64,000 nt of DNA from Cellulosimicrobium protaetiae (GTDB taxonomy: Bacteria > Actinomycetota > Actinomycetes > Actinomycetales > Cellulomonadaceae). A program made the position numbers and the translations under genes. This document shows positions 1 through 64,000 of this stretch, piece by piece. The notes under the pieces are model-generated. The model was given only the letters and a program-made list of their open reading frames with translations. It searched no databases and was not told the DNA's origin. The stretch covers positions 2,604,001-2,668,000 of the forward strand of contig NZ_CP052757.1 in assembly GCF_009708005.2 (NCBI RefSeq). The letters run 5' to 3'. Position 1 is the stretch's first letter, and each line of letters begins with the position of its first letter.

Positions 1-427
1 CTGGACCGTCCGGGAGTCGGGCGGTCCGCCGTTCGTCGACGGCCGCGGCCCGCTGCTGGGGATGATGGGCATCGGTCTCGACGACGGTGCGCCGGGCGCG
101 CGGTCGGGCGAGATCGGGTACTGGCTCACCCCGGCGGCACGAGGGCGCGGGATCGGGACGGCCGCGGCCCGGCTCGTCGCCGACTGGGCGTTCGACGTCG
201 AGGGCGCCGGTCTCTCTCGGCTCGTCTGGCAGGCGTACGTCGACAACTGGCCGTCGCGCCGACTGGCCTGGCGTCTCGGCTTCCGCGTGGAGGGGACGAT
301 CCGTCGGCAGCTCGTCCAGCGGGGCGTTCGGCGCGACGCGTGGTTCGGCACGCTCCTGCCCGACGACCCGCGCGAGCCGAACGAGCCGTGGCCCGCCGAC
401 GCTCCGCCGTCGGGCCGCACGACCTGA
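1..427 (+). CDS. GNAT family N-acetyltransferase (5' end missing)
   Basis: This is the C-terminal part of a RimJ/RimL-like GNAT acetyltransferase, which transfers acetyl from acetyl-CoA to an amine. The reading frame is open from base 2, so the true start lies upstream of the window. The acetyl-CoA binding motif is visible as ARGRGIGTAAARLVADW, followed by the family pattern LVWQAYVDNWPSRRLAWRLGF, in which residues after the Asn form the last strands of the fold. The tail after about residue 110 of the visible part is Pro-rich and probably disordered. The substrate cannot be predicted; protein N-terminal or small-molecule acetylation are both possible. Confidence 0.8.
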   Translation, partial: WTVRESGGPPFVDGRGPLLGMMGIGLDDGAPGARSGEIGYWLTPAARGRGIGTAAARLVADWAFDVEGAGLSRLVWQAYVDNWPSRRLAWRLGFRVEGTIRRQLVQRGVRRDAWFGTLLPDDPREPNEPWPADAPPSGRTT

Positions 428-508
428 CGCGCAGGCCGTGCCGCACCGACACCCGGGGTGGACGAATGCGTTTCCGTCGCACCCGCCCCCGGGGTCAAGA
501 TGGGCACC

Positions 509-2662
509 ATGACCTCCGAGCCCACGACGCGCACCGGCGCGCCCGCGCCCACCTCCGCGCCGGCCACGACTCCCGTCCCGATCGACCTCGACCCGGCGAA
601 CCCGTTCGCCGCCCCGTCGGCGCTCCCGTACGAGCTGCCCGACTACGACGCGGTCCGCGAGGAGCACTACCTCCCGGCGCTGCGCGCGGCGACCGCGGCC
701 CAGCGCGCGACGATCGAGGCGATCGCGACCGACGACGCGCTCCCGACCGCCGCGACCGTGCTCGAGGCGCTCGAACGGTCGGGCCGCGACCTCGCGCGCG
801 TCCTCAACGCGTTCTACAACCAGCTCTCCGCCGACGCGACGCCGGGCCTGGAGCAGATCGAGGAGGAGTTCGCGCCCGAGCTCGCGGCGCACCACGACGC
901 GATCTACATGGATGCCCGCCTCTACGCGCGCGCCCGCGCGCTCCAGGACGCCGTCGACGCCGGCGAGCAGGCGCTCGAGCCCGACGCCGCCTGGCTCCTC
1001 CGCACGCTCCTGGTCCGGTTCCGCCGCTCGGGCGTCGAGCTCGACGCGGAGCAGCAGGAGCGGCTGCGCGAGCTCAACGGGCGGCTCACGACGCTCGAGG
1101 CCGCGTTCGGCCGCAAGCTGCTCGCGGGCGCCAACGCGGCGAGCGTGCTCGTCACGGACCGCGCCGAGCTCGACGGCCTCGCCGAGGACGCCGTCGCGGG
1201 GGCCGCGGCCGCCGCGGCGGCGCGTGGGCACGAGGGCGCGTGGCTCCTGGAGATGCAGCTCCCGACGCAGCAGGGCGTGCTCGCCTCGCTCGCGCGTCGT
1301 GACGTGCGCGAGCGCGTGCAGCAGGCGTCGGAGTCGCGCGGCGCGACCGGCGACGACCACGACACGCGCGAGATCGTGCTGGAGACCGTGCGCCTGCGCG
1401 CCGAGCGCGCACGCCTGCTCGGCTACGAGCACCACGCCGCGTACGTCGCGGAGGACGCGACCGCCAAGACGACCGAGGCCGTGAACGCGATGCTCGGGCG
1501 GCTCGCGCCCGCCGCGGTCGCCAACGCGCGGCGCGAGGCCAGCGACCTCGAGGTCGCGCTGCGGGCCGACGAGCCCGGCGCGACGCTCCGCGCGTCCGAC
1601 TGGTCGTTCTACGCCGAGCGTGTGCGCAAGGACCGCTACGCGCTCGACGACGCGCTCCTGCGCCCGTACCTCGAGCTCGAGCGCGTCGTGCACGACGGCG
1701 TGTTCCTGGCCGCGAACCGCCTGTTCGGCGTCTCGTTCGCGGAGCGCCACGACCTCGTCGGGTACCACCCGGACGTCCGGGTCTTCGAGGTCTTCGACGG
1801 CGAGACCCCGGGCGAGCCAGGCCAGGGGCTGGGCCTGTTCCTCGCCGACTGGTACACGCGCGAGTCCAAGCGCGGCGGGGCGTGGATGAACAACCTCGTC
1901 GACCAGAACCACCTGCTCGGGCAGAAGCCGGTCGTCGTGAACAACCTCAACATCGTCAAGCCGCCGGCCGGGCAGCCCACGCTGCTCGTGTGGGACGAGG
2001 TCATCACGCTGTTCCACGAGTTCGGGCACGCGCTGCACGGGCTGTTCTCGGACGTGCGCTACCCGTCGCAGTCCGGCACCGAGGTGCCGCGCGACTTCGT
2101 CGAGTACCCGTCGCAGGTCAACGAGATGTGGGCGTGGGAGCCGTCGGTCCTGCGCTCCTACGCGGTCCACCACGTCACGGGCGAGCCGATGCCGGCCGAG
2201 TGGGTCGACACGATGCTCGCCTCGCGCCAGTTCAACGAGGGCTTCGGGACGACCGAGTACCTCGCCGCGGCCCTGCTCGACCAGGCGTGGCACCAGGTCG
2301 GTCCCGACGGCGTGCCGTCCTCCGAGGCGGACGTCGTGCCCTTCGAGGAGGCTGCGCTGGAGGCGGCGGGCGTCGCGTTCGCCCCGGTCCCGCCGCGGTA
2401 CCGCACCACGTACTACAACCACGTGTTCGGGGGCGGGTACGCGGCCGGGTACTACTCCTACATCTGGTCCGAGGTGCTCGACGCCGACACCGTCGAGTGG
2501 TACCTCGAGAACGGCGGCCTGACGCGCGAGAACGGCGAGCGCTTCCGCCGCGTCCTGCTCGCGCGCGGCGGCTCGCAGGACCCGCTCGTCTCGTTCCGCG
2601 AGCTGCGCGGCCGCGACGCTGACATCACCCCGCTCCTCGCCCGCCGCGGCCTCGACGCCTGA
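509..2662 (+). CDS. M3 family metallopeptidase (peptidyl-dipeptidase Dcp / oligopeptidase A type)
   Basis: Zinc oligopeptidase of family M3 that degrades short peptides in the cytoplasm. The zinc motif is FHEFGHALHG (HEXXH near base 2015), and the downstream conserved stretches DFVEYPSQVNEMW and NHVFGGGYAAGYYSYIWSE are typical of Dcp/OpdA proteins. At about 717 residues it is close to the usual 680-710. No signal peptide is seen. A GTG at 458 and an ATG at 500 are in frame upstream. I prefer the ATG at 509 because a CAAGAT hexamer ends seven bases before it, the spacing seen at other leaderless genes here. Its stop is followed by the palindromic repeat at 2701-2738. Confidence 0.93.
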   Translation: MTSEPTTRTGAPAPTSAPATTPVPIDLDPANPFAAPSALPYELPDYDAVREEHYLPALRAATAAQRATIEAIATDDALPTAATVLEALERSGRDLARVLNAFYNQLSADATPGLEQIEEEFAPELAAHHDAIYMDARLYARARALQDAVDAGEQALEPDAAWLLRTLLVRFRRSGVELDAEQQERLRELNGRLTTLEAAFGRKLLAGANAASVLVTDRAELDGLAEDAVAGAAAAAAARGHEGAWLLEMQLPTQQGVLASLARRDVRERVQQASESRGATGDDHDTREIVLETVRLRAERARLLGYEHHAAYVAEDATAKTTEAVNAMLGRLAPAAVANARREASDLEVALRADEPGATLRASDWSFYAERVRKDRYALDDALLRPYLELERVVHDGVFLAANRLFGVSFAERHDLVGYHPDVRVFEVFDGETPGEPGQGLGLFLADWYTRESKRGGAWMNNLVDQNHLLGQKPVVVNNLNIVKPPAGQPTLLVWDEVITLFHEFGHALHGLFSDVRYPSQSGTEVPRDFVEYPSQVNEMWAWEPSVLRSYAVHHVTGEPMPAEWVDTMLASRQFNEGFGTTEYLAAALLDQAWHQVGPDGVPSSEADVVPFEEAALEAAGVAFAPVPPRYRTTYYNHVFGGGYAAGYYSYIWSEVLDADTVEWYLENGGLTRENGERFRRVLLARGGSQDPLVSFRELRGRDADITPLLARRGLDA

Positions 2663-2680
2663 CCCGAGGCCTCGTCCCCC

Positions 2681-2738
2681 CGAGGTAGGCCCCGGTAGCG
2701 CGAGGTAGAGGCGTGGTCATGACCACGCCTCTACCTCG
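2681..2738. repeat. Direct copy plus 38 bp perfect palindrome of the GAGGTAG repeat family
   Basis: Bases 2701-2738 form a perfect palindrome with 19 bp arms and no loop (arm CGAGGTAGAGGCGTGGTCA). It is preceded at 2681-2700 by a related 20 bp unit that also begins CGAGGTAG. The palindrome lies between the convergent ends of the M3 peptidase and the response regulator, and its right arm contains the regulator's TAG stop codon. It could act as a bidirectional terminator. The unit matches the 21 bp repeats at 7.45-7.9 kb, so it belongs to a dispersed repeat family. Confidence 0.9.
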
Positions 2739-3456
2739 GCGGGGTGCCCGGGCGGACCAGGCCGGTCTCGTAGGCGACGACGACGAGACCGGCCCGGTCC
2801 CGCACGCCCAGCTTGGTGAGGATCCGGCCCACGTGCGTGCGGGCCGTCGCCGGGCTCATGAACAGCGCCGCGCCGATCTCGTCGTTGGTCAGCCCGCGCC
2901 CCACGTGCGCGAGCACTTCGCGCTCGCGGTCCGTCAGCCGGTCGGCGACCGCCGCGACGAGCGCGTCGTCGCGCCGCCCGGCGTCGACGGCCTGCGCGAC
3001 GACGCGGGCCGTCACCGCGGGGGAGAGCAGCGCGTCGCCCGCGGCGGCCGTGCGCACCGCGGCGCGCAGCTCGTCGGGGCTCGCGTCCTTGAGCAGGAAG
3101 CCCGACGCCCCGGCTCGCAGCGCGGCGAAGAGGTTCGCGTCGTCGTCGAACGTGGTGAGGACCACGACCCGCGGTCCGGGCGGGCGGTCGTGGCCCGCCG
3201 GCACGGGGTGCGCGGCGGCCGACGTCACCGGTCCCGCGGTGCCGTCGAGGATCTGCCGCGTCGCCTCGATGCCGTCGAGCACGGGCATCTGCAGGTCCAT
3301 GAGCACCACGTCGGGCCGCACCCGCCGCACGAGCGCGACGCCGTCGCGGCCGTCGGCGGCCTCGCCGACGACCTCGACGTCGTCCGCGCGCTCCAGCAGG
3401 GCCCGGATCCCCGTCCGGACGAGGGGCTGGTCGTCGACCAGCACGACGCGGATCAT
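2731..3456 (-). CDS. NarL/FixJ-type response regulator
   Basis: DNA-binding response regulator of 241 residues, partner of the histidine kinase just upstream. The N-terminal receiver domain has the acidic pair DD at residues 8-9, the phosphoacceptor Asp54 in VLMDLQMP, and the conserved Lys in FLLKDASP. The C-terminal LuxR-type helix-turn-helix has LTDREREVLAHVGRGLTNDEI and SPATARTHVGRILTKLG. An insertion of about 20 residues, rich in Pro, Ala and Gly, lies between the Asp54 helix and the VVVLTTFDDD strand and is not usual in the family. Its ATG overlaps the kinase stop codon (ATGA), so the pair is translationally coupled. Its last codon lies within the palindromic repeat. Confidence 0.93.
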   Translation of the reverse strand: MIRVVLVDDQPLVRTGIRALLERADDVEVVGEAADGRDGVALVRRVRPDVVLMDLQMPVLDGIEATRQILDGTAGPVTSAAAHPVPAGHDRPPGPRVVVLTTFDDDANLFAALRAGASGFLLKDASPDELRAAVRTAAAGDALLSPAVTARVVAQAVDAGRRDDALVAAVADRLTDREREVLAHVGRGLTNDEIGAALFMSPATARTHVGRILTKLGVRDRAGLVVVAYETGLVRPGTPPR

Positions 3457-4757
3457 GCGGACCCCCCGTCGACGGCCCGCCCCCGCGCCACGGTCCCGTT
3501 GGCGTTCCCGGACGCGCCCAGGGCGAGCGGGACCCGGGCGCGCAGGCGGAACCCGCCGCCGTCGGGCGAGTCGGTCGTGACGGTGCCGCCGAGCACCGCG
3601 ACGCGCTCGCGCAGCCCGCGCAGGCCGAACCCCTCGCTGCTCGTGCCTCCCGACGCACCGGCGCCGTCGTCGCGCACCTCGACGACGAGCGTGTCCCGTG
3701 CCGGGTCGAGCGTCACGCGCACGACGGCGGCGCTCGCCCCGGCGTGCCGCAGCACGTTCGTCAGCCCCTCCTGCACGACCCGGTAGACCGTCGCGCCCGC
3801 CGCGCTGCCGTCCGCCGCGTCGTCGGGGAGGTCGACGTCCAGCGCGACGTCGAGGCCGGCGCCCCGGGCGGTGCGCGCGAGGTCGTCGAGCCGGTCGAGG
3901 CGGGCCTGGTCCGCGACCGCCCCGGGTGCACCGCGCAGCGAGCGCACGGTCGCGCGAAGGTCCGCCAGGGCGGACGCCGCCGAGGTCCGCACGAGATCGA
4001 GCTCGTCCCGCGCGGTCGTGACGGCGGTCTCGTGCGCCTCGGAGCCGGTCCGGCCGACGTCGTCGAGCGCCTCGCGCGCGACGCTCGCGTGCAGGGCCAC
4101 GACCGCCAGGTGGTGCCCGACGACGTCGTGCAGGTCGCGCGCGACCGCCTCGCGCTCGCGGGCCACGCGGTCGGCGGCCTCGAGCGCATGCGTCTGCTCG
4201 CGGAGCGCGTCGGCGTGCCGGCGCTGCTCGTCGCGCTGTCGCCGGGCGAAGGAGCCGTGCCCGAGGGCGATCGCGGCAGCCATCAGCGCGACCGTCGTCG
4301 CGAGCTCGTACCCGACGACGTACCGGACGTCGTCGCCCTCGGCGAGCCGGAAGTACGTCGAGGCGACGACGAGCGCCGCCGCGACCCCGACCGCCCAGCG
4401 GAGGCGCCCCGCGGCGGCCGCCGAGTAGAGGGCGACCGAGACGGGCAGCGCGAGGCCGATCGCGGGCAGGTCGAGCGTGTAGTAGGCGCAGATGACGAGC
4501 GCGGTCGCGACCAGGACCGCGACCGGGAAGCGGCGGCGGCCGAGGACGAGCAGGCCCAGCACGAGGGCGATCGGGTACGCGACCCACGGGTCGGCACGCG
4601 TGCCGCCGACGTCGGCCGCGATGGCGAACGCGACGACGTCGAACACCGCGAAGCCCAGCAGGGCGTCGATGAGCCACGGCGGTGGCGTCGGGCGCGACGG
4701 ACGGTGCGTCGCGCCGGTGCGCTGCTCGTGCCTGGTGTCGGAGGGCGTCACGTCCAT
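3453..4757 (-). CDS. Sensor histidine kinase, HisKA_3 / NarX-DegS type
   Basis: Membrane sensor kinase for the downstream NarL-type regulator. Residues 28-165 form about four to five hydrophobic segments without an obvious extracellular sensor domain, so it may sense the membrane or its lipids. The dimerisation domain has the phosphoacceptor His210 in AVARDLHDVVGHHL. The HATPase domain has the GLTNVLRHA N box and the DDGAG and GFGLRGLRERV glycine boxes. An ATG at 4755-4757 is used here. A TAGACT hexamer on the same strand lies just before it and eight bases before the GTG of the third codon, so the true leaderless start may be that GTG (4751). The ligand is unknown. Confidence 0.9.
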   Translation of the reverse strand: MDVTPSDTRHEQRTGATHRPSRPTPPPWLIDALLGFAVFDVVAFAIAADVGGTRADPWVAYPIALVLGLLVLGRRRFPVAVLVATALVICAYYTLDLPAIGLALPVSVALYSAAAAGRLRWAVGVAAALVVASTYFRLAEGDDVRYVVGYELATTVALMAAAIALGHGSFARRQRDEQRRHADALREQTHALEAADRVAREREAVARDLHDVVGHHLAVVALHASVAREALDDVGRTGSEAHETAVTTARDELDLVRTSAASALADLRATVRSLRGAPGAVADQARLDRLDDLARTARGAGLDVALDVDLPDDAADGSAAGATVYRVVQEGLTNVLRHAGASAAVVRVTLDPARDTLVVEVRDDGAGASGGTSSEGFGLRGLRERVAVLGGTVTTDSPDGGGFRLRARVPLALGASGNANGTVARGRAVDGGSA

Positions 4758-4904
4758 CGAGTCTAGGAACGCCCGCCCGGGCGCGCGTCCGTCGCGAGAC
4801 GGGTCCCGGTCAGGGTCGGCTACGTCGAGACGCGTACGCGCGGGGCGCGTGCCGACGCAGGGGGCCGCGCTCCGCGGCGGACGCGCGGCCCGGTCCCCGC
4901 TTCC

Positions 4905-4910
4905 TAGCGT
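4905..4910 (+). promoter_or_regulatory. -10 hexamer TAGCGT, predicted leaderless start
   Basis: TAGCGT ends seven bases before the ATG at 4918, so transcription would begin at or next to the start codon. Confidence 0.6.
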
Positions 4911-4917
4911 CGTCGGC

Positions 4918-5442
4918 ATGAACCCGACACCCGGCCCCGTCCCCGACCGCCCGACCCCGCCCGCGTCGCACCCTCGGCCCGGTCCCGGCGTCCCGCCGCG
5001 GGCGGGCGGGTGGTCGGCGCCACCGACCCCGCCGACCCGCCCCACGCTCGGCGAGACGGTCCGCACGCTGAGCTGGCCGCTCGTCCTCGGGCTCGGCGCG
5101 CTCGCGCTCGTGCGTCCTCTCCTCAGCGTGACCGGGGTCGACGACGCGATCGGGCGACCTGCCGCGCCGCTGCTCACCACGCTCGTGCTCACGGTCGTGT
5201 GGGTCGTCGCGATCGTCGTCGCCCGCCCGGCGCACCCGCTCGCGACCGGCGTGGCCGTCGGGCTCGCCTACGGCGTCCTGGCCCTCGTGGTCAGCGCCGT
5301 GCTGTCGCCGATCCTCACCGGCGAGCTCCAGGGACCCGTCGCGCACCCCGTGGCGATCGTCCCGATGCTGCTGACCAACGCGGTCTGGGGCGCGTTCGCG
5401 GGAGCCGTGGCGCTCGGTCTCCTCGCGGCCCGGCGCCGCTGA
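4918..5442 (+). CDS. Small integral membrane protein of unknown function
   Basis: A 174-residue protein that I do not recognise at family level. About 45 Pro-rich, probably cytosolic residues are followed by four likely transmembrane helices (about residues 55-75, 82-100, 108-128 and 142-168) and a short basic end, LLAARRR. It resembles the small uncharacterised four-helix membrane proteins common in Micrococcales. It is divergent from the two-component system, with about 160 bases between them, and could be a target of it, but nothing in the sequence proves that. The start follows a leaderless -10 at 4905. Confidence 0.75.
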   Translation: MNPTPGPVPDRPTPPASHPRPGPGVPPRAGGWSAPPTPPTRPTLGETVRTLSWPLVLGLGALALVRPLLSVTGVDDAIGRPAAPLLTTLVLTVVWVVAIVVARPAHPLATGVAVGLAYGVLALVVSAVLSPILTGELQGPVAHPVAIVPMLLTNAVWGAFAGAVALGLLAARRR

Positions 5443-5715
5443 GGCCGGTCCTCGGACTGCCCTCGCCCCGCGTTCCCGCCCCGTCCCACCGCCCCGTCCC
5501 ACCGCCCAGCGCGCACCGTCCCTCCGGCACCGAGCCGACCGGCACCACCCCGAGCCGCATCGTCGTGCCGTCGGGGTCCGTTCCGGGTCCGCGTACGCTT
5601 CCGGGCGGACGCGCCCGGCACCGCCCGGTCCCTAGCGTCGACAGCGTCGCCCGCACCGCCGGGCCCGCCGTCGGTCGCACCCGCCGACCGCCGTCGTCCA
5701 CCCTGGAGAAGCCCG

Positions 5716-7434
5716 ATGACGACCACGTACACCACCCCGCCTCCCGCCGTCCCGCCGGCACCCGGAGCACCCGCCGGACCGCCGGGCGGTCGGCCCCGAC
5801 GGCGCCGCGGCCCGCTCGCCCGCATCCTCCTCGTGCTCGGGCTCGTCGTGCTCCTGTTCGTCACGGCGGTCGTCGCGGTCGTGGGCGTCGCGTGGGCGCG
5901 TGCCGCGACCAGCACGGCGGGAGCCGTCGAGTTCACGCGCCCGCTCGCCGTCCCGCCGCTCGCGGAGTCGCGCGTGGAGGACGGCGTGCGCGTCTTCGAG
6001 CTCGAGGCGCGCGAGGGTGTCGCCGACCTCGGCGCGTCCGCCCCCACCCCGACGATCGGGCTGAACGGCGACTACCTCGGCCCGACCCTGCGGGCCGCGC
6101 GCGGCGAACGCGTGCGCGTCGACGTGACGAACGCTCTCGACGAGACCACGACGCTCCACTGGCACGGCATGCACCTGCCGCCCGCGATGGACGGCGGCCC
6201 CCACCAGATGGTCGAGCCCGGCGAGACGTGGTCGCCCACGTGGACCATCGACCAGCCCGCCGCGACGCTCTGGTACCACCCGCACCTGCACGGTCAGACC
6301 GCGAGCCAGGTGTACCGGGGGCTCGCCGGGATGTTCCTCCTCGACGACCCGGCCGACGCCGACGGTCCGGCAGCGGACCTGCCGCACGAGTACGGCGTCG
6401 ACGACGTCCCCGTCATCCTCCAGGACAAGAGCTTCCACGCCGACGGTCGGCTCGACGACGCCGTCTCCTTCCTCTCGCCGGTCGGCACCCTCGGCGACAC
6501 CGTGCTCGTCAACGGCACCCCCGGGCCCTACCTCGACGTCACGACCGAGCGCGTCCGCCTGCGCCTGCTCAACGGCTCCGACTCGCGCGTCTACGACGTC
6601 GGTCTCGCCGACGGCGGCACGGTCCGGCTCGTCGGGACCGACGGCGGGCTGCTCCCCGCCCCGCAGGCGGTCGAGCGCGTGCGCCTCTCGCCGGGCGATC
6701 GCGCGGAGGTCGTCGTGACCCTCACCCCGGGGCAGCGCGCCGTCCTGCGCAGCTTCCCGCCCGAGCTCGGCGTCAACCCGCTGTTCGAGCGGTTCTCGGG
6801 CGGCGACGACACCCTCGACCTCCTCGAGCTCCGCGCGTCCGGGACGCTCGCGCCGAGCCCCGCAGTCCCCGGCACGCTCGCCGCCGACGACGCCGCGGAC
6901 GAGCTCGACGAGGCCGACGCCGTGCGCACCCGCCGCTTCCAGCTCGCCGGGACCGCGATCAACGGACGCTCCATGGACATGGCCCGGATCGACGAGGTCG
7001 TCACCGTCGGCGACACCGAGGTCTGGGAGGTCACCGGCCTCGACGACACCCCGCACAACTTCCACGTGCACGACGTCCGGTTCCGCGTCCTCGACGTCGC
7101 GGGCGAGCCGCCCGGGCCGGACCTCGCCGGGTGGCAGGACACCGTCTACGTCCAGCCCGGCCGCGTCACGCGCCTGCTCGTCCGGTTCGACGCCGCCGAG
7201 GGCACGACCGACCCGAGCACCCCCTACATGTTCCACTGCCACCTCCTCACGCACGAGGACCGCGGCATGATGGGCCAGCTCGTCGTCGTCGCCCCGGGCG
7301 AGGAGGCGCCGTCGCGCATCGCCGTTCCTGACGGTACCGGCCACTCCGACCACGACGCCGACGGCCTCCCGGGCGACGGCACCGGCCCGCGCCGCACCCT
7401 CGCACCGGACGGGAGCCACAGCAGCGACCACTGA
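5716..7434 (+). CDS. Membrane-anchored multicopper oxidase (laccase / CueO type)
   Basis: Copper oxidase of 572 residues that probably acts outside the membrane on Cu(I), metal ions or phenols. A cytosolic Pro-rich head is followed by one transmembrane segment (about residues 36-59) with no cleavage site, so the enzyme is tethered. Copper ligands are all visible: HWHGMHLPP (His148 and His150), WYHPHLHGQ, NFHVHDVRF and the type 1/3 cluster MFHCHLLTHEDRGMM. No Met-rich CueO insert is seen, but the His/Asp-rich C-terminus (GHSDHDADG and SHSSDH) may bind metal. ATG 5716 has the ribosome binding sequence GGAGAA at good spacing. It stands alone and ends just before the repeat island. Confidence 0.93.
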   Translation: MTTTYTTPPPAVPPAPGAPAGPPGGRPRRRRGPLARILLVLGLVVLLFVTAVVAVVGVAWARAATSTAGAVEFTRPLAVPPLAESRVEDGVRVFELEAREGVADLGASAPTPTIGLNGDYLGPTLRAARGERVRVDVTNALDETTTLHWHGMHLPPAMDGGPHQMVEPGETWSPTWTIDQPAATLWYHPHLHGQTASQVYRGLAGMFLLDDPADADGPAADLPHEYGVDDVPVILQDKSFHADGRLDDAVSFLSPVGTLGDTVLVNGTPGPYLDVTTERVRLRLLNGSDSRVYDVGLADGGTVRLVGTDGGLLPAPQAVERVRLSPGDRAEVVVTLTPGQRAVLRSFPPELGVNPLFERFSGGDDTLDLLELRASGTLAPSPAVPGTLAADDAADELDEADAVRTRRFQLAGTAINGRSMDMARIDEVVTVGDTEVWEVTGLDDTPHNFHVHDVRFRVLDVAGEPPGPDLAGWQDTVYVQPGRVTRLLVRFDAAEGTTDPSTPYMFHCHLLTHEDRGMMGQLVVVAPGEEAPSRIAVPDGTGHSDHDADGLPGDGTGPRRTLAPDGSHSSDH

Positions 7435-7449
7435 CCCACCGAGAACCGT

Positions 7450-7512
7450 CCGCCGCAGGAGAACCCTGGTCGGTCGAGGTAGAACCCTGGTTGGCCGAGG
7501 TAGAACTGTGGT
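7450..7512 (+). repeat. Left array: three tandem 21 bp repeats, forward orientation
   Basis: Units at 7450-7470, 7471-7491 and 7492-7512 share the core GAGGTAGAACCCTGGT (the first is degenerate at its 5' half). A further weak match lies just upstream near 7437-7449. The array begins directly after the multicopper oxidase stop. Confidence 0.9.
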
Positions 7513-7542
7513 CATTCCCGACGGCGTGTGGTCGCTCTGGGT

Positions 7543-7641
7543 GGTCGGGGTGGGTGGTGGTGCCGCGTCTACCATCCGCCGCTCGTTCCTCGCGGCTCCC
7601 GCCAGGCCCGCCACGACGCGGCACCACCACCCACCCCGACC
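7543..7641. repeat. Perfect 27 bp inverted repeat with 45 bp loop
   Basis: Bases 7543-7569 are the exact reverse complement of 7615-7641. The arms start GGTCGGGGTGGGTGGTGG and are very G-rich on one strand and C-rich on the other. A transcript would fold into a very stable hairpin. It lies between the left and right 21 bp repeat arrays. Confidence 0.92.
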
Positions 7642-7715
7642 CGCGTCGTCTCACCCTGGTCTTGGCGCACCCGGGCGACTGCCCGTGGGGCCGGGCTCGT
7701 CTTCGTCCTCGCGTC

Positions 7716-7750
7716 GCCTCGCCTCGCCTCGCCTCGCCTCGCCTCGCCTC
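7716..7750 (+). repeat. Seven tandem copies of GCCTC
   Basis: Pentamer GCCTC repeated seven times without error, preceded by a GCGTC variant at 7711. It is non-coding and likely prone to slippage. Confidence 0.95.
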
Positions 7751-7770
7751 TCTCGGGCCGCACTCGGGGG

Positions 7771-7896
7771 ACCACGGTTCTACCTCGCCTCACCAGGGTT
7801 CTATCTCGCGCTACCTGAGTTCTACCTCGGCCGACCAGGGTTCTGTCTCGCGCGACCAGGGTCCTACCTCGGCTCACCAAGAATCGGCCTCGGTGT
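7771..7896 (-). repeat. Right array: six tandem 21 bp repeats, inverted orientation
   Basis: Six units of exactly 21 bases begin at 7771, 7792, 7813, 7834, 7855 and 7876. The consensus is ACCAGGGTTCTACCTCG plus four variable bases, the reverse complement of the left array units. The last unit is the most degenerate. With the left array it brackets about 258 bases holding the 27 bp inverted repeat and the GCCTC tract. I see no plausible gene in 7435-7950. Confidence 0.92.
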
Positions 7897-7950
7897 TGTC
7901 CGGGATGTGGGCGGGTGGCCGGGGAGGTCGGTCGGGTCGACGGCGGCGGG

Positions 7951-7956
7951 TAGCGT
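7951..7956 (+). promoter_or_regulatory. -10 hexamer TAGCGT, predicted leaderless start
   Basis: It ends six bases before the ATG at 7963. The alternative GTG at 7957 would lie upstream of the predicted transcription start. Confidence 0.6.
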
Positions 7957-7962
7957 GTGGCC

Positions 7963-9342
7963 ATGACCGCTCCGCACCCGGACTCCCTGGCCAGCGCCCG
8001 TACCCCGGCGAACCTCGACGTCCCCTCCGGCGCGGTGCCGCGGGCGGAGGACGAGGTGGTGCGGATCTGCCGGGAGCTGCTGCGGATCGACACCTCGAAC
8101 TTCGGTGACGGGACGGGGCCGGGGGAGCGGCGCGCGGCGGAGTACGTGATGGGGCTGCTGCACGAGGTCGGGCTCGAGCCGGAGCTGTTCGAGTCGGAGC
8201 CCGGACGGGCGAGCGTCGTCGTGCGCCTGGAGGGCGCGGACCCGACACGGCCCGCGCTCGTGCTGCACGGGCACCTCGACGTGGTGCCCGCGCAGGCGGC
8301 GGACTGGTCGGTCGACCCGTTCGCGGGCGAGGAGATCGACGGCCTGCTGTGGGGCCGCGGCGCCGTCGACATGAAGGACATGGACGCGATGATCCTCGCG
8401 GTCGTGCGGCAGATGGCGCGCGAGGGGCGCAAGCCCGCGCGCGACGTCGTCGTCGCGTTCTTCGCCGACGAGGAGGCGGGCGGCGTGTACGGGGCGCGCT
8501 ACGCCGTCGACCACCGACCCGAGCTGTTCGAGGGCGCGACCGAGGCGATCAGCGAGGTCGGCGGCTTCTCCGTCGAGGTGGGCGGACGCCGCGCGTACCT
8601 GCTCCAGACGGCGGAGAAGGGCATCGCGTGGCTGCGCCTCGTCGCGGAAGGGCGGGCCGGGCACGGGTCCCAGGTGAACGAGGACAACGCGGTGACGCGG
8701 CTCGCGGAGGCGGTCGCGCGCATCGGCGCGCACCACTGGCCGAACACGCTCACACCGACGGTCGACAAGCTGCTGCGCGGCGTCGCGGACCTCACGGGGC
8801 TCCGGTACGACCCGGAGGACCCGGCGTCGGTCGCCGCGCTCGTCGCGGCGCTGGGCCCGGCGTCGCGCTTCGTCGGCGCGACGGTGCGCCACACGTCCAA
8901 CCCGACGCAGCTCACCGCCGGGTACAAGGCGAACGTCATCCCGGGCCGGGCGGAGGCGGCGATCGACGCGCGCCTGCTCCCCGGTCACGAGGAGGAGGGG
9001 TTCGCGACGCTGCGAGCGCTCGCGGGCGAGCACGTGCGGGTCGAGGAGATCCACCGCGACATCGCGCTCGAGGTGCCGTTCGAGGGCGACCTGGTCGACG
9101 CGATGGTGGACTCGCTGCTCGCCGAGGATCCCGAGGCGACCGTGCTGCCGTACACGCTGTCGGGCGGCACGGACAACAAGTCGCTCGCGCGCCTCGGCAT
9201 CACGGGCTACGGCTTCGCGCCGCTGCGCCTGCCCGGGGACCTCGACTTCTCCGGCATGTTCCACGGGGTCGACGAGCGCGTCCCGGTCGACTCGCTGCGG
9301 TTCGGCGTGCGCGTCCTGGACCGGCTGCTGCGCACCTGCTGA
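7963..9342 (+). CDS. M20/M25/M40 family dizinc peptidase
   Basis: Cytosolic dipeptidase or carboxypeptidase of 459 residues, the DapE/ArgE/PepV superfamily. The metal-binding residues are visible: His in HGHLDVVP, the bridging Asp in DMKDMDAM, and the Glu pair in FFADEEAGG, which includes the general base. The lid domain follows with GRAGHGSQ and NPTQLTAGYKANVIPG. The last metal-ligand region is SGGTDNKSLARLG. A close relative sits in the same core block in other actinobacteria, next to the DUF5703 protein. The substrate is not evident; peptides or N-acyl amino acids are possible. It converges with the fructosamine-kinase-like gene, 15 bases apart. Confidence 0.93.
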   Translation: MTAPHPDSLASARTPANLDVPSGAVPRAEDEVVRICRELLRIDTSNFGDGTGPGERRAAEYVMGLLHEVGLEPELFESEPGRASVVVRLEGADPTRPALVLHGHLDVVPAQAADWSVDPFAGEEIDGLLWGRGAVDMKDMDAMILAVVRQMAREGRKPARDVVVAFFADEEAGGVYGARYAVDHRPELFEGATEAISEVGGFSVEVGGRRAYLLQTAEKGIAWLRLVAEGRAGHGSQVNEDNAVTRLAEAVARIGAHHWPNTLTPTVDKLLRGVADLTGLRYDPEDPASVAALVAALGPASRFVGATVRHTSNPTQLTAGYKANVIPGRAEAAIDARLLPGHEEEGFATLRALAGEHVRVEEIHRDIALEVPFEGDLVDAMVDSLLAEDPEATVLPYTLSGGTDNKSLARLGITGYGFAPLRLPGDLDFSGMFHGVDERVPVDSLRFGVRVLDRLLRTC

Positions 9343-9357
9343 CGTGGCGCGGCCCGG

Positions 9358-10218
9358 TCAGGCGTCGCCGAGCAGCGCCCGGACCGACGATCGGAGCTGC
9401 GCGCGGTACCCGCCGCCGAACAGCACCGCGTGCACGGCGACCGGGTACACCTGGTGCAGCGCGACCCGGTGGCGCCACCCGCGCGCGAGCGGGTGCGCGT
9501 CGTCGTACCCGGCGACGATCTCGTCGAGGTAGGGCGCGCCGAACAGGGCGAGCATCGCCAGGTCGGCCTCGCGGAGCCCGCCGTGCGCGGCGGGGTCGAT
9601 GAGCACCGCCTCGACGCCGCTCGGACGCCCGCCCGGGCCGGGGCCCTGCGGGGACCACAGCACGTTGCCCGACCACAGGTCGCCGTGCACGCGCGCGGGG
9701 GCGTCGTCGTGCGCGGGCCGGGCGAGGTCCGCAAGGCTGCCGCCGAGCCGCTCGAGCAGGTGCACGTCGTCGGCGTCGAGGGCGCCGCGGTCCCGGCCCT
9801 GCCGCGCGACGGGGAGCAGCCGTGCCTCGGCGTAGAAGGTCGGCCAGTCGGGCCAGGAACCCGTCGGCATCGGCAGCGGGTCGTCGAGCGGACCGAAGAA
9901 CCCGTCGCCCGTCCACCCTGGTGGCGACGCGCCCCACGCGGGGGCGCCGGCGTCGTGCACGACGGCGAGCGCCCGGCCGAACGCGTACGCCGCCTCGGGC
10001 GTCGGCGCGGCGGGCGGGACGCGTTCGAGGTCGAGGCGTGTCGGACTCACGTCGAGGACACGGGCGACGCGGGAGCCGCCCGCGACGCCGAGCCAGGCGA
10101 GCCCCGCGGCCTCGCACGCGAAGAACCCCGGGGGCGCGTCGGCGCGCGACTTCGTGAAGACGCCCGCCGACGGCGTGCGCTCGGCGCCGACCTCGTGACC
10201 GCGCGCCGACCTGCTCAC
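9358..10218 (-). CDS. Fructosamine kinase / protein-ribulosamine 3-kinase family protein
   Basis: Small-molecule kinase of 286 residues with the protein-kinase-like fold. The family phosphorylates fructosamines or ribulosamines on glycated proteins and amino acids, which makes the adduct unstable and so repairs glycation. The catalytic loop VHGDLWSGNVLW and the metal-binding DPAAHGGLREADLAML are canonical. The N-terminal KSRADAPPGFFACEAAGLAWL carries the nucleotide-binding Lys and Glu. It starts with GTG. It lies between the M20 peptidase, which it meets tail to tail, and the DUF5703 gene. A function in glycation repair is inferred from the family. Confidence 0.88.
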   Translation of the reverse strand: MSRSARGHEVGAERTPSAGVFTKSRADAPPGFFACEAAGLAWLGVAGGSRVARVLDVSPTRLDLERVPPAAPTPEAAYAFGRALAVVHDAGAPAWGASPPGWTGDGFFGPLDDPLPMPTGSWPDWPTFYAEARLLPVARQGRDRGALDADDVHLLERLGGSLADLARPAHDDAPARVHGDLWSGNVLWSPQGPGPGGRPSGVEAVLIDPAAHGGLREADLAMLALFGAPYLDEIVAGYDDAHPLARGWRHRVALHQVYPVAVHAVLFGGGYRAQLRSSVRALLGDA

Positions 10219-10254
10219 GGGAACGGGTTCACGGGGTCGGGCCCACGAGGGAGC

Positions 10255-10560
10255 TCACAGGGTCGAGCTGACCCGGATGATCTTGCGGCGCAGCCAGACG
10301 CGGCGCTCGCCCCCGACGTAGAGCCGCGTCCGGGCGAGCTCCCAGCGCCCGTACTCGGCCTCGTCCGTGAGCAACCGGCTCGCGTCCGACCGGCTCGTGG
10401 AGCGGTCGATCGTCAGGACGCGGTACTCGTACTGCCCGCCGTGCGCGGCCCATCCGGACCGCCGGCGTGACGTCGGCCTCTCCTCCACGCGCCACCGTCC
10501 TCTCTCGCCTGTCTCGGTCGTCGGCCGGGCAGGAGAACCTGCCCGACTAACGAGTGCCAT
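10255..10560 (-). CDS. DUF5703 family protein
   Basis: Short conserved actinobacterial protein of 101 residues with no known function. The conserved core is residues 43-101, with YEYRVLTIDRSTSRSDASRL and EYGRWELARTRLY, ending in a basic stretch WLRRKIIRV. The first 40 residues are low complexity and could be an over-extended start. The ATG chosen has AGAGGGG four bases upstream. Its TACCCT -10 (10585-10590, minus) abuts the plus-strand -10 of the divergent acidic protein, so the two promoters share about 13 bases. The basic, compact C-terminal region suggests nucleic acid or protein binding, but that is only a guess. Confidence 0.8.
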   Translation of the reverse strand: MALVSRAGSPARPTTETGERGRWRVEERPTSRRRSGWAAHGGQYEYRVLTIDRSTSRSDASRLLTDEAEYGRWELARTRLYVGGERRVWLRRKIIRVSSTL

Positions 10561-10577
10561 TGTGCCCCTCTCGGCGC

Positions 10578-10590
10578 TACCGTCAGGGTA
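10578..10590. promoter_or_regulatory. Overlapping divergent -10 elements
   Basis: TACCGT (10578-10583, plus) ends six bases before the ATG at 10590. TACCCT (minus, 10585-10590) serves the DUF5703 gene. Transcription from one should interfere with the other. Confidence 0.55.
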
Positions 10591-10916
10591 TGACCGCTGA
10601 CCCGCGTGCCGCGCTCGACCGGTTCATCGCCGCGCTCGAGGCCCACTACAACGCCGTCGCCGCACGCCGCGGGGAGGACGACCCTGCCGTCGACGACGCC
10701 TACTACGTGCTCGCGGACGCCTTCGAGGTCTACGACGAGGCGCTCGGCCAGGTCCACGGGGAGGCGACGCCCTTCTACCTCGCGGAGGAGGACGACGACG
10801 AGGACGAGGACGACGAGGAGGACGAGGAGGACGAGGACGCGCTCGACGACGACCTCGACGACACCCTCGACGACGACGTCCTCACCGGCGAGCTGGAGAC
10901 CGACGGCGCGCGCTGA
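10590..10916 (+). CDS. Small protein with extreme acidic tail (annotated in relatives as primosomal-like)
   Basis: A 108-residue protein. Residues 1-65 form a compact helical domain (ALDRFIAALEAHYNAVAARR and DAYYVLADAFEVYDEAL). Residues 66-100 are almost wholly Asp and Glu, with a run of over 15 acidic residues, and must be disordered. I recognise the helical part as a conserved actinobacterial family with no established function; the name primosomal protein appears in some annotations without, to my knowledge, experimental support. An acidic tail can mimic DNA or bind basic proteins. The start fits a leaderless transcript. Confidence 0.8.
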   Translation: MTADPRAALDRFIAALEAHYNAVAARRGEDDPAVDDAYYVLADAFEVYDEALGQVHGEATPFYLAEEDDDEDEDDEEDEEDEDALDDDLDDTLDDDVLTGELETDGAR

Positions 10917-10925
10917 GCGGCCCGG

Positions 10926-11894
10926 TCACCACCGCTCGGGGTATCCGACGTCGAGGTCGCTCACGTCGTCGAGCGCCGCGCGGACGGCGTCGGGAAGCTC
11001 GAGGTCGGTCGCCGCGAGCGACGTGCGGAGCTGGGCCGGGGTCCGCGCGCCCACGATCGCGCTCGCGACGGTGGGGCGTCCCAGGAGCCACGACAGCGCG
11101 ACGTCGAGCGGGGCGCGGCCGAGGCCGTCGGCCGCGGTGACGACGGCCTCGACGATCCCGGACGAGGACTGGTCCAGGTAGGGCTCGACGAACGCGGCGA
11201 GGTGCGGCGACGCGCCGCGCGAGTCCGCCGGCAGCGAGCGGCGGTACTTGCCCGTGAGCACGCCCCTGCCCAGCGGGGACCAGGCGAGCAGGCCGAGGCC
11301 GAGCGACTCGGCAGCCGGCACGACCTCCCGCTCCGCGCCGCGCTGGAGCAGCGAGTACTCGAGCTCGACCGCGGCGAGGCCCACGTCGTCGGCGCCGCCG
11401 AGCAGGGTCGCGGCCCGCGCCGTCGCCCACGCAGGGTGGTTGGACAGGCCGACGTACCGTGCCCGACCGGACGTCACGGCGTGCCGCAGCGCGGAGAGCG
11501 TCTCCGTGAACGGGGTGCGCGGGTCGGGCGCGTGCACGAGGAACAGGTCGACGTGGTCGGTGCCCAGGCGCGACAGCGAGTCGTCCAGCGAGTCGAGCAG
11601 CGCCCCGCGGGACGCGTCGACGACGGGGCCCTGCGCGGTGTGGCGCACGCCCGCCTTGGTGCACAGGAGCACGTCGCGCCGGTCGACCTTCGTCCCCAGG
11701 AGCGACCCGAGCAGGGACTCGGCGTCCCCGTCGGCGTACGAGGCGGCGGTGTCGACGAGGGTCCCGCCCGCGTCGACGAAGTCGCGCAGCTGCTCGGCGG
11801 CGTCGAGCTCGTCCGTGTCCCGGGCCCACGTCATGGTGCCGAGACCGAGCTCGGACACGCGCAGTCCGGTGCTGCCGAGGTGGCGGTGTTCCAT
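10926..11894 (-). CDS. Aldo/keto reductase
   Basis: NAD(P)H-dependent oxidoreductase of 322 residues with the (beta/alpha)8 AKR fold. The catalytic tetrad is visible: Asp and Tyr in DTAASYADG, Lys in LLCTKAGVR and His in LFLVHAPD. Cofactor-binding residues are near SAIVGARTPAQL in the C-terminal part. The start at 11894 (MEHRHLGSTGLRVSELGLGT) is the classical AKR N-terminus and has TACCCT eight bases upstream; the longer frame to 12038 is not needed. It converges with the acidic small protein. The substrate is unknown; relatives act on sugars, steroids and aldehydes. Confidence 0.93.
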   Translation of the reverse strand: MEHRHLGSTGLRVSELGLGTMTWARDTDELDAAEQLRDFVDAGGTLVDTAASYADGDAESLLGSLLGTKVDRRDVLLCTKAGVRHTAQGPVVDASRGALLDSLDDSLSRLGTDHVDLFLVHAPDPRTPFTETLSALRHAVTSGRARYVGLSNHPAWATARAATLLGGADDVGLAAVELEYSLLQRGAEREVVPAAESLGLGLLAWSPLGRGVLTGKYRRSLPADSRGASPHLAAFVEPYLDQSSSGIVEAVVTAADGLGRAPLDVALSWLLGRPTVASAIVGARTPAQLRTSLAATDLELPDAVRAALDDVSDLDVGYPERW

Positions 11895-11902
11895 GGGAGC
11901 CG

Positions 11903-11908
11903 AGGGTA
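11903..11908 (-). promoter_or_regulatory. -10 hexamer TACCCT for aldo/keto reductase
   Basis: It ends eight bases before the ATG at 11894 on the minus strand, consistent with a leaderless or near-leaderless transcript. Confidence 0.5.
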
Positions 11909-12089
11909 CCGGCGCACCCTGGCGCGCGACCGTCGGGGCGCGCGGCGGGCGCCCGGGAGAGGCGAGGTTCACCCGGGCGACGGGTCCGCCGGCCAGACGC
12001 GCGGGGCGGTGTTCACCGGCTCGTCGCACGGCGTTCATCCCGGTGCGCCGACCCGCCGACGGGGTGCCGGAGAGGTCCGCGGGAGGGGG

Positions 12090-12095
12090 TATCGT
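12090..12095 (+). promoter_or_regulatory. -10 hexamer TATCGT for uppP
   Basis: It ends eight bases before the GTG start at 12104. Confidence 0.55.
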
Positions 12096-12103
12096 GACCG
12101 CTC

Positions 12104-12979
12104 GTGAACGCGTGGGAAGCCGTCCTCCTCGGCCTGGTCCAGGGCCTGACCGAGTTCCTCCCGATCTCCTCGAGCGCGCACCTGCGCATCGTGGGCGAGC
12201 TCATCGGCTCGCAGGATCCCGGTGCCGCCTTCACGGCGATCACCCAGATCGGGACCGAGACGGCGGTCCTGCTGTACTTCCGCCGCGACATCGCCCGCAT
12301 CTGCGCGGCGTGGTGGCGCTCGGTGCGGGGCGAGCACGGCACGGACTGGAAGGCGCGCCTCGGCAAGCACGACCACGACGCCGCGATGGCCTGGTACATT
12401 GCCCTCGGCTCGGTCCCGATCGTCGTGCTCGGCCTGCTGTTCCAGGACGCGATCGAGAACACGTTCCGCAACCTCTACCTCACGGCCCTCATGCTCGCCG
12501 TCTTCGCGCTCCTGCTCGGGTGGGCCGACCGGGTCGGTGCCAAGCGCCGCTCGCTGCGCGAGCTCTCGCCCGGCCAGGCCGTCGCTTTCGGCTTCGCGCA
12601 GGCCCTCGCGCTCGTCCCGGGCGTCTCGCGGTCGGGCGGGACGATCACGGCCGGTCTCCTCATGGGCTTCACGCGCGAGGCCGCGGCGCGCTACTCGTTC
12701 CTGCTCGCGATCCCCGCGGTCATGGGCTCGGGCTTCTACCAGCTCTTCAAGTCCGCGGAGGAGCCGGCGCCCGGCGCGCCCGGCGCGGGCGCGACGCTCA
12801 TCGCCACGCTCGTCGCGTTCGTCGTCGGGTACTTCGTCATCATCGCGTTCCTCAAGATCGTCTCGACCTTCAGCTACACGCCGTTCGTGGTCTACCGCCT
12901 GGTGCTCGCCGCGCTCGTCGTGCTGCTCCTGCTCACCGGCGTGCTCGAGCCGGGCGGGGCGACCGCGTCGACCCCGTGA
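12104..12979 (+). CDS. uppP: Undecaprenyl-diphosphatase UppP (BacA family)
   Basis: Integral membrane phosphatase that recycles undecaprenyl pyrophosphate to the monophosphate carrier of peptidoglycan and wall polymers; it also gives low-level bacitracin resistance. The 291 residues contain the two hallmark motifs: [15 protein letters not shown] near the N-terminus (catalytic Glu region) and [15 protein letters not shown] in the middle (catalytic Arg/Ser region). About eight hydrophobic helices span the length. The GTG start lies eight bases after a TATCGT -10. It sits in the conserved mshC-PAC2 block and ends against corA, with hairpins between the two stop codons. Confidence 0.97.
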
Positions 12980-12989
12980 CGACGCCGGA

Positions 12990-13003
12990 CGTCCCGCGGG
13001 ACG
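12990..13003. terminator. Palindrome between uppP and corA, possible bidirectional terminator
   Basis: CGTCCCGCGGGACG is a perfect 14 bp palindrome, followed at 13010-13030 by a second hairpin (CTGCCG and CGGCAG arms). There is no U tract; a role in termination is inferred from its convergent position. Confidence 0.45.
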
Positions 13004-13033
13004 CTCACCCTGCCGGCATCCCTGCGGCAGCCG

Positions 13034-14143
13034 TCAGAGCCAGCCGACGCGCTTGAACACGCGGTAGAGCACGAGGCACCCGCCCGCCATGAGCGCGAGC
13101 GCGAACGGGTACCCGAGCGCCCAGTGCAGCTCGGGCATCGCCCGGAAGTTCATGCCGTAGACGCCCGCGACGATCGTCGGGTAGACGAGGATCGCCGCCC
13201 AGGCCGAGATCTTGCGCATGTCCTCGTTCTGGCGCACCGACACCTGCGACATGTGGACCTGGAGCATGTCCGAGAGCAGGTCGTCGTGCGCGTCGAGGTG
13301 ACGGTCGATCCGCTCCACGGTCGTCACCACCCGTTCGAGCATGCGCCGGTCCACGCCGAGGTGGTGCGGCACGTCGGGGTCGAGGAGCTCGGGCAGCTCC
13401 GCCGAGACCGGCATGAGCGCGCGCCGCGCCTCGGTGATCTCGCGCTTGAGGTCGTAGATGCGCTCGACGGGGTCTTCGCGCTGCTGGTCGAACACGACCC
13501 GCTCGGTGTCCGCGACGGCGTCGCCCAGGCCGAGCTCGACCTGGGACGCCCCGCCCACGATCGCCAGGACGGCGGCCGACACGATCCGCTGGACGGGCGC
13601 CCCGCGCGGGACGCCCGGAGCGGCGAGCTTGTCGAGCATGGCCGCGTGCACGTCGGCGTCGCCCTCCTCGGCTGTGACGACGGTCCCGGGCCCGAGCAGC
13701 GCGGCGAACTGGCCCGTGCGCACCTGACGGTCGGCCTCCGTGAACCAGGCCGTCGGCGTGACGAGCAGGAGCCAGTCCGCGGCGACCCGGCGCACGTGCG
13801 CGAGCGGGCGGTGCGTGCGCCGGGAGAGCTCGTGGCGCACGAGGCCGGGGACCGGGGCGACCTGGGCGGCGGCGTCCAGCACGGCGTCGAGGTCGGCGAC
13901 GCGCGCCCACGTCGCCGGGCCCCGCGCGGCCTCGTGGTCGTCCTGGTCGTCCTGTTCACGGGTCTGTCCGGTGCCGGCGAGCACGTCCGCGAGCACGCCG
14001 ACCTCGACGGTCCGGACCTCGCCTGTCCCCGTGCCGACCGTCCACGCCTCCAGCACGCGGACACCGGGGAGCTGCGGGCCGCCGTCGTCGCCCGCCGCCC
14101 CGTCCGGAGGGGCGCCGACAGGGGGATCGGTGGGCTTCGTCAC
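13034..14143 (-). CDS. CorA family magnesium/divalent metal transporter
   Basis: Inner-membrane ion channel protein of 369 residues. A large N-terminal cytosolic domain (about residues 1-300) ends in the long stalk helix. Two C-terminal transmembrane helices follow, the first ending in the diagnostic GMN motif (VYGMNFRAMPELHW). The loop carries acidic residues that attract the cation, as in CorA. The N-terminus has Asp/Glu/Gly-rich stretches that are probably disordered. The start is GTG; a GACAAT hexamer lies six bases upstream on this strand. The transported ion (Mg, Co or Ni) cannot be told from sequence, and a ZntB-type exporter is a less likely alternative. Confidence 0.92.
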   Translation of the reverse strand: MTKPTDPPVGAPPDGAAGDDGGPQLPGVRVLEAWTVGTGTGEVRTVEVGVLADVLAGTGQTREQDDQDDHEAARGPATWARVADLDAVLDAAAQVAPVPGLVRHELSRRTHRPLAHVRRVAADWLLLVTPTAWFTEADRQVRTGQFAALLGPGTVVTAEEGDADVHAAMLDKLAAPGVPRGAPVQRIVSAAVLAIVGGASQVELGLGDAVADTERVVFDQQREDPVERIYDLKREITEARRALMPVSAELPELLDPDVPHHLGVDRRMLERVVTTVERIDRHLDAHDDLLSDMLQVHMSQVSVRQNEDMRKISAWAAILVYPTIVAGVYGMNFRAMPELHWALGYPFALALMAGGCLVLYRVFKRVGWL

Positions 14144-14271
14144 GTCCGCATTGTCCCGCGCCCCGCACGGACCTGCCCGGGAGCGCGAGATCGCCGTCCG
14201 TGCGCCGGCCGTGCACAGGCACCGTGACGCCCGGGTGCCGGACGACGGTCCGGCACCAGGGCCTCGACGGA

Positions 14272-14277
14272 TAAGGT
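14272..14277 (+). promoter_or_regulatory. -10 hexamer TAAGGT for mshC
   Basis: It ends six bases before the GTG at 14284, predicting a leaderless mshC transcript. Confidence 0.65.
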
Positions 14278-14283
14278 TGGGGC

Positions 14284-15558
14284 GTGCACAGCTGGCCCGC
14301 CCCGCAGATCCCCGAGCTCCCCGGACGAGGCCTCCCGGTCCGGGTGCACGACTCGACGACCCGCGAGCTCGTCGTCGCCGCCCAGGGCGAGGACGCCACG
14401 CTCTACGTGTGCGGCATCACGCCCTACGACGCGACCCACATCGGCCACGCGGCCACCTACGTCGCGTTCGACCTGCTCGTGCGCGCATGGACGGACGCCG
14501 GTCAGCGCGTCCGGTACGCGTCGAACGTCACCGACGTCGACGACCCGCTGCTCGAGCGCGCCGCCGCGACGGGCGTCGACTGGCGTGCGCTCGCCGTCGA
14601 GCAGACCGCGCTCTTCGCGGAGGACATGACGGCGCTCGGCGTCGTGCCGCCGGACGTGTACGAGGGCGCGGTCGAGACGATCCCCGCCGTCGTGGAGGCC
14701 GTGACGCAGCTCCTCGACGCCGGGCTCGCCTACCGCGTCCCCGTCGAGCCCGGCGCGGGCGGCACCGACCCCGGGCTCGGCGACGTCTACGCGGACCTGT
14801 CCGCCGACGCCGGGTTCGGCTCGGTCTCGCGGCTCGCGCGCGACGTCATGCAGCACCTCTTCGCCGAGCGCGGGGGCGACCCCGACCGCGAGGGCAAGAA
14901 GGACGCGCTCGACCCGCTCCTGTGGCGCCGGGAGCGCCCGGGCGAGCCCGCGTGGGACGGCGGCGCGCTCGGCACCGGTCGCCCCGGCTGGCACGTGGAG
15001 TGCGCGGTCATCTCGCGCGACGGCCTCGGCCTGCCGTTCGACGTCCAGGGCGGGGGAGCGGACCTGCTGTTCCCGCACCACGAGATGTCGTCCTCGCACG
15101 ACCGCATGCTCGCGGACGACGGCGCGCCCCGTACGCACGTGCACGCGGGCCTCGTCGCGTACGAGGGCGAGAAGATGAGCAAGTCGCGCGGCAACCTCGT
15201 GCTCGTCTCGAACCTGCGGGCCACGGGCGTCGACCCGATGGCGATCCGTCTCGCGCTGCTCGCGCACCACTACCGCGGCGAGTGGGAGTGGACGGACGAC
15301 GACCTGCCCGCCGGGGTGCGCCGCCTGGAGACGTGGCGCGACGCCGTCTCCGGCAACGGCGGCCCCGACGCCACCGCGACGCTCGCCGCCGTGCGTGCCG
15401 CGCTCGCCGACGACCTCGACGCCCCCGTGGCGCTCGCGGCCGTCGACGCGTGGGCCGCGGAGTCGCTCCGTCCCGGGCGCGACACGTCGGGCGACGACGA
15501 GGGCGCGCCCGGCGTGGTCGCGCGCGCGGTCAACGCGCTCCTGGGCGTCCGTCTCTAG
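14284..15558 (+). CDS. mshC: L-cysteine:1D-myo-inositol 2-amino-2-deoxy-alpha-D-glucopyranoside ligase
   Basis: MshC joins cysteine to glucosaminyl-inositol using ATP, the penultimate step of mycothiol synthesis. It evolved from cysteinyl-tRNA synthetase and keeps its catalytic core: the HIGH-like motif [11 protein letters not shown], zinc ligands in [10 protein letters not shown] and [19 protein letters not shown], and the KMSKS signature at [10 protein letters not shown]. At 424 residues it has the MshC length and lacks the anticodon-binding C-terminal domain of CysS. The N-terminus [15 protein letters not shown] is also typical of MshC. Its presence shows that mycothiol is the main low-molecular-weight thiol. 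Confidence 0.97.
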
Positions 15559-15571
15559 CCGACACCCACGG

Positions 15572-16438
15572 TCAGACGGTCGGGCCCTTGCCCGGGTTGC
15601 CGCGGTCGCGGCGGCGCAGGTAGCGCTCGAACTCGCGCGCGATCGCCTCGCCGCTCGCCTCGGGCAGCTCGGCGGTGTCCTTCGCCTCCTCGAGCTGCTG
15701 GACGTACTCGGCGATCTCGGCGTCCTCCGCGGCGAGCTCGTCGACGCCGTGCTGCCACGCCTCGGCGTCCTCGGGCAGGTCGCCCAGCGGGATCGGCTCG
15801 GACAGGAGCTCCTCGATGCGCGCGAGGATCGCGAGCGTCGCCTTGGGCGACGGGGGGTGTGCCACGTAGTGCGGCACGGCCGCCCAGAGCGACACGGACT
15901 GCAGCCCACGCTCAGCAGCGGCGTGCTGGAGCACCCCGACGATGCCCGTCGGTCCCTCGTACGTGCTCGGCTCGACGTCGAGCACCGCCTGCAGCCCGAC
16001 GCTCTCCGACGTGGCCGTCATGGGGATGGGCCGCGTGTGCGGGACGTCGGCGAGCAGCGCGCCGAGCGTGACGACCGTGCGCACGTCGTGCTCCTCCGCG
16101 AGGTCGAGCAGCTCGCGGCAGTAGCTACGCCAGCGCATCGACGGCTCGATGCCGTGCACGAGCACGACCCGTCGCCCGGTGGGCGACAGGACCGCGGAGG
16201 CGATCGTCGTGGTCGGCCACGTGATCTCCCGGCGGCCGTCGTCGTCGGTCGTGACGACGGGGCGGTTCACCTGGAAGTCGTGGTACTCCTCCGGGTCGAG
16301 CTCGTCGACGTCCTCCGCGCCCCACACCTCGTGCAGGTGCTGGAGGGCGGCCGTGGCGGCACTCCCCGCGTCGTTCCAGCCCTCGAACGCCGCGATCATC
16401 ACGGTCTGCCGGGTGCCCTCGGTCGCGTTCTCGGTCAT
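15572..16438 (-). CDS. PAC2 family protein
   Basis: A 288-residue member of the PAC2 family, named after a eukaryotic proteasome assembly chaperone. The N-terminal AAFEGWNDAGSAATAAL is the family signature, followed by PTGRRVVLVHGIEPSMRWR and a TLGALLADVPHTRP strand-loop. The C-terminal 80 residues are acidic and helical and end in the basic RYLRRRDRGNPGKGP. Many actinobacteria have such a gene beside mshC. A role in proteasome assembly has not been shown in bacteria to my knowledge, but the Pup-proteasome locus lies only 10 kb away. It is transcribed towards mshC, with a TAGGCT -10 six bases before its ATG. Confidence 0.93.
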   Translation of the reverse strand: MTENATEGTRQTVMIAAFEGWNDAGSAATAALQHLHEVWGAEDVDELDPEEYHDFQVNRPVVTTDDDGRREITWPTTTIASAVLSPTGRRVVLVHGIEPSMRWRSYCRELLDLAEEHDVRTVVTLGALLADVPHTRPIPMTATSESVGLQAVLDVEPSTYEGPTGIVGVLQHAAAERGLQSVSLWAAVPHYVAHPPSPKATLAILARIEELLSEPIPLGDLPEDAEAWQHGVDELAAEDAEIAEYVQQLEEAKDTAELPEASGEAIAREFERYLRRRDRGNPGKGPTV

Positions 16439-16444
16439 CGCCCC

Positions 16445-16450
16445 AGCCTA
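16445..16450 (-). promoter_or_regulatory. -10 hexamer TAGGCT for the PAC2 gene
   Basis: It ends six bases before the ATG at 16438 on the minus strand. A TAGGGT on the plus strand at 16504-16509 probably serves the divergent HAD gene. Confidence 0.6.
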
Positions 16451-16576
16451 TGCGGCGAGGCCCGGCGAGGGCGGAGCGGGTTCGCGCGTGGCGTAGCGCC
16501 ACGTAGGGTGGAGGTGCCGGGTGCACCGCGCCGTGCCCCGCCCGGACCCCCCACCCCTCGTCCTTGGAGCCATGCC

Positions 16577-17290
16577 GTGACGTCCCCGCGCCCCGCCGCC
16601 GATCCCGCCCTCCCGCAGGCCGTCCTGTGGGACATGGACGGGACGCTCGTCGACACCGAGCCGTACTGGATCGCGGCGGAGCACGAGCTCGTCGACGCGC
16701 ACGGCGGCACGTGGACGCACGAGGACGCGATGTCGCTCGTCGGCAACCCGCTGCGCGAGTCCGCGCGGATCATCCGCGAGCGCGGGGGCGTGGACCTGCC
16801 GATCGACGAGATCGTCGCGTTCCTCATGGGCCGGGTCATCGAGCAGGTGCAGGCCGAGGTCCCGTGGCAGCCCGGGGCGCGCGAGCTCCTCACGGCGCTG
16901 CGCGAGGCGGGCGTGCCGTGCGCGCTCGTCACGATGTCGTACCGCGAGCTCGCGGCGCCGGTCGCCGAGCTCGCGCCGGACGACGCGTTCCAGGTGCTCG
17001 TGTGCGGGGACGAGGTCGAGCGCGGCAAGCCCGACCCCGAGCCGTACCTGCTCGCGGCGCAGCGGCTCGGCGTCGACATCACGCGGTGCGTCGCGATCGA
17101 GGACTCGCCCGCCGGCATCGCGTCGGCGCGTGCCTCCGGCGCGTCGACGCTCGGGGTGGAGGCCGTGGTCCCCGTCCTGCCCGCGCCCGGGCTGAGCCGG
17201 ACGCCGTCGCTCGAGCTCGTCGACGTCGACCTGCTCGCGCGGCTCGTCTCCGGTGAGGTCGTCGACCTCATGGCGGACGACGCCGCCTAG
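16577..17290 (+). CDS. HAD family hydrolase (beta-phosphoglucomutase-like)
   Basis: Haloacid dehalogenase superfamily phosphatase of 237 residues. Motif I is WDMDGTLVDTEPYW with the nucleophilic Asp and the acid/base Asp two residues on. Motif II is VTMSYRE, the Lys/Arg motif is in ERGKPDPEPYLLA, and motif IV is AIEDSPAGIASARA. The alpha-helical cap after motif I places it in subfamily I, so a small phosphorylated sugar or nucleotide is the likely substrate. GTG 16577 has TTGGAG upstream. The stop codon overlaps the APH-like gene's stop on the other strand. HAD and M50 genes are neighbours in related genomes, so what lies between 17.3 and 24.4 kb looks inserted. Confidence 0.92.
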   Translation: MTSPRPAADPALPQAVLWDMDGTLVDTEPYWIAAEHELVDAHGGTWTHEDAMSLVGNPLRESARIIRERGGVDLPIDEIVAFLMGRVIEQVQAEVPWQPGARELLTALREAGVPCALVTMSYRELAAPVAELAPDDAFQVLVCGDEVERGKPDPEPYLLAAQRLGVDITRCVAIEDSPAGIASARASGASTLGVEAVVPVLPAPGLSRTPSLELVDVDLLARLVSGEVVDLMADDAA

Positions 17291-18033
17291 CCTCGCGCGA
17301 GGCGCGCGGCGTCGCGGCGGTACATCCGCGCATGCTCGCGCAGCTCGGGCCTGCCCGTCTCCCGGGCGTGGTCGTCGGTCCAGGCCGCGAGGTCGAGGAG
17401 ACCGTCCCGCATCGCGCGCAGGACGCCGTCGGGCCGTGGCGCGAGGTCGCGACCGTAGCCGTCGAGGAGGTCCGCGAGCCGCTCCTGCGGGGCGGGCCCG
17501 TGCGGCGCGGGCATGTCCTCGCACCATCCGCACAGGCGGTAGGCGAGGGACGCGACGTCCCGGACCCGGGGGCCGGGCGCCGCCATGTCGACGTCGATGA
17601 ACCCGACGAGGGCCCCGTCCGCACGGACCATGTTGTACGGCGCGGCGTCGTTGAGGCACACGACCTCCGCCGGCTCCCGCACCGGCGAGCGCCACACCGC
17701 CCCGGCGAGCGCGAAGCCGACGGTCGCGTCGTGCCACGCGCGCAGCATCGTGCCGGACTGGTGGAGCGTCGCACGGTCCCAGAGCCAGTCGGGGAGCGGC
17801 CAGCCGCCGACCTCGCCCTCGGTCCAGGTCAGGACCTCGCGACCGGCGTCGTCGAGACCGAGCGGTGCGGGGGCCACCGAGACCCCCTGGGCGCGGACCC
17901 ACGCGAGCAGTGCGTGGATCGTCGGCGTCCACGGTCCCGCCGTCCGGTGCACGGTGTCGCCGACGCGGACGACGTCGTTCACGTTCCCGCCCGACAGCTC
18001 GATCTCAGCAGGGCCGGGGTCGTCGGTGCGCAC
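17287..18033 (-). CDS. Aminoglycoside phosphotransferase-like kinase with altered catalytic loop
   Basis: A 248-residue APH-fold protein. The N-terminal lobe starts with SGGNVNDVVRVGDTVHR, typical of this subgroup. The catalytic loop reads VVCLNDAAPYNMV: the Asp and Asn are present, but the His that normally begins this motif (HxDxxxxN) is Leu. The metal-binding motif FIDVDMAAPGPRVRDVA is intact. It may still be an active kinase, since the Asp is the essential base, or be a diverged binding protein. The start is GTG. No resistance role should be assumed; most chromosomal members have unknown substrates. Confidence 0.82.
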   Translation of the reverse strand: MRTDDPGPAEIELSGGNVNDVVRVGDTVHRTAGPWTPTIHALLAWVRAQGVSVAPAPLGLDDAGREVLTWTEGEVGGWPLPDWLWDRATLHQSGTMLRAWHDATVGFALAGAVWRSPVREPAEVVCLNDAAPYNMVRADGALVGFIDVDMAAPGPRVRDVASLAYRLCGWCEDMPAPHGPAPQERLADLLDGYGRDLAPRPDGVLRAMRDGLLDLAAWTDDHARETGRPELREHARMYRRDAARLARG

Positions 18034-18084
18034 CTGCCGATGGTGGCACGGTCCGGGCTTGGGACCGCACGGAATTCTCCGGGC

Positions 18085-20307
18085 TCAGAGCAGCTCGGCG
18101 AGCATCGCGGCGGCGCGCTCGGCCCCGTCCGTCTCGACCGGCAGCCTCGTCCCGCCGCGGGCACGCCCCGCTCCGCGGCCGTGAGCGGCGAGCTCGGCGA
18201 CCATCGCCGCGGCGAGCGCGTCCGGGTCGGACGCCTCGGCGTACTCGACGCACCGTCCGGCGCCGTAGCGCTCGAGCCGGTGCCGCACGTGGACGTTCTG
18301 CTCGAAGTGGTGCTGGAGCGGGACGTAGAGGAACGGCGTGCCGGCGGCCGCGAGCTCCATGCTCGTCGTCAGTCCGCCCTGCACGACGGCGAGGTCGCAG
18401 GCGGCCAGGTGCCGGTACAGGTCGGGGACGTACCCGCGGTACGTGACACCCTGCCGTCTCGGTAGCGTCGCGGGGTCGATCCGCGGGCCCGTCACGACGA
18501 GGAACCGCAGCCCGTCGACCGTGCGCCGCGCTGCCGGGACGGCGTCGAGCACGCGGCGCAGCAGCGACGTGCCCACCCCGGAGCCGCCGACGGTCACGAC
18601 GCACAGCACGTCGTCGGGCCCGAGGCCGAGGTCACGCCGCAACGTCTCGCGCTCCGCCTCGTCCGGGGGTACGAACCCGGTGACGTACCCGGCGAAGTCG
18701 AAGTTCTGCTCGGTCCACTCCCGGATCCCCGGGAGGCCGGGCCCGAACGTGAGGTCGACGACGTCGTCCGGGTTCCCGACGAAGACCGAGCGGTCCCGGA
18801 CCCGTGCGAAGCGTGCCCGTCGCTCGATCATCTCGGCGTTGTAGTCGGCGGTCAGCGCCGCCTCCGCCGGGCCGCCGTCGGGCATCGGCACCCAGCCGAC
18901 GAAGTCGGTCATCCACGCGAACGAGAACCGCTTGAGCTCGGGGTTCTCGTGCAGGAAGTGGTCGACGTCCCACGCCTCGTCGCCGACCACGAGGTCGTAG
19001 CGCCCGTCCTCCACGACGTCCGCGAAGACCATGAAGTTGTTCACCATGATCTCGTCCATGCGGCGGATCGCCTGGAAGGCGTGCAGGTCGTGGTCGGCGG
19101 ACTCGTCCTCGACGTGGGCGGACTCGTTCGCGAGCCAGGCCGAGGCGGGGTGCACGCGCTCGCCGGCGTCGGCGAGCACGCGGGTCACCGGGTGCTGGGT
19201 GAGCCAGTCGATCTCGAGGTCCGGGTGGTGCTCGCGCAGCCCGCGGGCGACGGCGAGGTCGCGACGGGCGTGGCCCAGGCCGATCGGCGAGGACAGGTAG
19301 AGCGCGCGGCGGTTCCGGTGCGGCGCACGCGTCCAGGTCCGGCGGCGGGGTCGCTGTGCGGCCTCGGCGGGGGCGGTGCGCTCGACGAAGTCCTGGACCA
19401 GCAGGTTGACCCGGACCGGGTCGCGCGCCGGCAGGCCGTGCCCGCCGCCGTCGACCAGGACGAGCTCGCCGCCGGTGAGCGCGGCGAGGCGCTCGCCGAT
19501 CGCGGCCGGGCGGACGGCGTCGTGCGTCCCGTGCACGACGAGCACGGGGCAGGAGACCTGCGCGCACAGGGGTTCGAGCGGGGTGCGTACGGCGCCCTCC
19601 AGCCCGAGCCGGCCCGCGGTGGTGTCGGCGAGCGTCCGCGGGGCGATCTCGTGGGCCCAGCGCACGACGTCCTCGACCTGCTTCGTGGAGTGCGGCTCGG
19701 TGAACATCTTGCGGGCGAAGAAGTCGACGTAGTCGTCGTAGCCGCCGGCGAGCCAGTACGCCTTGTTGTACTTGGCCCAGCCCTCGGTGGTGTCGTGGCG
19801 CGCGTCCCAGGCGTACCGCTCGCGCTCCGGCGCCGCGACGGCCAGGCCGCACGAGGGGGCGATCGCGACGAGCCCCTGCACGCGCCCAGGGTGGGTCGCC
19901 GCGAGGTGGACCGCCCAGGCGGCCCCGCACGAGTACCCGACGACGACGGCGGTGCGCGTCCCGGTGTCGTCCAGCACCGCGGCCGCGTCCGCCGCGTACT
20001 GCTCGTCGGTGTACGCGGCGGCGCCCTCGGGTCGCCCGGCGCCCCCGCTCCCGCGACCGTCGAAGGTCACGACGCGGGAGCGTCGGGCGAGGAAGGGGAC
20101 CTGGGCCTTCCAGAAGCGGGACGGCACCAGCGACCAGGTCGGCAGGAGCAGGACGGTCGGACCCGTCGTCCCGTGGACGGCCCAGGGGAGCGGCACCCCG
20201 TCGCGGACGACGACGCCGGTCCGGTCGGGCGGGCGGACGGGAGCCGGTTCTGACCGAGGCGTGGGACGGCCCGTCATCCTCGCAGTGTCCTCCTGTGCGG
20301 CGGTCAT
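18085..20307 (-). CDS. Alpha/beta hydrolase-glycosyltransferase fusion protein
   Basis: One 740-residue protein with two enzyme domains. Residues 30-312 are an alpha/beta hydrolase: nucleophile Ser126 in GYSCG, oxyanion region LLPTWSLVPSRFW, acid Asp263 in HGTHDAV and base His290 in GGGHGLP. After a basic Arg/Pro-rich linker (about 318-334), residues 335-740 are a GT-B glycosyltransferase of the MurG/UDP-glycosyltransferase kind, with SSPIGLGHARRDLAVARGL, TVGGSGVGTSLLRRV and the donor-site stretch VVQGGLTTSMELAAAGTPF. The ATG at 20307 has GGGAGG at good spacing. It is 50 bases behind the methyltransferase and so in one operon. Its substrate is unknown; ester or acyl removal coupled to glycosylation of a lipid or secondary metabolite is my inference. 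Confidence 0.85.
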   Translation of the reverse strand: MTAAQEDTARMTGRPTPRSEPAPVRPPDRTGVVVRDGVPLPWAVHGTTGPTVLLLPTWSLVPSRFWKAQVPFLARRSRVVTFDGRGSGGAGRPEGAAAYTDEQYAADAAAVLDDTGTRTAVVVGYSCGAAWAVHLAATHPGRVQGLVAIAPSCGLAVAAPERERYAWDARHDTTEGWAKYNKAYWLAGGYDDYVDFFARKMFTEPHSTKQVEDVVRWAHEIAPRTLADTTAGRLGLEGAVRTPLEPLCAQVSCPVLVVHGTHDAVRPAAIGERLAALTGGELVLVDGGGHGLPARDPVRVNLLVQDFVERTAPAEAAQRPRRRTWTRAPHRNRRALYLSSPIGLGHARRDLAVARGLREHHPDLEIDWLTQHPVTRVLADAGERVHPASAWLANESAHVEDESADHDLHAFQAIRRMDEIMVNNFMVFADVVEDGRYDLVVGDEAWDVDHFLHENPELKRFSFAWMTDFVGWVPMPDGGPAEAALTADYNAEMIERRARFARVRDRSVFVGNPDDVVDLTFGPGLPGIREWTEQNFDFAGYVTGFVPPDEAERETLRRDLGLGPDDVLCVVTVGGSGVGTSLLRRVLDAVPAARRTVDGLRFLVVTGPRIDPATLPRRQGVTYRGYVPDLYRHLAACDLAVVQGGLTTSMELAAAGTPFLYVPLQHHFEQNVHVRHRLERYGAGRCVEYAEASDPDALAAAMVAELAAHGRGAGRARGGTRLPVETDGAERAAAMLAELL

Positions 20308-20357
20308 GCCCACCCTCCCGTCCTGGTTCCTCGTCCGGCGGTCGTCGCGGCCCGGCC

Positions 20358-21455
20358 TCAGGGCCGGATCTCCAGGACGCGGTTGAACGGCGTCTCGGCG
20401 ACGGACGCGAACCGGCCGAACCCGCCCGCCGTCGCGACGTCCCGGATCCGGGCCGGACCGGCCTGCGTGCCGAGCGCGAGCCCGACGTCCTGGGACAGCG
20501 ACGCCGGCGTGCAGAGCAGGGTCGAGAAGCCGTAGTACGCCCGGCCGACGGGGTGGAGGTTGTCCTCGACCCGGTCCCCGGCCATCGGCTCGACGACCAT
20601 CCACGTCCCGTCCGGGGCGAGGGCGCGCCGGACCTGCTCGGCCGCACCGACGGGATCCCCCATGTCGTGGAGGCAGTCGAACATCGTGACGAGGTCGAAG
20701 CCCGACCCCGGGAGCTCCTGGGCCGAGGCGACCTCGAACCGCACCCGGTCCTCGACGCCCGCGTCCGCCGCCCGCTGCCGCGCCACCGCGACCGACTCCG
20801 GGTGGTAGTCCGAGCCCACGAACCGCGACCGCGGGAACGCCTGGGCCATGAGCACGGTCGAGGCGCCGTGGCCGCAGCCCACGTCCGCGACGAGCGCGCC
20901 CCGCTCGAGCTTGTCCACCACGCCGTCGAGCGCGGGCAGCCACTCGGCGACCAGGTGGGCGTGGTAGCTCGGGCGGAAGAACCGCTCGCACCCGACGTGG
21001 ACGTCGGTGACGTGCTCGTGCCACCCGTACCCGCCGCCGCTGCGCGCGGCGTCGAGCACGTGGTCGAGGTCGTGCGTGGTGCCGAGCGCGAGCTGGAACA
21101 GGCCGGGCAGGAACGCCGGGCTGTCCTCGACGGTCAGCGCGACCGCCTGCTCGGGCGGGAGGGTGTAGCGGCCCGACGGCGGGTCGTACGTCACGTACCC
21201 GCCCGCGGCCTGGGCGTTGAGCCACTCCCGCGCGTACGGCTCCGCCGTCCCGGTGCGCTCCGCCAGCTCCGCCGGTGTCGTCGGGCCCTGGGCCGCGAGG
21301 TCGCGGTAGTAGCCGAGCTTGTCGCCGAGGACGACGAGCCCCGCGTTGAGGGTGGCCCCGACCTCGTCGACCGCGCGGAGGACGAACGCCATGAGGGCGT
21401 CCATGTCGAGGGCGGGTGCCTGCCCGGTCGTCCCCGGGCTCGTCTGGGTGCTCAT
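20358..21455 (-). CDS. Class I SAM-dependent methyltransferase with N-terminal winged-helix domain
   Basis: A 365-residue methyltransferase of the mycobacterial Rv2258c-like family. Residues 20-105 form a winged-helix or dimerisation domain (TPAELAERTGTAEPYAREWLN). The SAM site follows: motif I VADVGCGHGAST near residue 190, acidic motif II FVGSDYHPESV, and VTMFDCLHDMGDP. The C-terminal region contains the lid sequence AYYGFSTLLCTPASL. AGGAG precedes the ATG. It is the first gene of an operon with the hydrolase-glycosyltransferase fusion. The acceptor is unknown, and a small molecule made by the same locus is the simplest guess. Confidence 0.9.
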   Translation of the reverse strand: MSTQTSPGTTGQAPALDMDALMAFVLRAVDEVGATLNAGLVVLGDKLGYYRDLAAQGPTTPAELAERTGTAEPYAREWLNAQAAGGYVTYDPPSGRYTLPPEQAVALTVEDSPAFLPGLFQLALGTTHDLDHVLDAARSGGGYGWHEHVTDVHVGCERFFRPSYHAHLVAEWLPALDGVVDKLERGALVADVGCGHGASTVLMAQAFPRSRFVGSDYHPESVAVARQRAADAGVEDRVRFEVASAQELPGSGFDLVTMFDCLHDMGDPVGAAEQVRRALAPDGTWMVVEPMAGDRVEDNLHPVGRAYYGFSTLLCTPASLSQDVGLALGTQAGPARIRDVATAGGFGRFASVAETPFNRVLEIRP

Positions 21456-21473
21456 CGGATGCTCCTGTGCTGT

Positions 21474-21500
21474 CGGTACCCGGCAGGTCTGCCGGTACCG
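21474..21500. promoter_or_regulatory. Near-perfect dyad upstream of the methyltransferase operon, operator candidate
   Basis: Arms CGGTACCCGGCAG and CTGCCGGTACCG pair over 12 bases with one bulged C and a two-base centre. The dyad overlaps the predicted start of transcription that follows a TACGTT -10 on the minus strand (near 21505). It would suit a repressor or activator site, or an mRNA leader hairpin. Confidence 0.55.
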
Positions 21501-21578
21501 GCGAACGTAGGACGGGGCGCGCGCCGACCGCGTCCGGTGGCCCCCCTGGTCGTCCGGGGTCCGGCACCTCGTCCTGCC

Positions 21579-21594
21579 GGGGCGGGCCCGCCCC
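21579..21594. promoter_or_regulatory. 16 bp perfect palindrome next to the LAL regulator promoter
   Basis: GGGGCGGGCCCGCCCC is its own reverse complement and ends five bases before the TACACT -10 at 21599-21604 of the LuxR-family gene. Its place between -10 and -35 suits an autoregulatory operator. Confidence 0.5.
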
Positions 21595-21605
21595 TCCCTA
21601 CACTC

Positions 21606-24353
21606 ATGGACGTGGCGCTCCTCGGCAGGGCCGCCGAGCAGGAGACGGTCGCCCGCCTCCTCGCCTCGGCGCGTCTGGGCCGGGGCGGCGCGCTCGTCCT
21701 CGCGGGCGAGCCGGGCGTCGGCAAGACCGCGCTGCTCGCCGACGCGCTCGACCGCGCCGGGCGCGAGCCCGGGTCGGGGGCGGGCGTGCGCGTCCTCGCC
21801 GCGACGCCCGCCGAGGTGGAGCAGGACCTGCCGTTCGCCGCCCTCCAGTCCCTGCTGCTTCCGGCGCTGCGGCTGCTCGACGACATCCCGGCCCCGCAGG
21901 CCGCCGAGCTCGGCGCGGCGCTGAGCCTGCGGTCCGGCGGCGGCCGGGACCGGTTCGCTATCGGGGCGGCCACCCTGAGCCTGCTCAGCCGGTACGCCGA
22001 GGACGGCCCGGTCGTCGTCGTGCTCGACGACGTGCACTGGGCGGACCGGCCGTCGGTCGACGCGCTGGTGTTCGCCGCGCGTCGCGTCCGCGACGACCCG
22101 ATCGCGGTCCTCGTCGCCGGCCGCAGCGGCGAGCTCCCGGAGGCGGTGCGGGGGCTTCCCACGATCGACCTGGCAGGGCTCGCCCCTGACGCCGCCGCCC
22201 TGCTGCTCGCCGCGGCGTTCCCCGCCGGCCCCGCCCGGGAGCCCGACGCGCTCTACCGCGAGACCGGTGGCAACCCGCTGGCCCTGCTGGAGCTGGCGGC
22301 CGAGCCCGCGGACGACGCGACCGCGGGCGGCGACACGGCCGGTCTCCCGCACACGCTGCCCGCGCGGCTGCAGCGCGCGTTCGCGCGGCGCCTGGAGACG
22401 CTGCCCGGGACCGCCCGCGCCGTCGCGCTCGTCGCGGCCCTCTCGGGGGGTGACCTCCGGCTGACGCGCGCGACGTGCCGTCGACTCGACCTCGACCCGG
22501 CCGGCCTCGATGACGCCGAGCGGGACGGTCTGCTCACGGTGGGGGACGGGCACGTGGCGTTCCGGCACCCCCTGCTGCGCTCGGTCGTCTACGGCGCGAC
22601 GGACCGGGAGGTCCGACGCCGGGCCCACCTGGCCCTCGCCGACGAGCTCGCGGGGGTGGACGCCGACCGCCGCGCCTGGCACCTGGCGGCCGCCGCGACC
22701 GGGCTCGACGAGGGCGTCGCGAAGCTCCTCGACGGCGTCGGCGCGCGGGCGGCGGAGCGGACGGCGTTCACCGTCGCGGCGACCGCGCTCGAGCGTGGGG
22801 CACGCCTGAGCCCGGAGCCCGAGAACGCGCACGCGCGGCTCGTCGCCGCCGCACGTGCCGCCTGGGCCGGGGGGCAACCGGCCCGGGCCCTGGCCCTGCT
22901 CGACGAGGCGGAACCGCCGGCCGGGACCCGGTCCGCCGCCGGCGCCGCGCTGCGCGCCACCGTCGCGATGCGCGCGGGATCCGTGCGCGACGGCCTGGAC
23001 CTGCTCGAGCGGGCGGCCGACCTCGCCTCACCCGACGACCAGGTCCTGCTCCTCGCCGAGGCGTGCCGCGCGTCGATGTACCTGGTCGACACCGCTGCCC
23101 TGCGCCGCGTCGAGGAACGCCTCGACGCCGCCCTGCCGCGTGTGACGGACCCCGTCTCGCAGGCGGTCGGCCTCGCCTCGTCCGGGGCGTCCGGCGTGCT
23201 GCTCGGCCGCGACGCGACGTCCCGGCTGCGCGACGCCGTCGCGCTCCTGGCCGAGCACGCGGACCCGCTGGCGCACCCCGCCGCGCTGCCGTGGATCATG
23301 CTGGCGCCCCTCTTCCTGCGCGACGCCGACGCCGGTGCGGAGCTGCGCGCCCTGGTCGACGAGGTCCGCTCGCGCGTCGGGGTGGGTGCCCTGCCCGACG
23401 TGCTGTTCCACGTGGCTCGCGACCAGGCGACCACCGACGCGTGGGAGCGCGCCGCAGCCAACTACGACGAGGCCGCGCGGCTGGCGCGCGAGACCGGGCA
23501 GGGCGGAGAGCTCGCCATGGCGCTCGCCGGGCTCGCCTGGCTCGACTCACGGGCCGGGCGCGGTGCGGCGTGCCGGGAGCACGCCGCGGACGCCGCCCGG
23601 CTGTGCCGGGAACGGTCGATGCTCTTCGGTCTCATCTGGTCCGAGCTCGCGCTGGGCGACCTGGAGCTCTCGGAGGGAGAGTCTCGCGCGGCGGCGGTCC
23701 GGCTCACGACGCTCGCCTCGACCCTCGACGAGCTGGGCGTCCGCGACCCCGACCTGCACCCCGGGCCGGAGCTGGTCGACGCCCTGCTGCGGACGGGCCG
23801 GGACGCCGAGGCCCGGGAGGTCGCCGAGCGGTTCGCGGAGGCGGCGGAGGCGACGGGGCGGGCGTGGACCCGTGGGCGTGCCGAGCGGGCGCTCGGGCTC
23901 GTCGCGGCCGACGACGGGCTCGACGAACGCTTCGAGAACGCCCTCGCCTGGCACGGGCGGACCCGGGACGTGTTCGAGCGCGCGCGCACCCGGCTCGCCT
24001 TCGGGATGCGCCTGCGCCGGTCCGGGCGGCGCGTCGACGCGCGGGTGCACCTGCGGGACGCGCTGGGCACGTTCGACGACCTCGGCGCGCAGGTCTGGGC
24101 GGCCACCACGCGGACCGAGCTCGAGGCGACCGGCGAGAAGGTCGCGCCACGCGAGGGCGTCGGGCCCGGCGCCCTGACCCCGCAGGAGCTCCAGGTCTGC
24201 CTGCTCCTGGCCGAGGGCCGGACGACGCGGGAGACCGCCGCGGCGCTCTTCCTCAGCCCCAAGACCGTCGAGTACCACCTCCGCAAGGTGTACACGAGGC
24301 TCGGGATCCACTCCCGGGAGGAGCTCGCCGTCGTGCTGCGCGACGCGCGATGA
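21606..24353 (+). CDS. LuxR-family transcriptional regulator with AAA/NB-ARC-like ATPase (LAL type)
   Basis: Large ATP-dependent regulator of 915 residues. The N-terminal ATPase has Walker A GEPGVGKT (residues 34-41), Walker B VVVVLDDVHWAD and a sensor-like VLVAGRSGELP. The centre (about 280-830) is TPR-like alpha-helical repeat, a likely ligand or partner platform. The C-terminal 65 residues are a LuxR helix-turn-helix (LTPQELQVCLLLAEGRTTRE and SPKTVEYHLRKVYTRLG). LAL regulators usually activate secondary metabolism or sugar-use genes. It is divergent from the methyltransferase operon, which it probably controls. The -10 TACACT ends one base before ATG 21606 and seven before GTG 21612, so the leaderless start is more likely the GTG. 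Confidence 0.92.
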   Translation: MDVALLGRAAEQETVARLLASARLGRGGALVLAGEPGVGKTALLADALDRAGREPGSGAGVRVLAATPAEVEQDLPFAALQSLLLPALRLLDDIPAPQAAELGAALSLRSGGGRDRFAIGAATLSLLSRYAEDGPVVVVLDDVHWADRPSVDALVFAARRVRDDPIAVLVAGRSGELPEAVRGLPTIDLAGLAPDAAALLLAAAFPAGPAREPDALYRETGGNPLALLELAAEPADDATAGGDTAGLPHTLPARLQRAFARRLETLPGTARAVALVAALSGGDLRLTRATCRRLDLDPAGLDDAERDGLLTVGDGHVAFRHPLLRSVVYGATDREVRRRAHLALADELAGVDADRRAWHLAAAATGLDEGVAKLLDGVGARAAERTAFTVAATALERGARLSPEPENAHARLVAAARAAWAGGQPARALALLDEAEPPAGTRSAAGAALRATVAMRAGSVRDGLDLLERAADLASPDDQVLLLAEACRASMYLVDTAALRRVEERLDAALPRVTDPVSQAVGLASSGASGVLLGRDATSRLRDAVALLAEHADPLAHPAALPWIMLAPLFLRDADAGAELRALVDEVRSRVGVGALPDVLFHVARDQATTDAWERAAANYDEAARLARETGQGGELAMALAGLAWLDSRAGRGAACREHAADAARLCRERSMLFGLIWSELALGDLELSEGESRAAAVRLTTLASTLDELGVRDPDLHPGPELVDALLRTGRDAEAREVAERFAEAAEATGRAWTRGRAERALGLVAADDGLDERFENALAWHGRTRDVFERARTRLAFGMRLRRSGRRVDARVHLRDALGTFDDLGAQVWAATTRTELEATGEKVAPREGVGPGALTPQELQVCLLLAEGRTTRETAAALFLSPKTVEYHLRKVYTRLGIHSREELAVVLRDAR

Positions 24354-24390
24354 GCGACGTGCGGCGGACCCGCGGGGTCGGGCGAGCGCA

Positions 24391-24396
24391 TAGGCT
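24391..24396 (+). promoter_or_regulatory. -10 hexamer TAGGCT for the M50 protease
   Basis: It ends six bases before the GTG at 24403. Confidence 0.6.
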
Positions 24397-24402
24397 CTCC
24401 GG

Positions 24403-25581
24403 GTGGACGGACCCGAGCCCCGAGCACCCCGCACGCCCCCACCGGCAGCCCCGCGCACGAAGGGCTGGGTCATCGGCCGGGTGGTCGGCGCCCCGGTGAT
24501 CCTCACCCCGTCGTGGTTCCTCGCGGCGGCGATCCTCACGGTGCTGTTCGCGCCGACGGTCCAGCGTCTCGCACCGCACCTCGGTGCCGAGATCTACCTC
24601 GTCTCGTTCGCGTTCGTCCTGCTGCTGTTCGCCTCCGTCTTCCTGCACGAGGTCGCGCACGCCGTCGTCGCCCGCGCCCGCGGACAGCGCGTCACCGAGC
24701 TCGCCGTGACCCTGTGGGGCGGCCACACCGCCTACTCGGGGACGTCGTCGCGCCCGCTCGACGGGTTCCTCATCTCGGTCGTCGGGCCGCTGACCAACCT
24801 GGCGCTCGCGGTCGTCTTCTGGGTGACGTTCCAGGCGCAGCCGACGTTCTCCGTGCCCGCGCTCCTCCTGTACGCCGGGGCGTTCTCCAACGCGTTCGTC
24901 GGGTTCTTCAACCTCCTGCCCGGGCTGCCGCTCGACGGCGGCCAGATCCTCGAGTCGGCCGTGTGGGCCGCGACGGGGTCACGGACGAAGGGCACGGTCG
25001 CAGCCGGCTGGGTCGGGCGCGCCGTCGCCGTCGGCGTCGTCGCGTGGGCCCTCGTGTGGCCGCTCACCCTCGGTCGCCAGCCCGACCTGTGGACCGTCGC
25101 GTGGGCGGCGCTCATCGGCGCGTTCCTCTGGAGCGGCGCGGGCCAGGCCATCACCGCGGGGCGCACGAGGGAGGCGGTCTCCGGGCTCTCGGTCCGCGCC
25201 CTCGCCCGGCCCGCCGTCGCGGTGCCGTCCGCGGCGTCGGTCGGCGCCGTGGGCCGCTCGGTCGCGCTCGCGGGCGGTCCGCACGTCCTCGCCGTCCTGG
25301 TCGACGGCGCCGGACGCCCGGTCGGGTACGCCGACCCCGGCGCGGCCGCGGCCGTGCCTCCGGACGCGGCGGAGACGACCCCCGTCGGTGCGGTCGCCGT
25401 CCCGCTGCCTGCGGGCGCGACGATCGACGCGCACCTGCAGGGCCAGGACATGCTCGCCGCGCTGTCGCAGGTCGGGCGCGAGGGCGCCGTCGTCGTCGTG
25501 ACCGACGACGGCCGCGTGGTCGGCGCGCTCGAGGTCGCCCGCGTCGTGGCCGCGCTGCGGGACGCGCAGCGCGGGCGCTGA
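24403..25581 (+). CDS. Site-2 protease family (M50) membrane metallopeptidase with C-terminal CBS-like region
   Basis: Intramembrane zinc protease of 392 residues, related to Rip proteases and SpoIVFB, which cleave anti-sigma factors or other membrane substrates. The zinc motif is HEVAH (His82, Glu83, His86) in a transmembrane helix, and the second metal motif is NLLPGLPLDGGQ, with the Asp ligand. About six hydrophobic segments precede a soluble C-terminal part (residues 260-392) whose repeated beta-alpha pattern, ending VVVVTDDGRVVGALEVARVV, looks like a diverged CBS pair, a place where nucleotides may bind. GTG start, leaderless. It adjoins trmI and mpa, as in many actinobacteria. Confidence 0.92.
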   Translation: MDGPEPRAPRTPPPAAPRTKGWVIGRVVGAPVILTPSWFLAAAILTVLFAPTVQRLAPHLGAEIYLVSFAFVLLLFASVFLHEVAHAVVARARGQRVTELAVTLWGGHTAYSGTSSRPLDGFLISVVGPLTNLALAVVFWVTFQAQPTFSVPALLLYAGAFSNAFVGFFNLLPGLPLDGGQILESAVWAATGSRTKGTVAAGWVGRAVAVGVVAWALVWPLTLGRQPDLWTVAWAALIGAFLWSGAGQAITAGRTREAVSGLSVRALARPAVAVPSAASVGAVGRSVALAGGPHVLAVLVDGAGRPVGYADPGAAAAVPPDAAETTPVGAVAVPLPAGATIDAHLQGQDMLAALSQVGREGAVVVVTDDGRVVGALEVARVVAALRDAQRGR

Positions 25582-25637
25582 GGGCGCTCGTCGACCGCGT
25601 CGACCGAGGCTCCGCGACCGGTTCGTGGCCCGGCCCG

Positions 25638-25643
25638 TAGGAT
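25638..25643 (+). promoter_or_regulatory. -10 hexamer TAGGAT for trmI
   Basis: It ends eight bases before the GTG at 25652. Confidence 0.55.
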
Positions 25644-25651
25644 GGTCGCCC

Positions 25652-26782
25652 GTGACCTCCGAGCCCGCCGCCACGCCCGGCACCCCGACGCCGCCCACCG
25701 CCCCGGACGCGACCCCCGCCTCCCGGGGAGCCGCCCCGGACCGTCCCGGTGCGACGGGTGCCGACGAGCGCCGCGGGCCGCTGCGGGTGGGGGACAAGGT
25801 CCAGCTCACCGACCCGCGCGGGCGCCTGCACACCATCACCCTCGCGCCGGGTGCGACGTTCCACACGCACAAGGGGTACCTGCGGCACGACGACCTCATC
25901 GGGCAGCCCGAGGGGAGCGTCGTCCGCAACACGGCCGACATCGAGTACCTCGCGCTGCGCCCGCTGCTCGCGGACTACGTGCTCTCCATGCCCCGCGGCG
26001 CCGCGGTCGTCTACCCGAAGGACGCGGGGCAGATCGTCGCGATGGCGGACATCTTCCCCGGTGCTCGCGTCGTCGAGGCGGGCGTCGGTTCGGGTGCGCT
26101 GACGATGTCGCTCCTGCGCGCCGTCGGCGACGCGGGCGAGCTGCACTCGATCGAGCGCCGCGAGGACTTCGCGGCCATCGCGCGCGGCAACGTGGAGACG
26201 TTCTTCGGCGAGCCCCACCCCGCGTGGACGCTGTCCGTCGGCGACCTCGCCGACGTGCTGCCCACCGTCGCCCCGGACGGCACGGTGGACCGCGTGGTGC
26301 TCGACATGCTCGCGCCGTGGGAGAACCTCGACGTCGTCGCCCGTGCGCTCGTCCCCGGCGGCGTGCTCGTGTGCTACGTCGCCACGACGACGCAGCTCTC
26401 GCGCCTCGCGGAGGACCTGCGCGCCGACGGCCGGTACGCCGAGCCGGTCGCGTGGGAGTCCATGGTGCGCGGCTGGCACCTCGAGGGCCTCGCGGTGCGC
26501 CCGCAGCACCGCATGATCGGGCACACGGGCTTCCTGCTCACCGCGCGCCGTCTGGCCGACGGCGTCGCGCCGCCCGAGCGCAAGCGTCGTCCCGCCAAGG
26601 GCGCGTACCCGACCGACGCCGAGCAGTGGTCGCCCGAGGAGCTCGGCGAGCGCCCGGTCTCGGAGAAGAAGATCCGCCGCGTGCGGCGCGACGTCGGTCA
26701 GGGGCCGGAGCAGGTCCCCGGCCAGGGCTCCGAGCCGGCCCCGGAGCAGGGCGAGCACCCGTCCGACGTGTCGGGGCCGTGA
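25652..26782 (+). CDS. trmI: tRNA (adenine(58)-N(1))-methyltransferase TrmI
   Basis: SAM-dependent enzyme that makes m1A58 in the T loop of tRNAs, stabilising their fold. A Pro/Ala-rich N-terminal stretch of about 40 residues precedes the beta-barrel domain GPLRVGDKVQLTDPRGRLHT and GATFHTHKGYLRHDDLIG. The Rossmann part has YPKDAGQIVAMADIFPGARV, the SAM loop VEAGVGSGALTMSL, the acidic HSIERREDF and the catalytic-site motif VLDMLAPWENL. The tail after residue 310 is basic, then Gln/Pro-rich. It is the classic upstream neighbour of the proteasomal ATPase gene in actinobacteria. At 376 residues it is longer than the usual 280 because of the two disordered ends. Confidence 0.95.
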   Translation: MTSEPAATPGTPTPPTAPDATPASRGAAPDRPGATGADERRGPLRVGDKVQLTDPRGRLHTITLAPGATFHTHKGYLRHDDLIGQPEGSVVRNTADIEYLALRPLLADYVLSMPRGAAVVYPKDAGQIVAMADIFPGARVVEAGVGSGALTMSLLRAVGDAGELHSIERREDFAAIARGNVETFFGEPHPAWTLSVGDLADVLPTVAPDGTVDRVVLDMLAPWENLDVVARALVPGGVLVCYVATTTQLSRLAEDLRADGRYAEPVAWESMVRGWHLEGLAVRPQHRMIGHTGFLLTARRLADGVAPPERKRRPAKGAYPTDAEQWSPEELGERPVSEKKIRRVRRDVGQGPEQVPGQGSEPAPEQGEHPSDVSGP

Positions 26783-26854
26783 CGGTCCGGTAACGATCAG
26801 GACCCGGCCGTCTCACCCTGGGTGTCGTCCGTGTGCACGGGCGAGAATTGTGCC

Positions 26855-26860
26855 TAAGGT
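26855..26860 (+). promoter_or_regulatory. -10 hexamer TAAGGT upstream of mpa
   Basis: It lies about 105 bases before the mpa ATG, implying a leader of roughly 98 bases. This is the likely main promoter for mpa. Confidence 0.5.
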
Positions 26861-26964
26861 CTACACCCGACCGCCGGACGGTGGTCGGCACGGGTCCTCC
26901 CGCGGGTCCGCCGTCCGCCGTCCACGACGCGGTCGGGCGAGCCGCCGGCGAGAGGGGACACCCC

Positions 26965-28623
26965 ATGAGCGAGACATTCGGCCGAAGCGACGAGGCCCCG
27001 CAGAGCAGCGCGCGGGAGCTCGCGCTGCTCTCCGCGAAGAACGAGAGGCTCGCCGAGGCGCTCCGCGCCGCGCGCGACCAGATCCTCGACCTGAAGCGGC
27101 AGATCGACGACCTCGCCAAGCCCCCGGGGACGTACGCGGTGTTCCTCGCCGCGCACCCGGACGGGTCGGTCGACGTGTCCGCCGCCGGGCGCAAGATGCA
27201 CGTCGGCGCCAGCCCGAGCCTCGACGTCGAGCGGCTGCGCCCGGGCCAGGAGGTCAAGCTCAACGAGGCGATGACCGTCGTCGCGGCGGGCGGGTACGAG
27301 CGCACCGGCGAGATCGTCACGGCCAAGGAGATCCTCGACGCCGACCGCGTGCTGGTCGTCGGCCGCGCGGACGAGGAGCGCGTCGTGCGTCTCGCGGGCT
27401 CGGTCGCGCACACGGCGCTGCGCGTCGGGGACTCGCTGACGATCGACACGCGCAGCGGGTTCGTGTTCGAGGTGATCCCCAAGTCCGAGGTCGAGGAGCT
27501 CGTCCTCGAGGAGGTCCCGGACATCGAGTACGAGGACATCGGCGGGCTCGGACCGCAGATCGAGCAGATCCGCGACGCGGTCGAGCTGCCGTTCACGCAC
27601 CCCGACCTCTTCCGCGAGCACGGGCTGCACCCGCCCAAGGGCGTCCTCCTGTACGGCCCTCCCGGGTGCGGCAAGACCCTCATCGCCAAGGCCGTCGCGA
27701 ACTCGCTCGCGCACACCGTGGCGCGGGCGCGCGGCGAGGAGATCGAGGCCGGCTCGGGCGCGGCACGGAGCTACTTCCTCAACGTCAAGGGCCCCGAGCT
27801 GCTCAACAAGTACGTCGGCGAGACCGAGCGGCACATCCGCCTGATCTTCGCCCGAGCCCGCGAAAAGGCGTCGCAGGGCACCCCGGTCGTCGTGTTCTTC
27901 GACGAGATGGAGTCGCTGTTCCGTACGCGCGGCACGGGCCTGTCGTCCGACGTCGAGACGACGATCGTGCCGCAGCTCCTCGCCGAGATCGACGGTGTCG
28001 AGCGGCTCGACAACGTCATCGTCATCGGCGCCTCGAACCGCGAGGACATGATCGACCCCGCGATCCTGCGACCGGGCCGCCTCGACGTGAAGATCAAGAT
28101 CGAGCGGCCCGACGCCGAGGGGGCGAAGGAGATCTTCGCCAAGTACCTCACCGAGGACCTGCCCATCCACGCGGCTGACCTCGCCGAGCACGGCGGCAAC
28201 CAGCGCGCGGCCCTCGACGCGATGATCCGGTCAGTCGTGGAGCGCATGTACTCCGAGGAGGACGAGAACCAGTTCCTCGAGGTCACGTACGCGAGCGGCG
28301 ACAAGGAGGTCCTGTACTTCAAGGACTTCAACTCGGGCGCGATGATCCAGAACGTCGTCGACCGGGCCAAGAAGTCCGCGATCAAGGACTTCCTCGCCAG
28401 CGGCCAGCGCGGCATCCGTGTCGACCACCTGCTCTCGGCGTGCGTCGACGAGTTCAAGGAGAACGAGGACCTGCCCAACACGACCAACCCCGACGACTGG
28501 GCGCGCATCAGCGGCAAGAAGGGCGAGCGCATCGTCTTCATCCGCACGATCGTCCAGAAGAAGGGCGAGGGCGGTTCCCCGCGCACCATCGACACGGTGA
28601 CCAACACCGGCCAGTACCTGTAG
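26965..28623 (+). CDS. mpa: Proteasome-associated AAA+ ATPase Mpa/ARC
   Basis: Hexameric ATPase that binds pupylated proteins, unfolds them and feeds them to the 20S proteasome. The N-terminal coiled coil (about residues 15-55, [20 protein letters not shown]) captures Pup. Two OB folds follow (residues 58-185). The AAA domain has Walker A GPPGCGKT (231-238), Walker [13 protein letters not shown] and arginine finger region [17 protein letters not shown]. The C-terminal GQYL is the penultimate-Tyr motif that docks into the alpha ring of the proteasome. The length of 552 residues is normal. ATG 26965 follows GAGAGGGGAC. A second name for the family is Arc. Confidence 0.98.
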
Positions 28624-28642
28624 GACCACCCGGGCGACGCCC

Positions 28643-28699
28643 CGAGACCCCGTCCGGACGGCGACCCGCACGCGCGGGCGCCGCACCGGCGGGGTCTCG
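28643..28699 (+). terminator. Long GC-rich hairpin between mpa and dop
   Basis: Outer arms CGAGACCCCG and CGGGGTCTCG pair perfectly over 10 bp. The inside can extend with CGGCG/CGCCG and CCCGC/GCGGG helices, giving a rod of about 57 bases. No U tract follows. It probably ends mpa transcripts, since dop has its own -10 just after it. Confidence 0.6.
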
Positions 28700-28762
28700 C
28701 CGCTCCCCGAGGGGTGTGGCGTCGTCGGTGGACGCGGACCGCGGGCAGTCGGTGGGCCGACA

Positions 28763-28768
28763 TAGGGT
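28763..28768 (+). promoter_or_regulatory. -10 hexamer TAGGGT for dop
   Basis: It ends six bases before the GTG at 28775, predicting a leaderless dop transcript. Confidence 0.65.
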
Positions 28769-28774
28769 GAGCGC

Positions 28775-30412
28775 GTGAGCGTTCGACGGGTCATGGGGAT
28801 CGAGACCGAGTACGGCGTCCTGCAGCCGGGGAAGCCGATGGCGAACCCGATGCTGATGTCGAGCCAGGTCGTCACGACCTACCGGGCGCTCGCCGCACGC
28901 AGCGACGGCGCGCGCGGCCGGGCGCGGTGGGACTACGACGACGAGGACCCGCTCCAGGACGCACGCGGGTTCCACGTGCCGCGGGCGTCGGCGCACCCGT
29001 CGCTGCTCACGGACGACCCGTCCACGCCGGCTCCGTCGGGACCCGTGCCGGGGGACGGCGGCACGTTCCAGGAGGTCGCGCGGCCCACCACGGAGGAGTA
29101 CGACGACCCGAGCGCGGCGAACGTCATCCTCACCAACGGGGCTCGGCTCTACGTCGACCACGCGCACCCGGAGTACTCCTCGCCCGAGGTCACCGTGCCG
29201 CACGACGTCGTGTGCTGGGACGTGGCGGGGGAGCGCGTGATGCTCGCGGCGTCGCGCGAGCTCGCCCAGGTGCCGGGCGGGTCCGTGGTGCTCTACAAGA
29301 ACAACGTGGACGGCAAGGGCGCGAGCTACGGCACGCACGAGAACTTCCTCGTGGACCGCGACGTCCCGTTCGGCCTCCTCGTGGAGATGCTCACGCCGTT
29401 CCTCGTCACCCGGCAGGTGTTCGCCGGCTCGGGGCGCGTCGGCCTCGGCCCGACGGGCGAGGAGCACGGGTTCCAGGTCTCCCAGCGCGCGGACTACGTC
29501 GAGGCGGAGGTCGGGCTGGAGACGACGCTGCGCCGCCCGATCGTCAACACGCGCGACGAGCCGCACGCGGACCGGCAGCGCTGGCGCCGGCTGCACCTCA
29601 TCATCGGCGACGCGAACATGCTCGAGACCGCGACGTACCTCAAGACGGGGACGACGTCGCTCGTGCTGTTCGTCGTCGAGCACCTCGAGGAGCTGGGGCC
29701 CCGGGTGCGGGCGCGGCTCGCCGCGCTGCGGCTGGCCGACCCCGTCGCGGACGTGCAGCGGGTCAGCCGCGACCTGGACCTCACGCGTCGGCTCGTCCTC
29801 GCGGACGGCCGCGAGCTGACCGCGCTCGAGGTCCAGCGCGAGTACCTCGCGGTGGCGGCCGAGGCGTCGGAGCGGCTCGCCGGTCCCGACGGCGTCGACG
29901 CCCCGACGCGTGACGTGCTCGCGCGCTGGTCCTCGGTGCTCGACCGGCTCGCGACGGATCGCGACACGTGCGCGCGCGACGTCGAGTGGGTCGCGAAGCT
30001 GCGGCTGCTGGACCGGCTCCGCGAGCGCGACGGCCTCGACTGGGGTCACCCGCGGCTCGCCGCGATGGACCTGCAGTGGTCCGACGTGCGCCCCGAGCGC
30101 GGCATCTACCACCGGCTCCTCGCGGCCGGCGCGGTGGACCGGGTCGTCACCGAGCGCGAGGTCGGGGCCGCCGTGCACCACGCCCCGGAGGACACGCGGG
30201 CGTACTTCCGCGGCGAGGTCATGGCGCGCTACGGCGACCAGGTCTCGGCCGCGAGCTGGGACTCCGTGATCTTCGACGTCCCGGGCGCGCCGTCGCTCCA
30301 GCGGGTCCCGATGATGGACCCGCTGCGGGGGACGCGCGTCCACATCGGCGCCCTGCTCGACGCGAGCCCGGACGCGGCTGCCCTCCTGGCGGGTCTGGCG
30401 GGCCCGTCGTGA
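28775..30412 (+). CDS. dop: Depupylase/deamidase of Pup, Dop
   Basis: Dop belongs to the carboxylate-amine ligase (glutamine synthetase-like) superfamily. It cleaves Pup from substrates and, where Pup ends in Gln, deamidates it. The N-terminus RVMGIETEYGVLQPGKPMANP is diagnostic. The catalytic Asp is in RLYVDHAHPEYSSPE, and the ATP/metal site includes LYKNNVDGKGASYGTHENF and NTRDEPHAD. The disordered Dop loop is the Asp/Pro-rich segment around residues 45-100. At 545 residues it is slightly longer than the usual 500, mostly in that loop. Since Pup here already ends in Glu, only the depupylase activity should matter. Confidence 0.97.
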   Translation: MSVRRVMGIETEYGVLQPGKPMANPMLMSSQVVTTYRALAARSDGARGRARWDYDDEDPLQDARGFHVPRASAHPSLLTDDPSTPAPSGPVPGDGGTFQEVARPTTEEYDDPSAANVILTNGARLYVDHAHPEYSSPEVTVPHDVVCWDVAGERVMLAASRELAQVPGGSVVLYKNNVDGKGASYGTHENFLVDRDVPFGLLVEMLTPFLVTRQVFAGSGRVGLGPTGEEHGFQVSQRADYVEAEVGLETTLRRPIVNTRDEPHADRQRWRRLHLIIGDANMLETATYLKTGTTSLVLFVVEHLEELGPRVRARLAALRLADPVADVQRVSRDLDLTRRLVLADGRELTALEVQREYLAVAAEASERLAGPDGVDAPTRDVLARWSSVLDRLATDRDTCARDVEWVAKLRLLDRLRERDGLDWGHPRLAAMDLQWSDVRPERGIYHRLLAAGAVDRVVTEREVGAAVHHAPEDTRAYFRGEVMARYGDQVSAASWDSVIFDVPGAPSLQRVPMMDPLRGTRVHIGALLDASPDAAALLAGLAGPS

Positions 30413-30423
30413 GCGGCGGCGAC

Positions 30424-30429
30424 TAGGCT
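30424..30429 (+). promoter_or_regulatory. -10 hexamer TAGGCT for the pup-prcBA operon
   Basis: It lies 12 bases after the dop stop. The pup start is at 30565, so the leader would be about 129 bases and would include the hairpin at 30440-30470. Confidence 0.55.
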
Positions 30430-30439
30430 GGACGGACGA

Positions 30440-30470
30440 CGGCGCCCCGCCCTTCGCGGAACGGGCGCCG
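30440..30470 (+). promoter_or_regulatory. Hairpin in the pup leader (or dop terminator)
   Basis: Arms CGGCGCCC (30440-30447) and GGGCGCCG (30463-30470) are perfectly complementary around a 15-base loop. It follows the -10 at 30424, so it would lie at the very 5' end of the pup mRNA; alternatively it ends dop transcripts. Confidence 0.5.
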
Positions 30471-30564
30471 CGTGCGAGCAGGGCCGGGAAGGGCGCGAGC
30501 CCCGACCGGGTTGGAACGGACAGAACGTCGGCGCGGCACCGCGCCGCCGGACGAGGAGGCAGCC

Positions 30565-30765
30565 ATGGCGGGTACCGAACGCACCCACGCGTCGCACGAG
30601 GACCGGCGTCCCGACGACGAGCCCGAGGGCCCCGAGGCCCCGGTCGCGCCGCAGGCGCAGTCCCGCGACGCCGAGGTCGACGCGCTCCTCGAGGAGATCG
30701 ACGAGGTGCTGGAGACGAACGCGGAGTCCTTCGTCCGGGGCTTCGTGCAGAAGGGCGGCGAGTAG
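30565..30765 (+). CDS. pup: Prokaryotic ubiquitin-like protein Pup, Glu-ending form
   Basis: Disordered 66-residue tag that PafA attaches to lysines of target proteins. The N-terminal half is rich in charged residues and Pro. The C-terminal half has the helix-forming Mpa-binding segment [20 protein letters not shown] and ends [11 protein letters not shown]. The last residue is Glu, not the Gln found in mycobacteria, so the tag is ready for ligation without Dop deamidation. GAGGAGG precedes the ATG. prcB begins 19 bases later, so pup, prcB and prcA form one operon. Confidence 0.98.
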
Positions 30766-30784
30766 GAAGGGTGACGGCAACCCG

Positions 30785-31717
30785 ATGAGCACGGACCAGC
30801 CCGGGCGCCTGCCCGACGCGTTCACGACCCCCGGGTCGTCGTCCTTCCTGGACTTCCTGTCCGGGCACGCCCCCGACCTGCTGCCCTCGCGCCGCGCCTC
30901 CGGGCACGCGCCCGCGGGCGTCGTGCCCGACGCGCCGCACGCGACGACGATCGTCGCGCTCACGTTCGGCGCCGAGGGCGTCGCGGGCGGCGTCGTCATG
31001 GCGGGCGACCGTCGCGCGACGATGGGGTCGATGATCGCCAACCGTGAGATCGAGAAGGTCTTCCCGGCGGACGAGTTCTCGGCGGTCGGGATCGCGGGGA
31101 CCGCCGGCATCGCGGTCGAGCTCGTGCGGCTGTTCCAGCTCGAGCTCGAGCACTACGAGAAGATCGAGGGCTCGTTGCTGTCGCTCGACGGCAAGGCGAA
31201 CCGGCTGTCCACGATGATCCGGCAGAACCTGGGGCTCGCGATGCAGGGCCTGGCCGTGGTCCCGCTGTTCGCGGGTTTCGACCTCGACCGGGGCAGCGGG
31301 CGCATCTTCTCCTACGACGTCACCGGCGGCCGGTACGAGGAGCGCGCCTACCACTCGGTGGGGTCCGGCTCGGTCTTCGCCCGCAGCTCGCTCAAGAAGC
31401 TGTGGCGCACCGAGCTCGACCGCGCCGGGTCCGTGCGCGTCGCGGTCGAGTCCCTGTACGACGCGGCGGACGACGACTCGGCGACGGGCGGTCCCGACCC
31501 CGTGCGCCGGATCTGGCCGGTCGTCGCGGTCGTGACCCGGGACGGCTACGAGCGCGTTCCCGACGACGAGCTCGCGGCCGTCGTCGAGCAGATCGTGGCC
31601 GAGCGCTCCGGCACGGGCGTGCCGCGCCGCGGCCCCGCGGCGACGAACGCCGAGGCGGTCCCGCACGACCAGCCGCACGACCTGCAGGGCCCCACGTCGG
31701 GAGGTGACGCCGAGTGA
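30785..31717 (+). CDS. prcB: Proteasome beta subunit
   Basis: Catalytic subunit of the 20S proteasome. An N-terminal propeptide (residues 1-53, with the typical [17 protein letters not shown]) is removed autocatalytically to expose Thr54 of [26 protein letters not shown]; Asp and Lys partners are in AGDRRAT and NREIEKVF. The fold continues through [22 protein letters not shown] and [16 protein letters not shown]. The C-terminal 40 residues are low-complexity. At 310 residues it is longer than mycobacterial PrcB (about 290) because of that tail. Its TGA overlaps the prcA GTG. Confidence 0.97.
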
Positions 31718-32493
31718 ACATGCCGTTCTACGTCTCGCCCGAGCAGCTCATGAAGGACCGGGCCGACTTCGCGCGCAAGGGCATCGCGCGCGGCCGGTCC
31801 GTCGTGGTGCTCGCCTACGAGGACGGGATCGCGTTCGCGACGGAGAACCCGTCCCGCGCCCTGCACAAGATCTCGGAGATCTACGACCGGATCGCGTTCG
31901 CCGCGGTGGGCAAGTACAACGAGTTCGAGAACCTGCGGGTCGCGGGCGTGCGCTACGCGGACCTGCGCGGCTACTCGTACGACCGCACCGACGTCAACGC
32001 GCGCGGCCTCGCGAACGCGTACGCCCAGACCCTGGGCACGGTGTTCACCACGGAGTCGAAGCCGCTCGAGGTCGAGCTCGTCGTCGCGGAGGTCGGCCGG
32101 ACCGCGGCGCAGGACCAGCTCTACCGGATCTCCTACGACGGTTCGGTCGCCGACGAGCAGGGCGTCGTCGTCATGGGAGGGCAGGCCGACCAGCTCGGTC
32201 GCGTGCTCCAGGACGCGTGGGAGCCCGGACTCGGCCTGGCCGACGTGCTGCGGCTCGCCGTGCGCGCGCTCGGTGCGGGCGGCGACGGGGAGGAGGCGCG
32301 GACCATCCCGGCGACGCAGCTCGAGGTCGCCGTCCTGGACCGCACCCGTCCGCGGCGCGCTTTCCGCCGGATCTCGGGGAGCGCGCTCGAGGACCTCCTC
32401 GCGGACGGCGACGGCCCGACGGCAGCCGCCGACGCCGCGACCGACGACGCGGGCGACACGACCGGCGACGGCCCCGCGACGGACGAGGGGTAG
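31714..32493 (+). CDS. prcA: Proteasome alpha subunit
   Basis: Forms the outer heptameric rings of the 20S proteasome, which gate entry and bind the C-termini of Mpa. The 259 residues begin [23 protein letters not shown], the gate-forming N-terminus, then [19 protein letters not shown] and [20 protein letters not shown]. The C-terminal tail after residue 235 is Ala/Asp/Thr-rich and disordered. The GTG start at 31714 overlaps the prcB stop by four bases; an ATG two codons later is an alternative start. It is followed directly by pafA. Confidence 0.97.
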
Positions 32494-32499
32494 GACCGC

Positions 32500-33861
32500 A
32501 TGGACCGCAGGATCTTCGGGCTGGAGACCGAGTACGGGGTGACGTGCGCGTCCGACGACGGCCGCGGGCTGTCGGCGGACGAGGTGGCGCGCTACCTGTT
32601 CCGCAAGGTCGTCGCGTGGGGCCGGTCGTCGAACGTCTTCCTGCGCAACGGGTCGCGGCTGTACCTCGACGTCGGCTCCCACCCGGAGTACGCGACCGCC
32701 GAGTGCGACGACGTGCGCCAGCTCGTCGCGTACGACCGCGGCGGGGAGCGGATCCTCGAGGGCCTCGTGGCCGACGCGCAGCAGCGCCTCGAGCACGAGG
32801 GCCTGCCCGGGCGCATCCACCTGTTCAAGAACAACACCGACTCGGCGGGCAACTCCTACGGCTGCCACGAGAACTACCTCGTGCGGCGCCAGGGCGACTT
32901 CGCTCGCCTGTCCGACGTGCTCGTGCCGTTCCTCATCACGCGCCAGGTCCTCACGGGCGCGGGCAAGGTGCTCACGACGCCGCGCGGTGCGGTCTACTGC
33001 CTGTCGCAGCGCGCCGACCACATCTGGGAGGCGGTGTCGAGCGCGACGACCCGGTCCCGCCCGATCATCAACACGCGCGACGAGCCGCACGCCGACGCGG
33101 AGAGCTACCGGCGCCTGCACGTCATCGTCGGGGACTCGTCGATGGCGGAGACGACGACGATGCTCAAGGTCGGCTCGACCGACCTCATCCTGCGCATGAT
33201 CGAGGCGGGCGTGCCCATGCGCGACCTCGCGCTCGAGAACCCGATCCGGTCGATCCGCGAGATCAGCCACGACATGACGGGCAAGCAGCCCGTCCAGCTC
33301 GCGAGCGGTCGGACGGTCACCGCGATCGACCTGCAGGGCGAGTACCTGCAGCGGGTCAAGGAGTTCGTCGAGCAGGACGTCTCGCCCACGCCGGTCGTCA
33401 AGCAGGTCCTCGACCTGTGGGAGCGGGGGCTGCGCGCGCTCGAGACGGGTGACCTCTCGCTGGTCGACCGCGAGCTCGACTGGGTCATCAAGTACCGCCT
33501 GATCCAGCGCTATCAGGCCAAGCACGGGCTGGAGCTCGACGACCCGCGGATCGCGCGGCTGGATCTCGCCTACCACGACATCTCGCGCACCGAGGGGCTG
33601 TACAACCTGCTCGCGGCGCGCGGGATGGTCGAGCGCGTCACGACGGACCTCGAGGTGTTCGAGTCGACGGCGGTCCCGCCGCAGACGACGCGCGCCAAGC
33701 TGCGCGGAGACTTCGTGCGTGCCGCGCAGGAGGCTCGCCGGGACTACACGGTCGACTGGGTGCACCTCAAGCTCAACGACCAGGCGCAGCGCACGGTCCT
33801 GTGCAAGGACCCGTTCCGGAACGTCGACGAGCGCGTGGAACGCCTCATCGAGTCGATGTGA
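32500..33861 (+). CDS. pafA: Pup--protein ligase PafA
   Basis: ATP-dependent ligase that phosphorylates the C-terminal Glu of Pup and joins it to substrate lysines. It is a homologue of Dop with the carboxylate-amine ligase fold. It opens [14 protein letters not shown]; the catalytic Asp is in [19 protein letters not shown]/metal residues are in [20 protein letters not shown] and [11 protein letters not shown]. The C-terminal [20 protein letters not shown] belongs to the small domain. It lacks the Dop loop, and 453 residues is the standard length. It lies six bases behind prcA. The pafB-pafC regulator pair that often follows pafA is absent here. Confidence 0.98.
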
Positions 33862-33874
33862 CGCGGGACGTGAT

Positions 33875-34905
33875 GTGACGAACCTGACCCTCGCGGTCGC
33901 GCGCCCCGTGCGGGGCGCCCGGCCCGGCCGTCGTCGCGCGCCCGCGGCCCGGGCCGCGTTCGCGCTGCTCGTGGCGCTCGTGGCGACCCTCGTCCTCGCC
34001 GCGTGCACGGAGCCCGAGGACGTCACCGAGACGCCCCTGAACACCGACCTCACGGTCGCGGGGTCGTCCGGGGCGCCGCCCGAGCTGCTGTACCGGGCAC
34101 CGCTCGACGTCCCGGAGGCCCGGTCGGAGGTGGTGTGGCCGGGTGCGGGCGCCGAGCTCGTCGACGGCGGACCGCTCCTGCTCAACATCTACGCCCAGGA
34201 CGTCAGCGACGGGACCGTCCTGCAGAACACGTACACCGACGCGCCGCGGTGGCGGTCCCTGACGGACGAGTCGGTCGGTCGCGACCTGCGCGACCTGCTG
34301 CGCGGGCAGCGGGTGGGGGCCCGTCTCCTGCGGGTCGAGGAGGACGACGGCGTCCCCGTCGCGCTCGTGGTGGACGTGCTCCCTACCCGCGCGTCCGGCG
34401 AGGACGTCCCGCCCGTCGAGGGCCTGCCGACGGTGACGCGCGCCGAGGACGGGACGCCGACCGTCCAGATCCCGGCCGAGACCTCCGCCCCCGCCGGGCT
34501 CGTCGTGCAGCCGCTGATCCGCGGCGACGGCCGCCAGGTCGAGGTCGGTCAGGTGGTCACCGTGCGCTACTCGGGGGTGCGCTGGTCCGACGGCGAGGTC
34601 TTCGACTCGACGTGGACCGACGGCGCCGCGCCGCTGTCGATCATGATCGGGATCGGCGAGGTCAACGAGGGGTGGGAGCAGGGTCTCCTCGAGCAGTCCG
34701 TGGGGAGCCAGGTGCTGCTCGTCGTCCCGCCCGACCTCGCGTACGGCGAGACGGCCAACCCGCTCGCGGGCGAGACCCTCGTCTACGTCGTGGACATCCT
34801 CGACGCCCAGTTCCCGGTGACCGCGGAGGAGGCCGCCGAGGGCGGCGCCGACGGTGCCGGTACCGACACGACCGGCGACGCGCCGGCCGACCAAGGAGAG
34901 TCCTC

Positions 34906-34909
<4 letters not shown>
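33875..34909 (+). CDS. FKBP-type peptidyl-prolyl isomerase lipoprotein
   Basis: Exported lipoprotein of 344 residues that should speed proline isomerisation during folding of secreted proteins. The signal peptide is basic ([14 protein letters not shown]), then hydrophobic, and ends in the lipobox LVLAAC with Cys44 as the lipidation site. The C-terminal FKBP domain is residues 215-318: [45 protein letters not shown] and PPDLAYGE. The middle (residues 60-200) may be a second, diverged FKBP-like domain ([20 protein letters not shown]). It starts with GTG 14 bases after pafA and its stop overlaps the hisF ATG, so it links the proteasome and histidine genes. Confidence 0.9.
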
Positions 34910-35676
<767 letters not shown>

Positions 35677-35687
35677 GGCAAGCGCGC

Positions 35688-35722
35688 GTCGGCGGCGTGC
35701 CCGGCGAGCGGCCGCCGCCGAC
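35688..35722 (+). terminator. Hairpin after hisF
   Basis: Arms GTCGGCGGCG and CGCCGCCGAC pair perfectly over 10 bp around a 15-base loop, 12 bases after the hisF stop. No U tract. It shares six bases with the palindrome at 35717-35736, so only one of the two can fold at a time. Confidence 0.55.
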
Positions 35723-35736
35723 GGAATTCCGTCGGC
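35717..35736. promoter_or_regulatory. 20 bp perfect palindrome upstream of the ABC exporter operon
   Basis: GCCGACGGAATTCCGTCGGC is its own reverse complement, 61 bases before the GTG of the first transporter gene. Its position near the probable promoter suggests a repressor operator, for example of TetR or MarR type, but no such regulator lies in the window. Confidence 0.5.
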
Positions 35737-35796
35737 TGTGTCAGGGGCGCATGAGAAGATCGTGCAACCCCCTGAACGAAAGACGAGGACCGTCCC

Positions 35797-37881
35797 GTGC
35801 CCGGCAGCAGGACGCGCCCCACCGGCGCCGACGCCCAGCCCGCCCCGACCGACCTGCCGGCCCCGACGGACCGGACCGACCCGCCGCGGGACCTGCTCCC
35901 CGACGAGCCGACCGTCCGCCGTCCGCACGCCCTGACCGGGTCGCGCGTGCGCCGTTCGCTCGCCCTCATGGGGCGGGGGATCCGCGACGAGCCGCGCACC
36001 TACGCGCTCGCGATCGGGTCCTCCGCGCTCTTCGGGGCGCTCACCGTGGCGGTGAGCAGCGCGATCGGCACCGCGACCGACGAGGTCGTCGTCCCGGCGA
36101 TCGCGGGCGACGAGGCCGCGCGCGGCCGTATCTGGGTCGCCGGGCTCGTCCTCGCGGGCATCGCGGTCTCCCTCGCGGCGAGCGTGGCCGCGCGCCGCAT
36201 CTTCGCGGGCAACGGGTACGCCGCGCTGCAGGCACGGCACCGCACTGCTGTGACGCGCCAGTACCTGCGCCTGCCGATGTCGTGGCACCGCTCGCACCCC
36301 GCCGGTCAGCTGCTGTCGAACGCGAACTCCGACGTCGAGGCGGCGACGGGCGTGTTCAACCCGCTCCCGTTCGCGCTCGGGGTCGTGGTCATGATCGGCG
36401 TCGCCGCGGTGATGCTCTTCCGGGTGGACGTCTGGCTCGCGTGCGCCGCGCTCGTCGTCATCCCGGTCGCGATCGCCGTGAACATCGTCTTCCAGCGCTC
36501 CATGTCGCCCGCGATCACGCGCGCGCAGCAGCTCCGGGCCGAGGTCTCGGACGTCGCGCACGAGAGCTTCGAGGCCGCCCTGCTCGTCACCTCGCTGGGC
36601 ACCGCGGACCGCGAGGAGCGCCGGTTCGCCGAGCGCACCGACGAGCTGCGCGCCGCGAACGTGCGCGTCGGGGTCGTCCGGGCGTTCTTCGACCCGGTGA
36701 TCGAGCTCCTGCCGTCCCTCGGCACGCTCCTCGTGCTGGCCGTCGGGACCGTCCGCCTCGCCGCGGGCGACGTCGCGGCGGGCGACATCGTCACCGCCGC
36801 CTACCTGCTCACGATCATGGCCGTCCCCGTCCGGGCCTTCGGCTGGGTGCTCGGCGAGCTCCCGCGCGCCCTCGTCGGGTACGAGCGCATCAGCCGCGTC
36901 GTCGACGCGGGCGGGGGGCTGCGCCCCGGGACCGGCGGGCTACCCGGCGGACGCTCCGGGCTGGGCGTGCGCCTCGACGGTGTCGGCGTGGACGTCCGGG
37001 CGGGCGGCCGCGAGATCACCCTCCTCGACGACGTCGACCTCGCCGTCGAGCCCGGCACCACGGTCGCGGTGGTCGGCCCGACGGGTGCGGGCAAGACGAC
37101 GCTCGTCTCGCTGCTCGCCCGGCTCTCGGACCCGACGCGCGGTCGCGTGCTCCTGGACGGCGCCGACGTGCGCGACGTGCGCGAGCCCGACCTCACCGCC
37201 CAGGTCGCGCTCGTGGCCCAGCAGGCGTTCGTCTTCGAGGACTCGGTGCGCGCGAACGTCACGCTGGTCGACGACGGCGACCCGGGCCCCGACGACGAGC
37301 AGGTCTGGGAGGCGCTGCGCCTCGCGCGGGTCGACGACGTCGTCTCACGGCTGCCCGAGGGGCTCGACGCGCCGCTCGGGGAGCGCGGCGCGAACCTGTC
37401 CGGCGGCCAGCGGCAGCGTCTCGCCATCGCCCGTGCCCTCGTGCGTCGCCCGCGCCTGCTCGTGCTCGACGACGCGACCTCCGCGGTCGACCCGCGCGTC
37501 GAGCAGCAGATCCTCGCGGGCCTCGCCCACGAGGGGGCGGACCGCCCGACCGTCGTCATGGTGGCCTACCGCATGTCGAGCGTCGCGCTCGCGGACGTCG
37601 TCGTGCACGTGGAGTCCGGCCGTGTGGTCGACGTCGGGACGCACGACGAGCTCCTCGCCCGCGACGCCGGGTACCGCGAGCTCGCGACCGCGTACGCGCG
37701 CGAGGCGGAGCGGCGCGAGCAGGAGCGCGTCGACGCGACGGACGACACCGCGCGGGAGGCGGCCGAGGACGGCCGGGACGGGCACGACGAGGACCGTCGG
37801 GACGACGACCTCGAGCGGCAGGAAGTGATCGAGGAGGACGACGTCGTGCGGCACGTCGAGACGGGGGCGCTGGAGGAATGA
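35797..37881 (+). CDS. ABC exporter half-transporter with degenerate ATPase site (subunit 1)
   Basis: Permease-ATPase fusion of 694 residues with six transmembrane helices (about residues 65-345) and an ATPase domain (about 390-625). Walker A (VGPTGAGKTTLVS) and the signature LSGGQRQRLAIARAL are normal. The residue after the Walker B Asp is Asp, not Glu (VLDDATSAVD), and the H-loop His is Tyr (VVMVAYRMSS). Both changes disable ATP hydrolysis in its own site, as in one half of heterodimeric exporters such as BmrC or TM287. The tail after 640 is Asp/Glu/Arg-rich. GTG start with GAGGAC upstream. Its partner follows with an ATGA overlap. Drug, lipid or peptide export is possible. Confidence 0.93.
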   Translation: MPGSRTRPTGADAQPAPTDLPAPTDRTDPPRDLLPDEPTVRRPHALTGSRVRRSLALMGRGIRDEPRTYALAIGSSALFGALTVAVSSAIGTATDEVVVPAIAGDEAARGRIWVAGLVLAGIAVSLAASVAARRIFAGNGYAALQARHRTAVTRQYLRLPMSWHRSHPAGQLLSNANSDVEAATGVFNPLPFALGVVVMIGVAAVMLFRVDVWLACAALVVIPVAIAVNIVFQRSMSPAITRAQQLRAEVSDVAHESFEAALLVTSLGTADREERRFAERTDELRAANVRVGVVRAFFDPVIELLPSLGTLLVLAVGTVRLAAGDVAAGDIVTAAYLLTIMAVPVRAFGWVLGELPRALVGYERISRVVDAGGGLRPGTGGLPGGRSGLGVRLDGVGVDVRAGGREITLLDDVDLAVEPGTTVAVVGPTGAGKTTLVSLLARLSDPTRGRVLLDGADVRDVREPDLTAQVALVAQQAFVFEDSVRANVTLVDDGDPGPDDEQVWEALRLARVDDVVSRLPEGLDAPLGERGANLSGGQRQRLAIARALVRRPRLLVLDDATSAVDPRVEQQILAGLAHEGADRPTVVMVAYRMSSVALADVVVHVESGRVVDVGTHDELLARDAGYRELATAYAREAERREQERVDATDDTAREAAEDGRDGHDEDRRDDDLERQEVIEEDDVVRHVETGALEE

Positions 37882-39758
37882 GCCGAACCACCACTCAGGA
37901 CGAGCGCACCGACGCGACGGGCGCGGCGTCCGCTCCGGGTACGCCCGGCGGGGCCGCCGACGCCCGGATCGCCTCGGCGAGCTCGCTCGGTGTCCTCGCC
38001 ACCCTGCGCCGAGGCGTCCAGGTGTCGCCGCAGATCCTCGACGGGATCTGGATCACGCTCGGGCTCGCGGTCGCGGCCGCGCTGGGCCGCGTCGTCGTGC
38101 CGGTGACCGTCCAGCAGACCGTCGACACCGGCGTGCTCGCCGACGGCGGCCCGGACACGGCGCGCGTCGCGGTGCTCGTCGGCGCGGCCGCGGTCGTCAT
38201 CGTCCTCGCCGGCCTCTGCTCGGCGTTCGTCAACGTCCGGCTCTTCCGCTCGACCGAGGCGGGGCTCGCCGGCCTGCGCGTGCGCGCGTTCCGCCACGTG
38301 CACGACCTGTCCGTCCTCACGCAGAACACCGAGCGGCGCGGCTCGCTCGTCTCGCGCGTGACGAGCGACGTCGACACCATCTCGCTCTTCGTGCAGTGGG
38401 GCGGGATCATGCTGCTCGTCTCGGTGCTGCAGATCGGCGTCGCGACCGTCCTCATGGCCGTCTACTCGTGGCAGCTCACGCTCGTGGTCTGGGCGTGCTT
38501 CGTGCCGCTGTTCCTCGTCCTGCGCCCTGCCCAGGCGCGCGTCAACGACGCGTACACGCAGGTGCGGGCGCGCGTCGGCGGGATGCTCGGCGCCATCTCC
38601 GAGTCGATCGTCGGCGCCGAGACGATCCGTGCGTACGGCGCGGGCGCGCGTACCGCGCGGCGTGTCGACGCCGCCGTCGACGCGACGCGGCGGGCGATGG
38701 TCCGGGCGCAGAAGCTCGTCGCCGTCGTCTTCTCGAGCGGCGTGCTCGTCGCGAACCTCGTGCTCGCCGTGGTCGTCGTGGTCGGGTCCTACCTCGGCGT
38801 GGCCGGCGACATCTCGGTCGGCCAGCTCCTCGCGTTCCTCTTCCTCGTCCAGCTCTTCACGGGCCCCGTGCAGATGGCGACCGAGATCCTCAACGAGCTC
38901 CAGAACGCCGTCGCGGGCTGGCGCCGGGTCCTCGCGGTGCTGGAGACGCCCGTCGAGGTCGTCGACAAGGGCGCTGACGGCGAGCGCAGCCCCCGCGGGC
39001 CCGCCCACGTGCGCCTGGAGGGCGTGCGGTTCGCCTACCCCGACGGCCCGGAGGTGCTGCACGGCGTCGACCTCGACCTCCCCGCGCGCGCGTCCGTCGC
39101 CGTCGTCGGAGCGACCGGCTCCGGCAAGACGACGATCGCCAAGCTCGTCACGCGGCTCATGGACCCGACCGCGGGGCGCGTCCTGCTCGACGGCACCGAC
39201 CTGCGGGACCTCGCCGTCGACTCGTTGCGCGAACGCGTCGTCCTCGTGCCGCAGGAGGGTTTCCTCTTCGACGGCACGCTCGCGGACAACGTCGCCTACG
39301 GCCTGCGGGGCGACGCCGAGCGGGAACCTGCCGCCGAGCGTCGCGCCCGGATCGAGGCCGCCGTCGAGCGGCTCGGTCTCACCGACTGGGTCGAGGGCCT
39401 GCCCGACGGGCTCGACTCCCCGGTCGGGCAGCGGGGCGAGTCGCTCTCCGCCGGCGAGCGGCAGCTCGTCGCGCTGACGCGGGCGTACCTCGCCGAGGCC
39501 GACCTGCTCGTCCTCGACGAGGCGACGTCCGCCGTCGACCCCGCGACCGAGGTCCGCATCGCTCGCGCCCTGGCGTCGCTCACCGCGGGCCGCTCCACCC
39601 TGACGATCGCGCACCGCCTCTCCACCGCGGAGGCCGCGGACCTGGTCGTGGTCGTCGACGCGGGCCACGTCGTCGAGGTCGGCCACCACGACGACCTCGC
39701 GCGCGCCGGCGGCGTCTACGCCCGCATGCACGACGCCTGGGTCTCCCAGACCCGCTGA
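37878..39758 (+). CDS. ABC exporter half-transporter with competent ATPase site (subunit 2)
   Basis: Partner of the preceding subunit, 626 residues. Six transmembrane helices lie in about residues 50-340. The ATPase domain has Walker [16 protein letters not shown], Walker [13 protein letters not shown] with the catalytic Glu, and the H-loop His in LTIAHRLST. Its signature motif is altered to [11 protein letters not shown]. The complete catalytic site is therefore built from this subunit's Walker motifs and the LSGGQ of subunit 1, the standard arrangement of asymmetric exporters. GGAGGA precedes the ATG, which overlaps the previous stop. The substrate is unknown. Confidence 0.94.
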
Positions 39759-39840
39759 GCCCGGCGCCCGCCGCCCGGCTCGGCCACGGGCGAGGCGAGA
39801 CGGGGACCGAGGTCGGCCCGGCGTCTGGCAGGATTCTCGG

Positions 39841-40299
39841 GTGCCCGACTCCACGACCGGACCCACGACCGATACGTCGAACCGAACTGAGCTCGACCCC
39901 GAGATCGCCGCGCGGCTCAAGCGCGACGACGCCGGCCTGGTCGCCGCGATCGTCCAGCAGCACGACACGGGTGACGTGCTCATGCTCGGCTGGATGGACG
40001 ACGAGGCGCTGCACCGGACGCTCACGACCGGGCGGGTGACGTTCTGGAGCCGGTCCCGGCAGGAGTACTGGCGCAAGGGCGACACGTCGGGGCACGTGCA
40101 GGTGGTGCGCTCGGTGGCCCTCGACTGCGACGGGGACGCGCTGCTCGTGCGCGTCCACCAGGTGGGGGCCGCGTGCCACACGGGCACGCGTACGTGCTTC
40201 GAGGCCGGGGGAGACCTGGGCGCCGTCGTGGGCGACCTGCCCGCCGGCACCGCCGATCCGACCACGCCCGACACCGATCCTGAGGAGGAGAACCAGTGA
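39841..40299 (+). CDS. hisI: Phosphoribosyl-AMP cyclohydrolase HisI
   Basis: Opens the adenine ring of phosphoribosyl-AMP, the third step of histidine synthesis. The 152-residue protein has the metal sites [14 protein letters not shown] and the Cys pair of [10 protein letters not shown], plus [12 protein letters not shown] and [19 protein letters not shown]. It is the monofunctional form, without the HisE domain. GTG start with a CAGGAT hexamer six bases upstream. A 20-residue Thr/Asp/Pro-rich tail closes the protein. The trpE GTG overlaps its stop codon, so histidine and tryptophan genes are translationally coupled here. Confidence 0.96.
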
Positions 40300-41873
40300 G
40301 CGCGACCGTCGACCCGGCCGAGACCACCACCGTCCCCGCGGGCGGTCCCGCGTGGGGCGAGACGTGGCCCGTGCTCGACGGCTTCCGCGCGCTGGCCACG
40401 TCCCGACGGGTGGTCCCGGTGGTCCGGCGCCTGCTCGCCGACGACGTCACGCCCGTCGGTCTGTACCGCACGCTGGCGCAGGGCCGGCCGGGCACGTTCG
40501 TCCTGGAGTCGGCCGAGTCGGACGGCCGGTGGGCGCGGTACTCGTTCGTCGGCGTCGCGTCCCGCGCGACCCTCACGGCGCGCGACGGCCGCGCGGTCTG
40601 GTCCGGCGACGTGCCGGCGGGCGTCCCGCTCGACGGCGACGTCGTGGAGGTGCTGGAGGCGACGCTCGACGTGCTCCGCACGCCCGCCGTCGAGGGCCTG
40701 CCGCCGCTCACGGGCGGTCTCGCGGGCGCGATCGGCTGGGACGTCATCCGGCACTGGGAGCCGACCCTGCCGTCGGACGCGCCCGACGAGCTCGGCGTCC
40801 CGGAGCTGACGCTCTGCCTCGCGACGGACCTCGCGGTCGTCGACCACGCGGAGGGCAGCGTGTGGCTCGTCGCCAACGCGATCAACTTCGACGACACGGA
40901 CGAGCGCGTGGACGAGGCGTACGCGGACGCCGTCGCGCGACTGGACGCGATGCAGTCCCGGCTCGTGGCCGGAGGCGCGCACGTCGCGTCGGTCGTGTCC
41001 GTGGAGGCGGCCGAGCCGGCGCTCGAGTTCCGCTCGACGCGCGAGGAGTTCGAGGCGTCCGTCGTCGCGGGCAAGGACGCGATCCGCGAGGGCGAGGTGT
41101 TCCAGGTGGTGCTCTCCCAGCGCCTGGACCTCGACTGCCCGGCGGACCCGCTCGACGTCTACCGCGCCCTGCGGACGATCAACCCGAGCCCGTACATGTA
41201 CTACTTCCAGCTCACGGACGCGGACGGGCGGGACTTCGCCGTCGTGGGGTCCAGCCCGGAGACCCTCGTGAAGGTCGAGGACGGCCGCGTCACGACGTTC
41301 CCGATCGCCGGCTCCCGGCCGCGCGGCGCGACGCCCGAGGAGGACGTGGCGCTCGGCGAGGAGCTCTTGCAGGACCCGAAGGAGCTCGCCGAGCACATCA
41401 TGCTCGTGGACCTGTCGCGCAACGACCTCGTGAAGGTGTGCGAGCCGACGTCCGTCGAGGTCGTGGAGTTCATGGCGACCAAGCGGTTCAGCCACATCAT
41501 GCACCTCTGCTCGACCGTCGTCGGGACGCTGCGTGGCGGCGCGACCGCGCTGGACGCCTTCCGGGCGACGTTCCCCGCGGGCACGCTCTCCGGCGCGCCC
41601 AAGCCGCGCGCGATCGCCCTGATCGACGAGCTCGAGCCCGCGTCGCGCGGGATCTACGGGGGGACCGCCGGGTACTTCGACTTCGACGGGAACATGGACA
41701 TGGCGATCGCGATCCGCACCGCGCTGATCCGCGACGGGCGCGCGAGCGTCCAGGCGGGCGGCGGGATCGTCGCGGACTCGGTCCCCGCCCTCGAGTACGC
41801 GGAGTCGCGCAACAAGGCGGCGGCCGCGGTCCGGGCCGTCCAGGTCGCGGCGCGGCTGCGGGGCCTCGCATGA
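40296..41873 (+). CDS. trpE: Anthranilate synthase component I
   Basis: Converts chorismate and ammonia (from the TrpG partner, not in this window) to anthranilate, the first step of tryptophan synthesis. The 525 residues include the Trp-feedback site region [17 protein letters not shown] (the E-S pair of the family) and the chorismate-binding domain with [44 protein letters not shown] and [20 protein letters not shown] start overlapping hisI. It is followed with an ATGA overlap by the TP membrane protein gene. No leader peptide or attenuator is possible directly upstream because hisI is there. Confidence 0.97.
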
Positions 41874-42556
41874 GCCGCGGGGCGGCGCCCTCGCGCCGGA
41901 CCGCGATCCTCTCCCTGCTCCTCCTCGGCGGGGCGACCCTCGCCGCCGCGGTCCCGACCTGGCTCAGCACGACGGGCGCCACGGCCCTCGACCCGGAGGT
42001 CGAGGTGGCCGTCGCCGGGACCTCCGCAGCACCGGGCGTGAGCGCGGCGGCGCTCGTGCTCGTCGCCGCGGCGCTCGCGCTCGGGCTCGTCGGCCGGGTC
42101 GGGCGGTGGGTCGTCCTCGCGGTGGCGGCCGTGAGCGGGGTCGTCGCGACGGTGTCCGCGCTCGGCGTCGCGCTCGACCCGGAGCCGAGCGCACGGTCGG
42201 CCGTCGCGGACGCGACGGGTGTCACCGAGCTGACCGCCCCGGTCGAGCTGACGGCGGCTCCGTGGCTCGCCGCGGCGCTGGGGGTCCTCACGGTCCTCGT
42301 GGCGGTGTGGGTCGCGGTCGGGTCCCGGTCGTGGGCCGAGGCGTCGACGCGGCACGAGCGTGCGCCCGGACCGACGTCCGGTGGCTCCTCGACCCGTCCC
42401 GTGCCGGCCCCGGAGCCCTCCGGCGGCGCGGCGCCCGGGGCGGCCACGCCCGGGACGGACCGCGCGGACCCCGCCGGAGGCACGTCGCCCGACGAGATCT
42501 CCGACCACGACGCGTGGGACGCGCTCTCGCGCGGCGAGGACCCTACCGATCGCTGA
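41870..42556 (+). CDS. Trp biosynthesis-associated membrane protein (TP region protein)
   Basis: A 228-residue membrane protein found next to trpE in most actinobacteria, including mycobacteria; its function is unknown. Helices are predicted at about residues 10-30, 53-72, 77-98 and 128-150, and WLSTTGATALDPEVEVAVAG after the first helix lies outside the membrane, as in the family. The C-terminal 75 residues are Pro/Ala/Gly-rich and end SDHDAWDALSRGEDPTDR, a conserved-looking acidic end. It starts within the trpE stop. A 12 bp palindrome (42551-42562) spans its own stop codon. Confidence 0.9.
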   Translation: MSRGAAPSRRTAILSLLLLGGATLAAAVPTWLSTTGATALDPEVEVAVAGTSAAPGVSAAALVLVAAALALGLVGRVGRWVVLAVAAVSGVVATVSALGVALDPEPSARSAVADATGVTELTAPVELTAAPWLAAALGVLTVLVAVWVAVGSRSWAEASTRHERAPGPTSGGSSTRPVPAPEPSGGAAPGAATPGTDRADPAGGTSPDEISDHDAWDALSRGEDPTDR

Positions 42557-42627
42557 TCAGCGGTGACGGGCCGGGCGGACCGCGCCACGACCGTCGCACC
42601 CCGAGGACGGGCACCGGTCCGGTCCGA

Positions 42628-42633
42628 TAGGCT
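42628..42633 (+). promoter_or_regulatory. -10 hexamer TAGGCT for the small membrane protein operon
   Basis: It lies 32 bases before the ATG at 42666, giving a leader of about 25 bases with the ribosome binding sequence AAAGG. Confidence 0.5.
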
Positions 42634-42665
42634 CTGACCACATCTTGACGAAAGGCACGACCCTC

Positions 42666-42932
42666 ATGGCCGAGAACCAGCAGACCGAGATCGCCTACCT
42701 CCCGACCGCGGCACCGCCCACGAACCACGGCCACACCGTCGCGGCGTGGTTCACCATGATCGGCATCATGGTCGGCTCCCTGGTGGCGGCGATCGGTGTC
42801 CTCCTCCCGGGTATGGCGCAGGTGTCCGGCGTCTGGCTCTTCTGGGTCGGGATCGGTGTCGTCGCGGTCGCGCTGGTCGGCGGTCTCGTGCTGCGCAACA
42901 TGGGCTACGGCCAGAAGCAGGCCTCGCGGTGA
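42666..42932 (+). CDS. HGxxPAAW family membrane protein
   Basis: An 88-residue protein of the actinobacterial HGxxPAAW family. The motif here reads NHGHTVAAW, with Val in place of the usual Pro. Two helices follow, at about residues 35-52 and 57-78, with a short acidic-free loop and a basic, Gln-rich end. Genes of this family often lie between trpE and trpC. The function is unknown; a small structural or regulatory role in the membrane is possible. The GTG of the next gene overlaps its stop. Confidence 0.88.
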
Positions 42933-43381
42933 CGCAGCCGCCGGGGCCCGGTCCGTACGACCCCGTCGACCCGCAGCGCGGGCCGCAGGAGCCGTACGGG
43001 TCGCAGGCGCCCGGCGGCGCCCCGCAGTACCCCGGCCAGCAGTACCCCGGCCAGCAGTACCCCGGCCAGCAGTACCCGGCGGGCGCCTACGGCGCGCCCC
43101 CGTACTACCCCAAGAACAGCCTGGCCGTCTGGTCGCTGGTGCTGGGGATCGCCTCGTTCGTGCTGAGCTGCGGCTTCTTCACGGGCATCCCGGCGGTGAT
43201 CGTCGGCAACGCCGCGAAGCGCGCCGTGGCGGAGGGGCAGGCGGACAACGACGGCATGGCGACCGCGGGGATCATCCTCGGGTGGGTCGCGATCGGCCTG
43301 TCCGTCGTCGGTCTGATCCTTCTCCTCCTCTTCCTCCCGGCCTTCCTCGTCTGGGTCGGCAGCATCCCCGACCAGTACTGA
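42929..43381 (+). CDS. DUF4190 domain membrane protein with QYPGQ repeats
   Basis: A 150-residue protein. The first 55 residues are Pro/Gln/Gly/Tyr-rich and contain three exact 15 bp tandem repeats (43031-43075), each coding for PGQQY. Such segments are common in actinobacterial cell-envelope proteins and can form condensates or bind wall polymers. Residues 62-150 are the DUF4190 domain with two helices ([20 protein letters not shown] and [17 protein letters not shown]) around [24 protein letters not shown]. The start overlaps the preceding stop. No function is known. Confidence 0.88.
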
Positions 43382-43396
43382 GAGGTGGGGCACCAC

Positions 43397-43822
43397 ATGA
43401 CGTCCGAGGCGGTGCGTCGACGGGTCCCACGCGCGGCGCAGGCGCCGCTCGTCGTCGGGGTGCTCGTCGCGGCGGCGACGGCCTACGTCGGCGCGGTCGA
43501 CCCGAACCGTCCCGGGCACTACGTCACGTGCCCCCTGCTCTCGCTGACAGGCCTGGCCTGCCCGGGGTGCGGAGGGCTGCGGGCGACGCACGACCTCGTG
43601 CGCCTCGACCTGGCCGCGGCGTGGTCGATGAACCCGCTCTGGGTCGTCGTCGCGCCGCTCCTCGTGGCGCTGTGGGCGGTCTGGCTCGTCCGTGCGTGGC
43701 GGGGCCGCGCCGCCCCGCGCCTGCCCGCCTGGCTCGCCTGGGCGTCGCTCGGTGTCCTGCTGCTGTTCGGGGTGCTCCGCAACGTGCCCGCGCTCGTCCC
43801 GTGGCTCGGCCCGGCGGCCTGA
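43397..43822 (+). CDS. DUF2752 domain-containing membrane protein
   Basis: A 141-residue membrane protein with three likely helices (about residues 15-33, 75-93 and 108-128). The DUF2752 signature is clear: [20 protein letters not shown], with three Cys that might bind metal or form disulfides. The ATG at 43397 has GAGAGGTGGGG upstream; a GTG at 43385 is too close to the preceding stop. It forms a small operon with the HGxxPAAW and DUF4190 genes. Function unknown; its place between trpE and trpC recurs in relatives. Confidence 0.88.
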
Positions 43823-43904
43823 GCCGGGGGTCGAGGTCGTCGGGCAGGTCCGCGACGACCGTCTCGGGGGCTGGGCCGTGGTCATCGTCACTCGGGGGCG
43901 GCTC

Positions 43905-43910
43905 TACGAT
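43905..43910 (+). promoter_or_regulatory. -10 hexamer TACGAT for trpC
   Basis: It lies about 100 bases before trpC and overlaps an in-frame ATG (43909), which rules that ATG out as the trpC start. The leader is about 94 bases and has no run of Trp codons. Confidence 0.5.
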
Positions 43911-44010
43911 GGCAGGTACCTCCCTGTCAACGGGTCGGCCCGAACCTGTGGATGCACGACGGCCGACCGGCCCGGCCGGGGGGCGGGACGACACGGGGAG
44001 TGGTGGGACG

Positions 44011-44823
44011 ATGACGGTTCTGGACGACATCGTCGCGGGCGTGCGCGAGGACCTCGCGGTACGTCAGGCGGCGACCTCGCTCGACGAGCTGAAGGAACGT
44101 GCCGCCCGTGTCCCCGGGGCGCTCGAGGTCGTGAGCCGCCTCAAGGCGGACGACGCCGTCGCTGTCATCGCCGAGGTGAAGCGCTCGAGCCCCAGCAAGG
44201 GTGCGCTCGCGGCGATCTCCGACCCGGCCGAGCTCGCGGGGGAGTACGAGAAGGGCGGCGCCGCCGCGATCTCGGTGCTCACCGAGCAGCGGCGGTTCAA
44301 CGGGAGCCTGGCCGACCTCGACGCCGTGCGCGCGCGGGTCGACGTCCCCGTGCTCCGCAAGGACTTCGTCGTGACGCCCTACCAGGTGTGGGAGGCGCGC
44401 GCGCACGGCGCCGACATCGTCCTCCTCATCGTCGCGGCCCTCGAGCAGACGGTGCTCACGTCGCTCGTGGAGCGCGTCCACTCGCTCGGCATGACGGCGC
44501 TCGTCGAGGTGCACACGATCGACGAGGTGTCGCGCGCGCTCGACGCCGGCGCCCGCGTGGTCGGCGTGAACTCGCGCGACCTCAAGACCCTCGACGTCGA
44601 CCGCACGACGTTCGCGCGCCTCGCTCCCGCCATCCCGGACGAGGTCGTGCGCATCGCCGAGTCGGGCGTCCGCGGTCCGCACGACGTGATGGACTACGCC
44701 CGTTCCGGTGCGCACGCGGTGCTCGTCGGCGAGGCGCTCGTGACCGACGACGCCCCGCGCGCGTCCGTCGCGGACCTCGTCGCGGCCGGGTCGCACCCGT
44801 CGCTGTGGTCCGTGCGGCCCTGA
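44011..44823 (+). CDS. trpC: Indole-3-glycerol phosphate synthase
   Basis: Closes the indole ring in tryptophan synthesis. The 270-residue (beta/alpha)8 barrel has the catalytic Lys and Glu in [13 protein letters not shown], the second Lys in VLRKDFVV, Glu in ALVEVHT, Asn in [11 protein letters not shown] and the phosphate site in IAESGVRG and AVLVGEALV. It is monofunctional. trpF is not in the window; in many actinobacteria PriA (HisA) covers that step. ATG 44011 with GGAGTGGTGGG upstream. It runs towards trpB, 79 bases on. Confidence 0.97.
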
Positions 44824-44902
44824 GGCTCGACGGCACCGTCCGTCACGCCGCAGGCGCCGCGCCCCGGCCCAGCACACCCCACCACGCAGGAGGACCGGCC
44901 CC

Positions 44903-46219
44903 GTGCCCGACTCGACACCTTCGACCACCTCCCGGAGCGCCGAGCACTCCGTGCGCGCCGACCTGACGCGCTCCCTCGCGACCCAGGAGGGTCCCTACTT
45001 CGGAGAGTTCGGAGGTCGCTTCGTCCCCGAGGCGCTCATCGCCGCGCTCGACGAGCTCGAGACCGAGTACCGCAAGGCGCTCGACGACCCCGCGTTCGTG
45101 AACGAGCTCGCGCGCCTCCAGCGCGAGTACACGGGGCGCCCGAGCCCGCTCACCGAGGTGCCGCGCTTCGCGCAGCACGCCGGAGGCTCGCGCGTGTTCC
45201 TCAAGCGCGAGGACCTCAACCACACCGGGTCGCACAAGATCAACAACGTGCTCGGCCAGGCGCTGCTGGTCAAGCGCATGGGCAAGACGCGCGTGATCGC
45301 GGAGACCGGGGCGGGCCAGCACGGCGTCGCGACGGCGACGGCCGCGGCCCTGCTAGACCTCGAGTGCGTCGTGTACATGGGCGAGGAGGACACGCGGCGC
45401 CAGGCGCTCAACGTGGCCCGCATGCGCCTGCTCGGCGCGGAGGTCGTCCCGGTCACCATCGGCCAGCGCACGCTCAAGGACGCCATCAACGAGGCGCTGC
45501 GTGACTGGGTCGCCAACGTCGACACGACCCACTACCTCCTGGGCACGGTGACCGGCCCGCACCCCTTCCCCGAGATGGTGCGCGAGTTCCACCGCGTCAT
45601 CGGCGAGGAGGCGCGCACGCAGATCCTCGACCGCATCGGGCGCCTGCCGGACGCGCTCGCCGCGTGCGTCGGCGGCGGGTCGAACGCGCTCGGCCTCTTC
45701 AACGCGTTCCTCGACGACGAGGGCGTCGAGCTCTACGGGTTCGAGGCCGGGGGCGAGGGCGTGGAGACCGGTCGGCACGCGGCCCGTTTCAGCGGCGGCG
45801 CCCCGGGAGTGCTGCACGGTGCGCGCTCGTACCTGCTCCAGGACGACGACGGGCAGACGCTCCCGAGCCACTCCGTCTCCGCGGGCCTGGACTACCCGAG
45901 CGTCGGCCCGGCGCACTCGTGGCTGCACGACCTCGGGCGTGCGACCTACCAGCCCGTCACCGACTCCGAGGCGATGGACGCGTTCCGGCTGCTGTGCCGC
46001 ACGGAGGGCATCATCCCCGCGATCGAGTCGGCGCACGCGCTCGCCGGCGCCCTGCGGATCGGCCGCGAGGCCGCCGCCGCGGGCCGCACCGACCACGTGA
46101 TCCTGGTGAACCTCTCCGGGCGCGGGGACAAGGACGTCGCGACCGCCGCCCGGTGGTTCGACCTCGTGGACGACGACGCGATCGCCGAGACGGCGACGGG
46201 CACGGAGGGACAGCTGTGA
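44903..46219 (+). CDS. trpB: Tryptophan synthase beta chain
   Basis: Pyridoxal-phosphate enzyme that condenses indole, channelled from TrpA, with serine to give tryptophan. The 438 residues contain the PLP Lys in [11 protein letters not shown], substrate-binding [12 protein letters not shown], the phosphate loop [12 protein letters not shown] and the monovalent-cation region [15 protein letters not shown]. It is the TrpB1 form with the COMM domain, as expected beside trpA. A strong AGGAGG lies before the GTG start. About 25 Ser/Thr-rich residues precede the conserved [11 protein letters not shown]. The trpA start overlaps its stop. Confidence 0.98.
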
Positions 46220-47133
46220 GCGCGGCGCAGACGAAGGACGCCCCGGAGACGTCGTCCGCAGGGACGGCGTCGGCCACGGCACGACGCCTGCTCGAGCTCC
46301 GCGCCGAGGGACGCGCCGGGCTCGTGGGCTACCTGCCCGTCGGTTTCCCGACCGTGGACCGCTCGGTCGAGGCAGCGCTCGCGCTCGTCGAGTCGGGCGT
46401 GGACGTGCTCGAGCTCGGCATCCCGTACACCGACCCGGTGATGGACGGGCCGGTCATCCAGGCCGCGGCCCAGACCGCGCTCGACGCGGGCGTGCGCGTC
46501 GCGGACGTGTTCCGCGTCGTCGCCGCCGTGACGGAGCGCACGGGCGGCCGCGTCCCCGTGCTCGTCATGACCTACTGGAACCCGGTCCTGCGCTACGGCG
46601 TCGACGCGTTCGCGCGCGACCTCGCCGCCGCCGGGGGCGCGGGGCTCATCACACCCGACCTCATCCCCGACGAGGGGCGCGCGTGGCTGGACGCCTCGGA
46701 GGCGCACGGGCTGGACCGCGTCTTCCTCGTCGCGCCGAGCTCGACGGCCGAGCGGCTGCAGCTCACCGCCCGTGCGTCGCGCGGGTTCGTCTACGCCGCC
46801 TCGACGATGGGCGTCACCGGCGTGCGCGCGGCGGTGGGGCCGCAGGCGGCCCGTCTCGTCGCCGACACGCGGACCGCAGGCGCGGACCTCGTGTGCGTCG
46901 GCCTGGGAGTGTCCACGGGCGATCAGGCCGCCGAGGTCGGTCGCTACGCCGACGGCGTCATCGTCGGCTCCGCGTTCGTGCGCCCCCTGCTGGGCGACGC
47001 CCCGTGGGACGAGCGGATCGCCGCTCTGAAGGTCGTCGCGGCGGGGCTCGCCGCGGGCGTCCGCGCGGGTCGGGAAGGGGCCGGCGACGACGTCCCGGCC
47101 GGCACGGCGACGTCCGGAGAGGTGGTCGCATGA
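46216..47133 (+). CDS. trpA: Tryptophan synthase alpha chain
   Basis: Splits indole-3-glycerol phosphate to indole and glyceraldehyde 3-phosphate and passes indole to TrpB. The 305-residue barrel shows the catalytic Glu in [19 protein letters not shown] with the catalytic Asp near VTYWNP-like [11 protein letters not shown] and [11 protein letters not shown], then the phosphate-binding [12 protein letters not shown] and VGLGVST. The GTG start overlaps trpB and is preceded by GGAGGG. The C-terminal 30 residues are Gly/Ala-rich and variable. Its stop overlaps the lgt ATG. Confidence 0.97.
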
Positions 47134-48143
47134 GCGCCGCACTTGCCGTCGGGCAGCTCGTGGAGGCCGCGGGCGCACTGCCCGCCGCGATCCCGAGCCC
47201 CCCGCAGCACACGTGGTACCTCGGTCCGTTCCCGATCCGCGCGTACGCGCTCGCGATCCTCGCGGGCATCGCCGTCGCCCTGTGGCTCACCCGGCGGCGC
47301 TGGGTCGCGCGCGGGGGTGAGGCGGACGACGTCCTGGAGATCGCCTTCTGGGCCGTCCCGTTCGGCATCGTCGGCGGGCGGCTCTACCACGTCTTCTCGA
47401 CGCCGGACCCGTACTGGGGGCCGGACGGGAACCCCGTCCGTGCGCTCTACGTGTGGGAGGGCGGCCTCGGCATCTGGGGCGCGGTCGCGCTCGGTGCCGT
47501 GGGCGCCTACATCGGCTGCCGACGGCAGCGCGTGAGCTTCCCTGCCTTCGCCGACGCCCTCGCGCCGGGGCTGCTGCTCGCCCAGGCCGTGGGACGGCTC
47601 GGCAACTGGTTCAACCAGGAGCTCTTCGGCGGGCCCACGACGCTGCCCTGGGGGCTGCGCGTCGACGACTCCGTGGCCGCCGCGGCGGGCTATCCGCCGG
47701 GCACCTTGTTCCACCCGACGTTCCTGTACGAGATGGTCTGGAACATCGGTGCTGCCCTGCTCCTGATCTACCTGGACCGTCGGTTCCGGCTGGGTCATGG
47801 TCGGGTATTCTGGCTCTACGTCTTCGTCTACACGCTCGGTCGTGTGTGGATCGAGATGCTGCGCATCGACGAGGCAGAGCTCGTCCTCGGCCTCCGGCTG
47901 AACGTCTGGACCTCGATCCTGGTCGGCGTCGGTGCGTTGATTGCGTTTATCGTTGTCGGGCGTCGCCACCCCGGGCGCGAGGAGACGGTGTCCCTCGACG
48001 CTCCGGACGAGGCGCCCACCACGGGGCCCGAGGAGCCGGTCGAGGAGTCGACCGACGACGAGGACCCCTCGACGACCGAGGACTCCGACGACGCGGAGGA
48101 GTCCGAGCAGGCAGATGCTGCGCGACCAGACCCCGGTCGCTGA
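47130..48143 (+). CDS. lgt: Prolipoprotein diacylglyceryl transferase
   Basis: Membrane enzyme that transfers diacylglycerol from phosphatidylglycerol to the lipobox Cys of prelipoproteins, such as the FKBP lipoprotein encoded nearby. The 337 residues have about seven helices and the Lgt motifs IRAYALAILAGIAVALWL, VPFGIVGGRLYHV, WEGGLGIWGA, the signature GRLGNWFNQELFG, and HPTFLYEMVWN. The C-terminal 60 residues are Asp/Glu/Thr-rich and probably cytosolic. The ATG overlaps the trpA stop; trpA-lgt coupling is common in actinobacteria. A hairpin follows 27 bases after the stop. Confidence 0.97.
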   Translation: MSAALAVGQLVEAAGALPAAIPSPPQHTWYLGPFPIRAYALAILAGIAVALWLTRRRWVARGGEADDVLEIAFWAVPFGIVGGRLYHVFSTPDPYWGPDGNPVRALYVWEGGLGIWGAVALGAVGAYIGCRRQRVSFPAFADALAPGLLLAQAVGRLGNWFNQELFGGPTTLPWGLRVDDSVAAAAGYPPGTLFHPTFLYEMVWNIGAALLLIYLDRRFRLGHGRVFWLYVFVYTLGRVWIEMLRIDEAELVLGLRLNVWTSILVGVGALIAFIVVGRRHPGREETVSLDAPDEAPTTGPEEPVEESTDDEDPSTTEDSDDAEESEQADAARPDPGR

Positions 48144-48169
48144 GCATCCGTCATTCATAGGCGAATCCG

Positions 48170-48185
48170 CCGGGCGACCGCCCGG
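48170..48185 (+). terminator. Hairpin after lgt
   Basis: Arms CCGGGC and GCCCGG with a GACC loop, followed by a T-rich stretch (TGGGTTCTGT). It probably ends the trpCBA-lgt transcript. Confidence 0.5.
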
Positions 48186-48281
48186 TGGGTTCTGTCATGT
48201 CCATAGGGCCGACGACGTCCCGAACCCCCCAGCTGGAACCAGCCCGGCCGTCTCGGTCGGGCGCCTGTGAGGACGGTGTTG

Positions 48282-51200
48282 ATGACCACGCCGCAGTATC
48301 GGGACGCGCACCGGGCACCCGCCCTGTCCGCCCCTCCCACGGCATCCGGTCTCTACGACCCCGCCGCCGAGCACGACGCGTGCGGCGTCGCCTTCGTGGC
48401 GACGCTCCGCGGCACGCCCGGACGCGACATCGTTGACGCGGGCCTGACGGCCCTGCTCAACCTCGACCACCGCGGTGCCGTCGGCGCCGAGGAGAACAGC
48501 GGCGACGGCGCCGGGATCCTCACGCAGATCCCGGACGCGTTCGTGCGCGACGTGGTCGACGCGGAGCTCCCGCCCGCCGGGCACTACGCCATCGGCATGG
48601 CGTTCCTGCCGCAGGACGCCGACGCGGCCGCCGCGGCGACCCGTGGCGTCGAGGCCATCGCGGCGGAGGAGAAGCTCGAGGTCCTCGCGTGGCGCGACGT
48701 GCCCGTCACGGCGGACCTCGTGGGGCCGAGCGCGCGCGCGTCGATGCCGCTCTTCCGGCACGTCGTGGTCGCCGACCCGTCGCGCGAGCTGTCCGGCGTC
48801 GAGCTGGACCGCCGCACCTATCGCCTGCGCAAGCGCGCGGAGAACGAGCTCGGACTGTTCTTCGCCTCGCTCTCGGCGCGCACCCTCACGTACAAGGGCA
48901 TGCTGACGACGGCTCAGCTCGAGCCGTTCTTCCCAGACCTGTCCGACCCGCGGTACGCGAGCGAGATCGCTCTCGTGCACTCGCGGTTCTCGACCAACAC
49001 GTTCCCGTCCTGGCCGCTCGCGCAGCCGTTCCGCATGATCGCGCACAACGGCGAGATCAACACGGTGCGGGGCAACCGGAACTGGATGGCGGCGCGCGAG
49101 GGCACCCTCGCCAGCGACGCCGTCGGCGACCTCGCCCCGCTGCTGCCCGTCTGCTCGGAGGGGTCGAGCGACTCGGCCAGCTTCGACGAGGTGCTCGAGC
49201 TGCTGCACCTGTCGGGCCGCTCGCTGCCGCACGCGGTGCTCATGATGATCCCGGAGGCGTGGGAGAACCACGCCGACATGGACCCGGACCTCCGTGCGTT
49301 CTACGAGTACCACTCGACGCTCATGGAACCGTGGGACGGGCCGGCGTGCCTCAACTTCACGGACGGCACGCTCATCGGCGCGGTCCTCGACCGCAACGGT
49401 CTGCGCCCGGGGCGCTACTGGGTGACCGAGGACGGCCTCGTCGTGCTCGCGAGCGAGGCGGGCGTGCTCGACCTCGACCCCGCGACGATCGTCCGCAAGG
49501 GTCGTCTCGAGCCGGGCCGCATGTTCCTCGTGGACACCGGCCAGGGCCGGATCATCGAGGACGAGGAGATCAAGTCCCAGCTCGCCGCGCAGCGCCCCTA
49601 CGCGCAGTGGGTCGCGGAGAACGCGGTCTACCTCGACCAGCTCCCCGAGCGCGAGCACGTCGCGCACAGCCCTGCGTCCGTCGAGCGCCGCCAGCGCGCC
49701 TTCGGGTACACGCAGGAGGAGCTCAAGGTCATCCTCACCCCGATGGCGAACACGGGGGCGGAGCCGCTGGGCGCGATGGGCACGGACACGCCCATCGCCG
49801 TCCTGGCGAAGCGCCCGCGCCTGCTGTTCGACTACTTCACGCAGATGTTCGCGCAGGTCACGAACCCGCCGCTCGACGCGATCCGCGAGGAGCTCGTCAC
49901 GTCCATCGGCGGTGCGATCGGCCCCGAGCCGAACCTCCTCGTCGACACGCCCGAGCACGCGCGCAAGCTCATGCTGCCGTTCCCCGTGCTCGACAACGAC
50001 CAGCTCGCCAAGATCATCCGCGTCGACAAGGACCCGAAGCTCGCCGGCATCTTCCGTGCCGTGACGATCAAGGGCCTGTACCGCGTCGCGGGTGGCGGCG
50101 AGTCGCTGCTCACCCGGCTCGAGGAGATCTTCGCCGAGGTCGACGCGCACGTCGCCGCCGGCGCGAGCTTCATCGTGCTCTCGGACCGCGACTCGGACGC
50201 CGAGCACGCCCCGATCCCGTCGCTGCTCCTGTCGAGCGCGGTGCACCACCACCTGCTGCGCCGCCACACGCGGACCCAGGTGTCGCTCGTCGTCGAGGCC
50301 GGCGACGTGCGCGAGGTGCACCACGTCGCGCTCCTCATCGGCTATGGCGCGGCCGCGGTCAACCCGTACCTCGCCATGGAGACCGTCGAGGACCTCGCGC
50401 GCCGCGGCTACCTCGCCGTCGAGCCCGCGAAGGCCGTCGCGAACCTCATCAAGGGGCTCGGCAAGGGCGTGCTCAAGGTCATGAGCAAGATGGGCATCTC
50501 GACCATCTCCTCGTACCGGGGCGCGCAGGTGTTCGAGGCCGTCGGCCTCTCGCACGACCTGGTCCAGGCCTTCTTCAGCGGCACGACGTCCCGACTCAGC
50601 GGGATCGGGCTCGACGTCGTCGCGGCCGAGGTCGCGGCGCGGCACGTCGACGCCTACCCGACGTCGGGCAACCACCGCCCGCACGTGCGTCTCACGACGG
50701 GCGGCGAGTACCAGTGGCGCCGCGACAGCGAGGAGCACCTGTTCGACCCGGAGACGGTGTTCCGCCTCCAGCACGCGACGCGCGAGCGCCGCTTCGACAT
50801 CTTCCGCGAGTACACCCACCGCGTGGACGAGCAGTCCTCGCGGCTCATGACGCTGCGCGGTCTGCTCGAGCTGCGCGAGGGCGAGCGCCCCGCGCTCCCG
50901 CTCGACGAGGTCGAGCCGGTCAGCGAGATCGTGAAGCGGTTCAACACGGGCGCCATGTCCTACGGGTCGATCTCCGCGGAGGCTCACGAGACCCTCGCGG
51001 TCGCGATGAACCGCCTCGGCGGCCGGTCGAACACCGGCGAGGGCGGCGAGGACCCGGAGCGCCTGTACGACCCGGAGCGGCGCTCCAAGGTCAAGCAGAT
51101 CGCGTCGGGCCGGTTCGGCGTCACGAGCGAGTACCTGACCAACGCGGACGACATCCAGATCAAGCTCGCCCAGGGCGCCAAGCCCGGCGAGGGCGGGCAG

Positions 51201-52865
51201 CTCCCGGGGCACAAGGTGTACCCGTGGGTCGCGAAGACCCGGCACTCGACGCCGGGCGTCGGGCTCATCTCGCCGCCGCCGCACCACGACATCTACTCGA
51301 TCGAGGACCTCGCGCAGCTCATCCACGACGCGAAGAACGCGAACCCGGCGGCGCGCATCCACGTCAAGCTCGTCTCCGAGTTCGGCGTCGGGACCGTCGC
51401 GACGGGCGTGTCCAAGGCGCACGCGGACGTCGTCCTCATCTCCGGCCACGACGGCGGCACGGGCGCGAGCCCGCTGACGTCGCTCAAGCACGCGGGCACG
51501 CCCTGGGAGATCGGCCTCGCCGAGACCCAGCAGACGCTCGTGCTGAACAACCTGCGCGACCGCATCGTCGTCCAGGTCGACGGCCAGATGAAGACCGGCC
51601 GTGACGTCGTCGTGGCGGCGCTGCTCGGGGCCGAGGAGTTCGGCTTCGCGACCGCCCCCATGGTCGTGTCGGGCTGCGTGATGATGCGCGTGTGCCACCT
51701 GGACACGTGCCCCGTGGGCGTCGCCACGCAGAACCCCGAGCTGCGCGCCCGCTTCACGGGCAAGCCGGAGTTCGTCGTGAACTTCTTCGAGTTCATCGCC
51801 GAGGAGGTGCGCGAGTACCTGGCGCGCCTCGGCTTCCGGACCATCGAGGAGGCGATCGGGCACGTCGAGTACCTCGACACGCGCAAGGCCGTCGACCACT
51901 GGAAGGCGCAGGGGCTCGACCTCGGGCCGATCCTGGAGCAGCCGGTGCCCGTCGAGGGTGCGTCGCTGCGCAACACCACGACGCAGGACCACGGTCTCGA
52001 CAAGGCGCTCGACAACCAGCTCGTCGCCCTGGCGCAGGACGCGCTCGAGCGGCGCGAGCCGGTGCGGATCTCGCTGTCGGTGCGCAACGTCAACCGGACC
52101 GTCGGGACGATGCTCGGTCACGAGGTGACGAAGCGCTTCCGTGGCGAGGGCCTGCCCGACGACACGATCGACGTGACCCTCACGGGGTCCGCCGGTCAGT
52201 CGCTCGGCGCGTTCCTCCCGCGCGGCGTGACGCTGCGCCTGTTCGGCGACGCCAACGACTACGTCGGCAAGGGCCTGTCGGGCGGTCGGATCGTCGTCCG
52301 CCCGGACCGCAACGCGGTCCTCACCGGGTCGAGCAACGTCGTGGCGGGCAACGTCATCGGCTACGGCGCGACGTCGGGGGAGATCTTCCTGCGCGGTCGC
52401 GTGGGCGAGCGCTTCGGCGTGCGCAACTCGGGCGCGACGCTCGTCGTCGAGGGAGTGGGCGACCACGGCTGCGAGTACATGACGGGCGGCACGGTGCTCG
52501 TGCTCGGCCCGACGGGCCGCAACTTCGGCGCCGGCATGTCCGGCGGCACCGCGTACGTGCTCGACCTGCGCGAGGCCGCCGTGAACACGAGCGCGCTCGC
52601 GACGGGCGAGCTGGGCCTGAGCCCGCTCGAGGACGCCGAGGTGGCGCTCGTCGAGCAGCTCGTGCGCCGTCACCACGAGGAGACCGGGTCGCCGCTCGCG
52701 GCCGAGCTGCTCGAGGACTTCTCCGCGGCCGTCCAGCGCTTCACGCGCGTGCTGCCGACCGACTTCGCCCGCATGCGCTCGGCGCTCGAGAAGGCCGAGT
52801 CGGCCGGTCTCGACCCCGCGGCGCCGGGCGTGTGGGACCAGATCTTGGAGGTGGCCCGTGGCTGA
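48282..52865 (+). CDS. gltB: Glutamate synthase large subunit (NADPH-GOGAT alpha)
   Basis: Makes two glutamates from glutamine and 2-oxoglutarate with electrons from GltD. The 1527 residues match the family. A propeptide of 33 residues is removed to expose Cys34 of [11 protein letters not shown], the glutaminase nucleophile. The central domain follows, then the FMN-binding synthase domain with the 3Fe-4S Cys cluster in [20 protein letters not shown], substrate residues in [13 protein letters not shown] and [12 protein letters not shown], and the C-terminal beta-helix ([28 protein letters not shown]). ATG 48282 has GAGGA eight bases upstream; the GTG at 48267 overlaps that site. gltD starts inside its last codons. 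Confidence 0.98.
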
Positions 52866-54324
52866 CCCCCGCGGATTCCTGAAGGTGCGGGAGCGCGAGC
52901 TCCCGCCGAACCGTCCGGTCGCCGTGCGCCTGCGGGACTGGAAGGACGTGCACGCGCACCTCGAGGAGGGCCAGGTCTTCCTCAAGGAGCAGGCGGGTCG
53001 CTGCATGGACTGCGGCATCCCCTTCTGCCACCAGGGCTGCCCCCTCGGCAACCTCATCCCCGAGTGGAACGACCTCGTCTACCGGGACCAGTGGGCCGAC
53101 GCGATCGACCGCCTGCACGAGACCAACAACTTCCCCGAGTTCACCGGTCGCGTGTGCCCGGCACCGTGCGAGTCGAGCTGCGTGCTCGGCATCAACCAGC
53201 CGGCCGTGACGATCAAGAACGTCGAGGTCTCGATCATCGACGAGGCGTTCGCCCGCGGTCTGGTGACGCCGCAGGTGCCGCAGCGCCTCACGGGCTCGAC
53301 CGTCGCCGTCGTGGGTTCCGGTCCCGCCGGGCTCGCCGCGGCACAGCAGCTCACGCGTGCGGGTCACACGGTCGCCGTGTACGAGCGGGACGACGCGATC
53401 GGCGGCCTGCTGCGGTACGGCATCCCGGACTTCAAGCTCGAGAAGCTGCACATCGACCGCCGCGTCGCGCAGATGGAGGCCGAGGGCACGCGGTTCCGCC
53501 CCGGCGTCGAGATCGGCGTCGACATCACGTGGGACGACCTGCGTGCGCGGTTCGACGCCGTCGTGGTCGCGACGGGCGCGACCGTGCCGCGAGACCTGTC
53601 GATCCCGGGCCGCGAGCTCGGCGGCATCCACTTCGCCATGGACTTCCTGCACCAGGCGAACGCCGTCGTGGCCGGGCGCGAGGTCCCCGACCAGATCCGG
53701 GCCGACGGCAAGCACGTCATCGTCATCGGCGGTGGCGACACCGGGTCGGACTGCCTCGGCACCTCGCTGCGCCAGGGCGCGGTGAGCGTGACGACGCTCG
53801 CGATCGGCAAGCAGCCGCCGCTCGAGCGCTCGGCGCGCCAGCCCTGGCCGACCGACCCGATCCTGTTCGAGGTGTCCACGTCCCACGAGGAGGGCGGTGA
53901 GCGCGAGTACCTCGCGTCGACCGTCGAGTTCCTCGGGGACGAGAACGGGGCCGTGCGTGCGCTGCGCGTCGCGGAGACCGAGTACCTGCCCGACGGCCGC
54001 CGCGTGCCCAAGGAGGGCACCGAGCGAGAGATCCCCGCGGACCTCGTGCTCGTCGCGATGGGCTTCACCGGGCCGGAGACGGCGACCCTCACGACCCAGT
54101 CCGGCGCGGACCTCACGGGCCGCGGCCTCGTGGCGCGCGGCGACGACTTCGCGTCGTCGCTGCCGGGGGTCTTCGTGGCCGGCGACGCGGGTCGTGGGCA
54201 GTCGTTGATCGTGTGGGCGATCGCCGAGGGTCGGGCGGCGGCGGCTTCCGTCGACGCCTACCTTCAGGGAGGGACCGAGCTGCCCGCGCCTGTGCGCGCG
54301 AACACCGTGTCCTTGCGCGCTTGA
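52858..54324 (+). CDS. gltD: Glutamate synthase small subunit (GOGAT beta)
   Basis: FAD protein that takes electrons from NADPH and passes them through iron-sulfur centres to GltB. The N-terminal Cys-rich part, [20 protein letters not shown] and [14 protein letters not shown], carries the two 4Fe-4S clusters. The FAD site is [17 protein letters not shown] near residue 145 and the NADPH site [15 protein letters not shown] near 285. The C-terminal motif [19 protein letters not shown] completes FAD binding. At 488 residues it is normal. Its GTG start overlaps the gltB stop by eight bases, which couples the two subunits. Confidence 0.98.
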
Positions 54325-54436
54325 CGTGCACCCCGACGTCGGGTGTCCGGCGCCGGGACGATGAGCGGGGCATCCTAGGGAGGGGCACCCCGCGACGACC
54401 GGCTCCCGGCCGGTCGGAAGACTAGAGGCTGGAGAT

Positions 54437-55867
54437 ATGCGCAGAGCAAAGATCGTCTGCACCATCGGACCTGCGACCGAGTCGAAGGAGCAGCTCCGCG
54501 CGCTCGTCGACGCCGGGATGGACGTGGCGCGGATCAACCGCAGCCACGGCAGCGCCGAGGAGCACGCGGCCGTCTACCGCGGCGTGCGCGAGGCCGCCGC
54601 CGAGTCGGGCCGGTCCGTCGCGGTGCTCGTCGACCTCCAGGGGCCGAAGATCCGTCTGGGCCGCTTCGGCGGCGACGAGAAGCACTGGCTCGAGGAGGGT
54701 GACACCTTCACGATCACGACCGAGGACGTCGTCGGCACCAAGGAGCTCGTCTCCACGACGCACAAGGGCCTGCCCGGCGACGCGCGCGTCGGCGACCCGA
54801 TCCTCATCGACGACGGCAAGGTGCTCGTCCGCGTCACCGCCGTCGAGGGCCCCCGCGTCGTCACGCGCGTCGAGGTCGCCGGCCCGGTGTCGAACAACAA
54901 GGGCCTGAACCTCCCGGGCGTCGCGGTCTCCGTGCCGGCGCTGTCCGAGAAGGACCAGGACGACCTGCGCTGGGCGCTCCGTCTCGGCGCGGACATCATC
55001 GCGCTGTCCTTCGTGCGGTCCGCGAAGGACTTCGAGGACGTCAAGCGGATCATGGACGAGGAGGGCCGCACGGTCCCCGTCGTCGCCAAGATCGAGAAGC
55101 CGCAGGCCGTCGACAACCTCGCCGAGATCGTCGACGCGTTCGACGGCGTCATGGTCGCGCGCGGCGACCTCGCGGTCGAGCTCCCGCTGGAGCAGGTCCC
55201 GCTCGTCCAGAAGCGCATCGTCGAGCTCGCGCGTCGCAACGCGAAGCCCGTCATCGTCGCGACCCAGGTGCTCGAGTCCATGACGAACTCGCCGCGCCCG
55301 ACGCGCGCCGAGGCGTCCGACTGCGCCAACGCCGTCCTCGACGGCGCCGACGCGGTCATGCTCTCGGGCGAGACCAGCGTGGGCGAGTACCCGATCCTCA
55401 CGGTCGAGACCATGGCCCGCATCATCGAGGCCACGGAAGAGGCGGGCCGCGAGCGCATCGCGCCGCTCGGCTCGACCCCGCACACGCGTGGTGGCGCCAT
55501 CACGCGCGCCGCGGCGGAGATCGGCGAGATCCTCGGCGCGAAGTACCTCGCGACGTTCACCCAGTCGGGCGACTCGGCGCGCCGCATGTCGCGCCTGCGC
55601 TCGTCGATCCCGCTGCTCGCCTTCACGCCGCGCGAGCACGTGCGCAACGTCCTGTCGCTCTCGTGGGGCACCCAGACGTACCAGGTGCCCGAGGTGGAGA
55701 ACACCGACGCGATGGTGGGCCAGGTCGACACGACCCTCCAGGCCAACGGCCTCGCCGAGGTCGGCGACCTCGTGGTCGTCGTCTCCGGCGCCCCCGTGGG
55801 CCAGCCGGGCACGACGAACTCGATCCTCGTGCACAAGATCGGCGACCACTCCGACCTGCGGAAGTGA
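54437..55867 (+). CDS. pyk: Pyruvate kinase
   Basis: Catalyses the last step of glycolysis, phosphoenolpyruvate plus ADP to pyruvate plus ATP. The 476 residues show KIVCTIGPATESKEQL, the potassium/ADP region ARINRSHGSAEEH (an Arg sits where many relatives have Phe, Leu or Met), the catalytic Lys motif VAKIEKPQAVDN, the Mg-binding Glu and Asp in VMVARGDLAVELPLEQVP, and SGETSVGEYP. The B domain lies at about residues 70-165. ATG 54437 has GGAG upstream. A strong terminator hairpin follows. gltBD-pyk synteny, downstream of lgt, resembles the mycobacterial order. Confidence 0.98.
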   Translation: MRRAKIVCTIGPATESKEQLRALVDAGMDVARINRSHGSAEEHAAVYRGVREAAAESGRSVAVLVDLQGPKIRLGRFGGDEKHWLEEGDTFTITTEDVVGTKELVSTTHKGLPGDARVGDPILIDDGKVLVRVTAVEGPRVVTRVEVAGPVSNNKGLNLPGVAVSVPALSEKDQDDLRWALRLGADIIALSFVRSAKDFEDVKRIMDEEGRTVPVVAKIEKPQAVDNLAEIVDAFDGVMVARGDLAVELPLEQVPLVQKRIVELARRNAKPVIVATQVLESMTNSPRPTRAEASDCANAVLDGADAVMLSGETSVGEYPILTVETMARIIEATEEAGRERIAPLGSTPHTRGGAITRAAAEIGEILGAKYLATFTQSGDSARRMSRLRSSIPLLAFTPREHVRNVLSLSWGTQTYQVPEVENTDAMVGQVDTTLQANGLAEVGDLVVVVSGAPVGQPGTTNSILVHKIGDHSDLRK

Positions 55868-55906
55868 CGCCGCCGCGCCCCTGACGGCGCGGTCCGTGTG
55901 ACGCCC

Positions 55907-55943
55907 GACGGCGGCGCCCCCTCTCGCAGGGAGCGCCGCCGTC
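55907..55943 (+). terminator. Intrinsic terminator-like hairpin after pyk
   Basis: Arms GACGGCGGCGC (55907-55917) and GCGCCGCCGTC (55933-55943) pair perfectly over 11 bp around a 15-base loop whose inner CCC and GGG can extend the stem. GTCGTTCCC follows. It lies 40 bases after the pyk stop. Confidence 0.75.
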
Positions 55944-56055
55944 GTCGTTCCCGGTCGGGGTGGCAGTCGGTCGCTTCGCCTCCGCTCTCCCGCGCCGTCA
56001 CCTCGAGCGCGTCGCCGGGCAGGGAATACGGACGACACCGAGCTCGTGGTGGCCC

Positions 56056-56061
56056 TAGCCT
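56056..56061 (+). promoter_or_regulatory. -10 hexamer TAGCCT for the nucleotidyltransferase gene
   Basis: It ends six bases before the ATG at 56068. Confidence 0.55.
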
Positions 56062-56067
56062 CGCGGG

Positions 56068-56940
56068 ATGCGTGCCGTGCCGGACTCCCTGGACCCTGCG
56101 GTCGTGCGTCGGGTCGACGCGCGGCTGGACCGCGTCGTGCGCGACGAGCGGGTCGCGATCCCGCTCGCGGTGGAGAGTGGGAGCCGTGCGTGGGGGTTCC
56201 CGTCGCCGGACTCGGACTACGACTGCCGGTTCGTCCACGTGCGGTCCCAGGCGGACTACCTGGACCCGTGGCCGCGGCGCGACGTGGTCGAGACGCCGCT
56301 CGACGCGGTGCTGGACGTGAACGGGTGGGACCTGCTCAAGGCCGTGCGGCTGCTCGTCCGGGGCAACGCGACGCTGCTGGAGTGGCTGCGGTCGCCGATC
56401 GTGTACCGCGCGGACGTCGCCTTCCGGTCCGACCTGCTCGCTCTCGCGGAGCGCGTCGTCGTCGACCGCGACGCGCTGCGCAGGCACTACCTCCACGTCG
56501 CGATCGGTCAGCGGGACCGGTGGTGGTCGGACCGCGAGGTGCCGCTCAAGAAGGTCTTCTACGCCGTGCGCCCCGCCGCGACGCTGCGGTGGTTGCGCGT
56601 CCGACCGGATGCCGCGGTGCCGCCGATGGACCTTGCCACCCTGCTCGTGGAGGGTGAGGCGCCGGACGACGTGACGCGCGCGGCGGCGGACCTCGTCGCG
56701 CTCAAGGCCGTCTCGCGCGAGATGGGCGCGGGTGCGGTGCCGGAGCCGCTCGTGCGGTTCGTGACCGACGAGCTCGCCCTCGCGTCCGCGGCAGGCGACC
56801 AGCACGACGGCGACCGTGCGGCCGCACGAGCGGTTGCCGCCGCGTCCTTCCGGGACCTCGTCGCGCGGTACGGCCCGCCGGACGCCGTCCCTCCGGCTGG
56901 GTCCGGCGCTCTCAGGCCCGCACCGGCCGCAGGCCGCTGA
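56068..56940 (+). CDS. Nucleotidyltransferase domain protein (COG3541 type)
   Basis: A 290-residue predicted nucleotidyltransferase of the polymerase-beta superfamily. The motif is AVESGSRAWGFPSPDSDYDCRF: the GS pair, then the metal-binding DxD. The domain that follows includes NGWDLLKAVRLLVRGNATLLEWL and VPLKKVFYAVRPAATLRWL, features of the COG3541 group, for which relatives are found in phages and many bacteria. No partner antitoxin or HEPN gene is adjacent. Target and function are unknown. The start fits a leaderless transcript. Its last 29 bases overlap the convergent glycosyltransferase gene, and the C-terminal 25 residues are Pro/Ala-rich. Confidence 0.85.
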   Translation: MRAVPDSLDPAVVRRVDARLDRVVRDERVAIPLAVESGSRAWGFPSPDSDYDCRFVHVRSQADYLDPWPRRDVVETPLDAVLDVNGWDLLKAVRLLVRGNATLLEWLRSPIVYRADVAFRSDLLALAERVVVDRDALRRHYLHVAIGQRDRWWSDREVPLKKVFYAVRPAATLRWLRVRPDAAVPPMDLATLLVEGEAPDDVTRAAADLVALKAVSREMGAGAVPEPLVRFVTDELALASAAGDQHDGDRAAARAVAAASFRDLVARYGPPDAVPPAGSGALRPAPAAGR

Positions 56941-58240
56941 CCCACCGCGGGGCGGTGGGCGACGTCGCGAGGCGGGCGAGCATCGCGTCGAGCACGGCGG
57001 CCCGGTCGAACTGCAGCGCGTACTCCCGGGCCGCCTGGGCCCTGGCGTGCCGCGCGTCGGCGTCGAGGGCGAGGGCGTCGTCGAGCGCGGCGGCGATCGA
57101 CGCGGGGGAGCGCGTCGGGACGATCGTCGCGTGCGGTCCGACGGCCTCGCCGATGCCGCCCGTGTCCGTGGTGACGACGGGCCCGCCGCCCGCGAGCATC
57201 GCCTCGGCGAGCGCGATGCCGAACGTCTCGACGAACTCGGGACGTGGCTTGCTGGGCAGGACGAACGCGGCGCTGCCCGCCATGAGGTGCGGCTTGGTGG
57301 CGTCGTCGACGTCGTCGAGGAACACGATCCGGTCGGCGGCGCCGCTCGCGGTGGCGCGCGCACGCAGGTCGGCCTCCGCCGGCCCGCGTCCGGCGACGAC
57401 GAGGTGCGCGCCCGCTGCCCGGGCCGACAGCGCGAAGCCGTCGATGAGGTCGTCGACGCCCTTCGCCGCCGCGAGCCGGGAGAGGAAGAGCACGTACGGG
57501 CGGTCGGCGATGCCGCGGTGCGCGAGCACGCCGCGCGTGACGGTGGCGTCGAGGTCGGTGTACGCGCTCGTGTCGATGGCGGGGTAGGAGATCTGCACGC
57601 GCTCGGCGCACTGCTCCGCGAAGAACGTCCCGTGCCGGTCGTCGATCCCCTGGGCGCAGGCCACGACCAGGTCGCGCGTGTACCGGGAGACGGCGACGCA
57701 CAGGTCGCTCGCCAGGTACCCGGACAGGACGTGCGCTGCGGCGCCGAAGCGTCCCTCCTCGACGCACGAGCGCACCACGTTCGTCACGTCGGAACCGACC
57801 GCCTCGGCGATCGTGGCGACCTCGACGGGCAGGCCCGTGCTGCGGGCGACGCGCACGGCGTCGGACACGGCGGTCGTGTGCGGGCTGAGGTAGAGGGAGA
57901 GGCAGACGGTGGGGACGCCGTCGGTGAAGAGCTCGACGAGGCGACCCGTGAGCCCGGCGAGGTACCGGCCGTCGGGCACCTTGTAGTCGCCGACGGGTTC
58001 GGGACGCTCGACCGTGATGCCCGCGCTGTACGGCAGGACGGAGCCGAGCGGCTTGAGGGGCAGCCCGGCGGCCTCGAGGCGCTCGACGGGCCAGGTGACG
58101 ATCCGCACCTCGGTGAAGCCGCGGTGCAGGGCGGCCTCGGCGAGGTTGCGGGCCTCGCCGGAGTGGCCGCAGATCACGGGGTCGGCGCGCACCACGACGA
58201 CGAGGCGGCGGGCGGGCGTCTGGCGCAGGGTGGTGGTCAT
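56912..58240 (-). CDS. GT-B glycosyltransferase (family 4-like)
   Basis: A 442-residue retaining GT-B enzyme. The N-terminal domain begins VVVVRADPVICGHSGEARNL. The C-terminal donor domain has YVLFLSRLAAAKGVDDLIDG, the diagnostic ETFGIALAEAMLAGGGPV (EX7E motif, with Glu pair binding nucleotide-sugar) and VTTDTGGIGEAV. Membrane anchoring is not seen. The ATG overlaps the stop of the GH92 gene (ATGA), so they are made together. It resembles sucrose or trehalose-type and cell-wall glycosyltransferases; the acceptor cannot be named. Co-expression with a mannosidase suggests mannose-containing glycans. Confidence 0.9.
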   Translation of the reverse strand: MTTTLRQTPARRLVVVVRADPVICGHSGEARNLAEAALHRGFTEVRIVTWPVERLEAAGLPLKPLGSVLPYSAGITVERPEPVGDYKVPDGRYLAGLTGRLVELFTDGVPTVCLSLYLSPHTTAVSDAVRVARSTGLPVEVATIAEAVGSDVTNVVRSCVEEGRFGAAAHVLSGYLASDLCVAVSRYTRDLVVACAQGIDDRHGTFFAEQCAERVQISYPAIDTSAYTDLDATVTRGVLAHRGIADRPYVLFLSRLAAAKGVDDLIDGFALSARAAGAHLVVAGRGPAEADLRARATASGAADRIVFLDDVDDATKPHLMAGSAAFVLPSKPRPEFVETFGIALAEAMLAGGGPVVTTDTGGIGEAVGPHATIVPTRSPASIAAALDDALALDADARHARAQAAREYALQFDRAAVLDAMLARLATSPTAPRWVSGLRPVRA

Positions 58241-60480
58241 GACGTCTCCGGGGTCTGGTCGGGAGCGTGGGGCGTCGTGCTTCCGTCGGGGTACGACGGC
58301 GGTCGGTGCTCGGGTGCGGTGCCCCAGCCGGTGGGGTGGGGCCCGAGCTCGAGGAGGAGCCGGCCGCTGCGACGCACACGCGTCGCGGGGAGCCAGGTGC
58401 TGTGGAGCGGCTGGCCGTCGAGCCATGCGGCGCGTACGTGCTGCGGTGGCGTGCGCGGGCCGGGCTCGACGAAGCCGGTGGTCTCGACCGTCAGGGTCCC
58501 GCCGGGGACGTGGAGGCGGGACTCGGCGAACGACGGCGTGCCGACGAGGAAGATCCCCTGCCCGGCGACGGGGAACAGGCCGAGCGACGCCCAGACGTAC
58601 CACGAGCTCAGCGCGCCCGAGTCGTCGTTGCCCGGGAGACCTCCCGGGCCGGTGCCGAAGCGCTGGTGGACCGCGGCGTGCACGACCTCCGCCGTCCGGT
58701 CCGGTCGGCCGGCGTAGTGGTAGGCCCACGGGGCTTCCATGTCGGGCTCGTTGTTGAGCCCTTCGAACCGGTTCAGCGCGTACCCGGCGGCCATCTCCGC
58801 GGCGTCGGGCCGCACGCCGGGCTGGGTGACGGGTGGGGCGCCGAACCCGAAGAACCGGTCGAGGAGCGCGACGAACGCCTCGTCGCCGCCGGACAGCGCG
58901 ATCCGCGCCGCCATGTCGTGCACGAGCCGGAAGGAGTAGTTCCAGCGTCCGCCCTCGTAGAAGGTCGAGTCGCGCAGGAGCCCGGTCGCGGGGTCGAAGG
59001 CGTTGACCCACCCCTGGGCATGCTGCGCGAGCTCGTCGGCGAGCGCGTGGTCTCCGACGCGCCGAGCGACGGACGCGGTGCACCAGTAGCCGAACGCGAG
59101 GTCGAGCGTGTGGCTGACCGGGTGGGCGACACCGTGGAGGAGGTAGTCCTCGCCGTAGGTGCGGCGCAGGTCGTTGTGCAGGTGCACGAGCGCCCAGTCC
59201 CAGTCGAGGCTGGGGACGTCGAGGGCGCACAGGTCGGCGAGGAACGTGTGCGCGAGCGCGCTGGCCTGGCGCGAGAAGCGGTCGGCTCCGCGCGCCATCC
59301 GGTACCCGATCGGGAAGTTCCCCTCCTCCTCGCAGATGTGCAGGAGCGCGGTGGCGAGCTCGACGGCGCGGTCCGGCCAGAACGCCGTGAGCAGGGGGAG
59401 CTGGGTCCGGTAGATGTCCCACATGGTCGACACGTCGAACGCGAAAGGGGTGTCGCCGGGCCAGAACGGGCTCTCGTCCGGGGCGAGGCACGGCTTGAGC
59501 AGCGCGTGGTACAGCGCCGTCGCGAAGACCGTGCGGCGCGCCGGGTCGGGGCACTCGACCTCGATCCGGTCGAGGCGCTGCGCCCACGTCGTCGCGGTGC
59601 CCTCGTGCCGGGCGCCGAAGGCCGCGGGGCCGGGGCCGCAGTCCGCACGGAGGTTCGCGCGCGCCTGCTCCGGCCCGCGCAGCGAGAAGCCGAGCCGGAC
59701 CTCGACGACCTGACCGGCCGTCGTCGGGCCCGCCCAGAGGAGGCCGAAGGGGCGCAGCGTCGTCGGTCGGATGTCCGCGAAGTCGAGGCGGGTGCTGCCG
59801 GGCATGAGCCGCCGGTCGTACCAGAGCATCTGCCGCCAGGGGTGTGCGTCGCACTCGAGGTGGACGGCGAGCGGCGCACCCTCCACGACGATCTCGCCGG
59901 CGGCGGTCCCCGGCCCGAGCGTCGCGAGGTGGGCGCGGAGCGGGACGGTCGCACCGTGCGGGATCGCCAGGCCGCCGAGCGAGAGGTCGACGACGAGGCG
60001 CGCGTCGGGGTGCGCGGGGAACGTGTAGCGGTGGACGGCGCTCTTGGGCCCGACCGTGACCTCGCACCGGACCCCGTTGCCGAGCGTGGCGGCGTAGTAC
60101 CCGGGGGAGGCCTCCTCGTCGACCAGGTCCCAGTGCCGCCCGAGCGCGTCGAGCGGCTCGAGCATCGGCGTGACCCGCACGTAGTTGTAGTACTTGCGGA
60201 TCGCGCCCGTGCCGGACTGCTGGAAGTGGGTGATCCCCGAGGCGACCGGGCGGTCGAAGAGCGTCTCCGGAACCCCCTCCGTGCCGAAGTCGTACCGGCC
60301 GTACCCCGTCGGGTACGCACCCGAGTAGGCGCACGCGGAGACCATGCCGAGCGGGTACGCCGCCCCGGGGTGGGTGTTGCCGACGAGAGGCTTCGGGGAC
60401 CACCACGTCGCGGCGAGACCCGTCGGTGCCGGAAGGTCGGTCGCACCCGTGCCGACGAACGGGTCCACGTGCTCGAGCAC
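58237..60480 (-). CDS. GH92 family glycosyl hydrolase (alpha-mannosidase)
   Basis: A 747-residue calcium-dependent alpha-mannosidase of family GH92, whose members remove alpha-1,2-, 1,3- or 1,4-linked mannose from glycans. The N-terminal beta-sandwich has VDPFVGTG and GNTHPGAAYPLGMV, typical of the family. The (alpha/alpha)6 part has SGTGAIRKYYNYVRVTP, WDIYRTQLPLL, GLNNEPDMEAPWAYHYAGRP and GNDDSGALSSWYVWASLG, which carry the catalytic Glu and Asp and the calcium ligands. No signal peptide is seen, so it acts inside the cell, unlike many secreted GH92 enzymes. GTG start with GGGAGG upstream and a TACCGT -10 at 60525-60530. Confidence 0.93.
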   Translation of the reverse strand: MLEHVDPFVGTGATDLPAPTGLAATWWSPKPLVGNTHPGAAYPLGMVSACAYSGAYPTGYGRYDFGTEGVPETLFDRPVASGITHFQQSGTGAIRKYYNYVRVTPMLEPLDALGRHWDLVDEEASPGYYAATLGNGVRCEVTVGPKSAVHRYTFPAHPDARLVVDLSLGGLAIPHGATVPLRAHLATLGPGTAAGEIVVEGAPLAVHLECDAHPWRQMLWYDRRLMPGSTRLDFADIRPTTLRPFGLLWAGPTTAGQVVEVRLGFSLRGPEQARANLRADCGPGPAAFGARHEGTATTWAQRLDRIEVECPDPARRTVFATALYHALLKPCLAPDESPFWPGDTPFAFDVSTMWDIYRTQLPLLTAFWPDRAVELATALLHICEEEGNFPIGYRMARGADRFSRQASALAHTFLADLCALDVPSLDWDWALVHLHNDLRRTYGEDYLLHGVAHPVSHTLDLAFGYWCTASVARRVGDHALADELAQHAQGWVNAFDPATGLLRDSTFYEGGRWNYSFRLVHDMAARIALSGGDEAFVALLDRFFGFGAPPVTQPGVRPDAAEMAAGYALNRFEGLNNEPDMEAPWAYHYAGRPDRTAEVVHAAVHQRFGTGPGGLPGNDDSGALSSWYVWASLGLFPVAGQGIFLVGTPSFAESRLHVPGGTLTVETTGFVEPGPRTPPQHVRAAWLDGQPLHSTWLPATRVRRSGRLLLELGPHPTGWGTAPEHRPPSYPDGSTTPHAPDQTPETS

Positions 60481-60524
60481 GGCCCACCTCCCACCCGGGC
60501 ACGAGGACGTGTGCCCTGCTCCGG

Positions 60525-60530
60525 ACGGTA
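60525..60530 (-). promoter_or_regulatory. -10 hexamer TACCGT for the GH92-glycosyltransferase operon
   Basis: It is 45 bases upstream of the GTG at 60480 on the minus strand; the leader would contain GGGAGGTGGG as ribosome binding site. Confidence 0.45.
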
Positions 60531-60632
60531 GGAGGAGGGTGTGTCGGTGGTGTTACCGGCGGCTTCCCACGGCGTGACGGAACAGGAAGGTCCGGATGGA
60601 GGCACCAGCCGCCGACGGCGAGATGGTGGAGG

Positions 60633-60706
60633 TGCCCCGGGTGGGATTCGAACCCACACTGGATCGGGTTTGAGCCGAACGCCTCTGCCGGTTGGGCTAC
60701 CGGGGC
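60633..60706 (-). tRNA. tRNA-Leu(CAA), atypical: short variable loop
   Basis: A 74-base cloverleaf on the minus strand. Acceptor arms GCCCCGG and CCGGGGC pair perfectly, with discriminator A. The D arm has a 3 bp stem GCC/GGC and an 11-base loop, like tRNA-Leu. The anticodon loop is CTCAAAC, giving anticodon CAA (60670-60672), on a stem with four pairs and a T-T mismatch at its base. The variable loop is only CCAGT, five bases, while normal bacterial tRNA-Leu has a long variable arm. The T arm GTGGG-TTCGAAT-CCCAC is perfect. CCA is not encoded (ACCT follows). The codon UUG must be very rare in this genome. Confidence 0.88.
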
Positions 60707-60831
60707 GGTGCGCCTCGGGTCGGCTCCGCCGGGTCCGCTGCGCGTGCACCATCGAACCACACGGGTGCGCCTTCACGAGAATCACACTCCTCCGAGGGCG
60801 AAACGCGGGGGCGGCAGGGGGTGCGGCGCAC

Positions 60832-60837
60832 TACAGT
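60832..60837 (+). promoter_or_regulatory. -10 hexamer TACAGT for the ANTAR regulator
   Basis: It ends seven bases before the GTG at 60845, predicting a leaderless transcript. Confidence 0.65.
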
Positions 60838-60844
60838 GAACCCC

Positions 60845-61519
60845 GTGAGTGACCAGACAGCGCAGCCCGAGGACAAGCAGCCGCTCGACCTGCCCCCGAT
60901 GATCGAGCCCGAGCCCGCCGCGACCCCCGCCCCGTCGGGCCGTCCCGCACGCCGCGCGATCGTCGCCGAGGACGAGGCCCTGATCCGTCTCGACGTGGTC
61001 GAGACGCTGCGCGACGCCGGGTTCGACGTCGTCGGCGAGGCCGGCGACGGCGCCACGGCGGTGAAACTGGCGCTCGAGCTCAAGCCCGACGTCGTCGTCA
61101 TGGACGTGAAGATGCCCGAGCTCGACGGCATCTCCGCGGCCGAGCAGATCGGCAAGGCGCACGCCGCACCCGTCGTCCTGCTCACGGCGTTCTCGCAGGC
61201 GGAGCTCGTCGAGCGGGCGCGCGACGCGGGGGCCATGGCCTACGTCGTCAAGCCGTTCACGCCGGCGGACCTGCTGCCTGCGGTCGAGATCGCGATCTCG
61301 CGCTACTCGCAGATCACGGCGCTCGAGTCCGAGGTCGCCGACCTGGCGGAGCGTTTCGAGACGCGCAAGCGCGTGGACCGGGCCAAGGGTCTGCTCATGA
61401 CCAAGATGGGCCTGTCGGAGCCGGAGTCGTTCCGCTGGATCCAGAAGACCTCGATGGACCGCCGCCTCACCATGCGCGAGGTCGCGGACGCCGTCATCGA
61501 GCAGGTCGGCGGCGCCTGA
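60845..61519 (+). CDS. pdtaR: ANTAR-domain response regulator (PdtaR-like)
   Basis: A 224-residue two-component regulator that binds RNA rather than DNA; ANTAR proteins act on paired hairpins in mRNA leaders to prevent termination. After a 35-residue Pro-rich head, the receiver domain has the acidic pair in AEDEALIRLD, Asp87 in VVMDVKMPELDG, Thr in LLTAFSQ and Lys in VVKPFTPADLL. A coiled linker (ITALESEVADLAERFETRKRV) leads into the ANTAR domain, RAKGLLMTKMGLSEPESFRW and RRLTMREVADAVIEQ. The cognate kinase PdtaS is not in the window. The position near polA matches mycobacterial Rv1626. A terminator follows. Confidence 0.94.
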   Translation: MSDQTAQPEDKQPLDLPPMIEPEPAATPAPSGRPARRAIVAEDEALIRLDVVETLRDAGFDVVGEAGDGATAVKLALELKPDVVVMDVKMPELDGISAAEQIGKAHAAPVVLLTAFSQAELVERARDAGAMAYVVKPFTPADLLPAVEIAISRYSQITALESEVADLAERFETRKRVDRAKGLLMTKMGLSEPESFRWIQKTSMDRRLTMREVADAVIEQVGGA

Positions 61520-61553
61520 TCGAGCCCGCCTCGCCCGAGGCGTCCGCTCGCGG

Positions 61554-61572
61554 GGTCCTGAGCAGGACCTTT
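61554..61572 (+). terminator. Intrinsic terminator after pdtaR
   Basis: Arms GGTCCTG and CAGGACC form a tight 7 bp stem directly followed by TTT, 35 bases after the stop codon. Confidence 0.65.
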
Positions 61573-61752
61573 GTCAGGGCGCTCCGGGCGGGCTATCGTC
61601 TTGGACTGGCGTCCAGTAGTTCCGGGGCGGTGAACACGGTCGCCACGTAGTCTCAGTCGACGGCCGACGGCGCCGTCCGAGCGACGTGGACCATCTCACG
61701 CCCCACGTCCCTCGGTGCCGCCGGTCCCACGGTGCGAACGAGGAGGAGCGCG

Positions 61753-62418
61753 GTGCGCCCAGCAGTGGAGGTCAGGCCTGCGGTCGGTGACGACCTGCCC
61801 GGTGTCGCGTCGCTGTGCGTCGAGGCCCGGCACGAGTCCGCGTCGGGCGCCCAGTTCTGCGCCCCGGACGAGGACCGCCTCGTCCGGCACCTCTCCGTCC
61901 TGCTGACGATCCCGGGCGGCCACGTCCTCGTCGCGCTCCTCGAGGGGCGCCCCGTCGGGTTCGTCCTCGCCCGGTCGCTCGACCCGCACCTCTTCGCGGA
62001 CGAGCCGAGCCTGTACGTCGAGGCGATCTACGTCGGGAGCGAGGCCCGGCGCCGCGGCGTGGGCCACGCCCTCCTCAGCGCGACGGCGGAGCTCGCCGCC
62101 TCCTCGGGCGCGACGCACGTCTACTCCGTCCCCATCCCCGGTTCCCGCGGGGTGCAGCGCTTCCTCGCCCGTCTCGGTTTCGGGCCCGTCGCCGGGCACC
62201 GCGTCGTCCAGACGGCGGTGCTCCAGCGCCGACTGGCCACCGACCTCGCGCCGTCCCGCAAGGGGACCCGGTCGCTCGAGGACCTCATCGCCCGCCGCCG
62301 TCGTGCGCGGACCGAGACTATGTCCGGGCCGGTCGACCTGCGAGAGTTCCAGGCCGAGTACCGGCGCCGCACCGGTGTCGTGACGCCGGTCGAGGAACGC
62401 GAGACGCTGCCCGGCTGA
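61753..62418 (+). CDS. GNAT family N-acetyltransferase
   Basis: A 221-residue acetyltransferase. The acetyl-CoA site is VEAIYVGSEARRRGVGHALL, with RRRGVGHA as the pyrophosphate loop. SVPIPGSRGVQRFLARLGF is the usual C-terminal strand and Gly-Phe end. After residue 165 a basic helix RKGTRSLEDLIARRRRART and an extension to residue 221 are extra to the GNAT fold. The GTG at 61753 is chosen because AGGAGGAG lies four bases upstream; the GTG at 61732 has none. A TATCGT hexamer near 61594 gives a leader of about 150 bases. The substrate is unknown. Confidence 0.87.
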   Translation: MRPAVEVRPAVGDDLPGVASLCVEARHESASGAQFCAPDEDRLVRHLSVLLTIPGGHVLVALLEGRPVGFVLARSLDPHLFADEPSLYVEAIYVGSEARRRGVGHALLSATAELAASSGATHVYSVPIPGSRGVQRFLARLGFGPVAGHRVVQTAVLQRRLATDLAPSRKGTRSLEDLIARRRRARTETMSGPVDLREFQAEYRRRTGVVTPVEERETLPG

Positions 62419-62471
62419 GCCGGCGTCCGCCTCGCGGGCCCGACCCGTCCGTCCGGCCCACGAGGTGGCGG

Positions 62472-62954
62472 TCAGCCCAGGTCGAGGATCATGCACGTGA
62501 GCCGGGCGGTGCACACGCGCCGGCCCTCGTCGTCGGAGACCACGATCTCGTAGCTCGCCGTCGTGCGGCCGCGGTGCACCGGGACGGCCTCGCCGTGCAC
62601 CCAGCCCTCGCGCGCCCCCCGGTGGTGCGTCGCGTTGACCTCGATCCCGACGGCCGCGCGCCCGGGGCCCCCGTGGAGCTGGGCGGCGATGGAGCCGAGC
62701 GTCTCGGCGAGCACCACCGACGCGCCCCCGTGCAGCAGCCCGGCGGGCTGGGTGTTCCCCGCGACGGGCATGCGGGCGGTGACCCGGTCGGCGCTCACGT
62801 CCTCCAGCTCGATGCCCATGCGCTCGATCAGCGTGCCCGCGGTGCGCAGGCCCATGGCCTCGTAGGCGTGGCGCGGGGCCCCGGGGGACCCCGTCTCGGC
62901 GGGCGCGGGCGCGGTGGGGTCGGTGGTCCGGTCGGGGCCGTGCGTGTCGGTCAT
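62472..62954 (-). CDS. PaaI-like hotdog thioesterase
   Basis: A 160-residue acyl-CoA thioesterase of the hotdog fold, the PaaI/4HBT group. After a 35-residue disordered head, the core runs GIELEDVSADRVTARMPVAG, then the catalytic-site motif TQPAGLLHGGASVVLAETLGS, where the HGG loop and the following acid polarise the thioester. NATHHRGAREGWVHGEAVPV and VCTARLTCMIL complete the sheet. Members hydrolyse phenylacetyl-CoA, hydroxybenzoyl-CoA or DHNA-CoA (menaquinone synthesis). It is divergent from polA, 19 bases apart, as in many actinobacteria. Confidence 0.92.
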   Translation of the reverse strand: MTDTHGPDRTTDPTAPAPAETGSPGAPRHAYEAMGLRTAGTLIERMGIELEDVSADRVTARMPVAGNTQPAGLLHGGASVVLAETLGSIAAQLHGGPGRAAVGIEVNATHHRGAREGWVHGEAVPVHRGRTTASYEIVVSDDEGRRVCTARLTCMILDLG

Positions 62955-62960
62955 GGACTG

Positions 62961-62966
62961 TAGGTT
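62961..62966 (+). promoter_or_regulatory. -10 hexamer TAGGTT for polA
   Basis: It ends seven bases before the GTG at 62974. The thioesterase start is only six bases to its left on the other strand. Confidence 0.6.
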
Positions 62967-62973
62967 GGCACCC

Positions 62974-64000
62974 GTGACGACCTCCGCGCGACCTCGCCTC
63001 CTGCTCATCGACGGACACTCCATGGCCTACCGCGCGTTCTTCGCGCTCCCGGCGGAGAACTTCTCGACGACCACGGGGCAGCACACGAACGCGGTGTACG
63101 GGTTCACGTCGATGCTCATCAACCTCCTGCGGGACGAGGAGCCGACGCACGTCGCCGTCGCGTTCGACGCGGGCCGCCAGTCGTTCCGCACCGAGATCCT
63201 GCCGACCTACAAGGGCACGCGCGAGTCCACCCCCGAGCCCTTCCGCGGCCAGGTCCCGCTCATCAAGGAGATCCTCGAGACGCTGCACATCCCGACGCTC
63301 GAGCGCGAGGGCTACGAGGCGGACGACATCTTCGCGACCCTCGCGACCCAGGGCGCGGACGCCGGGATGGAGGTCCTCGTCTGCTCGGGCGACCGGGACT
63401 CCTTCCAGCTCATCGGCGAGGACGTCACCGTGCTGTACCCGAAGAAGGGCGTCTCCGAGCTCGCGCGCATGGACGGCGCGGCCGTCGTCGAGAAGTACGG
63501 AGTCCCGCCCGAGCGGTACAGCGACCTGGCAGCGCTCGTGGGGGAGACCTCGGACAACCTGCCGGGCATCCCCGGCGTCGGCCCCAAGACGGCCGCGAAG
63601 TGGATCACGGCCTACGGCGACCTCGACGGCCTGCTCGAGCACGCGGACGAGATCAAGGGCAAGGCGGGGGAGAACCTGCGCGCGCACCTCGACCAGGTAC
63701 GCCTCAACCGGCGGCTCAACGCGCTCCTGCGCGACCTCGAGCTCCCGGTCGGCCCGGACGACCTCGCGACGCGCCCGTGGGACCGCGAGGCCGCGCACCG
63801 CGTCCTCGACGCGCTCGAGTTCCGCGCCCTGCGCGACCGGCTCTTCGCGATCGCGCCCGAGGGCGAGGTCGAGACGGAGGCGGGGTTCGACGTCGAGCTC
63901 GCCGACGTCCTGCCCGGCGGCCTCGGCGCCTGGCTGGCGGAGCACGGCGGTCGGATCGGGGTCGAGGTGGCGGGCAAGGCGGTTCCGGGCGGCGGGGACG
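62974..64000 (+). CDS. polA: DNA polymerase I, N-terminal part (3' end beyond window)
   Basis: Repair and Okazaki-fragment polymerase. About 342 residues are visible and the frame is open at the window end. The 5'-3' exonuclease (FEN) domain is complete: LLLIDGHSMAYRAFFALP, AFDAGRQSFRTE, the helical arch YKGTRESTPEPF, the metal ligands in EREGYEADDIFATLA and CSGDRDSFQLI, and the helix-hairpin-helix motif GIPGVGPKTAAKW. The sequence then enters the region before the 3'-5' exonuclease-like domain. The GTG start (VTTSARPRLLLIDG) fits a leaderless transcript from TAGGTT. Confidence 0.97.
   Translation, partial: MTTSARPRLLLIDGHSMAYRAFFALPAENFSTTTGQHTNAVYGFTSMLINLLRDEEPTHVAVAFDAGRQSFRTEILPTYKGTRESTPEPFRGQVPLIKEILETLHIPTLEREGYEADDIFATLATQGADAGMEVLVCSGDRDSFQLIGEDVTVLYPKKGVSELARMDGAAVVEKYGVPPERYSDLAALVGETSDNLPGIPGVGPKTAAKWITAYGDLDGLLEHADEIKGKAGENLRAHLDQVRLNRRLNALLRDLELPVGPDDLATRPWDREAAHRVLDALEFRALRDRLFAIAPEGEVETEAGFDVELADVLPGGLGAWLAEHGGRIGVEVAGKAVPGGGD

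Follow-up and report, generated by a model that had tools for sequence, protein, structure and literature searches.

Extragenic repeats of the GTAG-tagged REP/BIME superfamily occur in hundreds of copies per genome, in a palindromic arrangement with a bias towards gene 3' ends and convergent intergenic regions (PMC3733652, PMC2817692). The repeat islands described here share all of these properties, including GTAG. However, REP units are imperfect palindromes of 20-40 bp that alternate in orientation, whereas the units found here are not palindromic, stand in + + + - - - blocks with an exact 21-bp phase, occur in a genus without RAYT transposase and enclose a second hairpin family at the apex. 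The pneumococcal BOX elements (PMC3049150) are likewise modular, with a variable number of tandem units and enrichment between convergent genes, but their tandem modules lie in the middle, as boxA-(boxB)n-boxC, while here the tandem arrays form the inverted arms. Inverted ends made of short tandem repeats, with a variable or missing centre, are also typical of eukaryotic foldback transposons (e.g., PMC4079207, PMC3573991); in contrast, the present islands are bacterial, their apex module is an independent family, and neither a transposase nor a target duplication was found. The hairpin within that module, hereafter hairpin A, resembles the Rickettsia palindromic elements (PMC10969869) in occurring both in frame within genes and between them, but differs in sequence and taxon, and has invariant loops, almost freely varying stems and copies on either strand. 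A G+C-rich hairpin is shared with intrinsic terminators, but no T run is visible behind the arrays of the window. We regard the islands as an actinobacterial, RAYT-free counterpart of REP/BIME with a strict architecture.

The window, i.e., the whole 64,000-nucleotide stretch that was analyzed (G000:C1:2604001-2668000), comes from a 4.78 Mb genome in two contigs (G000). Its main island is flanked by a multicopper oxidase gene and an M20 peptidase gene, as the earlier note had described, and the following features were identified:

7455-7512, + strand: forward array of three 21-bp units (7455, 7476, 7497), pointing to the centre
7513-7526, + strand: junction CATTCCCGACGGCG, a degenerate copy of CGTGCCCGACGGCG
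7543-7641, + strand: hairpin A, with perfect 27-bp outer arms (7543-7569/7615-7641)
7570-7614, + strand: loop core of hairpin A, TACCATCC-GCCGC-TCGTTCCTC-GCGGC-TCCCGCCAGGCCCGCCAC
~7710-7752, + strand: CGCCT (GCCTC) tract, in the variable distal part of the module
7771-7891, - strand: inverted array of five clear units and one very degenerate unit (7876), pointing to the centre
2681-2738, no strand assigned: second, compact family member, GAGGTAGAGGCGTGGT-CATG-ACCACGCCTCTACCTC, perfectly palindromic and flanked by convergent genes

The forward array begins 20 bp past the multicopper oxidase stop codon, and the inverted array, also in 21-bp register, stops ahead of the M20 peptidase start. The count of three forward and six inverted units given in the earlier note held up, with the sixth inverted unit very degenerate. 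Its statement that all units carry the core was an overstatement, because unit 7876, although in register, has five mismatches and only unit 7476 matches GAGGTAGAACCCTGGT exactly; the eight units at 7455, 7476 and 7497 (+) and at 7771, 7792, 7813, 7834 and 7855 (-) have 0-3 mismatches. The 258 bases between the arrays (7513-7770) do contain the reported 27-bp inverted repeat, with arms that are 100% complementary and 45 bp apart, as well as the GCCTC tract. A CRISPR array had rightly been dismissed: the units are joined by linkers of 4-5 bp, not by unique spacers of about 25-40 bp. Folding of the island strand was far above that of shuffled sequences (z -9.3). Ten unit matches were found in the window, including those at 2702/2722, compared to 0.12 expected from shuffles. 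In the compact island at 2681-2738, the right-hand gene uses the TAG as its stop codon. This island has the core variant AGGCG, which differs from the main consensus.

Allowing three mismatches or fewer, we found the 16-bp core 266 + 253 times in the genome (about 519), compared to 8 + 5 (13) for a reversed-pattern control, corresponding to an estimated 100 islands. The unit is not confined to the window, and the dispersed intergenic family that had been proposed is real. The unbiased logo of interior units is CGAGGTAGAACCSTGGT followed by a variable 4-bp linker; it is asymmetric, and the unit itself is no palindrome. Conservation is at least 95% at positions 0-2, 6-10 and 14-16, and the remaining positions are two-state. 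At ≤1 mismatch, the core was present in 18 of 99 relatives; the other genus members had 0 to 219 copies each, and copies outside the genus were few. Between close species the number ranges from 0 to 260. A search for GAGGTAG at 21-bp intervals, with any core allowed, gave at least 10 occurrences in 13 of the 16 other genus genomes and 0 to 6 in G003, G013 and G014. Alternative cores, e.g., GAGGTAGTACC, are used by G007, and by G012 at the M20 locus. Several contigs of the draft genome G004 (C2, C3, C4, C5, C7, C17 and C18) start inside unit arrays, which probably means that islands are undercounted in draft assemblies. Literature searches on Cellulosimicrobium repeats, on actinobacterial REP sequences and with the sequences themselves yielded no description of the repeat, and neither the libraries nor the papers that were searched contained the combination of array and apex hairpin.

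The architecture was analyzed in ≈0.97 Mb of the same genome, covered by 40 systematically sampled stretches of 20 kb together with targeted loci and the window. This sample contained 55 islands of at least two units, 40 of them two-armed, 11 with only + units and 4 with only - units. In every one of the 40 two-armed islands the + block came first and the - block second, with no alternation. Unit spacing was exactly 21 bp in 260 of 279 cases, a figure that favours regularity to some degree, since the search accepted the extension of an array only at steps of 20-22 or 41-43 bp. Inter-arm gaps were bimodal, at ≤12 bp in 10 islands and 169-761 bp in 30, with none in between. Exactly one hairpin A (~95 bp) was present in each of the 30 filled islands and none in the 10 compact ones, which form perfect or near-perfect hairpins. 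The distance from hairpin A to the inner end of one array was 59-64 bp, and in one case 82 bp. In the filled islands inspected, CGTGCCCGACGGCG or a variant borders the proximal array, and an inverted copy ends several of the longer modules.

Gene calls came from a codon model that had been trained on the genome itself and were not curated; on these calls, 53 islands could be placed, of which 25 lie in convergent, 26 in tandem and 2 in divergent intergenic regions. The background of intergenic regions of at least 30 bp comprises 84 convergent, 276 tandem and 120 divergent ones. Gene 3' ends adjoin 51 of the 53 islands, mostly with less than 30 bp between array edge and stop codon; start codons are farther away. 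On about 16 stop-codon sides the array edge falls at exactly -7, such that the TAG within GAGGTAG is the neighbouring gene's own stop codon. In the background, only 10% of stop codons are TAG.

Within an array, neighbouring units are 77% identical, compared to 75.5% for units taken from different islands. Linkage between variable positions is mostly absent, except for 11 with 12. The arms of one island are slightly more alike than those of different islands (0.763 vs. 0.751, p 0.003). At variable position 12, the match between partner units of compact islands is 0.44, compared to 0.64 for non-partners. The units resemble sites that each keep to a consensus individually, rather than products of recent local duplication. 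This consensus has shifted between close species: the genome of the window has 147 AACC to 6 AGCC units (A9 147:6), and G005 has 19:207, a shift that was also seen at orthologous islands. Homogenization by copying could also produce such a genome-wide shift.

At the slot between the multicopper oxidase and M20 peptidase genes, filled islands are present in G000, G005 and G001, and eight relatives have no units. Several of the unit-free relatives carry other short hairpins there, of the GAGCATG or GAGCAGG type; hairpins CCGAGCATG...CATGCTCGG and GTCGAGCAGG...CCTGCTCGAC were observed between these genes at loci L131, L133, L137, L138, L135 and L136. At L046 the corresponding slot holds a compact array, with flanks only 77-89% identical. 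Switches between the filled and compact states were seen at the islands at 748497 (compared with L035) and 1097795 (L038/L039), and at 1057979, which is compact in the window's own genome (compared with L235/L236). Most comparison loci were fetched by unit or hairpin A, which biases the frequencies of these states but not the existence of both. The base form of the island is a compact palindrome of + then - units, with a loop of ≤12 bp, just behind stop codons, and the apex module of 169-761 bp with its single hairpin A is present or absent at orthologous sites. A tree of the M20 peptidase, made for dating the window island, had no resolution inside the close clade.

Hairpin A forms a family of its own, spread over the order, in which the loops are invariant and the stems vary but stay complementary. 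A covariance model found it in at least 21 of 297 genomes of the order, in at least 12 genera; these counts are minimal, as no more than 14 candidates were scored per genome. Among the matches listed, the named records were mostly Cellulosimicrobium, the others being Luteimicrobium, Actinomyces, Antribacter, Isoptericola and Oerskovia, so that the host most likely belongs to Cellulosimicrobium or a near neighbour. Three segments, TACCATCC, TCGTTCCTC and TCCCGCCAGGCCCGCCAC, are retained in the aligned copies, whereas both stems, the outer one (~25 bp) and the inner one, vary, with 96 different innermost stem sequences among 168 copies. In 15 aligned copies, 26 of 31 pairs had changed on both sides (82 double vs. 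2 one-sided cells). Mismatches in distinct, well-paired stems were G.T in 17 and A.C in 11 cases, with no clear difference; this replaces an earlier, less strict count of 25 and 26. Fourteen of the solitary copies tested occur in frame within ORFs, 7 in the sense and 7 in the antisense direction, and in tandem islands the orientation of hairpin A relative to the genes is mixed. The lack of a clear wobble preference, the occurrence on both strands of genes and the mixed orientation do not favour an RNA-level role for hairpin A, and this covariation pattern points to maintenance at the DNA level. We considered that hairpin A might capture arbitrary pre-existing terminators, but dropped this idea: distinct 5' arms share positional composition, with an identity of 0.424, compared to 0.371 when shuffled. 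A comparison with Rfam gave no curated family, either for the island or for the hairpin A copies of other genera, and only chance-level miRNA matches. One copy, at L172 (~1485-1600), was checked by alignment: it lies in frame and antisense in an HrpA-type helicase gene and occupies a linker that relatives have in a shorter form.

We tentatively interpret the islands as gene-end palindromic arrays of putative protein-binding sites that would form a two-way barrier, with a non-autonomous palindromic element at the apex. From the pattern of constraint, our best guess is that the array consists of binding sites, each unit being a putative site for a host DNA-binding protein. RNA polymerase coming from either flanking gene would meet the units in one direction, GAGGTAG first, and with this head-to-head order the array would work as a transcription-end barrier or insulator in both directions. 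The module would be a non-autonomous element that prefers the apex of such palindromes and is mobilized by some enzyme. The non-autonomous palindromic element suggested in the earlier note thus survives for the central hairpin, which comes and goes at the apex as a family of its own. Weighing against this interpretation are the 15 one-armed islands among the 55 and the small excess of similarity between arms of the same island (p 0.003). No target-site duplication and no autonomous partner of the module were found in the islands and comparison loci examined. That a host protein has several hundred 21-bp sites at gene ends, with a specificity that shifts genome-wide, and that an order-wide mobile hairpin with stems rewritten yet complementary inserts at the apex of other palindromes, appears rather doubtful as a full account.

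A strong rival remains, although we consider it somewhat unlikely: the whole island might be a selfish, foldback-like, non-autonomous transposon with tandem-repeat inverted ends, mobilized by a transposase and merely tolerated at 3' ends. Variable-number tandem arrays as inverted ends and a variable or absent centre fit this architecture, as do the copy numbers of 0 to 260 in close species, the eight relatives without units in the window's slot and the same location bias of REP- and BOX-type repeats (PMC3733652, PMC3049150). The location does little to separate the two: parasitic repeats that simply survive best at gene 3' ends would show the same bias, a point argued for pneumococcal repeats (PMC3049150), and the convergent bias is expected under both the barrier and the selfish readings. 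However, islands elsewhere are positionally conserved across species, a compact array occupies the window's slot at L046 despite its diverged flanks, and units show no rank-by-rank likeness between islands, as copied islands would. Presence and absence differ between species, but neither target duplication nor enzyme was found; the genus has no Y1 transposase, and modules of 169-761 bp lack the room for a typical transposase gene. If mobilization were by RAYT (TnpA-REP), the islands would be classical REP/BIME elements, which we consider highly improbable in spite of the GTAG in the unit and the hundreds of extragenic copies at 3' ends: RAYT/Y1 transposases (PF01797) were detected in none of 17 genus genomes, with positive controls, and the units are neither palindromic nor alternating. 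The REP/BIME likeness drawn in the earlier note is thus correct for location and palindromy but does not extend to REP/RAYT.

Alternatively, the arrays might act at the RNA level, with the arms, once transcribed, pairing into a long hairpin that would stop transcription or shield the 3' ends of mRNAs coming from either side. The 3'-end location, the convergent enrichment and the very stable fold, with compact forms being perfect or near-perfect hairpins, would be explained in this way. Yet arm partners match no better than non-partners at position 12, about a quarter of the islands are one-armed, no T run is visible behind the window's arrays and the arms of filled islands lie 169-761 bp apart. 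Hairpin A itself has no clear wobble bias and no strand preference inside genes. We consider such a device improbable, and return to the putative protein-bound barrier with its presumably mobile apex module as the preferred reading. Unit consensus, arm number and apex module vary independently at orthologous sites of close species, which makes the question of selfish repeat or gene-end device testable.

At L075 (~1655-2965; G000:C1 ~2288700-2290010), a 405-aa transposase gene with inverted ends, presumably IS30-like from our reading of it, lies inside the inverted array of another island. This locus was considered as an autonomous copy of the element and rejected, as the transposase gene has simply landed in an inverted array. 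The variable part of the longer modules also contains, at L015, L020, L023 and in other filled islands, a recurrent and conserved hairpin-like block (CGGTGGGGGTGGGCTCGGATGCGAAGGGGCG...CCACCCCCACCG).
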